A DNA stretch of 64,000 bases from Natronohydrobacter sp. (GTDB lineage: Bacteria > Pseudomonadota > Alphaproteobacteria > Rhodobacterales > Rhodobacteraceae), in NCBI GenBank assembly GCA_020832585.1, contig JAFIEL010000001.1, forward strand, positions 34,711 through 98,710, written 5' to 3'. Under the pieces are notes generated by a model. That model saw only the letters and a program-made list of their open reading frames with translations. It was not told the origin of the DNA and did no database searches. The position numbers and the translations under genes are program-made. Shown in pieces: positions 1 through 64,000 of the stretch; position 1 is the stretch's first letter, and every line of letters begins with the position of its first letter.

Positions 1-13
1 AACATGAGCGGGG

Positions 14-1264
14 TCAGTGCAGATTGGGCTGTGCGCCCATGCCTTTTTCGTCGATCAAATAGCCGCGCTCGAAGCGGTCGAAGCGGTAGGCGGTGGCGGT
101 CTTGTGGGGCGTGTCGGTGGCCAGAAGATGCGCGAAGCACCAGCCTGAGGCGGGCGTGGCCTTGAACCCGCCATAGCACCAGCCGCCGTTGAAATAGAGC
201 CCGTCGATATGAGTGCGGTCGATGATCGGCGAGCCGTCCATGCTCATGTCCATGATGCCGCCCCAGATGCGCAGCAGGCGCACGCGGCCAAGACCGGGGA
301 ACAGCGCCATGCCGCCTTCGGCCACATCCTCGATCACGGGCAGGTTGCCGCGCTGGGCGTAGGAATTGTAGCCGTCAATGTCGCCGCCGAAGACAAGGCC
401 GCCCTTGTCGGACTGGCTGCAATAGAAGTGACCCGCGCCAAAGGTGATGACGCCAGGCAGGACGGGTTTCAGCCCTTCGGAGACAAAGGCTTGCAGCGCG
501 TGGGATTCGATGGGCAGGCGCATGCCCGCTTTTGCCATGACGCGCGACGAACTGCCTGCGACCGCGACTCCGACCTTGCCCGCGCCGATGAAGCCGCGCG
601 ACGTCTCGACGCCAAGGCATTTGCCGTTCTCGATGCGGAAGCCCGTGACTTCGCAATTCTGGATGATGTCCACCCCGCGGCTGTCCGCGCCGCGCGCATA
701 CCCCCAGGCAACTGCATCATGGCGCACGGTCCCGCCCCGGCGCTGGGCAAGGCCGCCCTTGATCGGGAAGCGGGCATTGTCGTAGTTCAGGAAGGGATAT
801 TCGCGTTTGAGTTGGGCGACGCTCAGGAGTTCGGCATCTGCGCCGTTCAGGATCATGCCATTGCCGCGCCGGATAAAGGCATCACGCTGGGCATCCGTAT
901 GGATCAGGTTCAGGATGCCGCGCTGGCTGACCATGGCATTATAGTTGAAATCCTGTTCCAGCCCTTCCCAGAGCTTGAGGGAAAACTCGTAGAACGGCTC
1001 ATTGCCATCGAGCAGATAGTTCGAGCGGATGATGGTGGTGTTGCGCCCCACATTGCCGCCGCCGATCCAGCCCTTCTCGATCACGGCGATACGGTGCTGG
1101 CGAAATTCCTTGGCCAGGTAGTAGGCCGTGGCCAGACCATGCCCGCCGCCGCCCACGATGACGATGTCATAGTGTGGCTGGGGATCGGGGTCGCGCCAGG
1201 CGGGGGTCCAGCCCTTGTGGCCTGTCAGGGCCTCTTTGAGAACGCGAAAGCCGGAATAGCGCAT
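14..1264 (-). CDS. FAD-dependent oxidoreductase, sarcosine oxidase beta / N-methylglutamate dehydrogenase subunit (SoxB/MgdA family)
   Basis: N-terminal IVIVGGGGHGLATAYYLAKE dinucleotide-binding motif, GGGNVGRNTTIIRSNY and C-terminal YFNGGWCYGGFKATPASG typical of SoxB; the amine-utilisation neighbours make MgdA possible. Confidence 0.88.
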   Translation of the reverse strand: MRYSGFRVLKEALTGHKGWTPAWRDPDPQPHYDIVIVGGGGHGLATAYYLAKEFRQHRIAVIEKGWIGGGNVGRNTTIIRSNYLLDGNEPFYEFSLKLWEGLEQDFNYNAMVSQRGILNLIHTDAQRDAFIRRGNGMILNGADAELLSVAQLKREYPFLNYDNARFPIKGGLAQRRGGTVRHDAVAWGYARGADSRGVDIIQNCEVTGFRIENGKCLGVETSRGFIGAGKVGVAVAGSSSRVMAKAGMRLPIESHALQAFVSEGLKPVLPGVITFGAGHFYCSQSDKGGLVFGGDIDGYNSYAQRGNLPVIEDVAEGGMALFPGLGRVRLLRIWGGIMDMSMDGSPIIDRTHIDGLYFNGGWCYGGFKATPASGWCFAHLLATDTPHKTATAYRFDRFERGYLIDEKGMGAQPNLH

Positions 1265-1600
1265 GGCGAGCCTCGTGGTTGCTGGCCTCTCCTAGCGCGT
1301 TTTCGCGGCAATCAGGCGCTGAAAACTGACAGGCTTGGCGTCAAATGCGACTCGATGATGTGTTCTGCTGGCGATGAAGGTGCGTCGGTGAGAGCGGGGT
1401 CGTACACAAGCATACAGAATTAAACGATTTTCTGTGGCGGTGCGGAGACTCTGAAGGTCCGGGCGCGTGATGGAGGCATGTCGTCAAATCCGGCCTTGAG
1501 ACCGGGCGTTACGCAGTTTCAGAACGATTCGTGCCCGGGTTTGCAGTGCGGTCTGTGTGACATCCGGCCGATCTGGAGTGGTGAACCAGATTGATCCAAT

Positions 1601-1616
1601 TGGCACCAGAACTGCT
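1601..1616 (+). promoter_or_regulatory. candidate sigma54 (RpoN) promoter upstream of the Amt-like gene
   Basis: TGGCAC-CAGAA-CTGCT matches TGGCAC-N5-TTGCW with one mismatch; about 210 nt upstream of the ATG. Confidence 0.4.
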
Positions 1617-1823
1617 CAAGAAACCGGATTCTGAGAAAAATATATTCCCCAAATTAAATTTTTCTTTTGAAAAATGCCAGAACTGCGGCAATCTGTCCCT
1701 GTTTCAGCGCCCAGTGGTGGGATGTCTGGACCAAAACAAGACCAGTTCCGGTGTATTGGTCTCAGTCGCCGGTGCAGGCCAAGGGCAGGAAGGCCCTAAA
1801 CATCCTCACAACAGGAGAGGGAT

Positions 1824-3194
1824 ATGTCACTCAATCTCGCAACGGTTCAGGCTGATCAGGTCAGCCTGGCCTCGCTGGTACAAAACCTTGTCTATGCCTC
1901 TGGCACGGTCGGCGCGATCATGGTCGTGGTCGGCCTGCTGATGATCGACGCAGGGACGACGCGCAGCAAGAACCTGCTGACCTCGACCATCGAGAAGCTG
2001 ATGGGCTTCTTCATCGGGTTTGCGGTCTATTTCCTGATCGGCTTCGCGTTCTGGGCCGCGCAATATTACGTCATGGAAGAGGCCACGCTGGGCGATTCCA
2101 TCGCTGATTGGTGGTTGGGCGGCGGCATGGTCAATGCTCGTGCGCATGAAGTGCCCGGCGATGTGTTCCCGGGGCTGAACAACTTCCAGATCTTCGTGTT
2201 CTTCCTGGCCTGCTTTGCCGGGATCATCAATGTTCTGTTGCATTTCGCTGTCGCCGAACGGATGAAGGCTGCGGCCTATTTTGTGATGTGTATCGCCGCG
2301 ACGCTGGTCTCTTCCGCGCTGAGTTGGGCGACATGGGGGTCGGTCGGGCCGCTGACCAATCCTGGTTTCCACGACTTCTTCGGGGTGGGCTTCGTCTATC
2401 TGTTCCCGGCAGGCATGGCGCTGGTGCTGGTGCCGAAACTGGGGGCGCGTCCGGGCATGTTCGCGCCGCACCCCAAAGTGCCCAGCTATAATGCACCGAG
2501 CATCGGGCTGGCTGCGACGGGTCTGATGACGATTTTCGCAGGCCTGCCCATGGTGATCCTGTCGTGCCTGTTCTTCTTCGACCCCGAGGCGCTGGCCGTG
2601 TCGGTGACGATGGCGAATACCTCTGTCGGTATCGCGTTCAACAATTACGGTTTGGCTTGGGCCGGTGGTGCAATCTCGGGTCTACTGATCGCGTACAAGA
2701 CGCGCAATTACGCCTATACCCTGCTGGGGCCGCTTGCAGGCTATGTTGCGGGCGCTTCGGGTTTTGATGTCTATCTGCCTTGGCAGATGTTTGTGGTGTC
2801 ACTGGGCGCGCCATTTGTCGCATGGGCGGTCTATGAGTTCACGCTCAAGCGCGGAATCGACGAGCACAAACTCTTTCCGCTGTTCCTTGGGGCTGGTTCC
2901 TACGGCTTGGTGATGCTGGGGATTTTCAAGGCAGGCACACCGCGCGGTGGCTATCTGGGGATCGAAGAAGGCGCCTATGCTTTCCAGCATGGCCAGATCG
3001 GGATCGTGATGCAGGTTGTGGGCACGCTGGCCTGTATTGGTGCCGGCGCGGTCACGGCGTTGGTTGTGGGGTTCATTCTGGACAAGACCATCGGCTTGCG
3101 CATCAGTGAGGACGAGCAGGCCGAAGGGCTGGACGAGAAAATCTGGGATGTGAAGCATGAAGGGGATTCCATTGTCCTGAAACCTGCCGAGTAA
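1824..3194 (+). CDS. divergent ammonium transporter (Amt/MEP/Rh) family membrane protein lacking the twin histidines
   Basis: Amt-like layout throughout: GLLMIDAGTTRSKN, AVAERMK, HDFFGVGFVYLFPAG, LFPLFLGAGSYGLVMLGIF and C-terminal DKTIGLRISEDEQAEGLD; RBS AGGAGAGG. Confidence 0.82.
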   Translation: MSLNLATVQADQVSLASLVQNLVYASGTVGAIMVVVGLLMIDAGTTRSKNLLTSTIEKLMGFFIGFAVYFLIGFAFWAAQYYVMEEATLGDSIADWWLGGGMVNARAHEVPGDVFPGLNNFQIFVFFLACFAGIINVLLHFAVAERMKAAAYFVMCIAATLVSSALSWATWGSVGPLTNPGFHDFFGVGFVYLFPAGMALVLVPKLGARPGMFAPHPKVPSYNAPSIGLAATGLMTIFAGLPMVILSCLFFFDPEALAVSVTMANTSVGIAFNNYGLAWAGGAISGLLIAYKTRNYAYTLLGPLAGYVAGASGFDVYLPWQMFVVSLGAPFVAWAVYEFTLKRGIDEHKLFPLFLGAGSYGLVMLGIFKAGTPRGGYLGIEEGAYAFQHGQIGIVMQVVGTLACIGAGAVTALVVGFILDKTIGLRISEDEQAEGLDEKIWDVKHEGDSIVLKPAE

Positions 3195-3320
3195 CTTGAT
3201 ACGCTGCCACCCTTGCGGTCTCGTCGGGGTGGCAGGCTGCGATGAAAGCCCACTGGCGTTTTCGGCTGTCACTAATTATGTGAGGATAAAAGTAATACCC
3301 GTCTGCATATTGCGCGCCTG

Positions 3321-4094
3321 TTGTGCAAACCCGCAGCGGAATTGAAGGTTGGTGAAACGAGAGTGGGACTGCGAATGGCCACCAGACTGGATGCGGAGCT
3401 GATCTCTGGGCATAGCGTTGGTGGAACAGTGCAGGTGGTCATCGACACGCTGTTTGCCAAGATCAAGGCGGAAGAGTATCCCGCCGATACGCGACTTCCC
3501 AGTGAACGCTCTCTGGCGGCAGATCTTGGTGTGTCACGCAATACAGTGCGTGAAGCGCTGGATGTGCTGGAGTCCCATGCGATCATCCGTCGTCGTGCTG
3601 GCAGCGGCAGTTTTGTGATCTGGCGCGCAAGTGCGGCACCTGACAATCAGCCTGACAGCGTGGCCGAGCGGACCAGCCCTCTGGATCATCTGGTGGTGCG
3701 CAGTATCATCGAGCCAGAGATGGTGCGCCTGGCCACAATCAACATGAGTCCGCGGGAGTTGGACGAACTGGATGCGATTGTCTCGCGTATTGAATCTGTG
3801 CGAACAGATGTGACCGAATTCGTTACTTGCGAGGAAGACCTTTATCGCAAGATTGCCCAGGGAACGCGCAATCCCTTGCTGGAATCCTGCTATGAACTAA
3901 CGATTGCGGTCTGTCGGCAGAGTTTCCGGACAGCCCTGATGCGGCGGCATCTGACGCCTGATCGGATTGCAGAATACCAGAAGCGCTATAACACGCTGTT
4001 CAATGCGATTGCCTCGCGCGATGTCGAGGCGGCGGTCGAGTTCATCAAGCTACATCTGATCGAAGAACAGAAGCTGTTGTTGCACGAGGGCTGA
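3321..4094 (+). CDS. GntR-family transcriptional regulator, FCD subfamily (FadR-like)
   Basis: LPSERSLAADLGVSRNTVREALDVLESHAIIRRRAGSGSFV wHTH plus an all-helical FCD-like C-terminus; true start may be the internal Met (MATRLDAE, about 3375). Confidence 0.88.
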   Translation: MCKPAAELKVGETRVGLRMATRLDAELISGHSVGGTVQVVIDTLFAKIKAEEYPADTRLPSERSLAADLGVSRNTVREALDVLESHAIIRRRAGSGSFVIWRASAAPDNQPDSVAERTSPLDHLVVRSIIEPEMVRLATINMSPRELDELDAIVSRIESVRTDVTEFVTCEEDLYRKIAQGTRNPLLESCYELTIAVCRQSFRTALMRRHLTPDRIAEYQKRYNTLFNAIASRDVEAAVEFIKLHLIEEQKLLLHEG

Positions 4095-4136
4095 GGTGTG
4101 TCGAGCCCAGTCACGGGGCATCGCTACACGCGAATC

Positions 4137-5372
4137 CTAAGTCAAAAAGCTACGCAGTGCCGGGCTTGCAACGTCTGATAAGCGTCCGAATCTCTGGTGC
4201 CATAGCTGACCAAGATCCGACATTTCATCAAATAACAGCGCTTCATGTTGTGAAAGCCAGTTGGGGATGGATTCGAAGCTGACGATCCGCGCCTTTCCTT
4301 CTTCGATCCTGACAACTGGCCAATCTCCGATCAGGGCATTGTCGATCCCGAACAGGTTCTCGCCCCACCATTGCGCAGGCCCGAACGCATGGCTGACCGT
4401 TCCCATCTGTTTCATGGCCGCCATGACAGAGGCAGCGCTCAGTGCACCCACTTTCTCGACGGCGGCATGCCAGATGTCCAGGATCGCGGCATATTCCCAA
4501 CTGACAGCGCTCCACGTCCCTGGAAAGCGACGTTGGTATTCACTGTAGAACAGGCTTGGCTGGTTGAAGAAGAACGCCTTTTCAGTGAGTGCCGGATCGT
4601 CGAAATCGGGGAACTGGAAGATGGTCCCTTCCATGAACTCAGGCGATGTGCGCGCGATCAGGCGATCATACTGGTCCATCGTGCAGGACAGGATTGTTCC
4701 AGTGAAGCCCTGTGCATGGGCGTATTCGGTCATCGCATGAACCATTGGCGTGTAGCTGGTGCACCAGCACAGCACATCCGGGTTCGCGGCCAGCATTGGA
4801 TCTACGATAGCCGCCACATCGGTCTGATCCGGGGGGTATTGAACTTCGGCACAGAGTGACATGCCGGTAGCCCGCAGCGCGGCGCGATAAGTGGCAAGCG
4901 AAGGCAGACCGAAGGAATCGCGCTGGCTGCACAGGGCGATGCGTTTCAGCTCCGGCCGCGTCCGCGCGAGCCAGGCGACAGCGGTGACGTTATAGACCGG
5001 GTGCACCTCTGACGGCGCAATCAGGGTGCGCATGTCGGGTGACAGGTCCGTAGGCAGCAGGGTCGAGGCGACAACCTTGTGGGTGTTCAGAAAATCTCTC
5101 AAGGGCGCGACCGTGTCGCCGCCCAGCATCATCAGGAGTGCTGCCTTGTCCGAGAGAACGAGTTTGCGCGCAGCTTCGAGCACCTGATCGGGGGATGTGG
5201 CCGAATCCTCGGCGATGATGCGCACTGGATAGCGCCGACCTGCGATCAAGGCGCCCCCTGCGGCATTGAGCCAGTCCTGCCAGATCTGGCATCCGTTCAG
5301 TCCCGGTAGGCCCCAGGACGCCGCAGGCCCGCTGAGCGGCACAAGCATGCCGATGGTGATCTCTTGCGTCAT
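4137..5372 (-). CDS. LIV/amide-type (Peripla_BP, AmiC/UrtA/FmdD-like) ligand-binding protein, apparently without a signal peptide
   Basis: MTQEITIGMLVPLSGPAASWGLPGLNGCQIWQDWLNAAGG typical of type I periplasmic-binding folds; the ORF could extend to 5438 but gains no convincing signal peptide; no permease genes adjacent. Confidence 0.78.
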   Translation of the reverse strand: MTQEITIGMLVPLSGPAASWGLPGLNGCQIWQDWLNAAGGALIAGRRYPVRIIAEDSATSPDQVLEAARKLVLSDKAALLMMLGGDTVAPLRDFLNTHKVVASTLLPTDLSPDMRTLIAPSEVHPVYNVTAVAWLARTRPELKRIALCSQRDSFGLPSLATYRAALRATGMSLCAEVQYPPDQTDVAAIVDPMLAANPDVLCWCTSYTPMVHAMTEYAHAQGFTGTILSCTMDQYDRLIARTSPEFMEGTIFQFPDFDDPALTEKAFFFNQPSLFYSEYQRRFPGTWSAVSWEYAAILDIWHAAVEKVGALSAASVMAAMKQMGTVSHAFGPAQWWGENLFGIDNALIGDWPVVRIEEGKARIVSFESIPNWLSQHEALLFDEMSDLGQLWHQRFGRLSDVASPALRSFLT

Positions 5373-5606
5373 GCCCACGCGGTAGCTGGGCAAGAGGCTG
5401 CGCATGGCGATCCGATGGGCGAAGCTGGGCTCGTTCATGGCTACGGTCTAGCATGGGAAAAGCGCGGTGCGAGAGCAGTTTTCGCATCTGGAGATGAAAT
5501 TTGGTTTCCCATGATGAAAATTGGTTGACAGATTGGTTCTGATTGGCGCAGTTTTGGTTCAATCAAGATATATAATTGGTCCAAACCTGCCGACACGGAG
5601 CGTCAC

Positions 5607-6953
5607 ATGTCCCAGAAAAGAGTTGCCATTATCGGTGCAGGCCCATCTGGTCTTGCGCAGTTGCGCGCCTTTCAATCTGCCGCCGCCAATGGCGAGGCAA
5701 TTCCCGAGATTGTCTGTTTCGAGAAACAAAGTGACTGGGGTGGGTTGTGGAACTACACATGGCGCACCGGATTGGACGAGAATGGCGAGCCTGTGCATTG
5801 CTCGATGTATCGCTATCTGTGGTCAAACGGTCCCAAGGAAGGGCTGGAATTCGCCGATTATTCCTTTGAAGAGCATTTCGGCAAGCAGATCGCTTCTTAC
5901 CCGCCGCGCGCCGTGCTGTTCGACTATATCGAAGGGCGCGTGAAGAAGGCAGGCGTGCGTGACTGGATCCGGTTCAGTTCGCCCGTGCGCTGGGTGGACT
6001 ATGATGACAGCACGGGTCTGTTCACGGTTACAGTTCATGACCATGAGAAGGACCATGTCTATTCCGAGACCTTCGATCATGTCATCGTCGCCTCTGGGCA
6101 TTTTTCGGTGCCGAATGTCCCGCACTATCCGGGTTTCGAGACCTTCAATGGCCGCTTGCTGCACGCCCATGATTTCCGCGATGCCCGTGAATTCGCGGGC
6201 AAGGACATTCTGGTGATGGGCGCGTCCTATTCCGCCGAGGATATCGGGTCGCAATGCTGGAAATACGGCGCGAAATCGATCACGTCCTGCTACCGGTCGG
6301 CACCGATGGGGTTCAAATGGCCGGCAAACTGGGAAGAGAAACCTGCGCTGGAGCGTGTCGAGGGCAACACGGCCCATTTCAGCGATGGCACATCAAAACA
6401 TGTCGATGCGATCATCCTGTGCACGGGTTACAAGCATTTCTTCAATTTCCTGCCCGACGACCTGCGCCTGAAAACCGCGAACCGGCTGGCCACGGCAGAC
6501 CTGTATAAGGGCGTGGTCTGGGTGCATAACCCCAAGGTCTTTTATCTTGGGATGCAGGACCAGTGGTTCACGTTCAACATGTTCGATGCGCAAGCCTGGT
6601 GGGTGCGTGATGCGATCATGGACAAGATCGAGATTCCTTCCGACAAGGACACGCTGCTGGCGGATGTGGCAGAGCGTGTGGCGCGCGAAGATGCCGGAGA
6701 AGATACGAAATACGCGATCCAGTATCAGGCCGATTACGTCAAGGAACTGGTGGCGGAAACCGACTATCCGTCGTTTGACATTGACGGGGCATCGGAAGCT
6801 TTCTTCGAGTGGAAAAAGCACAAGGCCAAGGATATCATGGCGTTTCGCGACAACAGTTACCGCTCGGTCATCACCGGCAGCATGGCACCTGTGCATCATA
6901 CGCCGTGGAAAGATGCGCTCGATGACAGCATGGAGAGCTATCTGGAGAACTGA
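5607..6953 (+). CDS. tmm: trimethylamine monooxygenase (flavin-containing monooxygenase)
   Basis: [79 protein letters not shown] and [15 protein letters not shown]-type NADP motif; closely resembles recalled bacterial Tmm sequences. Confidence 0.93.
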
Positions 6954-6974
6954 GACAGCAACGGAATGAACAAC

Positions 6975-7007
6975 AGCCGCCGATTGCAGCATGTGATCGG
7001 CGGCTTT
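6975..7007 (+). terminator. Rho-independent-like terminator downstream of tmm
   Basis: AGCCGCCGAT - 11 nt loop - ATCGGCGGCT followed by TT. Confidence 0.7.
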
Positions 7008-7162
7008 CGTTGTGGGTCCATTCCAATTTGCCCGCAACTCATGTGTGACCGAGTGCGATCTGACCTGCCCGGAGGCGCTCAGATTCGTTGCACATGCGAA
7101 ATACTGTGGTAGCGTAACCAGCATGGCAGCGACGAATCGCTGTTTCGGGAGGAGAAAAGCCA

Positions 7163-8149
7163 ATGCAAAAAACGACTTATTCAAAGATCGCCACAGCTTG
7201 TGCCGCGAGCATGTTCCTGTTTGGTGCGTCCGCAGCGTCGGCAGATGATTGCCCCAATCGCGGGGATCTGGATGACATGTTCTGCGATGTCGATGGCGAT
7301 CTGGTTGCGGATACACCAGCAGATCCGTCACAGTGGCGCGATCCCTCGACGCTGGTTTTCGCCTATACGCCTGTCGAAGACCCGGCAGTCTATGCCAATA
7401 TCTTTTCGGATTTCGTTGACTATCTGGCAGAGTGCACTGACCGCAATGTCGTGTATTTCAATGTCCAGTCGAACGCAGCACAGATCGAGGCAATGCGCTC
7501 GGGGCGGTTGCATATCGGCGGTTTCTCGACGGGGCCGACCGGTTTTGCCGTGAACCTTGCGGGGGCTGTGCCATTTGCCGTAAAAGGCGATGTAGAGGAT
7601 TGGCAGGGCTACAATCTGATCGTGATCGTGCGGGCAGACAGCGACATTCATGACCTGACCGATCTGGCAGGCAAGCGGATGGCGCACACGTCCGCTTCGT
7701 CCAATTCGGGGAATCTGGCCCCGATGGCGCTTTTCCCCGATGCCGGTCTGACACCGGGAGAGGATTACGAAGTGCTTTTCTCGGGCGGGCATGACAACTC
7801 GGTCATGGGCGTCGATTCGGGCGACTATGACGGGGCAGCGGTCGCTTCGGACGTGTTCGAGCGGATGGCGCGGCGCGGGCAGGTCAATGAGGATGATTTC
7901 CGTATCGTCTATACCTCCGAGCGGTTCCCGACATCGTCTTTCGCTTATGACAGCCGCCTTGCGCCAGAACTGCGTGATACGATGCTGGCATGTTTCCTGG
8001 ACTATACCTTTACCGAAGACATGCAGCGCGAATTTGGCGGGGCTGACCGGTTCTTCCCGGTGACATATGCCGAACATTGGGACGTCGTCCGTCGCGTCGC
8101 AGATGCGTCCGGCGCACCGTTTAACCGGACGACCTGGGAAAGCCAGTGA
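7163..8149 (+). CDS. phnD: phosphonate/phosphate-ester ABC transporter substrate-binding protein (PhnD family)
   Basis: signal peptide; [55 protein letters not shown]; followed by PhnC and two PhnE genes. Confidence 0.88.
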
Positions 8150-8976
8150 GCGTCGCGGAAGACCGGACAAGCCGGAGCGCAATGCGCGCTCCGGCAAGGG
8201 ACGCAGCGCGGAGCAATGTGCTCTCGCTGCGCAACCTGACCAAAGCTTATGAGCGCGGCAAGCCCGTGCTTTCAGATATCTCGCTGGACTTCCCTGCGCG
8301 TGGTGTGGTCGCGATTATCGGACCTTCCGGCACGGGGAAATCCACGCTGATCCGCTGTATCAACCGGCTGGTAGAGCCGACCTCGGGGCAGGTCTTGCTG
8401 GGGGACACGGATCTGACGACGCTGCGTGGGGCGGCTCTGCGTGCTGCGCGTCGCGAAATCGGGATGGTGTTTCAGGAATACAACCTGGTTGAACGTCTGA
8501 GCGTGATCGAGAACCTGCTCTGCGGGCGTCTTGGCTATGTGCCGCTTTGGCGTGTCTGGATGCGCCGCTTTCCCGACGATGATATTGCCCGTGCTTTCGC
8601 TCTGCTGGAGCGCGTGGGCCTTGCCGAATTCGCCACGCGGCGCGCAGATGCGCTGTCAGGTGGCCAGCGTCAGCGTGTCGGGATCGCGCGCGCGGTCATG
8701 CAATCACCGCGACTGTTGCTTGCTGACGAGCCGACTAGCTCACTTGATCCGCGGACATCTGTCGAGATCATGGAATTGATGCGCGACATGGCGGCGGAAC
8801 GCGATATCCCGGTGATCATCAACATTCATGACGTGGCTCTTGCGCGGCGCTTTGCCAGCCGGATTGTCGGCATGTCGGGCGGATCAGTGGTCTATGACGG
8901 GCCGCCCGAGGGGCTGAATGATGAGCATCTGACCCAGATCTATGGGCGCAGCGAAACAGGCGGCTGGATCGGATGA
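8146..8976 (+). CDS. phnC: PhnC-type ABC transporter ATP-binding protein
   Basis: [17 protein letters not shown] Walker [37 protein letters not shown] start overlaps the phnD stop, alternative ATG at 8182. Confidence 0.92.
8171..8195 (+). promoter_or_regulatory. intercistronic hairpin at the phnD-phnC junction
   Basis: GCCGGAGCGC-AATGC-GCGCTCCGGC, perfect 10-bp stem. Confidence 0.6.
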
Positions 8977-9773
8977 GTATGCGACAGACGGAACTGGATC
9001 AGATTCGCGCCCGCGCTTTTGCGCCAGACTGGCGTATGCGGGCCGTCTGGCTGGGCTTTGCGGTCTATGTGATCTATGCGACAGGTCAGTTGAATTTCAC
9101 ATGGGAACGTTTTGTTGTCGGACTGGATCGCGGGGCGACCTTTCTCGGCCGGATGTTTCCGCCGGAATTCACGCGTTGGGAATTATTGGCGGAAGGGCTG
9201 CTGGAAAGTCTTCAGATCGCGATCATTTCATCAGCCATCGGTATCTTGTTGTCGCTGCCGATTGGTCTGATGGCGGCGCGAAATCTGATGCCTGTGGCCG
9301 TGACCGTGCCCGCGCGCGCATTCATCGCCCTCGCGCGATCCTTTCACCCGATCATCATTGCGATCATTTTCGTCAAGGCGATTGGCTTCGGACCACTGGC
9401 AGGCATCTTCGCACTGATCTTTGCGTCGATCGGGTTCGTCGCGAAGCTCTTTGCCGAAGCGATCGAGGAGATCTCGCTCAAGCAGGTGGAAGCCGTACGC
9501 GCAACAGGAGCCAGTTTCATGGGTGTCGTGATAATGGGGGTGCTGCCGCAGGTGTTTTCGCGCTTCATCGGCTTTGCCACATATCAGTTGGACAGCAATC
9601 TGCGCCAATCGACCATGGTCGGAATCGTTGGCGGTGGCGGGATCGGGGGGACGCTCTTCTCTGCCTTCCGCCGGTTTGATTATGATTTCGTCTGCGCGAT
9701 CCTGATCTCCATTATCGCCATGATCATGGTGGGTGAATTGATTGCCTCTTGGCTGAGAAAGACTTTCCAGTGA
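8973..9773 (+). CDS. phnE: PhnE-type ABC transporter permease (1)
   Basis: permease with [29 protein letters not shown] (EAA loop); ATGA overlap with phnC. Confidence 0.9.
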
Positions 9774-10585
9774 GCGTGACAACAACCACACCGCCCTCGG
9801 GCCCGACATGGCAGCGCTTTACTCCCGCAGAGCGGCTTGCCCGTTATGCCGTCTATCTGGTCGCGGTCATGGCACTGGTCTGGTCGGTGCGCAATGTAAG
9901 TATCATCCCCGAGTTCCTCTATGATGCGCATACCCAGATGGCCGATCTGCTGACCCGCATGTGGCCGCCTGATCTGAGCTATTATCCGACAACCGTGCAT
10001 GGCGCGCTGATAGAGACCTTGCACATCGCAACACTCGGCACGATTCTGTCCATCGTGATGGCGGTGCCTATAGGGTTGATGGCCGCCCGAAATATCGTAC
10101 CGTTCCGGGCCGTGAACGAGTTTGCGAAACTGATCCTCGTTGCCTCGCGCTCGGTCAATTCGCTGGTCTGGGCGCTGCTTTTCGTGGCGATCTTTGGCCC
10201 CGGCGCGCTGGCAGGCACAATCGCGATTGCGTTCCGGTCCATCGGCTTCGTGGGCAAACTATTTGCCGAGGCGGTGGAAGAAGCCAGCCCCGGCCCGATC
10301 GAGGCGCTGACCGCCGCCGGGGCAAGCTGGCCTGCGCTGCTTCTCAAGGGTTATTGGCCACAGGTGCAGCCAGCCTTTTGGTCGATCGCCCTGTTTCGCT
10401 GGGATATCAATGTGCGCGAATCTGCTGTGCTGGGGCTGGTGGGGGCTGGCGGCATCGGGTTGGTGCTGGACACGGCGATGAACTTCTTCCAGTGGACGCG
10501 CGTCGCCACGATCCTTCTGGCCATTTTCGCGGTCGTGGTTCTAGCTGAGATTCTTGTCACCCAAATCCGCAAGCGGTTGATCTGA
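9770..10585 (+). CDS. phnE: PhnE-type ABC transporter permease (2)
   Basis: paralog of the previous ORF (VEEASPGPIEALTAAGASWPALLLKGYWPQ); GTGA overlap start at 9770. Confidence 0.9.
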   Translation: MSVTTTTPPSGPTWQRFTPAERLARYAVYLVAVMALVWSVRNVSIIPEFLYDAHTQMADLLTRMWPPDLSYYPTTVHGALIETLHIATLGTILSIVMAVPIGLMAARNIVPFRAVNEFAKLILVASRSVNSLVWALLFVAIFGPGALAGTIAIAFRSIGFVGKLFAEAVEEASPGPIEALTAAGASWPALLLKGYWPQVQPAFWSIALFRWDINVRESAVLGLVGAGGIGLVLDTAMNFFQWTRVATILLAIFAVVVLAEILVTQIRKRLI

Positions 10586-10588
10586 GAG

Positions 10589-11512
10589 ATGGGTCTTTCT
10601 CCGATGGCGCCCGGCTGGAGCGCGCGAGATGCAGTGGCGCGCTACGAAGTGATCCGGGCCGATCTGCCGCAGACGACTTTTCCGCCTGCCGCGCGCGCGA
10701 TTCATGATCTGTCCGAAGTCATCGCAAGCCATGATGCTTTTGTGCTGGATGCTTTTGGCGTCCTGAATGTGGGCGAAACGGCGATTCCGGGTGCTGTAGA
10801 GCGCGTGGCGCAGATGCGGCGTGCTGGCCGTTCTGTCGTCGTCCTGACAAATGGGGCGAGTTTCGCGAAGGAAAAGGCACTGGCGAAATACCGGCGGCTG
10901 GGGTTTGACTTTGCCCCCGAAGAGGTGATCGCCAGCCGCGATATCGCTGCCGCGGCCCTAGCCGACTGGCCGCAGGATCATGTCTGGGCCGCGATTACCG
11001 CAACAGGGGCCGAGTTTGAAGATATTCCCTTTGATCTGCGTCCGCTTGATCGGTCGCCTGATCTTTGGCAGCATGCGGACGGGTTTTTGTTTCTTGGGTC
11101 TGAAAGTTGGACCGAGGCCAGACAAGCGAGGCTGATTGCGGCACTAAAGGACAAACCGCGCCCGCTTCTGGTTGCCAACCCTGACATCGTGGCGCCGCGC
11201 GAGGTCGGGTTTTCGCTTGAGCCGGGGCATTTTGTCCAAGAGATCGCGCAAGAAACAGGGTGTCGCGTGCAGTATTTCGGCAAACCTCATGCCAATGCGT
11301 TCGAAGCAGTGCGGAAAGCCTTGCCGAGCGGGTTGCGTTCTGAACGGATCGCGATGGTAGGTGACACGCTGCATACGGATATTTTGGGTGGGCGCGCTGC
11401 AGGCATGGCAACCGTGCTGATTGCAGGACATGGATTGTTCGCCGGGCATGACCCTACGGGTTTCATCGCGGCCTCTGGGATTGTGCCGGATTATATCGCG
11501 GCAACGACATGA
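10589..11512 (+). CDS. HAD superfamily subfamily IIA hydrolase/phosphatase
   Basis: DAFVLDAFGVLNVGETAIPGAVE, VVVLTNGAS, YFGKPHANAFEAV, MVGDTLHTDILGGRAAGM. Confidence 0.9.
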   Translation: MGLSPMAPGWSARDAVARYEVIRADLPQTTFPPAARAIHDLSEVIASHDAFVLDAFGVLNVGETAIPGAVERVAQMRRAGRSVVVLTNGASFAKEKALAKYRRLGFDFAPEEVIASRDIAAAALADWPQDHVWAAITATGAEFEDIPFDLRPLDRSPDLWQHADGFLFLGSESWTEARQARLIAALKDKPRPLLVANPDIVAPREVGFSLEPGHFVQEIAQETGCRVQYFGKPHANAFEAVRKALPSGLRSERIAMVGDTLHTDILGGRAAGMATVLIAGHGLFAGHDPTGFIAASGIVPDYIAATT

Positions 11513-11525
11513 TCCAAAGGCCGGA

Positions 11526-12671
11526 TCATTGCTCCGGGAACCTGCCTGACAGACAGGTTTTCTGAATCGTCAGGTCCGGGGCCAGGAATATCAGATCGGC
11601 GCGCGCGCCCGGTGCAATCCGTCCCCTGTCCTGTGCGCCGATCACATCAGCAGGGACGCGGCTTGCCATCGCAAGGGCGCGCGCGGTATCGACCCCCAGT
11701 TCGACCAGATGGCGCACCGATTGCGGCAGTGAAATATCAGCACCTGCCAATGTGCCGTCTTCAAGCGTCAGGCGGTTGTCACGCCGCAGGATACGCCGCC
11801 CGTTCAGGGTGAAATGATCTACGTTGCTGCCTGCAACGGCCATGGCGTCGCTGACAAGAAACAGCCCGTCAGCGGGTTTCATGGCCAAGGCCACCTGCAG
11901 ACATTCGGGCGCCACATGGACCCCATCGGCAATGATCCCGGCCACAAGCGGTGTGGTCAGGGCCGCGCCGACCAGACCGGGGGCACGGTTGGCCAGTGCG
12001 CCCATGGCATTGTATAAATGGGTGACACAGCGCGCCCCTGCATCATGGGCGGCCCTTGCGTGCTCTGCAGAGCAATCACTATGGCCAAGGCTGACAATCA
12101 CCCCGGCGCGGTCCAGCGCGGTGATCTGATCCAGTGTGACGGATTCAGGGGCGACCGTGACCAGCAGCACGGGCAAATCCTGCGCAGCAGTGCAAATCAG
12201 GTCGAGATCGCTTTCGGTCATGGGGCGCAGAAATGCTGCATCATGCGCGCCTTTGCGCGCCGGGTCGAGATGCGGCCCCTCCAGATGCAGGCCAGCAAAG
12301 CCGGGCACATCCTCGCGCGCTGCGGCAATTCCTGCTGCGATCACACGGCGCGTGGTCTGTGGCGTATCGCTGATCAGTGTCGGCAGGATCGCTGTTGATC
12401 CAAGCCGGATATGTGCAGCACAGATCTGCGCAAGTTGCGCGATATCCGTGTCCGGCCCGACCATCACACCATCGCCACCATTGACCTGCAGATCGACAAA
12501 GCCGGGCGCGAGCAGTCCTTCACCCAAATCCGTGACCACTGCGTCGGCGGGCAGATCCGCAGCTTGCAAGTGCAAAGCAGCGATCCGGCCGTCCGCCGTC
12601 ACGCTGACAGCGGCGTTTCGGTGCAGGGTCCAGCCATCAAAGATTTGGGTAGCCTTGAACGCTCGGATCAT
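11526..12671 (-). CDS. nagA: N-acetylglucosamine-6-phosphate deacetylase
   Basis: APGFVDLQVNGGDGVM, GLHLEGPHLDPARKGAHD, SLGHSDCSAEHARAAHDAGARCVTHLYNAMGALANRAPG, LVSDAM; start MIRAFKATQ overlaps the upstream stop. The 587-aa ORF in the track is an over-extension. Confidence 0.94.
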   Translation of the reverse strand: MIRAFKATQIFDGWTLHRNAAVSVTADGRIAALHLQAADLPADAVVTDLGEGLLAPGFVDLQVNGGDGVMVGPDTDIAQLAQICAAHIRLGSTAILPTLISDTPQTTRRVIAAGIAAAREDVPGFAGLHLEGPHLDPARKGAHDAAFLRPMTESDLDLICTAAQDLPVLLVTVAPESVTLDQITALDRAGVIVSLGHSDCSAEHARAAHDAGARCVTHLYNAMGALANRAPGLVGAALTTPLVAGIIADGVHVAPECLQVALAMKPADGLFLVSDAMAVAGSNVDHFTLNGRRILRRDNRLTLEDGTLAGADISLPQSVRHLVELGVDTARALAMASRVPADVIGAQDRGRIAPGARADLIFLAPDLTIQKTCLSGRFPEQ

Positions 12672-13693
12672 CAGACCGTCTCGGTTATCTTGCGCAGATG
12701 GCGTGGTGTGTCGGGTTGCAACCCGCGGCGTCGGGCCAGCGCCTCGATGAAGGCATAGAAGGACACGACGCGCAACAGCGGGTCGATCAACGGGTGCAGT
12801 GGTGGTGCAACCGGCAACTCGATCACATCTGCTACCTCGGCGGTCACAAAGACATCTGCCCCTTGTGCTTTCAGGCGTTGGGTTGTCGCTGAGAATCCGT
12901 CTTTTGCGGCATCCTCGCAGATCAGGCCAAGCACCGGAAAGCCGCGCTCGACCAGCGCAGCCGGGCCGTGCAGCACTTCGGCGGCGGAATAGGCTTCGGC
13001 ATGGATGGCCGATGTTTCCTTGAATTTCAGCGCAACCTCGCTGGCAATCGCATAGCCCGCACCGCGCCCAAGCACATAGAGCGCAGGGGCGCGTACCAAC
13101 CGGTCCGAGAGGGCGTGCCAGTCGCATTTCAGCGCAGCCTCGCAGGCTTCGGGTAGCGCAGTCAATGCATTGGCCAAGACCTGATCGTCGCGCCAGGTCG
13201 CCAGCAAGGCGAGACTGCCAACGACTGATGTGACGAAACTCTTGGTTGCGGCAACACTGCGTTCCGGACCGCAATGCAACGGCAGACACTGATTGCTCTC
13301 GCGAGCAAGATCGCTGTCGGGATTGTTTGTCAGCGCAACGGCAATGGCGCCGGAATCGCGCGCCGCGCGGGTCATCGCCACGATATCCGGACTTTGGCCG
13401 GATTGCGAAATCGACAGTGACATGGTGCGCGGCAGGCGCAACGGAGTGGCATAGACCGAGGCAATGGATGGCCCGACCGAGGCCACCGGGATCCCGGTCA
13501 GGATTTCACAGGCATATTTGAAATAGCTGGCTGCATGATCGGATGACCCGCGCGCCACCGTGATCACAAGCTGTGGATCGAAGGCGCGCAGAGTTTCGGC
13601 CAATTCGGCCTGTGCCGCTGCATTGTTGCCAAGACAGGCAGCGACACTTGCGGGAATCTCTGCGATTTCCTGTGCCATGAAGGTCTGGGTCAT
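12671..13693 (-). CDS. SIS-domain glucosamine-6-phosphate deaminase/isomerase-like protein (NagB-II/GlmS C-terminal like)
   Basis: VARGSSDHAASYFKYACE, SLSISQSGQSPDIVAMTRAARDSGA, EVALKFKETSAIHAEAYSAAEVLHGP. Confidence 0.9.
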   Translation of the reverse strand: MTQTFMAQEIAEIPASVAACLGNNAAAQAELAETLRAFDPQLVITVARGSSDHAASYFKYACEILTGIPVASVGPSIASVYATPLRLPRTMSLSISQSGQSPDIVAMTRAARDSGAIAVALTNNPDSDLARESNQCLPLHCGPERSVAATKSFVTSVVGSLALLATWRDDQVLANALTALPEACEAALKCDWHALSDRLVRAPALYVLGRGAGYAIASEVALKFKETSAIHAEAYSAAEVLHGPAALVERGFPVLGLICEDAAKDGFSATTQRLKAQGADVFVTAEVADVIELPVAPPLHPLIDPLLRVVSFYAFIEALARRRGLQPDTPRHLRKITETV

Positions 13694-14580
13694 TCGGGCT
13701 GATCCTCTGTTCTGGCGTTCTGACGCGCCGTCCATATCGCGCCATCCAGCGCTGTTCCCTTGGGGGTGGTCCGACGCAGTTTTGCGCCGCCCTGGTTTGT
13801 GATCCGATCCAGCAAGATTGGTCCAAGCCCGCCAAGCGGGGCCACTGGCATGTCGGTTTCACCCTCTTGCAGGCGGGTGATCGCGCGCAGCAGATAGTCG
13901 CAACCCTGATCAAGAATTGCGCCCGCCACAGGGCAATGCTGTCGGGCATGACGCAAAACGCGCGGAGCAAGCGCTGCGTAATCCGACGGCCTTGCCCGAC
14001 CGGCGAAGCTGATCATGTCTGAGAGTGTGCCGAATTCCTGCCAGATATCGGCGACCAGTGGGCCATCGGACCCAAGTCTGTCGCGGGCGTGCAGGGCGCG
14101 GCGCAGGGCCTCGCGTCCGATCCATGCGCCGCTGCCCTCGTCACCCAGGGTGAAACCATAGCCGCCCAGGCGCAGCATCTGGCCCGCGCGCTGGCGCGCA
14201 AAGACAGAGCCGGTGCCAACCGCCATCACAATGCCGTCCTGATTCTCGAACGCGCCCGCAAGCGAGATGTCTATATCACCCAGAATCGCCAAATGCGGAT
14301 AGGGCAGCGCGGCGCGCAAGCGCGCGGCCGCCCCTGATTCGCTGACGCCTGCCAGACCCATCGCGATTTGTGGCGGTGCGAATGTGACGCCCGGCGCAAG
14401 CGCGTGCGCTTGCGCCAGCGTTGTGGCAAGTAGTACAGTTATCTCGCGCAAGGCTGAAGAAAAGTCACTGAAAACATTGGCGGCGCCGCCGGTCACGATC
14501 GCGGTGCGCAGGCCGCACGTCAGTTGCGCCTGCGCCCTGCATGCCGTGCCGCCGCCGTCCAGTCCAATGAAAATCTGCAT
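13690..14580 (-). CDS. BadF/BadG/BcrA-type ATPase, probable N-acetylglucosamine kinase
   Basis: MQIFIGLDGGGTACRA, VTGGAANVFSD, LGDIDISLAGAF, GTGSVFARQ, LGDEGSGAWIGREALR; RBS GGAGG. Confidence 0.87.
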   Translation of the reverse strand: MQIFIGLDGGGTACRAQAQLTCGLRTAIVTGGAANVFSDFSSALREITVLLATTLAQAHALAPGVTFAPPQIAMGLAGVSESGAAARLRAALPYPHLAILGDIDISLAGAFENQDGIVMAVGTGSVFARQRAGQMLRLGGYGFTLGDEGSGAWIGREALRRALHARDRLGSDGPLVADIWQEFGTLSDMISFAGRARPSDYAALAPRVLRHARQHCPVAGAILDQGCDYLLRAITRLQEGETDMPVAPLGGLGPILLDRITNQGGAKLRRTTPKGTALDGAIWTARQNARTEDQPE

Positions 14581-14600
14581 CGCTGCCTCCTGATTAATAT

Positions 14601-14790
14601 AATACCAAAAGAATACCAAATGAAAAGTGGTTTTTGACTGGTATCTTCGGATTGGGAGGGCGGTGGATAGCCTGGGTGAGTGGATCAAGCGCTATATTAG
14701 CTGATGAAATAGAAAGATTTTTCGAGGAGGCGCAGGTTTTTGGATTGCATGTGCCGGGCCGGCGAGAAAAAAATCTGGACAAATGGTATT
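14601..14790. promoter_or_regulatory. cluster of NagR/GntR-type half-sites in the divergent nag promoter region
   Basis: AATACCAAA at 14601 and 14612, TGGTATC at 14639, AATGGTATT at 14782. Confidence 0.5.
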
Positions 14791-14880
14791 AATTTGGTTC
14801 TACTGTGTTTCGGGGAGGCACTTATGAAATCGGGATGTGAATCCCGAAATGGTGCCCCTGCTGTAACAAGGAGGACTGCC

Positions 14881-16134
14881 ATGACGATCCGTAAGACCCT
14901 GTCCCTGACGACTGCCTTTGCGCTTTGTGCGACGGGGGTGTTCGCGCAGGATGTGACGCTGACCATCGAAAGCTGGCGCAATGATGATATCACGATCTGG
15001 CGCACCCAGATCATCCCCGCATTCGAGGCTGCTCATCCCGGCATCAAGCTGGATTTCCAGCCAACGGCCCCCGCACAATACAATTCTGCGCTGAACTCGA
15101 AGCTTGACGCGGGCACTGCAGGCGACATCGTGACGTGCCGCGCTTTTGATGCGTCGCTGCAACTGTTTGAGCGTGGGCAGCTTTCGGATCTGACCGATCT
15201 GCCGGGGATGGCAAACTACTCGGATGTTGCGAAATCGGCATGGTCCACGGATGACGGCAGCCAGACTTTCTGTGTTCCGCTGGCTTCGGTGATCCACGGT
15301 TTCATCTATAATGCCGATATTTTCAACGAGTTGGGTCTTGAAGTGCCCACGACCGAAGAAGAGTTCTTCGCGGTTCTGGACGCGATCCAGGCCGAGGGCA
15401 GTTATATCCCGATGGCCATGGGCATCAATGACCAGTGGGAAGCCGCTACAATGGGTTTCGCCAATATCGGCGTGAATTTCTGGCGCGGAGAGGAAGGGCG
15501 CGCGGCGCTCATCGCCGGGGAAAGCCGCCTGACGGACGAGGAATGGGTCGCCCCCTTCCGCCAGTTGGCGCGCTGGTCGCCATACCTTGGGCGCGGGTTT
15601 GAATCGCAAAGCTATCCGGACAGCCAGAACCTGTTCACGCTTGGTCGTGCTGCGATCTATCCCTCGGGTTCGTGGGAAATCGCGGGCTTCCGCGAGCAGG
15701 CTGATTTCGAGATGGGCGCTTTCCCGCCGCCCGTTCCCGCCGGAACCGAGGGCTGCTACATTTCTGACCACACTGATATGGGAATCGGCCTGAATGCCGC
15801 ATCGCCCAATCAGGAGGCCGGGCGTATCTTCCTTGACTGGCTGACCGGTGCCGAAGCCTCGACGCTTTTCGCCAACGCCATCCCCGGTTTCTTCCCGCTC
15901 TCCTCGGCCGAAGTGACGCTCGAAGACCCGCTGGCAGAAGAGTTCCTGAGCTGGCGCGGGCAGTGCGAAAGCACGATCCGGCCCTTCCACCAGATCGTTT
16001 CGCGCGGGACGCCGAATCTTTCGAACGAGAGCTGGACTGCATCCGCGAACGTGATGCGCGGCACATGGACACCTGAGGAAGCGGGCGAGGCCCTGCAGGC
16101 GGGTCTGTCCTCTTGGTATGCGCCGCATCAGTAA
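14881..16134 (+). CDS. carbohydrate ABC transporter substrate-binding protein (family 1)
   Basis: signal peptide MTIRKTLSLTTAFALCATGVFAQ, VTLTIESWRNDDITIWRTQIIPAFEAAHPGI; RBS AAGGAGG. Confidence 0.92.
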   Translation: MTIRKTLSLTTAFALCATGVFAQDVTLTIESWRNDDITIWRTQIIPAFEAAHPGIKLDFQPTAPAQYNSALNSKLDAGTAGDIVTCRAFDASLQLFERGQLSDLTDLPGMANYSDVAKSAWSTDDGSQTFCVPLASVIHGFIYNADIFNELGLEVPTTEEEFFAVLDAIQAEGSYIPMAMGINDQWEAATMGFANIGVNFWRGEEGRAALIAGESRLTDEEWVAPFRQLARWSPYLGRGFESQSYPDSQNLFTLGRAAIYPSGSWEIAGFREQADFEMGAFPPPVPAGTEGCYISDHTDMGIGLNAASPNQEAGRIFLDWLTGAEASTLFANAIPGFFPLSSAEVTLEDPLAEEFLSWRGQCESTIRPFHQIVSRGTPNLSNESWTASANVMRGTWTPEEAGEALQAGLSSWYAPHQ

Positions 16135-16145
16135 GCGCGAACTCT

Positions 16146-16168
16146 GGCCCCGGACATGATCCGGGGCC
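16146..16168 (+). promoter_or_regulatory. intercistronic hairpin after the SBP gene
   Basis: GGCCCCGGA-CATGA-TCCGGGGCC, perfect 9-bp stem. Confidence 0.65.
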
Positions 16169-16194
16169 GTATCCTTACGCAATCGGAGGTTCCC

Positions 16195-17127
16195 ATGTCC
16201 CGGTCCCGCGCTCCGCGGCGCCCGATCCGCTGGCATATTGCCGTGTTTCTGGCCCCGGCTCTCATTGTCTACACGGCGATCATGATCATCCCGTTGTTCG
16301 GCACGCTGAACCTGTCGCTGTTTACGCGCGGCGAGGGGAACACGCGGGAATTCGTGGGTCTCGCCAATTTCGCAACGCTGTTTGGTGATCCGCGCTGGTC
16401 GGGTGCCTTCTGGAACGCGACGTGGAATAACCTTTGGTTCTTCATCATCCATATGCTGGTGCAGAATCCCATCGGAGTGGCGCTTGCCGCGATCCTGTCC
16501 TCGCCGCGTCTGCGTTTCGCGGCGTTCTACCGGACCGCAATCTTCATTCCGGCGATCCTGAGTTTCGTAATTGTGGGATTCGTCTGGCGGTTGATCCTGT
16601 CACCGCTCTGGGGTGTCGCGCCGAACATGATGGACGCGATTGGTCTGGGCAATTGGTTCGCGCCGTGGCTGGGGCAGGAAAGCTCGGCGCTGACCACACT
16701 CGCGCTGATCTCTGTCTGGCAATTCGTAGGGATCCCGATGATGCTGATCTATGCTGCGTTGCTGTCGATCCCCGATGAGGTGCTTGAGGCCGCAGAGATG
16801 GACGGGATTACCGGCGCATCGCAATTCTGGAAGATCAAGCTGCCCCTGATCCTGCCCACGATCGGCATCATCTCGATCCTGACATTCGTCGGCAATTTCA
16901 ACGCTTTCGACCTGATCTATGTGGCCCAAGGGGCGCTGGCCGGGCCGAATTATTCGACCGATATTCTGGGCAGTTTCCTTTTCCGCACGTTCTTCGGCTT
17001 TCAATTGCAGCTTGGTGATCCGCATATGGGCGCGACTGTGGCAACCGTGATGTTCTTTATCATCCTTGCTGGCGTCTCGCTGTATCTGTTCGGCATTCAG
17101 ACGCGGCTGCGCCGCTACCAGTTCTGA
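16195..17127 (+). CDS. sugar ABC transporter permease (MalF/UgpA type)
   Basis: EAAEMDGITGASQFWKIKLPLILPTIG EAA loop; multiple TM segments. Confidence 0.92.
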   Translation: MSRSRAPRRPIRWHIAVFLAPALIVYTAIMIIPLFGTLNLSLFTRGEGNTREFVGLANFATLFGDPRWSGAFWNATWNNLWFFIIHMLVQNPIGVALAAILSSPRLRFAAFYRTAIFIPAILSFVIVGFVWRLILSPLWGVAPNMMDAIGLGNWFAPWLGQESSALTTLALISVWQFVGIPMMLIYAALLSIPDEVLEAAEMDGITGASQFWKIKLPLILPTIGIISILTFVGNFNAFDLIYVAQGALAGPNYSTDILGSFLFRTFFGFQLQLGDPHMGATVATVMFFIILAGVSLYLFGIQTRLRRYQF

Positions 17128-17133
17128 GAGGGC

Positions 17134-17976
17134 ATGATCATGTCTGCACGCGCCAATATCATGCGGTCATCTGCCGCCCATGCGATCCTGATCGCCTACA
17201 CGATCCTTGCGCTTTATCCGGTCTTTCTGATCGTCATCAATTCGATGAAATCGCGCCGCGCGATCTTCAATGACCCGCTGGCGCTGCCCACGCGCGAAAC
17301 TTTCGATCTGGTGGGCTTCCATACGGTGCTGGAGCAGGGGAATTTCCTGCTTTATTTCCAGAACTCGCTGATCGTTACCGTGGCCTCGCTCTTCTTCGCG
17401 CTCTTGTTCGGGGCGATGGCTGCTTTTGCGCTGGCCGAATACCGCTTTCGCGGCAATCTGTTGATGGGGCTATATCTGGCGCTGGGCATCATGATCCCGA
17501 TCCGGCTGGGCACAGTCGCCATTCTGGAAATGATGGTCGCGGCCAATCTGGTAAACACGCATTGGGCACTGATACTGGTCTACACGGCCAATGGCTTGCC
17601 TTTGGCGGTGTTCATCCTGTCCGAATTCATGCGGCAAGTGTCAGACGATCTGAAAAACGCTGCCCGTATCGACGGACTGAGCGAATACCGCATCTTCTTT
17701 ACCATCGCGCTGCCACTGGTGCGCCCGGCACTGGCTACAGTTGCGGTGTTTACCATGATCCCGATCTGGAACGACCTGTGGTTCCCGCTGATCCTTGCAC
17801 CGGGCGAGTCGACCAAAACGCTGACTCTGGGCAGCCAGATATTCCTCGGCCAGTATGTAACCAACTGGAACGCAGTTCTGGCCGCGCTGACGCTCGCGAT
17901 CCTGCCGGTGGTGGTGCTGTATCTGATTTTCTCGCGTCAGCTTATTCGCGGCATCACGCGGGGGGCGGTGAAATGA
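17134..17976 (+). CDS. carbohydrate ABC transporter permease (MalG/UgpE type)
   Basis: KNAARIDGLSEYRIFFTIALPLVRPALATV EAA loop. Confidence 0.92.
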   Translation: MIMSARANIMRSSAAHAILIAYTILALYPVFLIVINSMKSRRAIFNDPLALPTRETFDLVGFHTVLEQGNFLLYFQNSLIVTVASLFFALLFGAMAAFALAEYRFRGNLLMGLYLALGIMIPIRLGTVAILEMMVAANLVNTHWALILVYTANGLPLAVFILSEFMRQVSDDLKNAARIDGLSEYRIFFTIALPLVRPALATVAVFTMIPIWNDLWFPLILAPGESTKTLTLGSQIFLGQYVTNWNAVLAALTLAILPVVVLYLIFSRQLIRGITRGAVK

Positions 17977-18998
17977 TCCGGGTTCTGGTCGTGGGGCTTG
18001 GGCAGATGGGGCAAAGCCATGCGCTCGCCTATGAAAACCTGCCTGAATTCGAACTTGTCGGGCTGGTGAACCGTTCGGATGTCACCTTGCCAGAGGCGCT
18101 TTCCCATCTGCCGGTCGAGCAGAACTTCATGGCAGCGCTTGCACGACATAAGCCTGACATGGTGTCTGTCGCGACCTATTCGGACAGCCATGCGGCACTT
18201 GCGATCACCGCGATGCAGGCCGGCGCGCAAGTCTTTGTCGAAAAACCGCTTGCAACGACTGTGGCCGATTGCGAGGCCGTGGCAGAAACAGCCAGACGCA
18301 CCGGCCGCAAGCTGATGGTGGGGCATATCTTGCGCCATCATCCGACATGGATTGAACTCATCAAGGCCGCGCGCGACTTGCAAGGGCCGTATGTGTTCCG
18401 GCTGAACCTGAACCAGCGTTCCAGCGGTCCCGCATGGGAGATCCACAAGGCGCTGATGCAATCCACCTCGCCGATTGTCGATTGCGGGGTGCATTATGTC
18501 GATGTGATGTGCCAGATCACCGATGCCGCCCCGGTGGAAGTCAGGGGCATGGGCCTGCGCCTTTCGGATGAAATCGCGCCTGACATGTATAACTACGGAC
18601 ATTTTCAGGTGCTCTTCGCGGATGGGTCTTGTGGCTGGTATGAGGCAGGTTGGGGTCCGATGATGTCCGAGACCGCGCATTTCGTGAAGGACATTGTCTC
18701 GCCTGGTGGTGCGGTCAGCTTGCGCGCACCGCAAGGGATCGGATCAGCAGATGTCGAGGGACATACCGCGGCGGATCATCTGATCATTGCGCCAACAGGG
18801 CAGGGCGAGCGCGTCCAGACCTTCGCGGATAGCCCGGGTCATCAGGGACTCTGTGATTTGCAGGCGGCGGCTATGGCGCGCGCCATTAACGAGGGTCAGG
18901 ATTTGAGCCGCCATGTAACCGATGCGATCCGCTCGGTCGCAGTCTGTCTGGCGGCAGATCAAAGCGTGCGCACAGGTCAGCCTGTGCGCCTTGGGTAA
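17973..18998 (+). CDS. Gfo/Idh/MocA family oxidoreductase
   Basis: MIRVLVVGLGQMGQSHALAYENLPEFELVGLVNRS, VFVEKPLATTVADCEAVAETARRTGRKLMVGHILRHHP; ATGA overlap with the permease. Confidence 0.92.
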   Translation: MIRVLVVGLGQMGQSHALAYENLPEFELVGLVNRSDVTLPEALSHLPVEQNFMAALARHKPDMVSVATYSDSHAALAITAMQAGAQVFVEKPLATTVADCEAVAETARRTGRKLMVGHILRHHPTWIELIKAARDLQGPYVFRLNLNQRSSGPAWEIHKALMQSTSPIVDCGVHYVDVMCQITDAAPVEVRGMGLRLSDEIAPDMYNYGHFQVLFADGSCGWYEAGWGPMMSETAHFVKDIVSPGGAVSLRAPQGIGSADVEGHTAADHLIIAPTGQGERVQTFADSPGHQGLCDLQAAAMARAINEGQDLSRHVTDAIRSVAVCLAADQSVRTGQPVRLG

Positions 18999-19013
18999 GG
19001 GAGGGGAAACCTC

Positions 19014-20015
19014 ATGGGAAATCTGTCACTGACGAAAGTCTGTAAATCCTTCGGCCCCGTGGATGTGATCCGCGATGTGGATCTGGAAGTGAAGGATGGC
19101 GAGTTTTGCGTTTTTGTGGGCCCCTCGGGCTGTGGCAAGTCAACACTGCTGCGGATGATTGCCGGGTTGGAGGAAATCACATCGGGCGATGTCTGCATTG
19201 ACGGGGCGGTGGTGAATAACGTGCCGCCCTCGAAGCGGGAGATCGCGATGGTGTTCCAGTCCTATGCGCTTTATCCGCATCTGAATGTGCGTGACAATAT
19301 GGGGCTGGGGTTGAAGCAGGCGGGCCAGCCGCGCGCTGAAATTGCGGAAAAGGTGGACCGCGCTGCCAAGATGCTGGATCTGGAGAAATACCTGACGCGG
19401 CGTCCGGGTGAATTGTCCGGCGGCCAGCGCCAACGCGTCGCTATTGGCCGCGCCATTGTGCGCAAGCCCAAGCTCTTTCTTTTCGACGAGCCGCTCTCGA
19501 ACCTTGATGCGGCGCTGCGCGTCCAGACCCGGATCGAGATCGCCAATCTGCACCGCGAACTGGGTGCGACCATGATCTATGTGACCCATGATCAGGTCGA
19601 GGCGATGACTCTCGCCGACCGCATCGTGGTGCTGCGCGATGGGCGGATCGAGCAGGTCGGCGCGCCGATGGAGCTTTATCACAACCCCGCCAATGAATTC
19701 GTCGCAGGCTTCATTGGTTCGCCGAAAATGAACTTCCTCAATGCCTCTGCGCTGGGCCAGCCCGGCAAGAGCCTTGGCATCCGGCCTGAACACCTCATGC
19801 TCTCGCGCGATAGCGGCTTGATCGAGGGACGTGTGAGCCATGTCGAACATCTTGGCGGCGAAACATTGATCTATCTTCGCGCAGACCCGCATGGGTTGAT
19901 CACAGTGCGGTTGTTCGGGGAACATGCGGCCTCTGTCGATGACCGCGCTTTCGTGACGCCAGATATGGCGCGTGCGTTTCACTTCGGGGATGATGGCCTG
20001 CGACTGGCTGCGTGA
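19014..20015 (+). CDS. sugar ABC transporter ATP-binding protein (UgpC/MsmK type)
   Basis: [56 protein letters not shown]-terminal TOBE-like region. Confidence 0.95.
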
Positions 20016-20048
20016 CTTTGCTGGCTATCTGAAACAAAGGACTTTTCC

Positions 20049-20936
20049 ATGACAGAAAATGCAGACCCCCGATATCGCGCGCTGGACAGTTGGGACAGCC
20101 TGACCGCGCTGCGCGCCATCTGGGAGAGCCAGATGGCGGCTGTGGCAGGCATCGGACCGGCCTTGCCCACCTTGGCCGAGGTGGTAGAAGCCGCATTGCC
20201 GCGCCTGCGCGCGGGTGGGCGGCTGGTCTATGCAGGTGCGGGAACCTCTATCCGCATTGCCGTGCAGGATGGCACCGAACTGGGGCCAACCTTCAACTGG
20301 CCGGAAGAGCGCACCCATTACCTGATCGCGGGCGGACCGGCGGCGCTGAGCCTTGGGATCGAAGGTGCGGAAGATGACGCAGAGGATGCGCGCGCACAGG
20401 TCGCAGCGGCCGAGATCGGCGCGCAGGATGTGGTGATCGGGCTGGCGGCCAGCGGGCGCACGCCTTTTACTATCGCCGCTATCGAAGCCGCGCGTGCTGC
20501 TGGCGCTCTTACTGTGGGGATTTCCTGCAATCCCGGCGCGCGGTTGCTGGAGGTTGCGGAACATGCAGTCGTCACCGAGACGGGTGCGGAAGTTGTGGCA
20601 GGTTCGACCCGGATGAAAGCGGGCACCGCGCAGAAGGTCGTCCTGAACATGATCTCGACGCAAGTGATGGTGCGGCTAGGCCATGTGCATGACGGACTGA
20701 TGGTTGACATGCGCCCGCAGAACATCAAACTTCGCGGTCGCGCGCGAGATATGGTCATGCGGATTGCGGATGTATCCCCCGAAAGCGCTGATGCCGCGCT
20801 GGAACAATGCGGCTGGCGCGTCAAGCCTGCAGTTCTGGTTGCGCTGGGCGCCTCGCCTGATCAGGCAGATGCGTCCCTCGCACAGGCAGGAGGGATGCTG
20901 CGACTGGCGATCGCGAGCTACAGGGGGGCGGAATGA
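20049..20936 (+). CDS. murQ: N-acetylmuramic acid 6-phosphate etherase
   Basis: GGRLVYAGAGTSIRIAVQDGTELGPTF, VVIGLAASGRTPFTIAAIEAARAAGALTVGISCNPGA, AGSTRMKAGTAQKVVLNMIST. Confidence 0.94.
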   Translation: MTENADPRYRALDSWDSLTALRAIWESQMAAVAGIGPALPTLAEVVEAALPRLRAGGRLVYAGAGTSIRIAVQDGTELGPTFNWPEERTHYLIAGGPAALSLGIEGAEDDAEDARAQVAAAEIGAQDVVIGLAASGRTPFTIAAIEAARAAGALTVGISCNPGARLLEVAEHAVVTETGAEVVAGSTRMKAGTAQKVVLNMISTQVMVRLGHVHDGLMVDMRPQNIKLRGRARDMVMRIADVSPESADAALEQCGWRVKPAVLVALGASPDQADASLAQAGGMLRLAIASYRGAE

Positions 20937-21667
20937 GCCTGCGGCAAGAGCTTCTGACCTCGCGCGCTGAAGCCACACCGATCTATGTCCGGCTGGCCGC
21001 GATCCTGCGCGAGAAGGTCCATCAGGGGGAATTCGCCGTGGGCGAAGCACTGCCCTCGGAACGCGATATAGCCGAGCGGATGGCAGTGTCGCGTGTCACG
21101 GTGCGAAAGGCGATAGACCTCTTGATGCGCGAGGGTGTGCTCTCGCGCAGGCAGGGATCCGGCACATATGTTGCGCCGCGGATTGAACAGCCATCTTCCA
21201 TGCTGGCCGGGTTTTCCGAAGATCTGCGCAGGCGCGGGTTGGCTGCTGGTTCCGTCTGGCTGGAAAAGGCGACCGATATGGCATCACCCGATGAGGTGAT
21301 CGCCTTCGGCTTTGCAGTGAACACGCCCGTCAAGCGCTTTCGTCGTATCCGCACTGCAAATGGTGAACCACTGGCTCTGGAACATGCGGTCGTGCCGGAA
21401 GCATATCTGCCCGATCACAACAGCGTCGATACGTCGCTTTATGCCGCGCTCGCGATGATCGGGGCAAAGCCGGTGACGGGGCTTCAGCGCGTGACGGCCT
21501 CGCTTGCGACAGAGGATGAAGCGCAGCATCTGGGCGTTCCCACTGGTGCCGCCGTGCTGCGGATCGAGCGGCGCGGCTATCTGGCCGATGGCACCATGGT
21601 CGAGTTGACGCGCTCTGCCTATCGCGGCGACCGGTATGATTTCGTCAGTGAGTTGCGTGAAATCTGA
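20933..21667 (+). CDS. GntR-family regulator with UTRA domain (NagR/HutC-like)
   Basis: ALPSERDIAERMAVSRVTVRKAIDLLMREGVLSRRQGSGTYVAPRIEQ and a UTRA-like C-terminal domain. Confidence 0.93.
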   Translation: MSLRQELLTSRAEATPIYVRLAAILREKVHQGEFAVGEALPSERDIAERMAVSRVTVRKAIDLLMREGVLSRRQGSGTYVAPRIEQPSSMLAGFSEDLRRRGLAAGSVWLEKATDMASPDEVIAFGFAVNTPVKRFRRIRTANGEPLALEHAVVPEAYLPDHNSVDTSLYAALAMIGAKPVTGLQRVTASLATEDEAQHLGVPTGAAVLRIERRGYLADGTMVELTRSAYRGDRYDFVSELREI

Positions 21668-22145
21668 ACGGCGGCAGACGCGTGGAAATATCTCTTTACA
21701 TTTACGATAGAACTTGTCAGGAATTAAGGAACCCAGCCGCCTGACACTCTGGCCGCCCGGCAAGACAGCTTTGATCCCTGTTCCTGCCAGAGTTTCCATG
21801 CGACGCTTGCCCAATACATTTCTGATTGATCTGCTGGCAATGGATTGCCATGGGCGCGAGTATGGTTGCGGCCTGGAGTCGCGGCTTCTGGAAATGTTGC
21901 TTGACCGACATGCGGTCAGGCCCGGTTCCGTGCCGCTGAATCGTGCCGTTCGGCAAGATGGGCCGACCAGACAGGATCATTACAATGTCCCGCGCTGACC
22001 GCCACCCCATGCAAGGCCGCGTATGTTCTCTTTTCGAGACAGTGCCCCTGTATGGCTCGTCTCAAATGGACAGGCCGGATGATATGCATCTGGACATGCT
22101 GTCACGTCACCTGTTTCCCGATGATGAAAAACAAGGAAAACTCCA

Positions 22146-22424
22146 ATGATCCGAACAGTTTTCGCAACAACAACTTGTCTGTTGCTTGCCCTTCCTGCGC
22201 TTGCCGATGAACGCGGGCGCTATGTCTATGCGGATTTTGAGGCCTCGGTGCCGCATATCGACCTGGAAACCTGTCCCACAGGTCTGGCAGAGGGTGATGT
22301 CATCTGTCGTGTAACGATGAATGACGATGGCTTGCACGTCTACGTTTTCGAGGCAGATGGCGCGCGCCCGTTTGTTTCGGTTCATAGCTATTTCGAGGAA
22401 GATTTCGAGTTGGTCCTGAAATAG
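22146..22424 (+). CDS. small secreted/periplasmic hypothetical protein
   Basis: signal peptide MIRTVFATTTCLLLALPALA; intact 92-aa ORF followed by a hairpin. Confidence 0.6.
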   Translation: MIRTVFATTTCLLLALPALADERGRYVYADFEASVPHIDLETCPTGLAEGDVICRVTMNDDGLHVYVFEADGARPFVSVHSYFEEDFELVLK

Positions 22425-22535
22425 GCACCTGACCAGATTATTCCCTTGCGCCAAGTATTGCGGAAGGGAATAATTCTGACTGAAACGGTCAATTTATCTG
22501 GCGCTGCCGCATGAATCGCACTATTTCAGTCGGAA

Positions 22536-22985
22536 ATGGAGTTGGATTTCATGTTCGATTATGCGTTCAAGCGCCTTGAAGGCGGGCAGTCGTGGTCGGC
22601 AGCGCAGGAGCCCGAGCTTGTTCTTTTGCGCGTGCTGATGCGCCAGTGTCGCGCCAAGGCGCGGGTCGAAGTGTTTGAGACTTGCTCCCTTCTGTTGAAT
22701 GCGCCGCAGGAGGGTGCGCAGGATTACGCAGATGCGCTGTTGAGAGTGCTTTCGTCAAGCTTGCCAAGCGGTCCGCTCATTCACGACGTGAAGGCTCCGG
22801 AACGTTCGTTTGACGAGAACTGGTTGCTTGCGATCTTCGCCGCCATCAGGCGCGCCGATCATGCCAGCATCGATTTCCTGCTGCGCGCGCGCCTTCCCTT
22901 GCATTTACGCCGACCTGTTGGCTGGCTATCGGCAGAACTGGTTCTGCGGATGCAGCAATTTGATGAGCTGAAATCCCTGAATTAG
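22536..22985 (+). CDS. hypothetical cytoplasmic protein
   Basis: 149-aa intact ORF, no recognised family. Confidence 0.5.
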   Translation: MELDFMFDYAFKRLEGGQSWSAAQEPELVLLRVLMRQCRAKARVEVFETCSLLLNAPQEGAQDYADALLRVLSSSLPSGPLIHDVKAPERSFDENWLLAIFAAIRRADHASIDFLLRARLPLHLRRPVGWLSAELVLRMQQFDELKSLN

Positions 22986-22996
22986 AATCTTTCTAA
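22982..22996 (+). promoter_or_regulatory. Irr/ICE-type box upstream of dps
   Basis: TTAGAA-TCT-TTCTAA inverted repeat matches the ICE motif TTAGAA-N3-TTCTAA. Confidence 0.6.
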
Positions 22997-23116
22997 AAAT
23001 CCTTGAAATCTACCATGAACTAGCTTAGCTAGGCTACAAGCGGGTAGCCAGCTTTTTGCCAGCCAGTCCCGTGTTGCTCAACACCTGTAATTTGCAACAC
23101 GAAAGGGGAAGGGTAT

Positions 23117-23587
23117 ATGACCCAGACAGCACATCAACTGACCGTTTCTGCCAAGGAAGCGATTTGCGAGGCGCTAAATCAAAGCGTGGCCGAAACTGTC
23201 GTCGTGACCATGCTGGCGCAGAATTTTCACTGGAACGTCAAAGGCATGGCCTTTGGTCCGCTGCATGATATGTTCCAGAAAATCTATGAGGATCATTTTG
23301 CGGCGCAAGATGATCTGGCCGAAAGGATCAAGGCGTTGGGTGGGCATGCCGAAGGGCAATTGGCGCGTATGCTCAAGCGCTCGAAGGTGGCCGAGCATGA
23401 TGGGCACGCCTCGGCCGAAGACATGATCGAAACGATGGCAAAGGCGCAAGATACCTTGGCGGCCACATTGGCAGGCACTGCAGCTATCGCTGAACAGCAT
23501 GGTGATCTGCTGACGCAGGATCTGGTTATCGGGCGTGGTCAGACCCATGAGAAATTCGCCTGGCTACTCCGTGCCCATCTGGGATGA
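23117..23587 (+). CDS. dps: Dps/ferritin-like DNA-protection protein
   Basis: MLAQNFHWNVKGMAFGPLHDMFQKIYEDHFAAQDDLAERIKALGG ferroxidase-type motif. Confidence 0.93.
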   Translation: MTQTAHQLTVSAKEAICEALNQSVAETVVVTMLAQNFHWNVKGMAFGPLHDMFQKIYEDHFAAQDDLAERIKALGGHAEGQLARMLKRSKVAEHDGHASAEDMIETMAKAQDTLAATLAGTAAIAEQHGDLLTQDLVIGRGQTHEKFAWLLRAHLG

Positions 23588-23593
23588 GTGCTG

Positions 23594-23833
23594 TCAGATC
23601 GGAGCTTTGATGCCCTTCCGGTCGCACCGCTTGCGGTAGGCGTCAGCCCAGTGGCGATATTTTCCCATATCATTCTGTTGATGCACCAGCATGTCCAAGA
23701 AGGCGCGCTGGTGCGTTTCCTTTTTCAGCTTCTTGAACATGGATTTCTGCGCTTTTGTCATCGAACAGCCAATGCAATGCCCCTCGCGTTTGAATTTGCA
23801 CACATCGATACAGGGCGACGGGATCTTGCTCAT
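23594..23833 (-). CDS. DUF1289 domain protein
   Basis: SPCIDVCKFKREGHCIGCSMTKAQK cysteine motif. Confidence 0.8.
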   Translation of the reverse strand: MSKIPSPCIDVCKFKREGHCIGCSMTKAQKSMFKKLKKETHQRAFLDMLVHQQNDMGKYRHWADAYRKRCDRKGIKAPI

Positions 23834-23874
23834 CTTTCATTCCTGACTTGCCCGCTGGGTGGGGCTGCTGCTGG

Positions 23875-24078
23875 TTACTTGGTCAGGATCAGTTTCCCCG
23901 CGCGTGTGATACGCAGCGTGTAAATCTGTCCTTGAAGTTGGATCAGGGCTGTTGTGCCGCCGCCAGTCAGGTACTCTGCCGAATGTGTCGGAATACTATC
24001 GACGCGAGGGGGCGCTGCGGGGGAGCTTTCGTGCTGCATTGGGCGGTCAGGCATGGGATATCGCCCGAATACTTGCAT
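23875..24078 (-). CDS. hemP: hemin uptake protein HemP
   Basis: C-terminal ALIQLQGQIYTLRITRAGKLILTK is the HemP signature. Confidence 0.88.
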   Translation of the reverse strand: MQVFGRYPMPDRPMQHESSPAAPPRVDSIPTHSAEYLTGGGTTALIQLQGQIYTLRITRAGKLILTK

Positions 24079-24173
24079 GGCCGTTCACATTCTGCATCAC
24101 CGTCACCCTATGACAGCAAAAATACCGATGTGCCGGGCTGACCTTGCGATTGGCTGGGCGTCTGGCTTGTTAT

Positions 24174-24190
24174 CTGACAAATTCAGTCAG
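24174..24190. promoter_or_regulatory. palindromic candidate iron-responsive operator upstream of hemP
   Basis: CTGAC-AAATTCA-GTCAG inverted repeat between the lacI-type stop and hemP. Confidence 0.45.
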
Positions 24191-24195
24191 AATAG

Positions 24196-25245
24196 TCAAG
24201 CCATGTTCGGAGGGAATGATTCTGCGCCGATGGCCATCGTCGATTCGCGCGCGATCAAGTCGACTGGCGCAAGGACAATGCGAGACGCCTCTTGCGGTTG
24301 CACCGAGTTCAGACGCGTTATCAGCTCTTCAGCCGCGAGTCGTCCAAGGCGCGTGCGATCCTGCCGAATGGTGGTCAAGGATGGCTCCACGAAACCCGCA
24401 ATCTCGAGATCGTCGAACCCGATCACGGACAGATCCCTCGGGACACTCACCCCGAGATGTTTGCAGCGCGAGATCAGGCTGAGCGCTATTTCGTCAGATG
24501 CACAGAACACTGCCGTCGGACGCTCTGGCATGGCCGCAATCTGTTCTGCGGCGAGCGCGCCTGACGCCAGCGAGAAATCTCCGGGAATGATCCAATCGGG
24601 TGCAATCGAAAGCCCAAGCTCGGCACAACGTGTCTCGAACGCAGCTTTTCGCACTTGCGCAAGGATATTGTCTGACGGGCCAGTGACGTGGCCGATCCTG
24701 CGATGACCCAAGGAAAAAAGATGATCGACCGCGAGTCGCGCGCCCAGTGCATTGTCACTGCGAATCGAGGGCAGGGACATCTCGTCGGACCATTCACAGC
24801 AGAAGACGACATTCCTGAGCATATTGGCGCTTTTCAGGGTCTCACCCATCGCGCTGGACATGTTGCCGTCGAGAGTGATCAGGCCGTCAACGCTGCCATT
24901 CAGAAGATAGTCTGAAACGACCTGACCGCGCGCGCTGGGCTGCTGGCTGTCGAAGACAAGAACCGAATAGCCATTTGCAGCCAGAACTTCGTTGATGCTC
25001 GAAAGGATTACAGAAAAGAACGGGTTGCCAAGATTTGGCACCAGCACCAGAACAGCCCCGGCGCGGCGGGTGCGCAGGTTGCGGGCGGCCTTGTTGACCC
25101 GGTAGCCTGTCGCGCGAATGGCCTCATAGACCTTTTCACGCGTCGACTCGGACAGTCGTTCAGGTTGCGTAAGGGCGCGGCTCACCGTCGCTGTCGAGAC
25201 CCCTGCGACATGCGCGACGTCCTTGATCTTGGGCTGGAGCTTTTG
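24196..25245 (-). CDS. LacI-family transcriptional regulator
   Basis: IKDVAHVAGVSTATVSRALTQPERLSESTREKVYEAI HTH; sugar-binding domain. Confidence 0.94.
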   Translation of the reverse strand, partial: QKLQPKIKDVAHVAGVSTATVSRALTQPERLSESTREKVYEAIRATGYRVNKAARNLRTRRAGAVLVLVPNLGNPFFSVILSSINEVLAANGYSVLVFDSQQPSARGQVVSDYLLNGSVDGLITLDGNMSSAMGETLKSANMLRNVVFCCEWSDEMSLPSIRSDNALGARLAVDHLFSLGHRRIGHVTGPSDNILAQVRKAAFETRCAELGLSIAPDWIIPGDFSLASGALAAEQIAAMPERPTAVFCASDEIALSLISRCKHLGVSVPRDLSVIGFDDLEIAGFVEPSLTTIRQDRTRLGRLAAEELITRLNSVQPQEASRIVLAPVDLIARESTMAIGAESFPPNMA

Positions 25246-25317
25246 CATCCGGATGCGTTGCCTTGTGTAACCTTGCGACAATTTTCTTGACAGGTTCTGG
25301 CAGCTAGGTGAAGCTGC

Positions 25318-25331
25318 TGTAATCGATTACA
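25318..25331. promoter_or_regulatory. LacI-type operator O1
   Basis: TGTAATCGATTACA perfect 14-nt palindrome. Confidence 0.85.
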
Positions 25332-25371
25332 TCGTGATTCGACACCAACAAGAGCAATCGTTAGACGAAAA

Positions 25372-25385
25372 TGTAATCGATTACA
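25372..25385. promoter_or_regulatory. LacI-type operator O2
   Basis: TGTAATCGATTACA, identical to O1, 54 bp away. Confidence 0.85.
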
Positions 25386-25460
25386 TGGTGCTGGCAAGGG
25401 AGTTTCAGGATTGCCGTCGCACCAAAGCGCACGACACTTTCGCCGTTCAGGGAGGAACGC

Positions 25461-26696
25461 ATGAAAAAGACCCTCGCATTGCTGGCCAGCACCAGCCTGA
25501 TTTCCGTCGGTTCATCCGCATTTGCGGTTGATCTTGAAGTGACGCATTGGTGGACATCGGGCGGCGAAGCCGCCGCCGTCGCCGAATTTGCGCGCCTGTT
25601 CAATGAGAAAACAGAGCACAACTGGGTTGATGGCGCGATTGCCGGGTCCGGCGGCACAGCGCGGCCCATCATGATCGGGCGCATCACCGGCGGTGATCCG
25701 ATGGGTGCCACGCAGTTCAACCACGGGCGGCAGGCCGAAGAGCTGGTCGAGGCCGGGTTGATGCTCGACCTGACCGATCTGGCAGAGGCCGAGGGCTGGC
25801 GCGATTTCGTGAACCCGACCTCGCTTCTGGATAGCTGCACTCTGGATGGTCGGATCTATTGCGTGCCGATCAACATCCATTCGTGGCAATGGCTTTGGTT
25901 GAGCCATAAGGCCTATGAAGATGCGGGTGTCCCTGTCCCAACCAACTGGGATGAGTTCGTGGCCGCCGCGCCTGCGCTGGAAGAAGCCGGGAAAATCCCG
26001 CTCGCCGTTGGCCAGCAGCCTTGGCAATCCACTGGCGCTTTCGGCGTGATGTCCATCGCACTGGCCGGTCGTGAAGCGTGGGAAGCCGTGCATATCGACC
26101 AGAATGCCGAAGTCGCGGCCGGGCCGGACTATGCGCGCGTATTCGAAGCCGCCGCCAATGCGCGCAGTTTTGCCGCCCGCTCGAACGTGCAGGACTGGAA
26201 TCAGGCCACCAATCTGGTCATCACCGGTCAGGCCGGTGGGCAGATCATGGGCGACTGGGCACAGGGTGAATTTCAGGTGGCCGGGCTTGTCGCGGGCGAG
26301 GATTATTCCTGTCTGCCGGGTCTGGGTGTGAATGAAATCATCTCGACCGGGGGCGACGCTTTCTATTTCCCCAAGGTCAACAACCCCGAAGTCGAGGCCG
26401 CGCAGCTTGAACTCGCATCCCTGATGATCTCGAAAGAGGCGCAGGTTGCCTTCAACCTGAAGAAAGGCTCGCTGCCGGTGCGCGGCGATATCGATCTGCA
26501 AGCTGCCAATGACTGCATGCAAAAAGGCCTGGAAATTCTGGCAACCGGCGCGATCCTGCCCGATGCAAACCAGACATTCTCACCCGATACGCAGGGCCAG
26601 ATCGAGGATCTGATGGTCGAGTTCTGGAATGATCCGAACTTCTCGGCAGAAGAGGCGCAGCGCCTCTATGCCGAGATCATCGCCAACGCGGACTGA
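25461..26696 (+). CDS. carbohydrate ABC transporter substrate-binding protein
   Basis: signal peptide MKKTLALLASTSLISVGSSAFA; LEVTHWWTSGGEAAAVAEFARLFNEKT. Confidence 0.93.
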   Translation: MKKTLALLASTSLISVGSSAFAVDLEVTHWWTSGGEAAAVAEFARLFNEKTEHNWVDGAIAGSGGTARPIMIGRITGGDPMGATQFNHGRQAEELVEAGLMLDLTDLAEAEGWRDFVNPTSLLDSCTLDGRIYCVPINIHSWQWLWLSHKAYEDAGVPVPTNWDEFVAAAPALEEAGKIPLAVGQQPWQSTGAFGVMSIALAGREAWEAVHIDQNAEVAAGPDYARVFEAAANARSFAARSNVQDWNQATNLVITGQAGGQIMGDWAQGEFQVAGLVAGEDYSCLPGLGVNEIISTGGDAFYFPKVNNPEVEAAQLELASLMISKEAQVAFNLKKGSLPVRGDIDLQAANDCMQKGLEILATGAILPDANQTFSPDTQGQIEDLMVEFWNDPNFSAEEAQRLYAEIIANAD

Positions 26697-26708
26697 TCCG
26701 CAAGGCCG

Positions 26709-26734
26709 TGGCCCTTCGCTATAGCGAAGGGCCA
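26709..26734 (+). promoter_or_regulatory. intercistronic hairpin/palindrome after the SBP gene
   Basis: TGGCCCTTCGCTATAGCGAAGGGCCA, 26-nt perfect palindrome. Confidence 0.7.
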
Positions 26735-26761
26735 TATTCCCCAGACAGACCGGAGGCCCTG

Positions 26762-27673
26762 ATGTCCCGCGCCAGAAGCGGCGGCGCTCATGCACGCCCG
26801 CCCATCCGAATGTTCAGAAACTTCTCGTCCAAACTCGCCGCCATCCCCATGGTTCTTGTGGGCCTTGGTGTCTTTGTTGGCGGTACGATCTGGACGATCG
26901 TTCATTCCTTCACCGACTCGCGCCTGTTGCCACGTCTGCGCTGGGTCGGGTTTGATCAGTATGAACGGCTCTGGAGCACGCGGCGCTGGCTGGTATCGAT
27001 CGAGAACCTTGCGGTCTATGGGATCGTGTCGCTGGTCCTGACCATGTGCCTGGGCTTTCTGCTGGCCGCCCTTCTGGACCGCAAGATCCGCTACGAAGAC
27101 ACGTTCCGCACGATCTTTCTTTACCCATTCGCACTGTCCTTCATCGTGACAGGTCTGGTCTGGCAATGGATCCTGAACCCGGAATTCGGCATCCAGTCGA
27201 TCATGCGGGGGCTGGGTTTCGCGAATTTCAACTTCGATCCGCTTTACAATCCTGATCTGGTCATCATCGGCTTGCTGATCGCCGGGCTGTGGCAAGGGAC
27301 AGGTCTGATCATGGTGATCATGCTGGCCGGTCTGCGCGGTATCGATGAGGATATCTGGAAAGCCACCCGCGTCGACGGAATCCCGGTCTGGAAGACCTAT
27401 GTCATCGTGATCATCCCTATGATGAAGCCGGTTTTCGTGACAGCGCTGGTGCTGGTCACAAGCGGGATCGTGAAGCTTTATGATCTGGTCGTGGCCATGA
27501 CGTCAGGTGGCCCCGGTATCGCGTCCGAAGTGCCTGCGAAATATGTCTATGACACGCTCTTCACCCGCCAGAACCTGGGGCAGGGCTTTGCCGCCTCGAC
27601 CATGATGCTGGTCACGGTCGCGATCATTCTCATCCCTTGGGCCTATATGCAATTCCGGGAGAAGCGCCAATGA
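26762..27673 (+). CDS. sugar ABC transporter permease (MalF type)
   Basis: EDIWKATRVDGIPVWKTYVIVIIPMMKPVF EAA loop. Confidence 0.92.
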   Translation: MSRARSGGAHARPPIRMFRNFSSKLAAIPMVLVGLGVFVGGTIWTIVHSFTDSRLLPRLRWVGFDQYERLWSTRRWLVSIENLAVYGIVSLVLTMCLGFLLAALLDRKIRYEDTFRTIFLYPFALSFIVTGLVWQWILNPEFGIQSIMRGLGFANFNFDPLYNPDLVIIGLLIAGLWQGTGLIMVIMLAGLRGIDEDIWKATRVDGIPVWKTYVIVIIPMMKPVFVTALVLVTSGIVKLYDLVVAMTSGGPGIASEVPAKYVYDTLFTRQNLGQGFAASTMMLVTVAIILIPWAYMQFREKRQ

Positions 27674-28593
27674 GTGCCACCGAAATCACCACGGCCACCA
27701 GAAACGCCAGCGCTGTCGCCCCGCGCGGGGCCAAGCCGAAAAACCCCTTCGCGCCGCGCAATATCATGCTCTATGGCACACTGATCATCTTCAGTATCTA
27801 CTACCTGTTGCCGCTCTATGTGATGCTTGTGACATCGCTGAAGGGCATGGCGGAAATCCGGGTTGGCAATGTGTTCTCGCCCCCGGTCGAGATCACCTTC
27901 CAGCCCTGGGTCAAGGCATGGTCTGAAGCCTGCACCGGGATCAATTGCGACGGGTTGTCGCGCGGGTTCTGGAATTCGGTGCGTATCCTGATCCCGTCGC
28001 TGATCTTGTCCGTGTCGGTTGCAGCGCTGACCGGCTACGTTCTGGCCTGCTGGCGCTTCAAGGGGTCGGAAATCTTCTTCGGCATCCTTCTGCTGGGTGC
28101 GTTCATTCCCTATCAGGTGCTCTTGTATCCGCTGGTGATCATCTTGCGCGAATTGGGGCTGTTCGGGTCGCTCTGGGGGCTGGTGCTGGTGCATACGGTC
28201 TTTGCCATGCCGATCAACGTGCTGTTGTTCCGAAACTATTTCGTCGCGCTGCCCGAAGAGCTGTTCAAGGCCGCGCGCGTCGATGGCGCAGGCTTCTGGG
28301 GGATCTTCTTTCGCATCGTGGTCCCGATGTCACTGCCGATCTTCGTGGTATCCGGCATCATACAGGTCACGGGCATCTGGAACGATTTCCTGTTCGGGGT
28401 CGTCTACACGCGACCCGAGAATTATCCGATGACCGTGCAGCTGAACAATATCGTCAATTCGGTGCAGGGCGTGAAGGAATACAATGTCAACATGGCGGCC
28501 ACGTTGCTGACGGGGTTGGTGCCGCTGGTGGTGTATTTCTTCTCTGGCAGGTTATTCGTTCGCGGCATTGCTGCCGGCGCAGTCAAGGGCTGA
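27670..28593 (+). CDS. carbohydrate ABC transporter permease (MalG type)
   Basis: EELFKAARVDGAGFWGIFFRIVVPMSLPIF EAA loop; ATGA overlap. Confidence 0.92.
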   Translation: MSATEITTATRNASAVAPRGAKPKNPFAPRNIMLYGTLIIFSIYYLLPLYVMLVTSLKGMAEIRVGNVFSPPVEITFQPWVKAWSEACTGINCDGLSRGFWNSVRILIPSLILSVSVAALTGYVLACWRFKGSEIFFGILLLGAFIPYQVLLYPLVIILRELGLFGSLWGLVLVHTVFAMPINVLLFRNYFVALPEELFKAARVDGAGFWGIFFRIVVPMSLPIFVVSGIIQVTGIWNDFLFGVVYTRPENYPMTVQLNNIVNSVQGVKEYNVNMAATLLTGLVPLVVYFFSGRLFVRGIAAGAVKG

Positions 28594-28597
28594 GGGC

Positions 28598-29683
28598 ATG
28601 ACACATTCAATCGAAATCAAGGAACTGAAACTCAGCTTCGGCGCTGTGACCGTGCTGGAAGACCTGAACCTGCAGGTCGGGCAGGGCGAGTTTCTCGTGC
28701 TGCTTGGGTCGTCCGGTTGCGGGAAATCCACGCTTCTGAACTGCATCGCGGGGCTATTGGACATCACCGATGGCGAGATTCACATTCAGGGCCGCAATGT
28801 GACCTGGGAAGAACCGTCGCAACGCGGGATTGGCATGGTGTTCCAATCCTATGCGCTTTACCCGCAGATGACGGTCGAGGGGAATCTGACTTTCGGTCTG
28901 AAAAACGCGCGCGTCCCCAAGGACGAGATTGCAAAGCGCATCGCGCGTGCTGCAGAAGTCTTGCAGATCGAACCGCTTCTGAAACGCAAGCCCGGCGCGC
29001 TGTCGGGCGGGCAGCGTCAGCGGGTTGCCATTGGCCGGGCGCTGGTGCGCGATGTGGATGTGTTTCTGTTCGATGAACCGCTCTCGAACCTTGATGCAAA
29101 ACTGCGTGCCGATCTGCGCGTTGAAATCAAGCGCCTGCACCAGACGCTGAAAAACACCATGATCTATGTGACCCATGATCAGGTCGAGGCGATGACCCTC
29201 GCGGACCGCATCGCGATCATGAAGGGCGGGCAGATCATGCAGCTTGCACCGCCCTCGGAAATCTACAACCGGCCTGTGAATAAATATGTCGCAGGCTTCA
29301 TCGGCTCGCCTGCGATGAATTTCATGGAAGGCCAGCTTGATAGCACCGCGCAGCGTTTCGACACCGGGCGCGGGCTGGACTTTTCCGTGCAGGGCTATGA
29401 GTTTGCCAGCGCCCCCACATCCGGCCCGGTCTGGCTGGGACTGCGGCCCGAGCATATTCAATCGGGCCGCTGGGCCGAGGGCCAGCCCGTGCAATTGGAG
29501 GCTCTCGTCGATATGGTCGAGCCGATGGGGTCCGATACGCAGGTCTGGGCCAAGGTGAACGGGCAGGATTTGCGCTTCCGCATGGATGGGCAGGAAGCGG
29601 TGGCGATTGGTGATCGTATGCCCATCGGGTTCGACCCGGCGCGGCTGTCGCTTTTTGACAAGACAACAGAAAAACGGCTCTGA
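28598..29683 (+). CDS. sugar ABC transporter ATP-binding protein (UgpC/MsmK type)
   Basis: [62 protein letters not shown]. Confidence 0.95.
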   Translation: MTHSIEIKELKLSFGAVTVLEDLNLQVGQGEFLVLLGSSGCGKSTLLNCIAGLLDITDGEIHIQGRNVTWEEPSQRGIGMVFQSYALYPQMTVEGNLTFGLKNARVPKDEIAKRIARAAEVLQIEPLLKRKPGALSGGQRQRVAIGRALVRDVDVFLFDEPLSNLDAKLRADLRVEIKRLHQTLKNTMIYVTHDQVEAMTLADRIAIMKGGQIMQLAPPSEIYNRPVNKYVAGFIGSPAMNFMEGQLDSTAQRFDTGRGLDFSVQGYEFASAPTSGPVWLGLRPEHIQSGRWAEGQPVQLEALVDMVEPMGSDTQVWAKVNGQDLRFRMDGQEAVAIGDRMPIGFDPARLSLFDKTTEKRL

Positions 29684-29716
29684 CAGAGCCACAACCAAAC
29701 TCGAAAGGGTCGCAGG

Positions 29717-30466
29717 ATGGATGTTTCATTCCAGCTTTATTCCGCACGCAACTTCACCCCGTGGGAGGGCGTGCTCGATCTTCTCGCCGCAAATGGCTAC
29801 ACACAGGTCGAGGGCTTCGGCGGCGTCTATCAGGACGCGCCTGCCTTTCGCGCGGCACTTGATGCGCGCGGCCTGTCTATGCCGTCGGGGCATTTCTTCC
29901 CGCTGGCCAGTTTCGAGGAGGATTTCGACAAGACCATCGCGGCAGCCAAAGCTTTGGGCATGACGCAGCTTTACTGCCCTGCCCCTGATGATGCCTATCG
30001 CGAAGGCGCGGATGCGGGCGCTTGGCGCGATCTGGCTGCGCGGCTGGAGGTGGCCGCCAAGCGCGTGCAGGATGCCGGGTTGCGTTTTGGCTGGCACAAC
30101 CATCATTGGGAGTTCATGGCATTGCCAACGGGCGAAACCCCGATGACGCTGCTGCTGGAAGGTGCGCCATCGATGGAATGGGAAGCCGATATTGCCTGGA
30201 TCGTGCGGGGGGGTGGTGATCCGCTGGCATGGATCGCGGATCATGCGGGCCGCATCACGGCGGCGCATGTGAAAGACATCGCTCCCGAAGGTGAATGCGC
30301 GGACGAGGATGGATGGGCCGATGTGGGCTGCGGCGTCATGGACTGGCCCGCGATCACAGCCGCGCTGCATGGCGCGGGCGTCAGCCTGTTCGTGATGGAG
30401 CATGACAACCCCAACGATCTGGAGCGTTTCGCGCGCCGGTCGATCACCAATTTCCGTACGTTCTGA
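29717..30466 (+). CDS. sugar phosphate isomerase/epimerase-like TIM-barrel protein
   Basis: QVEGFGGVYQD, GLRFGWHNHHWEF, MEWEADIAWIVRGGGDPLAWIADHAGRITAAHVKD. Confidence 0.88.
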   Translation: MDVSFQLYSARNFTPWEGVLDLLAANGYTQVEGFGGVYQDAPAFRAALDARGLSMPSGHFFPLASFEEDFDKTIAAAKALGMTQLYCPAPDDAYREGADAGAWRDLAARLEVAAKRVQDAGLRFGWHNHHWEFMALPTGETPMTLLLEGAPSMEWEADIAWIVRGGGDPLAWIADHAGRITAAHVKDIAPEGECADEDGWADVGCGVMDWPAITAALHGAGVSLFVMEHDNPNDLERFARRSITNFRTF

Positions 30467-30475
30467 GAGGGCGAC

Positions 30476-31597
30476 ATGAGCAAGACACTTGGAGTTGGCA
30501 TCCTCGGATGCGGTAATATCTCGGCGGCCTATATGCGCCTTGCGCCGCTGTTTCGCGGCATCGAGATACGCGCCTGTGCGGACCTGAACCTTGACGCCGC
30601 ACAGGCGCGCGCGACGGAATTCGGCTTGCGCGCGGAATCGGTAGAGGGGCTGCTGGGCGCCGACGATATCGACATCATCGTGAACCTGACCGTGCCTGCC
30701 GCGCATTTCGCCGTCTCGATGCAATGCCTTGAGGCAGGCAAGCATGTCTATTCCGAAAAGCCCTTCGTGCTGTCGCTGGAAGAGGGGCAGAAGCTGGCCG
30801 CCAAGGCCGCTGAAAAGGGTCTGCGCGTGGGGTCCGCGCCCGACACATTCATGGGCGGTGCGCATCAGCTTGCGCGGCACCTGATTGATGAGGGCCGCTT
30901 GGGCAAGATCAGTTCCGGCACCTGTTTCGTGCAAAGCCCCGGCATGGAAATGTGGCACCCCAACCCCGATTTCTTCTTCCAGCCGGGTGGCGGACCGATC
31001 CTTGATCTTGGCCCCTACTATATCTCGAACCTTGTCCAGCTTCTGGGACCAGTCAAACGCGTGACGGCGATGAGCATGAGCGCGCAAGCCGAGCGCACCA
31101 TCACCTCGCAACCGCGCTATGGCGAGAAAATTCCGGTCGGCACGCCCACCACCATCCATGCGATCCTGCAATTCCAGTCCGGTGCGCAAGTCACCTATTG
31201 CGCGAGTTGGGATGTCTGGCAGCATGGCCATTCCCCGATGGAGCTGTACGGCGCGACAGGCACGTTGCATGTGCCGGACCCGAATTTCTTCGGCGGTGAA
31301 GTGAGGATGACGCAAAAGGCGGCCTTCACCAGTGCGGGCGTGGCGTGGGATCACCCGTTTGGCCGTGCCAATGACGGGGTGAATGCCAATTATCGCGCCG
31401 CCGGGCTGGCCGATATGGCGCTGGCGATCACCGAGGGGCGCGCGCATCGCTGCAGCCTGGAATTCGCGCTGCATGTGGTTGATGTGATGACTTCGATCCT
31501 GCGCGCGGGCGAAACCGGGCAGGTGCTGGAGATTGCGACGACATGCGATCGCCCCGAAGCCCTGTCGCCAGAGGCTGCGAAAGGATTGCTGGCATGA
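30476..31597 (+). CDS. Gfo/Idh/MocA family oxidoreductase
   Basis: LGVGILGCGNISAAYMRLAPLFRGIEIRACADLN, GKHVYSEKPFVLSLEEGQKLAAKAAEKG. Confidence 0.92.
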   Translation: MSKTLGVGILGCGNISAAYMRLAPLFRGIEIRACADLNLDAAQARATEFGLRAESVEGLLGADDIDIIVNLTVPAAHFAVSMQCLEAGKHVYSEKPFVLSLEEGQKLAAKAAEKGLRVGSAPDTFMGGAHQLARHLIDEGRLGKISSGTCFVQSPGMEMWHPNPDFFFQPGGGPILDLGPYYISNLVQLLGPVKRVTAMSMSAQAERTITSQPRYGEKIPVGTPTTIHAILQFQSGAQVTYCASWDVWQHGHSPMELYGATGTLHVPDPNFFGGEVRMTQKAAFTSAGVAWDHPFGRANDGVNANYRAAGLADMALAITEGRAHRCSLEFALHVVDVMTSILRAGETGQVLEIATTCDRPEALSPEAAKGLLA

Positions 31598-32637
31598 GCG
31601 ATTATCGCGCGGCAGATGATCGTTATGAACGGATGCAGTATCGCCGCTGCGGGGCCTCTGGCCTGCTGTTGCCTGCGATCTCGTTGGGGCTGTGGCACAA
31701 TTTCGGCGATGACACACCGCATGAGCTGAAACGCAGCATCTGCCGCACGGCCTTTGACCACGGCATCACGCATTTCGACCTGGCCAACAATTACGGCCCG
31801 GAACCGGGTGCGGCAGAAGCCGCGTTTGGCGAGATCCTGCGCAATGATTTCGCACCCTACCGGGATGAATTGGTGATTTCCACCAAGGCAGGCTATCGCA
31901 TGTGGCCCGGCCCTTACGGCGAATGGGGCAGCCGGAAATATCTGGTCTCGTCCTGCGATGCCTCGCTCAAACGCATGGGGCTGGACTATGTCGATATCTT
32001 CTATTCGCATCGGTTCGACCCCGACACACCGCTTGAGGAAACCATGGCGGCGCTCGATTTCATCGTGCGCTCAGGGCGCGCGCATTATGTCGGCATTTCC
32101 AGCTACAATTCCGCCCGCACACGGCAGGCGGCGGCGATCCTGCGCGAGCTTGGTACGCCCTGCATCATCCACCAGCCCAGCTACAACATCCTGAATCGCT
32201 GGATCGAACATGACGGGCTGAAGGACACGCTGCAGGAACTGGGCATCGGGTCCATCGCCTTCACGCCGCTGGCACAGGGGATGCTGTCCACGAAATATCT
32301 GAACAGCATTCCAGACGGCAGCCGCGCGACGCAGGGAAAATCACTGGCGCGCGAGATGATCACCCCGCAAGCGATCGAGAGCATCCGCGCGCTCAATGAC
32401 ATCGCTGCCGCGCGCGGGCAGACGCTGGCGCAGATGGCGCTTGCCTGGGTGCTGCGCAATGGCGGGATCACGACGGCGCTGATCGGGGCGTCGCGTCCCG
32501 AACAGGTGGTCGATTGCGTGGGCACCATCGACAATCTGGATTTCACCCCCGAGGAACTGGCCGAAATCGACCGCTGTGCAGCCGAGGAGGATATCAACCT
32601 CTGGGCCAGATCGTCGCAGGAAAGCGCGCCCGAATGA
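31594..32637 (+). CDS. aldo/keto reductase (YghZ / L-glyceraldehyde-3-phosphate reductase-like)
   Basis: MQYRRCGASGLLLPAISLGLWHNFGDDTPHELKRSICRTAFDHGITHFDLANNYGPEPGAAE. Confidence 0.92.
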   Translation: MSDYRAADDRYERMQYRRCGASGLLLPAISLGLWHNFGDDTPHELKRSICRTAFDHGITHFDLANNYGPEPGAAEAAFGEILRNDFAPYRDELVISTKAGYRMWPGPYGEWGSRKYLVSSCDASLKRMGLDYVDIFYSHRFDPDTPLEETMAALDFIVRSGRAHYVGISSYNSARTRQAAAILRELGTPCIIHQPSYNILNRWIEHDGLKDTLQELGIGSIAFTPLAQGMLSTKYLNSIPDGSRATQGKSLAREMITPQAIESIRALNDIAAARGQTLAQMALAWVLRNGGITTALIGASRPEQVVDCVGTIDNLDFTPEELAEIDRCAAEEDINLWARSSQESAPE

Positions 32638-34235
32638 TCCGCAATCCGATCCTTCCGGGGTTCAACCCGGACCCCTCTATCTGCCGGGTGGGTGATGACT
32701 ATTTCATCGCCACCTCGACCTTCGAGTGGTTCCCCGGCGTGCAGATCCACCGCTCACGCGATCTGGTGAACTGGGACTTGGCCTGTCGTCCGTTAACCCG
32801 CGCCCGCCAGTTGGACATGCGCGGAAATCCCGACAGTTGCGGCGTCTGGGCACCATGCCTGTCGCACGCCGACGGCCTGTTCTGGCTGGTCTATACGGAT
32901 GTCAAACGCTTCGATGGCAATTTCAAGGATGCCCATAACTACATTGTCACGGCCCCGGCTATCGAGGGGCCGTGGTCTGATCCGATTTACGTCAATTCCT
33001 CGGGCTTCGACCCGTCGCTGTTTCATGATGACGATGGCCGAAAATGGTTCCTCAACATGCAATGGAACCATCGCGGGCGCTCGTTGGGTGGACAGCCGAA
33101 AAGCCCGGCCTTTGACGGCATCCTGCTGCAGGAATGGCACCCGGAACGCGGCCTGACCGGTCCTGTGCGCAACATCTTTGCCGGATCACCCCTCGGGCTG
33201 GTCGAAGGGCCGCATCTGTTCAAGCGCAAGGGTTGGTATTACCTGACGACGGCCGAGGGCGGCACAGGCTACGGCCATGCTGTGACCATGGCGCGCGCGC
33301 GGCAGATCGAAGGGCCGTATGAAATGCATCCGCAAACGCATCTGATCACGTCCAAAGACCATCCCGACGCGCCCTTGCAGCGTGCGGGTCATGGCCAGAT
33401 CGTCGAGACGCCTTCGGGCGAGGTCTATCACACCCATCTGTGTTCGCGCCCCCTGCCCGGCCGGTTCTCGCCGCTGGGGCGGGAAACGGCGATCCAGAAA
33501 TGTGTCTGGGGGGATGATGACTGGCTGTATCTGGAACATGGCAGTGCGGTGCCTGCGCTGGATGTGCCTGCCCCCATGCCCGCCGCGCCGCGCGCTGTGG
33601 CCCCTGTAGAGCGGGTGTTCGACAGCCCCGATCTGCCGCCGGAATTCCAATGGCTCCGCACCCCCCACCCCGAACGCCTGTTCACCTTGGGCGATGACGG
33701 GCTGGTGCTGCATGGGCGCGAGAGTGTCGGAAGCTGGTTCGAACAGGCACTGGTCGCGCGCAGGCAGGAACATCTGCAATACCGCGCGGAAACGGAATTG
33801 ACCGTTTTCGAGCCTGAAACCTATCAACAGGCCGCAGGGCTTGCGACCTATTACAACCGGCACAAGTTCCATTTCGCGGCTGTGACATGGGACGAGGCCC
33901 TTGGCCGCTGCCTGACGATCCTGTCCTGTCCCGGCGACTGGCCCGACGGGGCGCTGCACTGGCCCTGCGACCCGGTCGCGCTGGCCCCCGGCCCGATCTG
34001 GCTGGCGGTCAAGGTCAGCCGTTCGGTGCAGCAATTCTACTGGCATCAGGGCGGCGACTGGCAGGCGCTTGGCCCGGCGCTGGATGCCGCCGTCATCTCG
34101 GACGAAGGCGGGCGCGGAGAGCATGGCTCTTTCACCGGGGCCTTCGTGGGGATGCTGGCTTTTGACATCACCGGGCAAGCCCGCCCCGCCCGGTTTCGCA
34201 GCTTCGACTATCTGCCCAAAGCCGACCCTGTCTGA
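32634..34235 (+). CDS. glycoside hydrolase family 43 (beta-xylosidase-like), no signal peptide
   Basis: NPILPGFNPDPSICRVGDDYFIATSTFEWFPGVQIHRSRDLVNW, GFDPSLFHDDDGRKWF, GLVEGPHLFKRKGWYYLTTAEGGTGYGH. Confidence 0.92.
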   Translation: MIRNPILPGFNPDPSICRVGDDYFIATSTFEWFPGVQIHRSRDLVNWDLACRPLTRARQLDMRGNPDSCGVWAPCLSHADGLFWLVYTDVKRFDGNFKDAHNYIVTAPAIEGPWSDPIYVNSSGFDPSLFHDDDGRKWFLNMQWNHRGRSLGGQPKSPAFDGILLQEWHPERGLTGPVRNIFAGSPLGLVEGPHLFKRKGWYYLTTAEGGTGYGHAVTMARARQIEGPYEMHPQTHLITSKDHPDAPLQRAGHGQIVETPSGEVYHTHLCSRPLPGRFSPLGRETAIQKCVWGDDDWLYLEHGSAVPALDVPAPMPAAPRAVAPVERVFDSPDLPPEFQWLRTPHPERLFTLGDDGLVLHGRESVGSWFEQALVARRQEHLQYRAETELTVFEPETYQQAAGLATYYNRHKFHFAAVTWDEALGRCLTILSCPGDWPDGALHWPCDPVALAPGPIWLAVKVSRSVQQFYWHQGGDWQALGPALDAAVISDEGGRGEHGSFTGAFVGMLAFDITGQARPARFRSFDYLPKADPV

Positions 34236-34268
34236 CGGGTCGGAAAACGACAACAGGAAGAGACGACC

Positions 34269-35330
34269 ATGCCCGCAAATATCAAAGGCCCCGCATTGTT
34301 TCTTGCGCAATTCGCAGGCGATGCGGCACCCTTCAACAACTTGCCCGAAATCACGAAATGGGCCGCGTCACTGGGCTACAAGGGTGTGCAGATCCCCACA
34401 TTCGACGCGCGCCTGTTCGATCTGGACCGCGCCGCAGGCAGCAAGGATTACTGCGACGAAGTGGCGGGGATTTGCTCTGACGCCGGGGTCGCAATCACCG
34501 AGCTTTCGACCCATCTGCAAGGCCAGCTTGTCGCCGTGAACCCGGCCTATGATGCGGCATTCGACGCTTTCGCGCCCAAGTCTCTGCATGGCAAGCCCGC
34601 AGCGCGGCAGGAATGGGCTGTGGATCAGGTCAAGAAAGCCGCGATTGCCAGCCGCCATCTGGGGCTGACAACTTCGGTCGGCTTCACTGGCGCGCTCGCC
34701 TTTCCCTATCTCTACCCCTGGCCGCAACGCCCCGCCGGGTTGATCGAGGAGGCGTTCGCCGAATTGGCGCGGCGCTGGAAACCCATTCTCGATGTCTATG
34801 ACGAGAATGGGGTTGATCTGGGCTATGAAATCCACCCCGGCGAAGATGTCTTTGACGGCGCGACCTGGGAGATGTTCCTGGATGCGCTGAACGAACACCC
34901 CCGCGCGCAGATCAACTATGACCCGTCGCATTTCCTGCTGCAGCAGATGGATTATCTGGCCTTCATCGACCTGTATCACGACCGAATCTGTGCGTTTCAT
35001 GTGAAAGATGCCGAGTTCAATCCCGACGGGCGGCAAGGGGTCTATTCGGGCTATCAGCCGTGGCTGAACCGGGCCGGGCGGTTTCGCTCGCTTGGTGACG
35101 GACAGGTGAATTTCAAGGCGATCTTCTCGAAACTCGCGCAATATGACTATGACAGCTGGGCCGTTCTGGAATGGGAATGTTGCCTGAAATCGCCCGAACA
35201 GGGTGCGGCAGAGGGTGCGCCTTTCATCGCAAGCCACATCATCGACGTGACCGACAAGGCCTTTGATGATTTCGCGGGCGGGGCTGTCGATCTGGATCAG
35301 ATTCGCGCCATGCTGGGGTCAGAGCGATGA
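34269..35330 (+). CDS. sugar phosphate isomerase/epimerase-like TIM-barrel protein
   Basis: LGYEIHPGEDVFDGATWEMFLDALNEHPRAQINYDPSHFLLQQMDYLAFIDLYHDRICAFHVKDAEF. Confidence 0.9.
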   Translation: MPANIKGPALFLAQFAGDAAPFNNLPEITKWAASLGYKGVQIPTFDARLFDLDRAAGSKDYCDEVAGICSDAGVAITELSTHLQGQLVAVNPAYDAAFDAFAPKSLHGKPAARQEWAVDQVKKAAIASRHLGLTTSVGFTGALAFPYLYPWPQRPAGLIEEAFAELARRWKPILDVYDENGVDLGYEIHPGEDVFDGATWEMFLDALNEHPRAQINYDPSHFLLQQMDYLAFIDLYHDRICAFHVKDAEFNPDGRQGVYSGYQPWLNRAGRFRSLGDGQVNFKAIFSKLAQYDYDSWAVLEWECCLKSPEQGAAEGAPFIASHIIDVTDKAFDDFAGGAVDLDQIRAMLGSER

Positions 35331-36442
35331 GCATGACCCTGAAGCTTGGGATGGTTGGTGGCGGTGAAGGTGCCTTCATTGGCGCCGTCCACCGGATCGC
35401 AGCGCGCATCGATGGGCAATGGGATCTGGTTGCAGGGGCGCTATCGTCGGACCCGGCACGCGCGCGGTCCTCGGCCGCGGCCCTTGGTATCGAACGCAGT
35501 TACGACAGTTTCGCGCAAATGGCCAAGGCCGAAGCCGCGCGCGATGACGGGATCGACGCTGTGGCCATCGTCACGCCCAACCATATGCATGTTCCTGTCG
35601 CCCGCGCTTTTCTGGAAGCAGGGATTCATGTGATCTGCGACAAGCCGTTGGCCTCAAAGCTTGAAGATGCGCTGGCGCTGGAAGAAGTTGCAGCGCGTTC
35701 GGGCAAGCTGTTCGTCCTGACGCATAACTATTCCGGCTATCCGCTGATCCGGCAGGCGCGCGAGATGGTCGCGCGCGGCGATCTGGGGCGCTTGCGGCTG
35801 GTCCATGTCGAATATGTGCAGGATTGGCTGACCGAGGCGGCGACCGGCAAACAGGCCGAGTGGCGCACGGACCCGGCGCGGTCGGGCGCTGGCGGCGCGA
35901 TCGGGGATATCGGCACGCATGGCTGGCAACTGGCCGAGTTCGTCACGGGCCAGACACCATCGGCCCTTGCCGCCGATCTGACCAGCTTTGTCGAGGGGCG
36001 CGCGGTCGATGACAATGCCCATGTCATGCTGCGCTATGCCAGTGGTGCCAAGGGGATGCTCTGGGCCTCTCAGGTGGCGGTGGGGAATGAAAATGCGCTG
36101 CGCTTGCGGGTGATCGGGGACAAGGCATCGCTTGACTGGGCACAGGAAAACCCCAATCAGATGACGTTTACCCGTTTCGGCCAGCCGAAACAAATCCTGA
36201 CGCGCGGCGGCGCTGGGGCTGGTGATGCGGGGCTTGCCACGATCCGCACACCCGCGGGGCATCCCGAGGGATATCTGGAAGGTTTTGCCACACTCTACCG
36301 CGAGGCGGCTCAGGCCATTCGCGCCGGTGACACCGCGCATGTCCTGCCGGGTCTGGCCGATGGGCTATCAGGCATGCGCTTCATCAACGCCTGCCTGAAA
36401 TCATCAAGGAATGGCGGCAGTTGGACCGAACTTGGCGGGTGA
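35327..36442 (+). CDS. Gfo/Idh/MocA family oxidoreductase
   Basis: LGMVGGGEGAFIGAVHRIAARIDGQWDLVAGALSSDPARA, VICDKPLASKLEDALALEEVAARSGKLFVLTHNYSGYP. Confidence 0.93.
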   Translation: MSMTLKLGMVGGGEGAFIGAVHRIAARIDGQWDLVAGALSSDPARARSSAAALGIERSYDSFAQMAKAEAARDDGIDAVAIVTPNHMHVPVARAFLEAGIHVICDKPLASKLEDALALEEVAARSGKLFVLTHNYSGYPLIRQAREMVARGDLGRLRLVHVEYVQDWLTEAATGKQAEWRTDPARSGAGGAIGDIGTHGWQLAEFVTGQTPSALAADLTSFVEGRAVDDNAHVMLRYASGAKGMLWASQVAVGNENALRLRVIGDKASLDWAQENPNQMTFTRFGQPKQILTRGGAGAGDAGLATIRTPAGHPEGYLEGFATLYREAAQAIRAGDTAHVLPGLADGLSGMRFINACLKSSRNGGSWTELGG

Positions 36443-36485
36443 CGCCGTGATGCGTCGATCATAGCATCACGAGAAGACCAAGAGC

Positions 36486-36514
36486 GACCGGAGCGGCTGG
36501 AGGCCGCTCTGGTC
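36486..36514. terminator. hairpin between convergent genes
   Basis: GACCGGAGCGGC-TGGAG-GCCGCTCTGGTC, 12-bp stem with one G-U pair. Confidence 0.6.
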
Positions 36515-36522
36515 CTTGTGCA

Positions 36523-36936
36523 TCAGTCCAGACCGCGTGCGGCGAGCCAGTCCCGCATCATCGCAATCTCATCCTCCTGCGCTGCGATCACTTCTTCCGC
36601 CAGAGCGCGGATTTCCGGGTCGCTGCCGAACTCCAGCACCACCTTGGCCATATCGATGGCGCCCTGATGATGCGGGATCATGCCGCGCACGAAATCGACA
36701 TCTGCATCACCGGTGAAGGTGATATCCATGTCTCGATGCATCTGTGTGTTCACCGCCATATAGGCCGCGATAACGGGGTCATCGCTTGTTGCGCCATGGC
36801 TGGCATGGCCGCCGTGGTCCATCTGGCTATGGTCCATATGCCCATGATCGCCATGCCCCATCTGAGACTGGGCATAGGCCAGCCCCCCCGCCGTGACAGC
36901 AGCGCCAAGCAGGAATGCAAGTGACAGTTTCTTCAT
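36523..36936 (-). CDS. DUF305 copper-resistance-associated periplasmic protein
   Basis: signal peptide, Met/His-rich [43 protein letters not shown]. Confidence 0.92.
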
Positions 36937-37142
36937 GTGTGATCTCCCTGAACAACGGTCGCCGGGAAGCCTGCAGCTTCGAGCGCGGGCAAAAAGGCGG
37001 TTTGCGGGTGATCGGACTGGATCGAGACGCGGCGAGCCGGCGGGTCGGCCTGAACGATGGCTTTCGGGTCAACGGACTGGATCGCGCGCGTCACGCCGCG
37101 TGCGCAGCCGCCGCATTCCATATTCGCTATGTGAATTTGCAT
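36933..37142 (-). CDS. copZ: heavy-metal-associated domain protein (CopZ-like copper chaperone)
   Basis: [28 protein letters not shown]; start at the internal Met preceded by an RBS-like AGGACAT. Confidence 0.85.
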
Positions 37143-37182
37143 CAGGATGTCCTCTCGTGTCTCTGATACACTGTCACATAGG

Positions 37183-37201
37183 CCTTCCCATGATGGGAAG
37201 G
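37183..37201 (-). promoter_or_regulatory. CueR-type operator of the copZ-DUF305 operon
   Basis: CCTTCCCATGATGGGAAGG; on the - strand TTGACC-N19-TATGTG (MerR-type spacer). Confidence 0.85.
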
Positions 37202-37245
37202 TCAAGAGGATGAGTGGAATTAATTCCTGTGCGAGTTAAACCTTG

Positions 37246-37264
37246 ACCTTCCCATCATGGGAAG
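37246..37264 (+). promoter_or_regulatory. CueR-type operator of the copA-cueR operon
   Basis: CCTTCCCATCATGGGAAGG; TTGACC-N19-TAGGTG. Confidence 0.85.
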
Positions 37265-37307
37265 GATTAGGTGTCTCAAACAAGAAGCGAGATACAAAGA
37301 GAGAGCG

Positions 37308-39785
37308 ATGACCGCAGCCATGAAATCCCCAAGCACGCATGCGCTGCCGATCAAGGGCCTGAGTTGCGCATCCTGCGTCGGCCGCGCCGAGCGTGCACTT
37401 GCGGCCGTGCCGGGGGTCATTGCTGCGCATGTGAATCTGGCCACCGAGCGCGCCGATGTGCAGGCAGAGGCCAATCTGGACCGTTTATTGCTTGTCGCGG
37501 CGATTGAGAAGGCAGGCTATGACGTTCCGCAACAGCAAATTGACCTTGCGATCGAAGGCATGACCTGCGCCTCTTGCGTGGGTCGTGTCGAGCGCGCGCT
37601 GGGCGCGGTGCCGGGCGTGAGCGCGGCGCACGTTAATCTTGCGACGGAACGCGCAACTGTGACAGGCCATGTCGATCCGGCCCGGCTGATCGCAGCCGTC
37701 GGCGCGGTTGGATTCGACGCATATGAGCGGCGCGCGGTCGAAGACGACAGCACGGCGGCCCGCCGTGATGCCGAAGCTGCAACATTGCGCCGCGATGTCA
37801 TGATCGCGGCCGCGCTGACTCTGCCGGTCTTCGTGCTGGAGATGGGGTCGCACATGATCCCGGCACTTCATCATCTGATCATGGCCACCATTGGCACGCA
37901 GGCCAACTGGCTGCTCCAGTTCGCGTTGACCACGCTGGTTCTGGCGTTTCCGGGCATCCGGTTCTATGCGCATGGCTTTCCCGCCCTTCTGCGCGGTGCC
38001 CCGGATATGAACAGCCTTGTCGCTGTGGGCACGTTGGCGGCTTATGGCTATTCGATGGTGGCGACATTCGCGCCTGCGCTGCTGCCAGCAGGCACTGTGA
38101 ATGTCTATTATGAGGCTGCCGCTGTCATTGTCACCCTGATCCTTGTCGGTCGCTATCTGGAAACCCGCGCCAAAGGCCGAACCTCGCAGGCGATACAGCG
38201 TTTGATCGGCTTGCAGGTCAAGACCGCGCGGGTGCGGCGCGGGGAGGATCTGGCAGAGATGTCCATCGAGGACGTCATCCCCGGCGATGTGATCGAACTG
38301 CGCCCTGGCGAACGTGTGCCTGTCGATGGTGCGGTGATCGAGGGCGAGAGCTATATCGACGAATCGATGATCACCGGCGAGCCTGTACCTGTGGTCAAGA
38401 CAGCCGGTGCAGAGGTCGTTGGAGGCACGGTAAACCAGACCGGCGCGCTGGCCTTCCGCGCCACAGCGGTTGGCGGGGATACGATGCTGGCGCAGATCAT
38501 TCGCATGGTCGAGGCCGCGCAGGGGTCGAAACTGCCGATACAGGCAATGGTCGACCGGGTGACATTATGGTTTGTCCCGGCCGTCATGGCCACAGCGCTG
38601 CTGACTTTCGGGATCTGGGTTGTTTTCGGCCCCTCTCCGGCCCTGACCTTCGCGCTGGTCAATGCGGTGGCCGTTCTCATCATCGCCTGCCCCTGTGCCA
38701 TGGGGCTGGCGACGCCCACATCGATCATGGTGGGGACCGGGCGGGGCGCGGAAATGGGGGTTCTGTTTCGCAAGGGAGAAGCCCTGCAGCAGTTGCGCGA
38801 CACCCGCGTTGTGGCCTTCGATAAGACCGGCACCCTGACAGAGGGCAAGCCGGCCCTGACCGATCTGGAGGTGACAGCAGGTTTCACGCGCGAGGATGTT
38901 CTGAGGAAAGTCGCGGCGGTCGAGGCACGCTCCGAACACCCTATTGCGCGGGCCATTGTGGACGCGGCGAAAGGTGAGGGGCTGACCCTGCCTGCTTTGT
39001 CGGCTTTTGACAGCCTGACCGGGTTTGGCGTTGCTGCAATGGTCGAGAGCCAGCAGGTCGAAATCGGTGCTGACCGCTACATGGTGAGCCTTGGGCTTGA
39101 CGTAGGCCCCTTCGCAGCGACTGCCGAGCGTCTGGCAACAGAGGGCAAATCCCCGCTTTACGCGGCTATTGATGGAAAACTGGCCGCGATCATCGCTGTG
39201 GCGGATCCGATCAAGCCGACCACTCCGCAGGCGATCCGCGCACTGCATGATCTTGGCTTGCGCGTCGCCATGGTCACTGGTGACAACCAGCGCACCGCTC
39301 AGGCAATCGCGGATCAACTGGGCATTGATCATGTCGTGGCCGAAGTGTTGCCAGACGGCAAGGTGGATGCCGTGCGCGATCTGCGCACGCGCTATGGCAA
39401 GCTGGCTTTTGTGGGCGACGGGATCAACGACGCACCCGCCCTGGCCGAGGCTGATGTCGGTATTGCCATCGGCACCGGCACCGATATCGCGATCGAGGCG
39501 GCGGATGTGGTCTTGATGGCGGGCACCCTGCAAGCAGTGCCGAATGCGATTGCGCTGTCAAAAGCCACGATCCGGAACATCAAGCAGAACCTGTTCTGGG
39601 CTTTTGCGTATAACACGGCGCTCATCCCTGTCGCAGCAGGTGCGCTCTGGCCTGCCTTCGGCCTGTTGCTCTCACCGATTTTCGCGGCTGGCGCGATGGC
39701 GCTGTCGTCGGTTTTCGTGCTGACGAATGCCCTGCGTCTGCGCGGCTGGATGCCGCCTGTCACCCAAGGAAAGGAGTTGGCATGA
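37308..39785 (+). CDS. copA: copper-translocating P1B-type ATPase with two HMA domains
   Basis: [15 protein letters not shown] and [69 protein letters not shown]. Confidence 0.97.
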
Positions 39786-40231
39786 ATATTGGCGAAGCAT
39801 CGAAAGCCTCTGGCGTTTCAGCCAAGATGATCCGCTATTACGAGGAAACCGGCCTGATCCCACCCGCCGGGCGCACCGCCTCGGGCTATCGCGTCTATTC
39901 TGAACAGGACGTGCATATGTTGCGCTTCATTCGCCGTGCACGGGATCTGGGCTTTACTGTAGACGGTATCAGCGAGCTGCTTGGTCTGTGGCGTGACCAG
40001 TCGCGACAAAGTGCGGATGTGAAGCGGCTGGCCCTTGACCATGTCGCCGACCTGCGCCGCAAGATTGCGGATCTGGAAGATATGGCGTCGACGCTCGAGG
40101 CGCTTGCCCGTGCCTGCCACGGCAATGATCGGCCCGATTGCCCGATCCTGTCCGAACTGGAAGCCCCCTGCGCACCGACTGACGGCGCGCCGGACCGAAC
40201 CGGCGCAATCAATCGTTTCGGGCGAGGGTGA
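39782..40231 (+). CDS. cueR: MerR-family Cu(I)-responsive regulator CueR/HmrR
   Basis: [39 protein letters not shown] and metal loop [16 protein letters not shown]. Confidence 0.95.
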
Positions 40232-40332
40232 GACTGGAAAAGATTGGATAACTTGCGGCAATCGTGCAGTTGCATTGAACCTGCCCTGAAATGCCCCTAG
40301 CTTCGCCGAGACATGATCGCAAAGGGCCGACA

Positions 40333-42339
40333 ATGACCAATTCGCTTCTAGCCGACTGGCAGACCGAGTTTCAGCTTCCCCCGTTCCGGGATATCCATGA
40401 TGAGGATTTCGCCCCGGCTTTCGACGCAGCACTAGAAGCGGGCCGTGCAGCCTATGCGGCCATTGCTGCAGCCGCCGAGCCACCGACATTCGCGAACACC
40501 ATTGCGGCAATGGAACAGGCCGATGGATTGCTCGATAGGGTAGCGGGCGTGTTCTTCAACCTCTCCAGCAGTGACTCGAACGCGGCGCGCGAAACCTTGC
40601 AGCGCGACTTGTCGCCGAAGCTTTCTGCCTATTCCTCTGAAATCGTGAATAACAAGACACTCTTTCAACGGATCGAGGCCCTGTGGGAAGCCCGCGATAC
40701 GCTGGTTCTTGAGCCCGAGCAGGCACGGGTGTTGATGCTCTATCGGCGCATGTTTCTGCGTGCTGGCGCTGCGCTGGAAGGCGAAGATGCCGCGCGGCTG
40801 ACCGCAGTGAAATCACGGCTCGCAACGCTGGGGACACAGTTCACCCAGAACTTGCTTGCGGATGAGCGCGACTGGATGATGCCACTGGAGGATCTCGCAG
40901 GCCTGCCGGATTTCGTGATTTCCAGTGCAAACTCCGCTGCTGAAGAGCGCGGGCGCGACGGCTATGTGCTGACACTGAGCCGCTCGCTGATCGTGCCTTT
41001 CCTGCAATTCTCTGAACGTCGCGACCTGCGCGAAATCGCCTATGAGGCATGGGTCGCGCGTGGGGCCAATGGTGGTGCGACCGATAACCGCGCGATTGCT
41101 GCCGAGATCCTGGCGCTGCGGGCGGAACGTGCGCAGCTTCTGGGCTATGAGAATTTCGCGCGCTACAAGCTGGAAACCGAGATGGCGGGGACGCCGGATG
41201 CGGTGCGTGAGTTGCTGATGCAGGTCTGGGAACCGGCGCGGTCCAAGGCGCTGGCGGATGCCGAAAAGCTGGAAGCGATGCTGCGCGCCGATGGTCATGC
41301 CGGTCCGTTGGAGCCGTGGGACTGGCGCTACTATGCCGAAAAGCTGCGTCGCGCCGAGCATGATATCGATGAGGCCGCGTTGAAGCCCTATCTCGCGCTC
41401 GACAACATGATAGCTGCGGCCTTCGACTGCGCGGGTCGCCTGTTCGGGCTGGAATTTCGCCCGCTGGACGTACCGCTTTATCATCCGGATGCGCGCGCAT
41501 GGGAAGTTACGCGCGAGGGGCGGCATATGGCAGTTTTCATCGGCGATTACTTCGCGCGGGCATCGAAGCGTTCGGGTGCTTGGTGTTCGACCATGCGCGG
41601 CCAGCGCAAGCTGGGGGGCGATGTGCGGCCAATCGTCGTGAATATCTGCAATTTTGCCAAGGGCGACCCGGCGCTTTTGTCTTATGACGATGCGCGCACG
41701 CTGTTTCACGAATTCGGCCACGCGCTGCACCAGATGCTGTCGGATGTAACGCATGGCTTCATCGCCGGGACATCTGTGGCGCGCGACTTCGTGGAATTGC
41801 CAAGCCAGCTTTACGAGCATTGGCTGGAAGTGCCCGAAGTCCTGAACCAGCATGCCCGCCATGTCGAAACGGGCGCAGCGATGCCTGCTGACTTGCTGGA
41901 GCGTTTGCTTGGCGCGCAGAATTTCGATCAGGGTTTTGCAACTGTCGAATATGTGGCCTCTGCGCTGGTGGATCTGGAATTTCACGATGGTCCGCCGCCT
42001 GCCGATCCAATGCAAAAACAGGCCGAGGTTCTGGACGCGCTGGGCATGCCGCGCGCGATACGGATGCGCCATGCCACGCCGCACTTCGCGCATGTCTTTT
42101 CAGGCGATGGGTATTCCAGTGGCTATTACAGCTACATGTGGTCGGAAGTGATGGATGCCGATGCGTTCGAGGCGTTTCGCGAAACCGGCGATGCGTTTGA
42201 CCGGCAGACTGCTTCAAGACTGGAGCGCTTCATCCTGTCAGCCGGGGGAAGCGATGAGGCGGAGACGCTCTACACCGCATTCCGCGGTCGGATGCCGGGG
42301 GTCGAGGCGCTGCTCAAAGGTCGGGGTCTCGCTGCATGA
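40333..42339 (+). CDS. M3 family metallopeptidase (oligopeptidase A / Dcp)
   Basis: TLFHEFGHALHQMLS zinc motif and M3-typical C-terminus HVFSGDGYSSGYYSYMWSEVMDADAFEAF. Confidence 0.95.
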   Translation: MTNSLLADWQTEFQLPPFRDIHDEDFAPAFDAALEAGRAAYAAIAAAAEPPTFANTIAAMEQADGLLDRVAGVFFNLSSSDSNAARETLQRDLSPKLSAYSSEIVNNKTLFQRIEALWEARDTLVLEPEQARVLMLYRRMFLRAGAALEGEDAARLTAVKSRLATLGTQFTQNLLADERDWMMPLEDLAGLPDFVISSANSAAEERGRDGYVLTLSRSLIVPFLQFSERRDLREIAYEAWVARGANGGATDNRAIAAEILALRAERAQLLGYENFARYKLETEMAGTPDAVRELLMQVWEPARSKALADAEKLEAMLRADGHAGPLEPWDWRYYAEKLRRAEHDIDEAALKPYLALDNMIAAAFDCAGRLFGLEFRPLDVPLYHPDARAWEVTREGRHMAVFIGDYFARASKRSGAWCSTMRGQRKLGGDVRPIVVNICNFAKGDPALLSYDDARTLFHEFGHALHQMLSDVTHGFIAGTSVARDFVELPSQLYEHWLEVPEVLNQHARHVETGAAMPADLLERLLGAQNFDQGFATVEYVASALVDLEFHDGPPPADPMQKQAEVLDALGMPRAIRMRHATPHFAHVFSGDGYSSGYYSYMWSEVMDADAFEAFRETGDAFDRQTASRLERFILSAGGSDEAETLYTAFRGRMPGVEALLKGRGLAA

Positions 42340-42343
42340 AAAA

Positions 42344-42369
42344 GGGCCGGAGGCGCAAACCTCCGGCCC
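42344..42369 (-). terminator. Rho-independent terminator of the baeRF-like gene, possibly bidirectional
   Basis: GGGCCGGAGG-CGCAAA-CCTCCGGCCC with T5 on the - strand. Confidence 0.8.
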
Positions 42370-42389
42370 CTACAAGCTTGTAACTTAGA

Positions 42390-43511
42390 TCAGAGCGCGT
42401 AGCGCAGGACCGCTGCAAGCTCTGCCTCTTGCGGAATATCCGCGCGCCGGACAGCGATGACCTTGCCGCCATTGGCGATGACGCGTCCGGCGATTTCGTC
42501 GATCACGCCATAGCTTACCGCACTGTCATTCTCGTCGAAGGTGATTTCGCCGGTGGTTTCATCCACAAGACCGGGAACCACGCTATCCATATCGACCAGC
42601 AGTGTATCGACCGCCCCAAAAGTCGCGGCCCGCGCTGCGCGCGCCACCTGCGTTGTTGCGCGTCCTTCATTCTCGCGCGCTGCATAAAGCTCACCAAAGG
42701 CCGCAACTGAAGCTGCATTGATCTCATCAAGGATCGCGCGTGCTTGGCTGCCCAATTCATGCGCCGGAATACGCACAGGGCTTGTAGTGATCGCGCTGTC
42801 GGCCAGATGCGGGTAGCTGTTGATCGAACGATACATCGACAGAAGCGGGTCGGTTGCTGCAAGAATCAGCGGTTCATGGCGGCCCGACAGAAGCCCGCGA
42901 AGCGCTGCGTCGATGGCGCGGCAATACTGGCGCAGGTGGTGTTTCTGCCCTTCGCCGCTGCCCAGACGGCCCGAATAGCTGCGAGAATTGACATTCGCCG
43001 TCCCTGCGATGGACGCGGCATCCTTGGGCAGGCCCTGCACACGCAGTTCCTGTGCGGGCTGATCACCCAGAACCTCGATCACGCGCAACTCGTTCTCTGC
43101 CAATGCCAGAACGAATGCGTGCTGCGGCATCGAGACCGCGCGCAGCAATGGCTTGACATGGAAACGGTCGGAAACCTGCACGGTCTCGGTCAGATGGTTG
43201 GGCAGGCGGTAGCTGCGCAGGCTGTCGGGGGTTACGAAGATCGCCAGCGCATTGGCCTGCACGCGCCAGAACTCATCATCATCCATCAGGTCATGCAGCT
43301 GTTCTTCGATGGGCCAGATGGTCCGCTTGGCGACGCCAACTTCCTCCAGTTGCGCCACAGCCTGACCAGCAAGCTGCTTCAGCCGTGTCCGGGCCGCGTC
43401 GATGTGCTGCGTCTCGGGGGTTGTCGTCAAATAAATGCTGACCAGAGCCTCACCGCGTGTGGCAATGATCTGGCTGATCTCGGATTGCGTGGGAATATCC
43501 ACATATAGCAT
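42390..43511 (-). CDS. bacterial aeRF1/pelota-fold protein (baeRF family 3 / Balon-like ribosome hibernation factor candidate)
   Basis: baeRF-like layout: VSIYLTTTPETQHIDAARTRLKQL, ALAIFVTPDSLRSYRLPNHLTETVQVSDRFHVKPLLRAV, VLALAENELRVIEV, HHLRQYCRAIDAAL, PLILAATDPLLSMYRSINSYPHL, GGKVIAVRRADIP. Confidence 0.75.
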   Translation of the reverse strand: MLYVDIPTQSEISQIIATRGEALVSIYLTTTPETQHIDAARTRLKQLAGQAVAQLEEVGVAKRTIWPIEEQLHDLMDDDEFWRVQANALAIFVTPDSLRSYRLPNHLTETVQVSDRFHVKPLLRAVSMPQHAFVLALAENELRVIEVLGDQPAQELRVQGLPKDAASIAGTANVNSRSYSGRLGSGEGQKHHLRQYCRAIDAALRGLLSGRHEPLILAATDPLLSMYRSINSYPHLADSAITTSPVRIPAHELGSQARAILDEINAASVAAFGELYAARENEGRATTQVARAARAATFGAVDTLLVDMDSVVPGLVDETTGEITFDENDSAVSYGVIDEIAGRVIANGGKVIAVRRADIPQEAELAAVLRYAL

Positions 43512-43637
43512 GATTACAGTACTCCTGTTCAGTGACCTTCGCGGAATGCCACGTTCGGCCGCATATGGCAACTGATCGAGGAACAGGCCCGATACGAAGA
43601 AAAATCGAGGTCGCCACTTTTTCACAGCTCTGTGACG

Positions 43638-43666
43638 GTTGCAGCGCCCGAAGCCCCTTCCTATAT
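43638..43666 (+). promoter_or_regulatory. candidate sigma32 (RpoH) promoter of dnaK
   Basis: GTTG-N18-CCTATAT versus alphaproteobacterial CTTG-N17/18-CYTATNT. Confidence 0.55.
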
Positions 43667-43771
43667 AGCGCCCAAGACGCCCCGAGACGGGGCTTTCACA
43701 CAGTTCAGATGGGCCGGGGCCTGATGGGACCAGCCCGCTGCCACATCGCTTGAAGAAGAGGATGCAAGACC

Positions 43772-45682
43772 ATGGGTAAAGTCATCGGTATCGACCTTGG
43801 CACGACCAACTCCTGCGTGGCCATCATGGATGGCAGCCAGCCGCGTGTGATCGAGAATTCCGAAGGAGCACGCACCACACCGTCCATCGTGGCCTTCACC
43901 GAGAATGAGCGCCTTGTCGGCCAGCCCGCGAAGCGTCAGGCCGTCACCAACCCGACCAACACGGTCTTTGCGGTCAAACGCCTGATCGGGCGCCGTCTGA
44001 CCGATGCCGAGGTGGAGAAAGACAAGAATCTTGTCCCCTATTCGATCATCGACGGGGGCAATGGCGATGCCTGGGTCGAAGCGCGTGGTGAAAAATACAG
44101 CCCTAGCCAGATTTCAGCCTTCATACTGCAGAAGATGAAGGAAACCGCCGAGAGCTACCTCGGCGAGAAGGTCACGCAGGCAGTGATCACAGTGCCCGCT
44201 TACTTCAACGACGCCCAGCGTCAGGCCACCAAGGACGCAGGCAAGATCGCCGGTCTGGAAGTGCTGCGCATCATCAACGAACCGACTGCGGCGGCGCTGG
44301 CCTATGGTCTGGACAAGAAGGAAACGCGCACCATCGCGGTCTATGACCTTGGCGGCGGCACCTTCGACATTACCATTCTGGAAATCGACGATGGCCTGTT
44401 CGAAGTGAAATCGACCAACGGGGACACGTTCCTTGGTGGTGAAGATTTCGACATGCGTATCGTCAATTACCTCGCCGACGAGTTCAAGAAAGAGAATGGT
44501 GTCGATCTGACGCTGGACAAGATGGCGCTCCAGCGTCTGAAGGAAGCGGCTGAAAAGGCCAAGATCGAACTGTCTTCCTCGTCACAGACCGAGATCAACC
44601 AGCCCTTTATTTCGATGGACAGAAACACCGGCCAGCCGCTGCATATGGTCATGAAATTGACCCGCGCCAAGCTGGAATCGCTGGTTGGCGATCTGATCAA
44701 GAACTCGCTGAAGCCCTGCGCTGCCGCGCTGAAGGATGCCGGTCTGTCCAAAGGCGACATTGACGAGGTTATCCTAGTCGGCGGTATGACCCGCATGCCC
44801 AAGGTGATCGAGGAAGTGACCAGCTTCTTCGGCAAGGAACCGCATAAGGGTGTGAACCCTGACGAGGTCGTGGCCATGGGCGCTGCCATTCAGGCGGGCG
44901 TTCTTCAAGGCGATGTCAAGGATGTGGTGCTGCTGGATGTCACGCCGCTGTCCTTGGGGATCGAGACACTGGGCGGCGTCTTTACCCGCCTGATCGATCG
45001 CAACACCACGATTCCAACCAAGAAATCGCAAGTGTTTTCAACCGCCGAGGACAACCAGAACGCCGTGACGATCCGGGTCTTCCAGGGCGAGCGTGAAATG
45101 GCGGCCGATAACAAGCTGCTGGGTCAGTTCAACCTTGAAGACATCCCGCCTGCACCGCGTGGCATGCCGCAGATCGAAGTCACCTTCGACATTGATGCGA
45201 ACGGCATCGTGAATGTGTCGGCCAAGGACAAGGGCACTGGCAAGGAGCAGAAGATCACCATTCAAGCCTCTGGCGGTCTGTCTGACGAGGATATCGAAAA
45301 GATGGTGCGCGATGCCGAGGCCAATGCCGAAGCCGACAAGAAACGCCGCGAACTGGTCGAGGCCAAGAATCAGGCCGAAAGCCTGATCCATTCGACCGAG
45401 AAGGCCGTCGAGGAGCATAAGGACAAGGTTGACCCGACCACGGTCGAGGCGATTGAGCTTGCCATTGCAGCATTGAAAGACACGCTTGAAGGCGAGGATG
45501 CAGGCAAGATCAAGTCCGGCATCCAGAATGTCACCGATGCGTCAATGAAGCTCGGCGAGGCGATCTACAAGGCGCAGGCTGAAGCCGCTTCCGACGATGC
45601 GGGCGAAGAGGGTCCGCGCAGCGTGGATGACGACATCGTGGACGCCGATTTCGAAGATCTCGGCGAAGACAAGCGCAAGTAA
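43772..45682 (+). CDS. dnaK: molecular chaperone DnaK
   Basis: [60 protein letters not shown]. Confidence 0.99.
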
Positions 45683-45754
45683 GCCTTCTGGTGATGAAAC
45701 GCCCACCCGGTCTGATCAGTTCGGACCGGGTGGCGTCTTGGGAGTGAAAACGCC

Positions 45755-46906
45755 ATGGCTAAACGCGATTTCTACGATGTGCTCGGGGTTGACCGCAACG
45801 CTTCTGCCGAGGAGCTGAAGAAAGCCTATCGCAAGAAGGCCAAGGAGTTGCACCCTGATCGCAACGCCGAAAACCCTGACGCGGAAGCCCAGTTCAAGGA
45901 AGTGAACGAAGCTTACGACGCTCTGAAAGACCCCGACAAGAAAGCGGCTTACGACCGCTATGGCCATGCGGCATTTGATGGTGGCATGGGTGCAGGGCGT
46001 GGCGGCAGGCCAGGCGGCTTTGGCGGCAATCCCGATTTTGCGAGCGCGTTTTCGGACGTGTTTGAAGACCTTTTTGGTGATTTCGTGGGCGGCGGACGCG
46101 GCAATGCCCGGTCGCGCGCGACGCGGGGTTCTGATCTGCGCTACAATATGCGGATTTCGTTGGAAGAGGCTTATTCCGGCACAAGGAAGACCATTCGCGT
46201 GCCGCGACTGTCCGAATGTGGATCCTGTAGCGGCACCGGTGCCGAGGGGGGCGCTGAACCTGTCACATGTCCAACCTGTTCCGGCATGGGCAAGGTGCGC
46301 GCGCAGCAAGGTTTTTTCACGGTGGAGCGGACCTGTCCGACCTGCGGCGGTTCTGGGCAGATCGTCAAGAACCCTTGCAAAGTCTGCACCGGTTCGGGGC
46401 GCGTCGAGAAAGAAGCCAGTCTATCTGTGAACATTCCTGCCGGAGTTGAGACCGGAACGCGCATCCGGCTTTCGGGCGAGGGCGAGGCCGGTCTGCGGGG
46501 CGGGCCTTCGGGTGATCTGTATATTTTTGTAAATGTGGCCGATCATCAGATCTTCAAGCGGGATGATCTGACGCTGTACTGCCGCGTTCCCGTCAGCATG
46601 GCCAGGGCCGCGCTGGGTGGCGAGGTAGAGGTTCCGACAATTGACGGTGGTCGGTCGCGCGTGAAAGTGCCTGCAGGCAGCCAGTCCGGTCGCCAGATGC
46701 GCCTGCGCGGCAAGGGCATGCCCGCGCTGCGTGGGGGTGGACATGGCGATATGCTCATCGAGCTTGCCGTGGAAACGCCGGTAAATCTGACCCCGCGTCA
46801 GAAAGAGCTGCTGCAGGAGTTTGAAAAGCTCAGCGCAGAGAACAATCCGGAAAGCTCGGGTTTCTTTGACAAGGTCAAAGGGTTCTGGGACGGTATGAAA
46901 GGCTGA
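45755..46906 (+). CDS. dnaJ: molecular chaperone DnaJ
   Basis: J-domain with HPD, G/F region, four zinc-finger repeats [32 protein letters not shown]. Confidence 0.99.
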
Positions 46907-47245
46907 TCAGACCCCGCAAGCGCGGGCGACGCGGTTCTCTATTGCGCTGCGTTCGCGCATCAGTCGGTTGACTTGTGTGGAGGCGTGATTGCGCAGGCCA
47001 CTTTCAATCGGTGAACAAGCAACCTGATTGCCGCGTGTCGTGACGCAGTGATAGGTCTGATAGCCTCTGGTCGCAAGATTTGCCGTAAATCCCATACTGC
47101 CACTGGAGCGCGCGGCCTCGATCCGCGAGTCGTGCACTCTCAGCGCGTGGCTCGCTGCTTCGCAAGTGGTGTCTGATCTGCTCGGGAAGAATTGAGAGCA
47201 CCCGGAAATCGCCAAAGTGCCAGCCAGCAATAGAAATGCGCGCAT
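46907..47245 (-). CDS. hypothetical lipoprotein
   Basis: MRAFLLLAGTLAISGCSQFF lipobox; convergent with dnaJ. Confidence 0.7.
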   Translation of the reverse strand: MRAFLLLAGTLAISGCSQFFPSRSDTTCEAASHALRVHDSRIEAARSSGSMGFTANLATRGYQTYHCVTTRGNQVACSPIESGLRNHASTQVNRLMRERSAIENRVARACGV

Positions 47246-47430
47246 GTTCTACTTCCCTCAACATCAGTGCCCAGCCAGAAAGCTGACACAGCCAAGTTTC
47301 ATATAGACTCGGCGCGTTACGCGAACGCGCCGAGGGAAGAGCTTTAAACCTCTGTCCTGTCAATCCTCTGCGACCAAAAGTTACCCGCTCATGGACGCGC
47401 GATCTTTTCAGAGGTCAGTTGACCGAAGCC

Positions 47431-47727
47431 TTAGTGGCCTTTGCGGCAAGGCGCAGGACGCATCACATAGTGACCCGGACGTACGAGATGCTTCTTCTCT
47501 TCGTAGATTGCCGGGTAGTGCATGCGGTAAACTTGCTCTACGCCTTTGCCATTGCGATATTCCAAAGTGGTTTTCGCGGCTTTGACCAGATGCTTGGTCG
47601 TTTTGTATTCAGGGGCCACATAGACCTTGTCGAAACATTCGACAACGTGACCCTTCCATGCAGCCGCCGGTGTCGCGAAAAACGGAGCCATTGCCAGGGC
47701 AAGAGCCGGGAGTGCGATTTTCTTCAT
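47431..47727 (-). CDS. small secreted hypothetical protein
   Basis: MKKIALPALALAMAPFFATPAAA signal peptide, RBS GGAGG upstream. Confidence 0.75.
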   Translation of the reverse strand: MKKIALPALALAMAPFFATPAAAWKGHVVECFDKVYVAPEYKTTKHLVKAAKTTLEYRNGKGVEQVYRMHYPAIYEEKKHLVRPGHYVMRPAPCRKGH

Positions 47728-47932
47728 TGTAGTCCTCCAAGTGATAAGATTTGATTTTATGATTTTCTTACTGCTCAAAATGCCCCGTCAAGTGCGCGGA
47801 ATCCTGCTAGTTCACAGTGAAATGCCACACTTGTGATGATGCTAGCACCAGAGTCAGGGTCTGGCAATATTCCTGAGTAGAAAAAAACCGTAGTTAAGGC
47901 ATTGTTATGATTCCCTGAGTCAAGCTGTCGGC

Positions 47933-48694
47933 ATGAGAACCGAACATGCCAGTTTCACAGATCAAGGATTGCCGTTGTTTTCTGCGGTACCAGCCGTGTC
48001 ATCCGGCCGGTCGGGGCGATCGAAACCTCTTGCAGCGCAACGCGTCGCCGCACTGCAAAAACACATGGGCCATGGAAGCGCGCAATCGATTTCGGACTGT
48101 GACCTGCTGGAGTTGATTCTGTCTTCTGCGGTTTCCGATATGCATATCGCACCGCTGGCGCAGCAGTTGCTTGATACGTTCGGGGATCTGAACAGGGTTG
48201 TCGCGGCCTCTCCTGCGCGCTTGCGGGCCATTAGTGGAATGTCGAATGAAGCTGTGGCAGCACTGAAACTTCTGGAGCTATGTGCACAGCGGATGGCGCG
48301 AGCCAAGGTCCTCAATCGACCTGTGATCTCAAGCTGGCACGCGTTGCTGGATTACTGCCACACGTCACTTGCGCATCGTGAAACCGAACAATTCCGGGTG
48401 CTGTTTCTGGATCGCAAGAACGTCCTGATCGCAGATGAGGTGCTAGGTGAGGGGACAGTCGATCATGTGCCAGTCTACCCGCGCGAGATAGTGCGCCGTG
48501 CGCTGGAATGGAATGCGTCGGCTCTGATTCTTGTCCATAATCATCCTTCCGGCGACCCGACCCCGTCAGACGCTGATATTGCCATGACGCAGATGGTCCG
48601 GTTGGCCGCAGAATCCTTGTCGATCACAGTGCATGATCATCTGATCATCGGGCAATCGCGCGAAACCAGCTTCCGCAGCGAGGGGCTGCTATGA
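47933..48694 (+). CDS. radC: RadC family JAB-domain protein
   Basis: DCDLLELILSSAVS, EQFRVLFLDRKNVLIADEVLGEGTVDHVPVYPREIVRRALEWNASALILVHNHPSGDPTPSDADI. Confidence 0.95.
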   Translation: MRTEHASFTDQGLPLFSAVPAVSSGRSGRSKPLAAQRVAALQKHMGHGSAQSISDCDLLELILSSAVSDMHIAPLAQQLLDTFGDLNRVVAASPARLRAISGMSNEAVAALKLLELCAQRMARAKVLNRPVISSWHALLDYCHTSLAHRETEQFRVLFLDRKNVLIADEVLGEGTVDHVPVYPREIVRRALEWNASALILVHNHPSGDPTPSDADIAMTQMVRLAAESLSITVHDHLIIGQSRETSFRSEGLL

Positions 48695-48760
48695 CAAATC
48701 AAAGCGCATCCACTCAATTCAACTTGGACCGCGCGCGCCCCGAGCATTTGGCGCATGAGG

Positions 48761-49789
48761 TCAGTCAATCACCCCGGACAACAAAGAACCCTCTGCCGGA
48801 GCGACCCGCGCATGTTGCGCCATCGGCAGCGCCAGTGGCATCACCAGCGTTCCACCGTCACTGGGGCAGTCCGGGGTAGAAAAGCTGACATCGTTGACTT
48901 CAGTCGCTGCACCGCCACCGGATTGCAACACGAAAGCCGACATCTCGCTTCCGCAATCCTGTCCGCTGAAGTCCAACGCCAGTTCAACACGGCTGTTGCC
49001 GGCGAGATGTGCCGGGATGGAATAGACTTGCGCCAGCATCGGCTCCGGGCCGCGCTGCTCACCCAGTGAGATCAGGAAAGCCTCGTCCAGTTCGGCATCA
49101 AAGGGCTTGAGTGCATGGACATGCCCCGAATCTCCAAAACGCGCGCCCATGTGATAGGCGTGCAGTGCAAAGCCTGCATCCCCCATCCATTGCAGCGCTA
49201 CCCGGATATGGGCATCGAAATCTGTCACCTGCGCTGCGGTCTGCAGGAAAATGTCATCACCCAGAAAGAGGTCAATCCTGCCATCCACGGTGAATGCCGG
49301 AACATAGGTCGAGAAACTGCCATTGTCAGAGGTATATGCGCTGAACGCCAGATCAGCGTGACTGATCACCAGTCGCTCTTGCGGGTGACATGGTGCAGTC
49401 AGCGACACTTCGATCAGCGCATCAATCGCAGGATGCGCCGTCAGCAAAGGCGTGCAGTCTGGACCGGTTGGCGCAGGGGCATCATCTGCCTGCGCAAGTT
49501 GCTGTGCGAAATCGATCACGGCCTCGGTCGATGCAAGACTGGTATCATCGGTCAGCGCGGTGAAACTGGCCTCGTTCACCTCGATTCTGTGCTCTTCCGA
49601 AGGCGGGGTTTGAGTGGTGCTGCCCAGGAACCCGGCGCTTTTCACTTGCGCAACCGATCCTGACAAACTGTTCTGAGCGACAGAAGCGGTCGTGTCCGGA
49701 TTGCCCATCAGAATATGAGTGCCATAGACCGATGCAGCAATCCCTGCCACGGCGATTGCAACTCCACGAATGATCGTCTGCTTTTCCAT
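48761..49789 (-). CDS. membrane-anchored/exported hypothetical protein
   Basis: MEKQTIIRGVAIAVAGIAASVYGTHIL N-terminal TM; adjacent to secA. Confidence 0.75.
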   Translation of the reverse strand: MEKQTIIRGVAIAVAGIAASVYGTHILMGNPDTTASVAQNSLSGSVAQVKSAGFLGSTTQTPPSEEHRIEVNEASFTALTDDTSLASTEAVIDFAQQLAQADDAPAPTGPDCTPLLTAHPAIDALIEVSLTAPCHPQERLVISHADLAFSAYTSDNGSFSTYVPAFTVDGRIDLFLGDDIFLQTAAQVTDFDAHIRVALQWMGDAGFALHAYHMGARFGDSGHVHALKPFDAELDEAFLISLGEQRGPEPMLAQVYSIPAHLAGNSRVELALDFSGQDCGSEMSAFVLQSGGGAATEVNDVSFSTPDCPSDGGTLVMPLALPMAQHARVAPAEGSLLSGVID

Positions 49790-49904
49790 TATTCGCACCC
49801 AACTTCGAACGGTTGAGTGCAAGTTGCAGGTCAATTCGGGCGGTTTTGGGGCCGAACAATGTCACACAGCCAGAATGTGAAACAAAATCGACCCCCAGAG
49901 GCGA

Positions 49905-52595
<2,691 letters not shown>

Positions 52596-52816
52596 GCGTA
52601 TTTCGCCCTTTATACCGTTGTGCGGTCAGATGCCCTGCCGCTAACCAAATCGTCATGGTCCCTGGGAGATGCCGGGCTTGTCGGCGCGCACTGGCTTCCA
52701 TAGAAGGGCAGGTGAACCGCACGACCCCAAGCAGGCCAGACCTGCCAGCGATGTAATGGGCGGCCCCAAAAGTGTCAACGTTGCGCGCCCGTCGCGCCCA
52801 GTCAGGAGTAGGAATA

Positions 52817-53674
52817 ATGCTCAGTTTTTCGCGAGTTTCGATGGCCTTTGCGGCTGCCCTCGCTGTTTCGACCCCGGTTCTTGCACAAGATGACCTGTCG
52901 CGCGACACGGTGTTGGCACGAGTGAACGACACCGAAATCACGCTCGGGCATCTGCTGACGGCGCGAGATGCGTTGCCCGACCAGTTCCGGGCCATGCCCG
53001 CAGACGCATTGTTCACCCCCCTGATGGAGCAGTTGATCGAACAGACTGCGATCATGCAGGAAGCCCAAGGCACCCTGACGGCCCGCGAGCAGATTGCACT
53101 GGAAAACGAGCAGCGTGCCTTCATCGCCAATGCCGCGCTGACGCGTGCCGCCGAAGCCGCGCTGACCGAAGAGAACATCTCCGAGGCCTACACGGCGTTT
53201 GTGACCGAATTTGATGGCCGCGAACCAACACCTGAATTCAATGCCTCGCATATCATCGTCGAAACCGAGGAACTGGCGCTGGAGTTGAAGGCCATGCTCG
53301 ATGATGGCGCTGATTTCGCGGAACTCGCGCGCGAACACTCGATGGATGGTGCCGCTGCGGGGGGCGGTTCTCTGGGCTGGTTTGGCCTTGGTGCGATGAT
53401 CCCGGAATTCGAGGAAGCCGTGCAGGCGCTCGAGGTCGGGGATTACATGGGGCCACTGGAAACCCGTTTCGGCTGGCATCTGGTGCTTCTGAACGACTCG
53501 CGCATGTCCTCTGCCCCGCCGCTGGAAGAGGTGCGCGAGGCGCTGGAGCAGAATATCCAGCGCGAGGCCGCTCAGGCCGAACTGACACGCGCGACAGATG
53601 CGGCGACCATCGAACGCGCCTATGAGGATCTGGACACGTCGATCCTGATGCGGAGCGATCTTCTGGACGACTGA
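52817..53674 (+). CDS. periplasmic parvulin-type peptidyl-prolyl isomerase (PpiC/SurA-like)
   Basis: signal peptide; NASHIIVETEELALELKAMLDDGADFAELAREHSMDGAAAGGGSLGWFGLGAMIPEFEEA. Confidence 0.92.
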   Translation: MLSFSRVSMAFAAALAVSTPVLAQDDLSRDTVLARVNDTEITLGHLLTARDALPDQFRAMPADALFTPLMEQLIEQTAIMQEAQGTLTAREQIALENEQRAFIANAALTRAAEAALTEENISEAYTAFVTEFDGREPTPEFNASHIIVETEELALELKAMLDDGADFAELAREHSMDGAAAGGGSLGWFGLGAMIPEFEEAVQALEVGDYMGPLETRFGWHLVLLNDSRMSSAPPLEEVREALEQNIQREAAQAELTRATDAATIERAYEDLDTSILMRSDLLDD

Positions 53675-53737
53675 TCTGTGCCAGTGTAGGACAGGGCCAG
53701 TCCGATCACGGGCTGGCAGTCTGACATGGAGCGTCCG

Positions 53738-55054
53738 ATGGGCAAGAAAAAGCTCAAGAAGAAGATCAAGGCTCTGAAGGCGCAACTCTCTGCGCATGGC
53801 GACAATGACAGCAAGGGTGCGGCTTTGGTCTCGCCCTTGGCTCCGGCAACTTTTCCAGAGCTTCCCGTGATCAAGGGCGCAAGCTTCTCCACGGCAAAGG
53901 CAGGTGTGCGCTACGAGGGGCGCACAGATGTCATGTTGGCGCATCTGGCACCCGGATCGGTGGTTGCCGGGACTTTCACGCGCTCGGCCACGCGCTCGGC
54001 TTCGGTGCTGGATGCACAGGCGAAAATCGGTCACGACAGCTCAGAGGGCGCGGCTATTCTGGTCAATTCCGGCAATGCCAATGCCTTTACCGGGGCCAGC
54101 GGCGTTGCCAGTGTCAACGCGATTTGCGCGGGCGTCGCTGAAAAGCTGAACCTGACGCAGAGCCGTGTTTTCACCGCCTCAACCGGTGTGATTGGCCAGC
54201 CACTGCCGCATGACAAGATCACCGATGCACTGGATAAGCTTGTAGCTGGCCTGTCAGATCAGGCATTGCCCGATGCCGCCCGTGCCATCATGACCACCGA
54301 TACATTCCCCAAAGGTGCCGCTGCAGCGGTCGAGATCGGGGGCGCGCCGGTCCAGATTGCGGGGATTGCGAAGGGCTCTGGCATGATCGCGCCGGATATG
54401 GCGACAATGCTGGTCTATATTTTCACCGACGCAAGGATTTCGCGGCCTGTGCTGCAATCCATGATCACACGCGAGACGGATCGCAGTTTCAATTGCATCA
54501 CGGTTGATAGTGACACCTCAACCTCTGATATGCTGCTGATCGCGGCGACCGGGCAAAGCAATGCCCCAGAGATCACCGATGCGACCAGCGCCGATGGTCA
54601 GGCTTTTGCAAGGGCCCTTGGGGGCGTGATGCTTGATCTGGCGCATCAGGTGGTGCGGGACGGCGAAGGGGCCACGAAGTTCATCGAAGTTGTCGTGACC
54701 GGTGCCCGGTCGGACGCTGACGCGCGCAAGGTGGCCTTTGCGATCGCGGATTCGCCACTGGTGAAAACGGCTGTTGCGGGTGAGGATCCTAACTGGGGCC
54801 GGATCGTCATGGCCGTAGGCAAATCCGGGGCCGAGGCAGATCGTGACCGCCTTTCGATCCGTTTCGGGCCGCATCTGGTGGCGGTGAACGGACAGGTCGC
54901 CCCCAGCTACGCCGAAGAGATCGGCGCGAACTACATGAAAAACGCGGATCTGGTGATCGGCGTTGACCTGCGCCTTGGCGTGGGCAGTGCGACGGTCTGG
55001 ACCTGTGACCTGACCCATCGCTATATCGAGATCAACGCGGATTACCGCTCGTGA
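53738..55054 (+). CDS. argJ: bifunctional glutamate N-acetyltransferase / amino-acid acetyltransferase
   Basis: ILVNSGNANAFTG, AKGSGMIAPDMATMLVYIFTDA, EDPNWGRIVMAVGKSGA; unusual Lys-rich N-terminal extension. Confidence 0.96.
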   Translation: MGKKKLKKKIKALKAQLSAHGDNDSKGAALVSPLAPATFPELPVIKGASFSTAKAGVRYEGRTDVMLAHLAPGSVVAGTFTRSATRSASVLDAQAKIGHDSSEGAAILVNSGNANAFTGASGVASVNAICAGVAEKLNLTQSRVFTASTGVIGQPLPHDKITDALDKLVAGLSDQALPDAARAIMTTDTFPKGAAAAVEIGGAPVQIAGIAKGSGMIAPDMATMLVYIFTDARISRPVLQSMITRETDRSFNCITVDSDTSTSDMLLIAATGQSNAPEITDATSADGQAFARALGGVMLDLAHQVVRDGEGATKFIEVVVTGARSDADARKVAFAIADSPLVKTAVAGEDPNWGRIVMAVGKSGAEADRDRLSIRFGPHLVAVNGQVAPSYAEEIGANYMKNADLVIGVDLRLGVGSATVWTCDLTHRYIEINADYRS

Positions 55055-55449
55055 AGATGGTTCTTGTGGCTGCCGTGGCGTTGGTGGATGCTGATGGCCG
55101 CGTGCTTCTGGCACAGCGGCCAGAAGGCAAATCCATGGCGGGTTTGTGGGAATTCCCCGGTGGCAAGATCGAACCGGGCGAAACGCCCGAAGCCGCGCTG
55201 ATTCGCGAATTGCAGGAAGAACTGGGAATCGACACATGGGCCAGTTGTCTGGCCCCTCTGAGCTTCGCAAGCCACGCCTATGACGGGTTTCACTTGCTGA
55301 TGCCGCTATTTGTCTGTCGCAAATGGCAGGGACAGCCACAAAGTCGCGAGGGCCAGGCCTTGAAATGGGTGCGGCCAGAGGATTTGCGGACCTATCCGAT
55401 GCCGCCTGCGGATTTGCCACTGATTCCCGTTTTGCGCGACTGGCTGTAG
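55051..55449 (+). CDS. mutT: NUDIX hydrolase, MutT-like (8-oxo-dGTP diphosphatase)
   Basis: GLWEFPGGKIEPGETPEAALIRELQEELGI Nudix box; GTG start overlapping the argJ stop. Confidence 0.95.
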   Translation: MKMVLVAAVALVDADGRVLLAQRPEGKSMAGLWEFPGGKIEPGETPEAALIRELQEELGIDTWASCLAPLSFASHAYDGFHLLMPLFVCRKWQGQPQSREGQALKWVRPEDLRTYPMPPADLPLIPVLRDWL

Positions 55450-55736
55450 AACCGGCGCTAAGTTTTCGCTCGTTTGGAAACAAAAACGGCTTCGCGTATA
55501 GATTGTTTTCTTTGGTTGCTGTGCGCTTCAGAATCTTGTCGAAAAAATGGTTAAAATCGTGCTCAAAGCGTTGGCTTTGATTGAGAATTCTCCGTGAATA
55601 AACCATAATCAACGTAACGCAAAGTTAAGGACTGCAAGTTAGTCTGACCACAATTCGGACAGGGAAGCATAAGCAACCTGGAAGTCCGATCTCCAAGCGC
55701 GGCACTTGAACAACGTCGCGTGGTTTCTGCTCAGAA

Positions 55737-55764
55737 CGCCCTGACCTTCCAAGGGGTCAGGGCG
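55737..55764. terminator. strong hairpin in the convergent mutT / Trm112 intergenic region
   Basis: CGCCCTGACC-8 nt-GGTCAGGGCG, 10-bp stem, no clear U tract. Confidence 0.55.
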
Positions 55765-55813
55765 CTTCACGTTTCAGGGCACCATGCAGCACAGCGAATC
55801 CGGTCAGCAAGCG

Positions 55814-56008
55814 TCACTCAATCTCACGGGCTTCGTCGACAAGCATGATCGGGATTCCATTTCGGATCGGAAAAGCCAGATGCGCTGCTTTCGATAACAG
55901 TTCCTGACGGATTGAGTCGTAACTCAATCGACCATTGGTGACGGGACAGACCAGCGCTTCCAGCATTTGCCGGTTGATCAGGCGCTGAGGCGTCTCGGGA
56001 TCGGTCAT
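55814..56008 (-). CDS. Trm112 family protein
   Basis: [53 protein letters not shown]. Confidence 0.93.
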
Positions 56009-56649
56009 TGCAATACCTCGTCTGAACCGCCCCCGCGCAGCGAGAACTCCATCAGCATCACAAGCGTTTCGCGCCGGGTTTGCAAGGATGGTGCTTCAAG
56101 AAGCGCCTGCTTGTCGTCCGGTTCGAACGGGCAGAGCATGGACAGCGAATTGATCAGCAATTCATCCTCGGCATCGGTCAGGCTGTCCCAGTCGGTCGAG
56201 AGTTTGTGCTTGCCGAAAAAGCGCTTGAGCAAGGCAAAGAAAGCCGTGCGTTTCAGGCCGGGATCGGTTTCTTCCTGCCCTTGATCCTGTGTGAAACTCG
56301 TCCAGTCCACCGCGCAGCGCCGATACGGCGTAAAGCCGGTCACGTCTTCACGGACCCGAAACCGGGATTTCCCGGTCAGCGTGATCAGGTAGCGCCCGTC
56401 CTCGGTCTCGGAAAAGGCGGTCAGGCGACCAGCGCACCCGATGGAATGCAGCGGGCGCGGGTCCGTGCCGGGCACGTCTCGTGGCTGTACCATGCCAATC
56501 AGGCGATGGGGTGTCTTCATGCAATCCTCGATCATCGCCAGATAGCGCGGCTCGAAGATATGCAGCGGTAGCCGGGCGCGCGGCAGCAGCAACGCGCCCG
56601 GAAGCGGGAAAATCGGAATGGTCTCTGGGCAATCCTGAGGGCGCGTCAT
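56005..56649 (-). CDS. LON substrate-binding (peptidase S16 N-terminal) domain protein
   Basis: [37 protein letters not shown]. Confidence 0.93.
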
Positions 56650-56675
56650 GAGGGTAAGGTAATGCGCGTGCGGGA

Positions 56676-57575
56676 TCAGGCAAATATCATCGAACTCAGA
56701 CGGCGACGGCCTTTTGCAACCAGCGGGTCGGTAGGTTTGAGCGCGCCGAAAATGGTGAAAAGCTGGGCCTTCGCGGCGCCGTCGTTCCAGTCGCGATCGC
56801 GGCGGAACAGTTCCAGCAATTCCTCGATCGCCGCTTCAACCTGTCCGTTCGCATATAGCGCCTGCGCCAGATCAAACCGGACCTGATGATTGTCCGGTTC
56901 TGCATCAAGTGTCGCGCGCAAGTCATCCACCGGGCCTGCGGATTGGGCCTGTTGCGCGAGCGCGAACATGGCGCGCGCGGCGTCAAGCTCTGGGGCATTT
57001 GCGATGGCTTGCGGCGCGTTGTTCAGCAGCGCTTCGGCCTGATCCAGACTGCCCGCGGCAATCTGTGCGCGGACCAGCCCGGCAAAGGCGCGCGCGTTTG
57101 CCTCGTCTTCGGCCAGCACGGCTGCGAAAATCTGTGCGGCATCTGTTACCGCACCATCGTCGAGCATGGTATCGGCTTCATCAAGCGCATCTGACAACCC
57201 ACCGTCCCCGGCAAGTGCTGCAAGCTTCGCCACAAACTGCTTCAGGGCCGACGGCGGCTGCGCCCCCTGAAATCCATCGACAGGCTGGCCCTGGAAAAAG
57301 GCATAGACCGTCGGGATCGACTGCACACGCAACTGGCCTGCGACGCCGGGATGTTCATCGATATTGATCTTGACCATGCGCACCTTGCCTTGTGCCGCGC
57401 GCACTTCGGCTTCCAGTGCCGGGCCAAGCGTCTTGCAGGGTCCGCACCAGGGCGCCCAGAAATCGACGATCACCGGCACTTGCTGACTGACCTCGATCAC
57501 CTGCGTCATGAATCCCTGATCAGTGCCGTCGATGATCAGATTGGCCTCGGTGGTCTTGTCGCCAAATTCCAGCAT
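56676..57575 (-). CDS. thioredoxin-domain/TPR protein (CnoX/YbbN-like)
   Basis: VPVIVDFWAPWCGPCKTLGPALEAEV; C-terminal TPR-like region. Confidence 0.94.
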   Translation of the reverse strand: MLEFGDKTTEANLIIDGTDQGFMTQVIEVSQQVPVIVDFWAPWCGPCKTLGPALEAEVRAAQGKVRMVKINIDEHPGVAGQLRVQSIPTVYAFFQGQPVDGFQGAQPPSALKQFVAKLAALAGDGGLSDALDEADTMLDDGAVTDAAQIFAAVLAEDEANARAFAGLVRAQIAAGSLDQAEALLNNAPQAIANAPELDAARAMFALAQQAQSAGPVDDLRATLDAEPDNHQVRFDLAQALYANGQVEAAIEELLELFRRDRDWNDGAAKAQLFTIFGALKPTDPLVAKGRRRLSSMIFA

Positions 57576-57644
57576 GTTGCCCTCGTGCTTATATGTCGGA
57601 TGCGTAGGATATATGGGCTGTCTGCGCCCACAGGAAAAGGGGAG

Positions 57645-58433
57645 TCAGAGGTCGAAACTGGCAAAGACCGGCGCGTGATCAGAAGGCTGGTCCCAACCGC
57701 GCGCATCCCGCAAGATGCGAGAGCCATGACCGGCAGCGGCAATGTCCTGACTGGCCCAGATATGATCCAGCCTGCGGCCCTTGTCAGCGGCATCCCAGTC
57801 GCGCGCGCGATAGGACCACCAGGAATAAAGCAGCCCCTCGGGAATATCCTGCCGTGTGATATCTATCCATCTGCCCGCTTCTTGCGTGGCGCTCAGATGC
57901 TCGACCTCGATAGGCGTATGCGAGACGATCTTCAGAAGTTGCTTGTGCGACCAGACATCATCTTCGCGCGGTGCGATATTCAGATCGCCCACAAGGATCG
58001 ACTTTTCGGGCGCGGTATCGCGGAAATGGTCGCGCATCTCGGTCAGCGTGTCCAGCTTGTGGCCGAATTTATCGTTCAGATCGCGGTCGGGAATATCACC
58101 CCCCGCAGGCACATAGCAGTTGTGGATTGTAACCCCGTTTTCCAACCGTCCGGCAACGTGGCGCGCATCGCCCTTGCCGCACCAGTCGATATGACCCGCA
58201 TCTTCCAGCGGCAGGCGCGACAGGATCGCCACGCCGTTATAGCCCTTCTGCCCGCGTGCGACCCAATGTAGATAGCCTGCATTCGCGAACAGATCGAAGG
58301 GAATTTTTTCGACCGGGCTTTTGCATTCCTGCAGGCACAGCACATCAGGCGCTTCCTCGCGCAAGAGCTTCAGGACCAGCCCAGCCCGCAGGCGGACTGA
58401 ATTGATATTCCATGTGGCAAGCGTGAAGGCCAT
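57645..58433 (-). CDS. xthA: exodeoxyribonuclease III
   Basis: MAFTLATWNINSVRLR, DVLCLQECKSP, LVGDLNIAP, RLDHIWAS, GWDQPSDHAPVFASF. Confidence 0.96.
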   Translation of the reverse strand: MAFTLATWNINSVRLRAGLVLKLLREEAPDVLCLQECKSPVEKIPFDLFANAGYLHWVARGQKGYNGVAILSRLPLEDAGHIDWCGKGDARHVAGRLENGVTIHNCYVPAGGDIPDRDLNDKFGHKLDTLTEMRDHFRDTAPEKSILVGDLNIAPREDDVWSHKQLLKIVSHTPIEVEHLSATQEAGRWIDITRQDIPEGLLYSWWSYRARDWDAADKGRRLDHIWASQDIAAAGHGSRILRDARGWDQPSDHAPVFASFDL

Positions 58434-58504
58434 TTATCTGTCTCCCGTCGAAAGCGGATCTTAGTCGCATGACAGGGCCAAGGCAGCAAGGGCAATGCAG
58501 GTAG

Positions 58505-58532
58505 AAAAAAGTCCGGGCAAGAATGCCCGGAC
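58505..58532 (-). terminator. Rho-independent terminator downstream of the response regulator
   Basis: GTCCGGGCA-AGAA-TGCCCGGAC; T6 on the - strand. Confidence 0.85.
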
Positions 58533-58656
58533 AGTCCAACAGGGAGGAGGGTGCGCCATTACCCCGGCGCAAAGGGAAGGTCACATTGAAGAACAATCGC
58601 CTTATGAGTGTATCATTACCTACGAAATTGGCAACAATAAGGCGTGGTGGAGGTCA

Positions 58657-59343
58657 TTACGAGGCCAGACGATAGCCTCCCGACTCGGTCACAAGAAGCG
58701 AAACATTCGTCGGATCGGGTTCGATCTTCTGACGCAGGCGATAGATATGTGTCTCCAGCGTATGGGTGGTGACGCCGGCATTATAGCCCCAGACCTCGTG
58801 CAGCAGTACATCGCGCGGCACGACGCCTTCAGGTGCGCGATACAGGAATTTCAATATGTTGGTTTCCTTTTCCGTCAGACGAATCTTGCGGTCATTCTCG
58901 TCGACCAGCATCTTCTGCGCGGGCTTGAACAGATAGGGCCCAAGCTGAAAGACGGCGTTCTCCGACTGTTCATGCTGGCGCAGTTGCGCGCGCAGGCGGG
59001 CCAGAAGGACCGGCAGCTTGAAGGGTTTGGTGATGTAGTCATTCGCCCCGGAATCAAGACCAAGGATCGTGTCGGCGTCAGAATCATGTCCCGTCAGCAT
59101 GATGACCGGCGACTTGAAGCCGGCCTTGCGCATCCGCTTGCACAATTCGCGCCCATCGGTGTCTGGCAGACCTACATCGAGAATGGCCATGTCGAACTGG
59201 CCCGCGCGCACCTGCTCCATGGCCTCGGCCCCGTTTGCGGCCTCGAACACGTCAAACTCATCGGTCAGCACCAGTTGTTCGGACAAGGCCTCGCGCAGAT
59301 CGTCGTCGTCATCCACCAGAAGAATCTTGTTCAGCTTCGCCAT
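58657..59343 (-). CDS. OmpR/PhoB-family response regulator
   Basis: KILLVDDDDDLREAL, MAILDVGLPDTDGRELCKRMR, KPFKLPVLLARLRAQLRQ, wHTH TLETHIYRLRQKIEPDP; no adjacent histidine kinase. Confidence 0.95.
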   Translation of the reverse strand: MAKLNKILLVDDDDDLREALSEQLVLTDEFDVFEAANGAEAMEQVRAGQFDMAILDVGLPDTDGRELCKRMRKAGFKSPVIMLTGHDSDADTILGLDSGANDYITKPFKLPVLLARLRAQLRQHEQSENAVFQLGPYLFKPAQKMLVDENDRKIRLTEKETNILKFLYRAPEGVVPRDVLLHEVWGYNAGVTTHTLETHIYRLRQKIEPDPTNVSLLVTESGGYRLAS

Positions 59344-59505
59344 AGGGTCACCCTTTCGTGTTACTGTTGTGAAGATGCGAACCCGTCTGCCCGGCTGCAA
59401 GATTTGCAACAAAACTCTCACGCGGACGTGTCACAGGGCGCTGGATTGTTTCAATTCCTTCAGGACCGGGCTACATCTGACCCCGCCTGACCCGGAGCGT
59501 GCACC

Positions 59506-60588
59506 ATGTTATTCGGCCTGACCCCGATCGAAAGGATCAACCGCGCGCGCGCCGATCTGCGGCTGGGTGTGCCTGTGGTTCTGTCTGACGGCCCTGATCG
59601 GGCTGTGCTTGTGGCGGCCGAAGTGCTGACCCCGGCGCGGTTGAACGCGTTGCGCAGCCTGGCGTCCGGCCTGGTTCTCGCGATCACGCAGCACCGCGCT
59701 CAAACGTTGAAAGCACCCGCCTATGATGGCGATCTGGCACGGATCATGGTCCCCGATGACGCGGATCGCAGATGGCTGCGCGCTGTTGCTGATCCTGCAG
59801 ATGATCTCCGGGTGCCGATGAAAGGGCCGCTGAAAAGCTTGCGAGATGGCGGCGCAGGTTTTGCACGGGTCGGGCTGGCCTTGGTGAAATCGGCGCAGCT
59901 CCTGCCTGCAGCGCTGATACTGCCGGTGCCAACGGGCACCAGCTTGACGGATCTGACCGAAGTTCAGGTCGAGGTGCTGGCACGGGAACTGGCACGGGAA
60001 AGCGAATTTGCGCCAGTGATTTCCGCCCGTTTGCCCATGGAAGCCGCGAAAGCCGGGCGCGTGCATGTATTCCGTCCCGAAGATGGCGGGGTCGAGCATT
60101 ATGCCATCGAGATCGGCCAGCCGGACCGTGATGCTCCAGTGCTTGCGCGACTGCATTCGGCCTGTTTCACCGGGGATGTGCTTGGCTCGCTGAAATGCGA
60201 TTGCGGGCCGCAACTGCGCGCGGCACTGGCGCAGATGGGGCGCGAGGGCAGGGGCGTCTTGCTGTATCTGAATCAGGAAGGGCGAGGGATCGGCCTGGCC
60301 AACAAGATGCGCGCCTATTCGCTGCAGGATCAGGGGTTCGACACGGTAGAGGCCAATCATCGCCTTGGATTCGAGGATGACGAGCGCGATTTCCGCGTGG
60401 GCGCGGGGTTGCTGCGCAAGATGGGGTTTTCCGAGGTCCGATTGCTGACCAACAATCCGCGCAAGGTCGAGATGCTGAACAGCCAAGGCTTGCGCGTGGT
60501 GGAACGTGTGCCGTTGCGTGTGGGCGAGACCGAAGAGAATCGCGCCTATCTGGCGACCAAGGCCCTGAAATCGGGACACTTGCTGTGA
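59506..60588 (+). CDS. ribA: GTP cyclohydrolase II with degenerate RibB-like N-terminal domain
   Basis: [18 protein letters not shown] zinc site, [47 protein letters not shown]. Confidence 0.95.
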
Positions 60589-60688
60589 TCCGGTGGAAGT
60601 GTCTGGTCAGCGTGCCTGCCTGCACCCTCATGAGTGGCTCAATAGCGCGGCCAGAGGCTGTGGCGCAGGCGTCTTGCAGGAGAGAGGG

Positions 60689-61198
60689 ATGACACGGTTC
60701 GATATGGTTCTGACCCGTCAAGGGCTGCGTTTCATGGGGCGGCTCTGGCCCTGCACCATCGGGCGCGGGGGCGTGCGGGCGGACAAGCGCGAAGGCGACG
60801 GGGCGACGCCTGTGGGGGTGCATCGGCTGGTGGGCATGCTGTATCGGCCTGACCGGATGGCGCAGCCCGCGGATTGGGCGCTGCCGATCCGTCCGCGTGA
60901 TTTGTGGTCGGATGACATGACCCATGAGGACTACAACCTGATGGTGCGCGCACCCTATGGCCACAGTCACGAACGCCTGCGCCGCGCTGATCCACTGTAT
61001 GATCTTGTCCTCATCACCGACTGGAACTGGCCACGGGCAGAGCGCGGCCGGGGCTCTGCGATCTTCATCCATCAATGGCGCAGACCGGGCTATCCGACCG
61101 CAGGGTGTATCGCCTTGAGTCGGACGGATTTGCAGGATCTGGCCCCTTTGATCCGTTATCAGACGCGGTTGATCGTGCCTGACTCTCTGGCGGGGTAA
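60689..61198 (+). CDS. L,D-transpeptidase (YkuD/ErfK) family protein, no obvious signal peptide
   Basis: AIFIHQWRRPGYPTAGCIALSRTDLQ catalytic motif. Confidence 0.88.
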   Translation: MTRFDMVLTRQGLRFMGRLWPCTIGRGGVRADKREGDGATPVGVHRLVGMLYRPDRMAQPADWALPIRPRDLWSDDMTHEDYNLMVRAPYGHSHERLRRADPLYDLVLITDWNWPRAERGRGSAIFIHQWRRPGYPTAGCIALSRTDLQDLAPLIRYQTRLIVPDSLAG

Positions 61199-61279
61199 AG
61201 GGGGCGCTCGCGCCCCCTCTGCGCGCTTCGCGGCGCATTCACCCCCTGAGGATATTTGGACAAGACTGAATGAAGCAGG

Positions 61280-61927
61280 CTATCTGCGCGCCCCGAATAT
61301 CGCAGAACCGACACGGATATGCGTGGCCCCATGCGCGATGGCCGTCTCGAAATCATCCGACATGCCCATCGAAAGCTGAGTCAGGTCATTGCGCTGCGCG
61401 ATCTGCGCCAGATGCGTGAAATGTGGCCCCGGGTCCTCTTCGACAGGGGGAATACACATCAGCCCGATCACCGGCAGATCAAGCGCGCGGCACTCCGCGA
61501 TGAACTGGTCTGCGTCAGCGGGTAATATCCCGGCCTTCTGAGGCTCCATCCCGGTATTGACCTGAACGAAAAGCTGCGGACAATCGCCGATCTCTTGTGC
61601 CAGACGCGCCAGGGCCTGAGCAAGTTTCGGCCTGTCCAGCGAATGGATCACGTCAACAAGTGCCATCGCCTGCCGCGCCTTGTTGGTCTGAAGCGGGCCC
61701 AACAGATGCAATTCCACCTTGCCGAAGCGGTTCTGCCAGTCAGGCCATTTCCCGGCGGCTTCCTGCACGCGGTTTTCGCCAAAGACACGGTGGCCCGCTT
61801 CCAGCACCGGCAGGACACGGGCTTCGGGTTGCTCCTTGGAGACAGCGATCAGGTGCACAGAACCGGGGGCGCGTTGTGCCCGCGCTTCGGCCTGCGCGAT
61901 GCGGGTCTGGATGTCGGTCAGGGACAT
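61280..61927 (-). CDS. yggS: YggS family PLP homeostasis protein
   Basis: VHLIAVSKEQPEARVLPVLEAGHRVFGENRVQEAAGKW, LHLLGPLQTNKARQAM, LSMGMSDDFETAIAHGATHIRVGSAIFG. Confidence 0.96.
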   Translation of the reverse strand: MSLTDIQTRIAQAEARAQRAPGSVHLIAVSKEQPEARVLPVLEAGHRVFGENRVQEAAGKWPDWQNRFGKVELHLLGPLQTNKARQAMALVDVIHSLDRPKLAQALARLAQEIGDCPQLFVQVNTGMEPQKAGILPADADQFIAECRALDLPVIGLMCIPPVEEDPGPHFTHLAQIAQRNDLTQLSMGMSDDFETAIAHGATHIRVGSAIFGARR

Positions 61928-61931
61928 GCGC

Positions 61932-62216
61932 TCAGGAACCACCACCAAGAAAAACCTGTGGGCGAGGGGCGATCTTCCTGTCCTGATCAAGCCTGATCTC
62001 GGCACCATAGGTCACGCCGCCATCGGTTTCGCCCGTGAACTGGAACTTCAGCCGCGCCCGGCTGGTCATGCGCAACCCGTTTTCGCGCTGCCCGGCCCAG
62101 TCGGGCCCTGATTGCCAGACCAGCCCCATACGCGCATCCCCGGAAACGGCAGGGCCGCTGTTCTGGGCATGTGCCGGGATGGCGCAAAGCAGAAGGAACG
62201 GGAGCGCGCGGATCAT
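61932..62216 (-). CDS. mini-porin-like exported protein (only the N-terminal porin strands)
   Basis: signal peptide + VSGDARMGLVWQSGPDW...MTSRARLKFQFTGETDGGVTYGAEIRLDQ, aligns to the N-terminus of the full porin at 62489-63430. Confidence 0.7.
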   Translation of the reverse strand: MIRALPFLLLCAIPAHAQNSGPAVSGDARMGLVWQSGPDWAGQRENGLRMTSRARLKFQFTGETDGGVTYGAEIRLDQDRKIAPRPQVFLGGGS

Positions 62217-62220
62217 GATG

Positions 62221-62361
62221 CTACCGCCGGTTCAGGCTGCGCACATCCTGACTGGCCCCGGCAAAAACACCGCCGACGCCATCAAGCGCTGCAGAGGTGG
62301 TTTCGCACGCGGCCAACAGGCTGGCAGCAAGGATCAGGACGAGGGGCAGGCGGATCGACAT
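62221..62361 (-). CDS. 46-aa small lipoprotein (absent from the ORF track)
   Basis: translated by hand: MSIRLPLVLILAASLLAACETTSAALDGVGGVFAGASQDVRSLNRR*; LLAAC lipobox; stop 4 nt before the mini-porin ATG. Confidence 0.65.
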   Translation of the reverse strand: MSIRLPLVLILAASLLAACETTSAALDGVGGVFAGASQDVRSLNRR

Positions 62362-62441
62362 GCGCTGGACCTTGGGACGTTTCTGATCCCTTGTTTTAGG
62401 TCACAATGTGCCGCAGGAAAAGACCACAGGGGTCAAAAAGA

Positions 62442-62467
62442 AAAGAGCGGGCAAAAGCCCGCTCTTT
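62442..62467 (-). terminator. Rho-independent terminator of the porin gene
   Basis: AAAGAGCGGGC-AAAA-GCCCGCTCTTT followed on the - strand by a T-rich tract. Confidence 0.85.
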
Positions 62468-62488
62468 CCGCGCTTGATCCTGAAAAGA

Positions 62489-63430
62489 TCAGAAGCTGAA
62501 CGACAGACCGAAGTCAGCGATCGTGCGTGCTGCAGTCGGGGTGCCGGTCTTCGGGTTCCATTCGCTGCCAGCACCGACAGGACGGGTGTTGGTGCGAACG
62601 ATGCCACCGACGATCGATGCGCCACCGCCCAGATCATAGGAAGCGCCAACACCTGCCGACTTTGCGCCGCCCAGATTGCGTGCGTAGAACGCGGTCACAG
62701 TCGTTGCGTCGAAGGTACCTGCCAGCGACAGCTGATACTGGTCACGCTTTGCCGAGCCGAAGCCGGAGTTCACGCGGCCGTAGTTGGCTTTTGCGGTGAT
62801 GCCTTCAAACTCTGCGCTCACGCCAAGCACAACCTGGTTGGCGTTGATGCCGGGCCAACGCAGGCTCTCGTAACCGATGCCAACCGAGTAGCCGTCCATC
62901 TTGTAGCCGATACCGACTGCTGCGGTGGTGTCGGTGTTGCCCGGATTGGTGTGCGACACAGCGAAGGTGAAGCCATCCATCGAGTAGTCATAACGAGCGG
63001 TCGGGCGCGATGCCTGGTAGCCGCCGGGGCTCAGGTCGGTGTTGTTGCCCAGGTAGAACGTCTCGTTGTGATCGCCCAGACCGGTGAGGCCAACGCCATC
63101 AACATGGCCGATCACGAACTGAGCAGCCCCATCGACGTCACCCATGCTCAGGCGACCGAAGTCACCGGATACGAAAACCGAACCGTTCGTACCAGCATTG
63201 GCGCCAGCGGCTTGATGTGCGCGGAACGAAGCGCCGAATGCCAGACCACCATCGGTTTCACCCGACAGTGTAAACATGACGCGAGCGCGGCTGGTGAACG
63301 ATGCCTTGTTTGATGCCAGAGCGCCGTTGTACATGATGCCCATGCGAGCGTCGCCCGACAGAGACACGTCTGCTGCTGCGACACCTGCCGACATGACCAG
63401 AGCGGTCGAAGCAAGAAGAAGCTTTTTCAT
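62489..63430 (-). CDS. outer-membrane porin (Rhodobacter-type)
   Basis: signal peptide MKKLLLASTALVMSAGVAAA, LSGDARMGIMYNG, SRARVMFTLSGETDGGLAFGASFR, C-terminal ADFGLSFSF ending in Phe. Confidence 0.95.
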   Translation of the reverse strand: MKKLLLASTALVMSAGVAAADVSLSGDARMGIMYNGALASNKASFTSRARVMFTLSGETDGGLAFGASFRAHQAAGANAGTNGSVFVSGDFGRLSMGDVDGAAQFVIGHVDGVGLTGLGDHNETFYLGNNTDLSPGGYQASRPTARYDYSMDGFTFAVSHTNPGNTDTTAAVGIGYKMDGYSVGIGYESLRWPGINANQVVLGVSAEFEGITAKANYGRVNSGFGSAKRDQYQLSLAGTFDATTVTAFYARNLGGAKSAGVGASYDLGGGASIVGGIVRTNTRPVGAGSEWNPKTGTPTAARTIADFGLSFSF

Positions 63431-63691
63431 TTTTTTCCCTCGTTGTGTAAGGAGTTCCTCGCCTCACCAAATCCGGCGAGGTCTGAGCTTGTTTCATCCT
63501 TTTACGGGTGTTTTTCAAGTCAAAGCGGGGGGGCTGGTTTGAACCGGCGGGAAATGATGCAGATTTGTCACGCCTCTGACCTGGACGGCATCGCATGCGG
63601 CGGGCATCACGCGGCGAACTGCGCGCTACACTCTTGTTCCATGCAGGTTATCAAGTTAGACAAGGTGCAACTTTGGCGAGGGAACTTTGCA

Positions 63692-64000
63692 ATGACTTAT
63701 AAGGGCGCGTCGCGCATTGCCGCCATATTCGGGTTGGTTCTGGTTCTGTCAGGCTGCGGCGGCGGCGGTTTCGGGAATTTCTTTCAGTCGGGTGAGCGGT
63801 CGCGCGCGGCAGCTGCGCAAGTTCATGAACAGAATCGTCTGGCCGGGCCTTCGCGCGGGTCAACCGTGTGGGATTTGTTCTCGAACGCGCAACCGCCCAG
63901 CGTGACGGTAGAGGTGAATCGCTATTTGTGGAATGCCTCGCTTGAGGTGCTGAATTTCCTGCCGGTTCAGTCGGTCGATCCGTTCTCTGGCGTGATCGTG
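63692..64000 (+). CDS. lipoprotein, DUF3576-like, truncated by window end
   Basis: MTYKGASRIAAIFGLVLVLSGCGGGGFGNFF lipobox; VNRYLWNASLEVLNFLPVQSVDPFSGVIV; frame open to the window edge. Confidence 0.82.
   Translation, partial: MTYKGASRIAAIFGLVLVLSGCGGGGFGNFFQSGERSRAAAAQVHEQNRLAGPSRGSTVWDLFSNAQPPSVTVEVNRYLWNASLEVLNFLPVQSVDPFSGVIV

Follow-up and report, generated by a model that had tools for sequence, protein, structure and literature searches.

What does an Amt-type membrane protein carry when both histidines of its pore have been lost and its gene lies among genes for the breakdown of methylated amines? This question is raised by amtYF, a gene of Natronohydrobacter sp. (Rhodobacteraceae) located in a 64,000-nucleotide stretch of one contig, hereafter the window. 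In Escherichia coli AmtB, the twin-His motif (H168 and H318) joins two water wires, and NH3 and H+ cross the protein separately. As for trimethylamine (TMA), the compound that smells of rotting fish, its uptake route in marine and methylotrophic bacteria is, to our knowledge, largely unknown. The features of the locus are given in Table 1. An MgdA-type gene and tmm had been placed near amtYF by an earlier, sequence-only reading of this DNA, and both identifications were confirmed with NCBIfam models.

Table 1. Features of the amtYF locus; positions are those of the window unless another locus is named.
Feature	Position	Strand	Remarks
mgdA/soxB-type subunit of N-methylglutamate dehydrogenase	14..1264	-	TIGR01373
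amtYF, Amt-fold membrane protein without twin-His motif	1824..3194	+	ATG start, ORF of 456 aa
Asp184 codon, aligned to AmtB D160	2373..2375	+	Alignments; invariant in the clade
Tyr192 codon, aligned to AmtB H168	2397..2399	+	Alignments; Tyr in 79/79 clade members
Phe354 codon, aligned to AmtB H318	2883..2885	+	Alignments; Phe in 79/79 clade members
GntR/FCD-type regulator	3321..4094	+	TTG start in the ORF call; the true start may be downstream
Solo Peripla_BP_6 (HAAT-type) binding protein	4137..5438	-	No obvious signal peptide (judged by eye only)
tmm, trimethylamine monooxygenase	5607..6953	+	NF058570, 838.9 bits (cut-off 675)
PhnD/PhnC/PhnE/PhnE-type ABC transporter and HAD-type hydrolase	7163..11512	+	3' of tmm
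amtHH, second divergent Amt with both histidines	L004:5339..6691	+	Outside the window, upstream of dmmDABC

At the level of its predicted fold, AmtYF is a member of the Amt/Mep/Rh superfamily. The Pfam family Ammonium_transp (PF00909) covers residues 29 to 440 with 113.3 bits (cut-off 23.2), hhalign comparisons with Amt sets gave 99.6-99.8%, and the AlphaFold2 model (pLDDT 83.6, pTM 0.86) had Sd-Amt1 as its best Foldseek match, with AmtB also among the top matches and Amt-1 and Mep2 found as well (TM about 0.7-0.8 across all four, at roughly 20% identity). A search of the single sequence against solved structures returned no match, and a profile search was needed. With the NCBIfam model TIGR00836, the score was 124.2 bits, which is below the subfamily cut-off of 343.3. 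The protein consists of a single domain, and no fused signalling domain was found. Its dN/dS values against near relatives are 0.03-0.09, indicating strong purifying selection and ruling out a degenerate gene.

The sequence-only reading had proposed that H168 was replaced by Tyr and H318 by Phe, and both replacements stood up to MAFFT and profile-profile alignments. The correspondence of H168 with Y192 was given by MAFFT, by profile-profile alignment to two Amt sets (canonical Amts and the nearest twin-His Amts) and by hmmsearch against Archaeoglobus fulgidus Amt-1. MAFFT and the two profile-profile alignments likewise paired H318 with F354, and from F354 to GIF there is no gap relative to AmtB; one hmmsearch alignment, against Amt-1, sets L355 instead of F354 opposite the second histidine, and L355 is likewise not a histidine. 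Both histidines are present in the 27 more distant Amts (two of them canonical) of the clade alignment and in 24/24 other Amts of a second alignment. Since other Amts keep them, their loss in AmtYF is not a matter of chance or misalignment, a possibility that is also excluded by the agreement of several alignment methods and the invariance of Tyr and Phe in 79/79 members. No intermediate form with a single histidine turned up among the hits from 399 Pseudomonadota genomes.

The remainder of the protein is largely that of an Amt, as had been noted for the skeleton, the C-terminal tail and the D160 equivalent, all of which were recovered by Pfam, Foldseek and alignment. With AmtB and Amt-1, AmtYF shares fold, length, the outer-site and gate positions D160 (D184), W148 (W171) and F107 (F131), all three invariant in the clade, and the C-terminal GLR...GLD motif; the D309 equivalent is invariant too. 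It differs from both in the Tyr/Phe pair and in falling below the TIGR00836 cut-off, and perhaps also at the positions of F215, of the Phe gate of AmtB, and of W212, which correspond to V244 and L241 in one alignment, although this assignment is not secure, the helix being aligned differently in another.

A scan of species genomes provided 79 amtYF loci, 60-96% identical, so that an oddity of one genome can be discarded. They are distributed over two phyla, in Rhodobacterales, Aminobacter, Methylophaga, Methylophilaceae, Ectothiorhodospiraceae, Thiotrichaceae, Oceanospirillaceae and a few Actinomycetota. A contig labelled Enemella, with Rhodobacteraceae-like genes and possibly a contamination, was counted with the Rhodobacterales. 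The tree groups the members into one fully supported clade, which has a very long stem and short inner branches. The gene is rare: among 399 Pseudomonadota genomes, the only carrier is the genome of the window itself and, counting this genome, 5 of 199 Rhodobacteraceae genomes possess it. A further Amt, or more than one, was present in each of the 18 carriers tested.

By score and tree, the nearest relatives of AmtYF are the twin-His Amts of methylamine islands (AmtHH and the "D" Amts), with about 24-29% identity and a less secure placement in the tree. Unlike AmtYF, they have both histidines in every sequence read. They also occur in TMA-using Rhodobacteraceae: tmm was found in 26 of the 27 Rhodobacteraceae genomes with "D" Amts, counts that are approximate since this group was set by an E-value threshold.

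Concerning the genes that accompany amtYF, tmm exceeded the cut-off in 36 of 50 carrier genomes, or 37 if one partial copy, lying at the end of its contig, is included. Nine of the 13 carriers without tmm have a TMA dehydrogenase (at least 75% identity to a query that matches the solved TMA dehydrogenase). These enzymes carry Y60/S74/W105-type residues vs. Q/T/F in the DMA-dehydrogenase-like paralogues, and we take the former to be the TMA-type active-site residues that separate the two. Two Actinomycetota carriers have neither enzyme and possess a TMAO demethylase, and in two others, the Actinomycetota MAGs G240 and G241, no recognised TMA enzyme was found. As a whole, TMA- or TMAO-specific genes are thus present in 48/50 carriers. 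Tmm and TMA dehydrogenase being unrelated enzymes, the most economical link between them is the substrate they share. At the level of the loci, tmm, tdm or tmadh lies within 10 kb of amtYF at 40/79, a DMA monooxygenase at 17/79, TMAO demethylase at 16/79 and methylamine-pathway genes at 14/79.

These distributions, together with the pore residues, support AmtYF as a putative repurposed Amt of methylated-amine metabolism, with TMA as the best-supported substrate. We estimate at roughly 55% the probability that it is a TMA permease or channel derived from an Amt, and not an ammonium transporter. The broader proposal, namely that a distinct clade of the superfamily lost its proton-relay histidines, became a dedicated TMA channel and supplies the uptake step for TMA in Rhodobacterales and methylotrophs, is more tentative, and we place it slightly short of an even chance. 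A tree of twin-His-less homologues read against their amine-gene linkage had been suggested as a check; the monophyly of the clade, its presence in two phyla, the constant Tyr/Phe pair and its linkage to TMA genes favour the idea of a repurposed Amt. The emphasis placed earlier on methylammonium fared less well, the common factor being TMA/TMAO genes, both in genomes and near the loci (40/79 vs. 14/79).

A first alternative is that AmtYF carries the smaller methylated amines of the same pathway, DMA or methylamine, or exports or recaptures them. The genes for dmm or the methylamine pathway do lie near many amtYF loci, four Methylophaga loci have dmm about 7 kb away with no TMA gene nearby, and AmtB-type proteins carry methylamine weakly (PMC9040831). 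Moreover, organisms that use TMA break down DMA and methylamine as well, and association can therefore not cleanly separate these substrates. Among the 199 Rhodobacteraceae genomes, tmm was found in 46, gmaS in 61 and dmm (marked by the DUF3445/HODM protein, a DmmC-type subunit, the 209-aa protein being DmmA-like) in 29, and dmm tracks tmm almost perfectly (27/29). All five amtYF carriers have tmm vs. 41 of the 194 other genomes (Fisher p = 0.0006, the genomes not being phylogenetically independent), a link that is not significant within the 61 gmaS-positive genomes (about p = 0.08, calculated by hand). Of the 50 carriers, however, the Rhodobacterales have tmm in 32/32 (one partial copy), vs. 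62% of the gmaS-positive genomes among the 199 Rhodobacteraceae. In addition, in one carrier where dmm was not detected (G037, which seems to be the genome of locus L056), tmm and amtYF are 8 kb apart, and the dmm/gma part of the island already possesses a twin-His Amt. Taken together, these points make the smaller amines an unlikely substrate, although a better candidate than those that follow.

Less probable still is TMAO, a neutral dipole that would need no deprotonation and would leave the proton relay free to be lost. The two Actinomycetota carriers in which TMAO demethylase is the sole such enzyme fit TMAO as well as TMA, and the presence of this gene near 16 loci also speaks for TMAO. 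Against this, the enzyme of nine carriers is TMA dehydrogenase, and TMAO demethylase was found in 0/5 of those tested. Dedicated TMAO importers also exist already: the permease TmoP and the ABC importer TmoXWV, which serve the pathway proposed for AmtYF and belong to different protein families.

The arrangement of the neighbouring genes varies between lineages. In the window's contig, gmaS-mgsABC, the twin-His Amt, dmmDABC, the remaining mgd genes, and XRE and GlxA-type regulators are found upstream of amtYF, all but the regulators being noted as outside the window. The block formed by amtYF, gntR, the binding-protein gene and tmm recurs in many Rhodobacterales. The binding protein, conserved between amtYF and tmm and lacking an obvious ABC partner, may be a cytoplasmic amine sensor and not part of a transporter. 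One close Natronohydrobacter relative shares the Phn-type ABC block. The genes of Paracoccus alcaliphilus run tmm-tdm-amtYF, all on one strand and with amtYF directly behind tdm; here tmm and tdm are our assignments from gene order and length, the annotation giving an NAD(P)/FAD-dependent oxidoreductase and an aminomethyltransferase. The Methylophilaceae do not have tmm, and their amtYF is followed by a TMAO-permease-family (TmoP-type) gene and then, within 3 kb of amtYF, by TMA dehydrogenase. A point against the TMA reading is that in Leisingera, Aminobacter, several Roseovarius and Methylophaga the gene lies away from tmm.

Such neighbours bear on the idea that AmtYF is a non-conducting sensor, or transceptor, which would signal amine outside the cell to the GntR regulator encoded next to it or to the binding protein. 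A gntR gene is present at 29/79 loci, directly 3' of amtYF at most of these and in many Rhodobacterales, and Amt sensors are known (Ks-Amt5 and Sd-Amt1, the latter being the best fold match). However, the amtYF loci showed neither a fused nor a neighbouring kinase or cyclase, and a regulator is absent beside the gene in most other lineages, Leisingera, Aminobacter and Methylophaga among them. No GlnK partner of AmtYF was seen either: at the loci, GlnK occurs only at L083, where it adjoins a separate canonical Amt, and in the window's own genome it is the canonical Amt that has a glnK partner. Furthermore, Ks-Amt5 retains the twin-His motif, according to a 2023 review (PMC10433425). The transceptor suggested by the sequence-only reading thus received no specific support, and we regard it as improbable.

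Returning to TMA as the substrate, AmtYF would be a neofunctionalised Amt admitting TMA for Tmm or for TMA dehydrogenase. TMAH+ may be gathered at the outer aromatic and acidic site, and a hydrophobic, aromatic pore (Y192, F354, F185, F186 and F190) would let TMA pass, most likely as the uncharged base, through a gate possibly made smaller by Val and Leu at the F215 and W212 positions. With no His relay, coupled NH3/H+ conduction of the AmtB type could presumably not run, and ammonium would not be a substrate. Conduction of TMA would be passive, with intracellular oxidation holding the gradient inward. That AmtYF still moves ammonium, alone or with other cations, is the least credible of the alternatives: AmtB H168A/H318A does give channel-like ammonium currents in liposomes (PMC7447429), but the same double variant loses uptake of methylamine and ammonium in vivo (PMC3647058), AmtYF has invariant aromatics in place of the histidines and no small residues there, another Amt is present in every carrier tested, and the gene associates with TMA genes and not with nitrogen control genes such as glnK.

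Some known systems resemble AmtYF in part. TmaT, a structurally characterised TMA importer of the BCCT family, binds TMA in aromatic boxes (PMC11708041), which makes an aromatic pore a reasonable path for TMA. The two share the proposed substrate and aromatic surroundings, but TmaT is a Na+/TMA symporter of an unrelated family whose sites were mapped experimentally, those of AmtYF being inferred. It is also the structurally described TMA transporter that we found, and it belongs to another lineage. The engineered AmtB H168A/H318A lacks both pore histidines, as AmtYF does, but is a laboratory mutant. In fungal Mep1/3-type proteins, the change is natural and affects the first histidine only (to Glu), while the AmtYF clade has lost both.

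If the proposed role is true, the clade would represent a natural switch of substrate from NH4+ to a tertiary amine and would fill the missing step of TMA uptake. A clade naturally devoid of the twin-His motif also offers a clean test of whether its loss switches the substrate and ends proton-coupled conduction. As for previous reports, an "amt, unspecified ammonium transporter" was mentioned near tmm or fhs (PMC4744692), amt was found to co-occur in TMA/DMA/MMA clusters (PMC7574528) and "amtB, ammonia transporter" was listed elsewhere (PMC5520151), each of which may refer to either of the two island Amts. Three plasmid records annotate the amtYF gene itself as "ammonium transporter", and such annotations in TMA islands are probably wrong. 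The available text of the 2023 review describes the twin-His motif as highly conserved, with no clade lacking it and no mention of tri- or dimethylamine (PMC10433425), and a search of the open-access literature brought up no account of the missing histidines of this clade or of its link with TMA.

Two further observations concern genes adjoining amtYF away from the window. Leisingera, in which amtYF and tmm are far apart, has a conserved ORF of 65 aa directly 3' of amtYF (L046:11491-11685 and other loci). On two Paracoccus plasmids, a group II truncated hemoglobin gene is found 0-1 genes from amtYF (L191:13873-14277 and L193:13429-13833).
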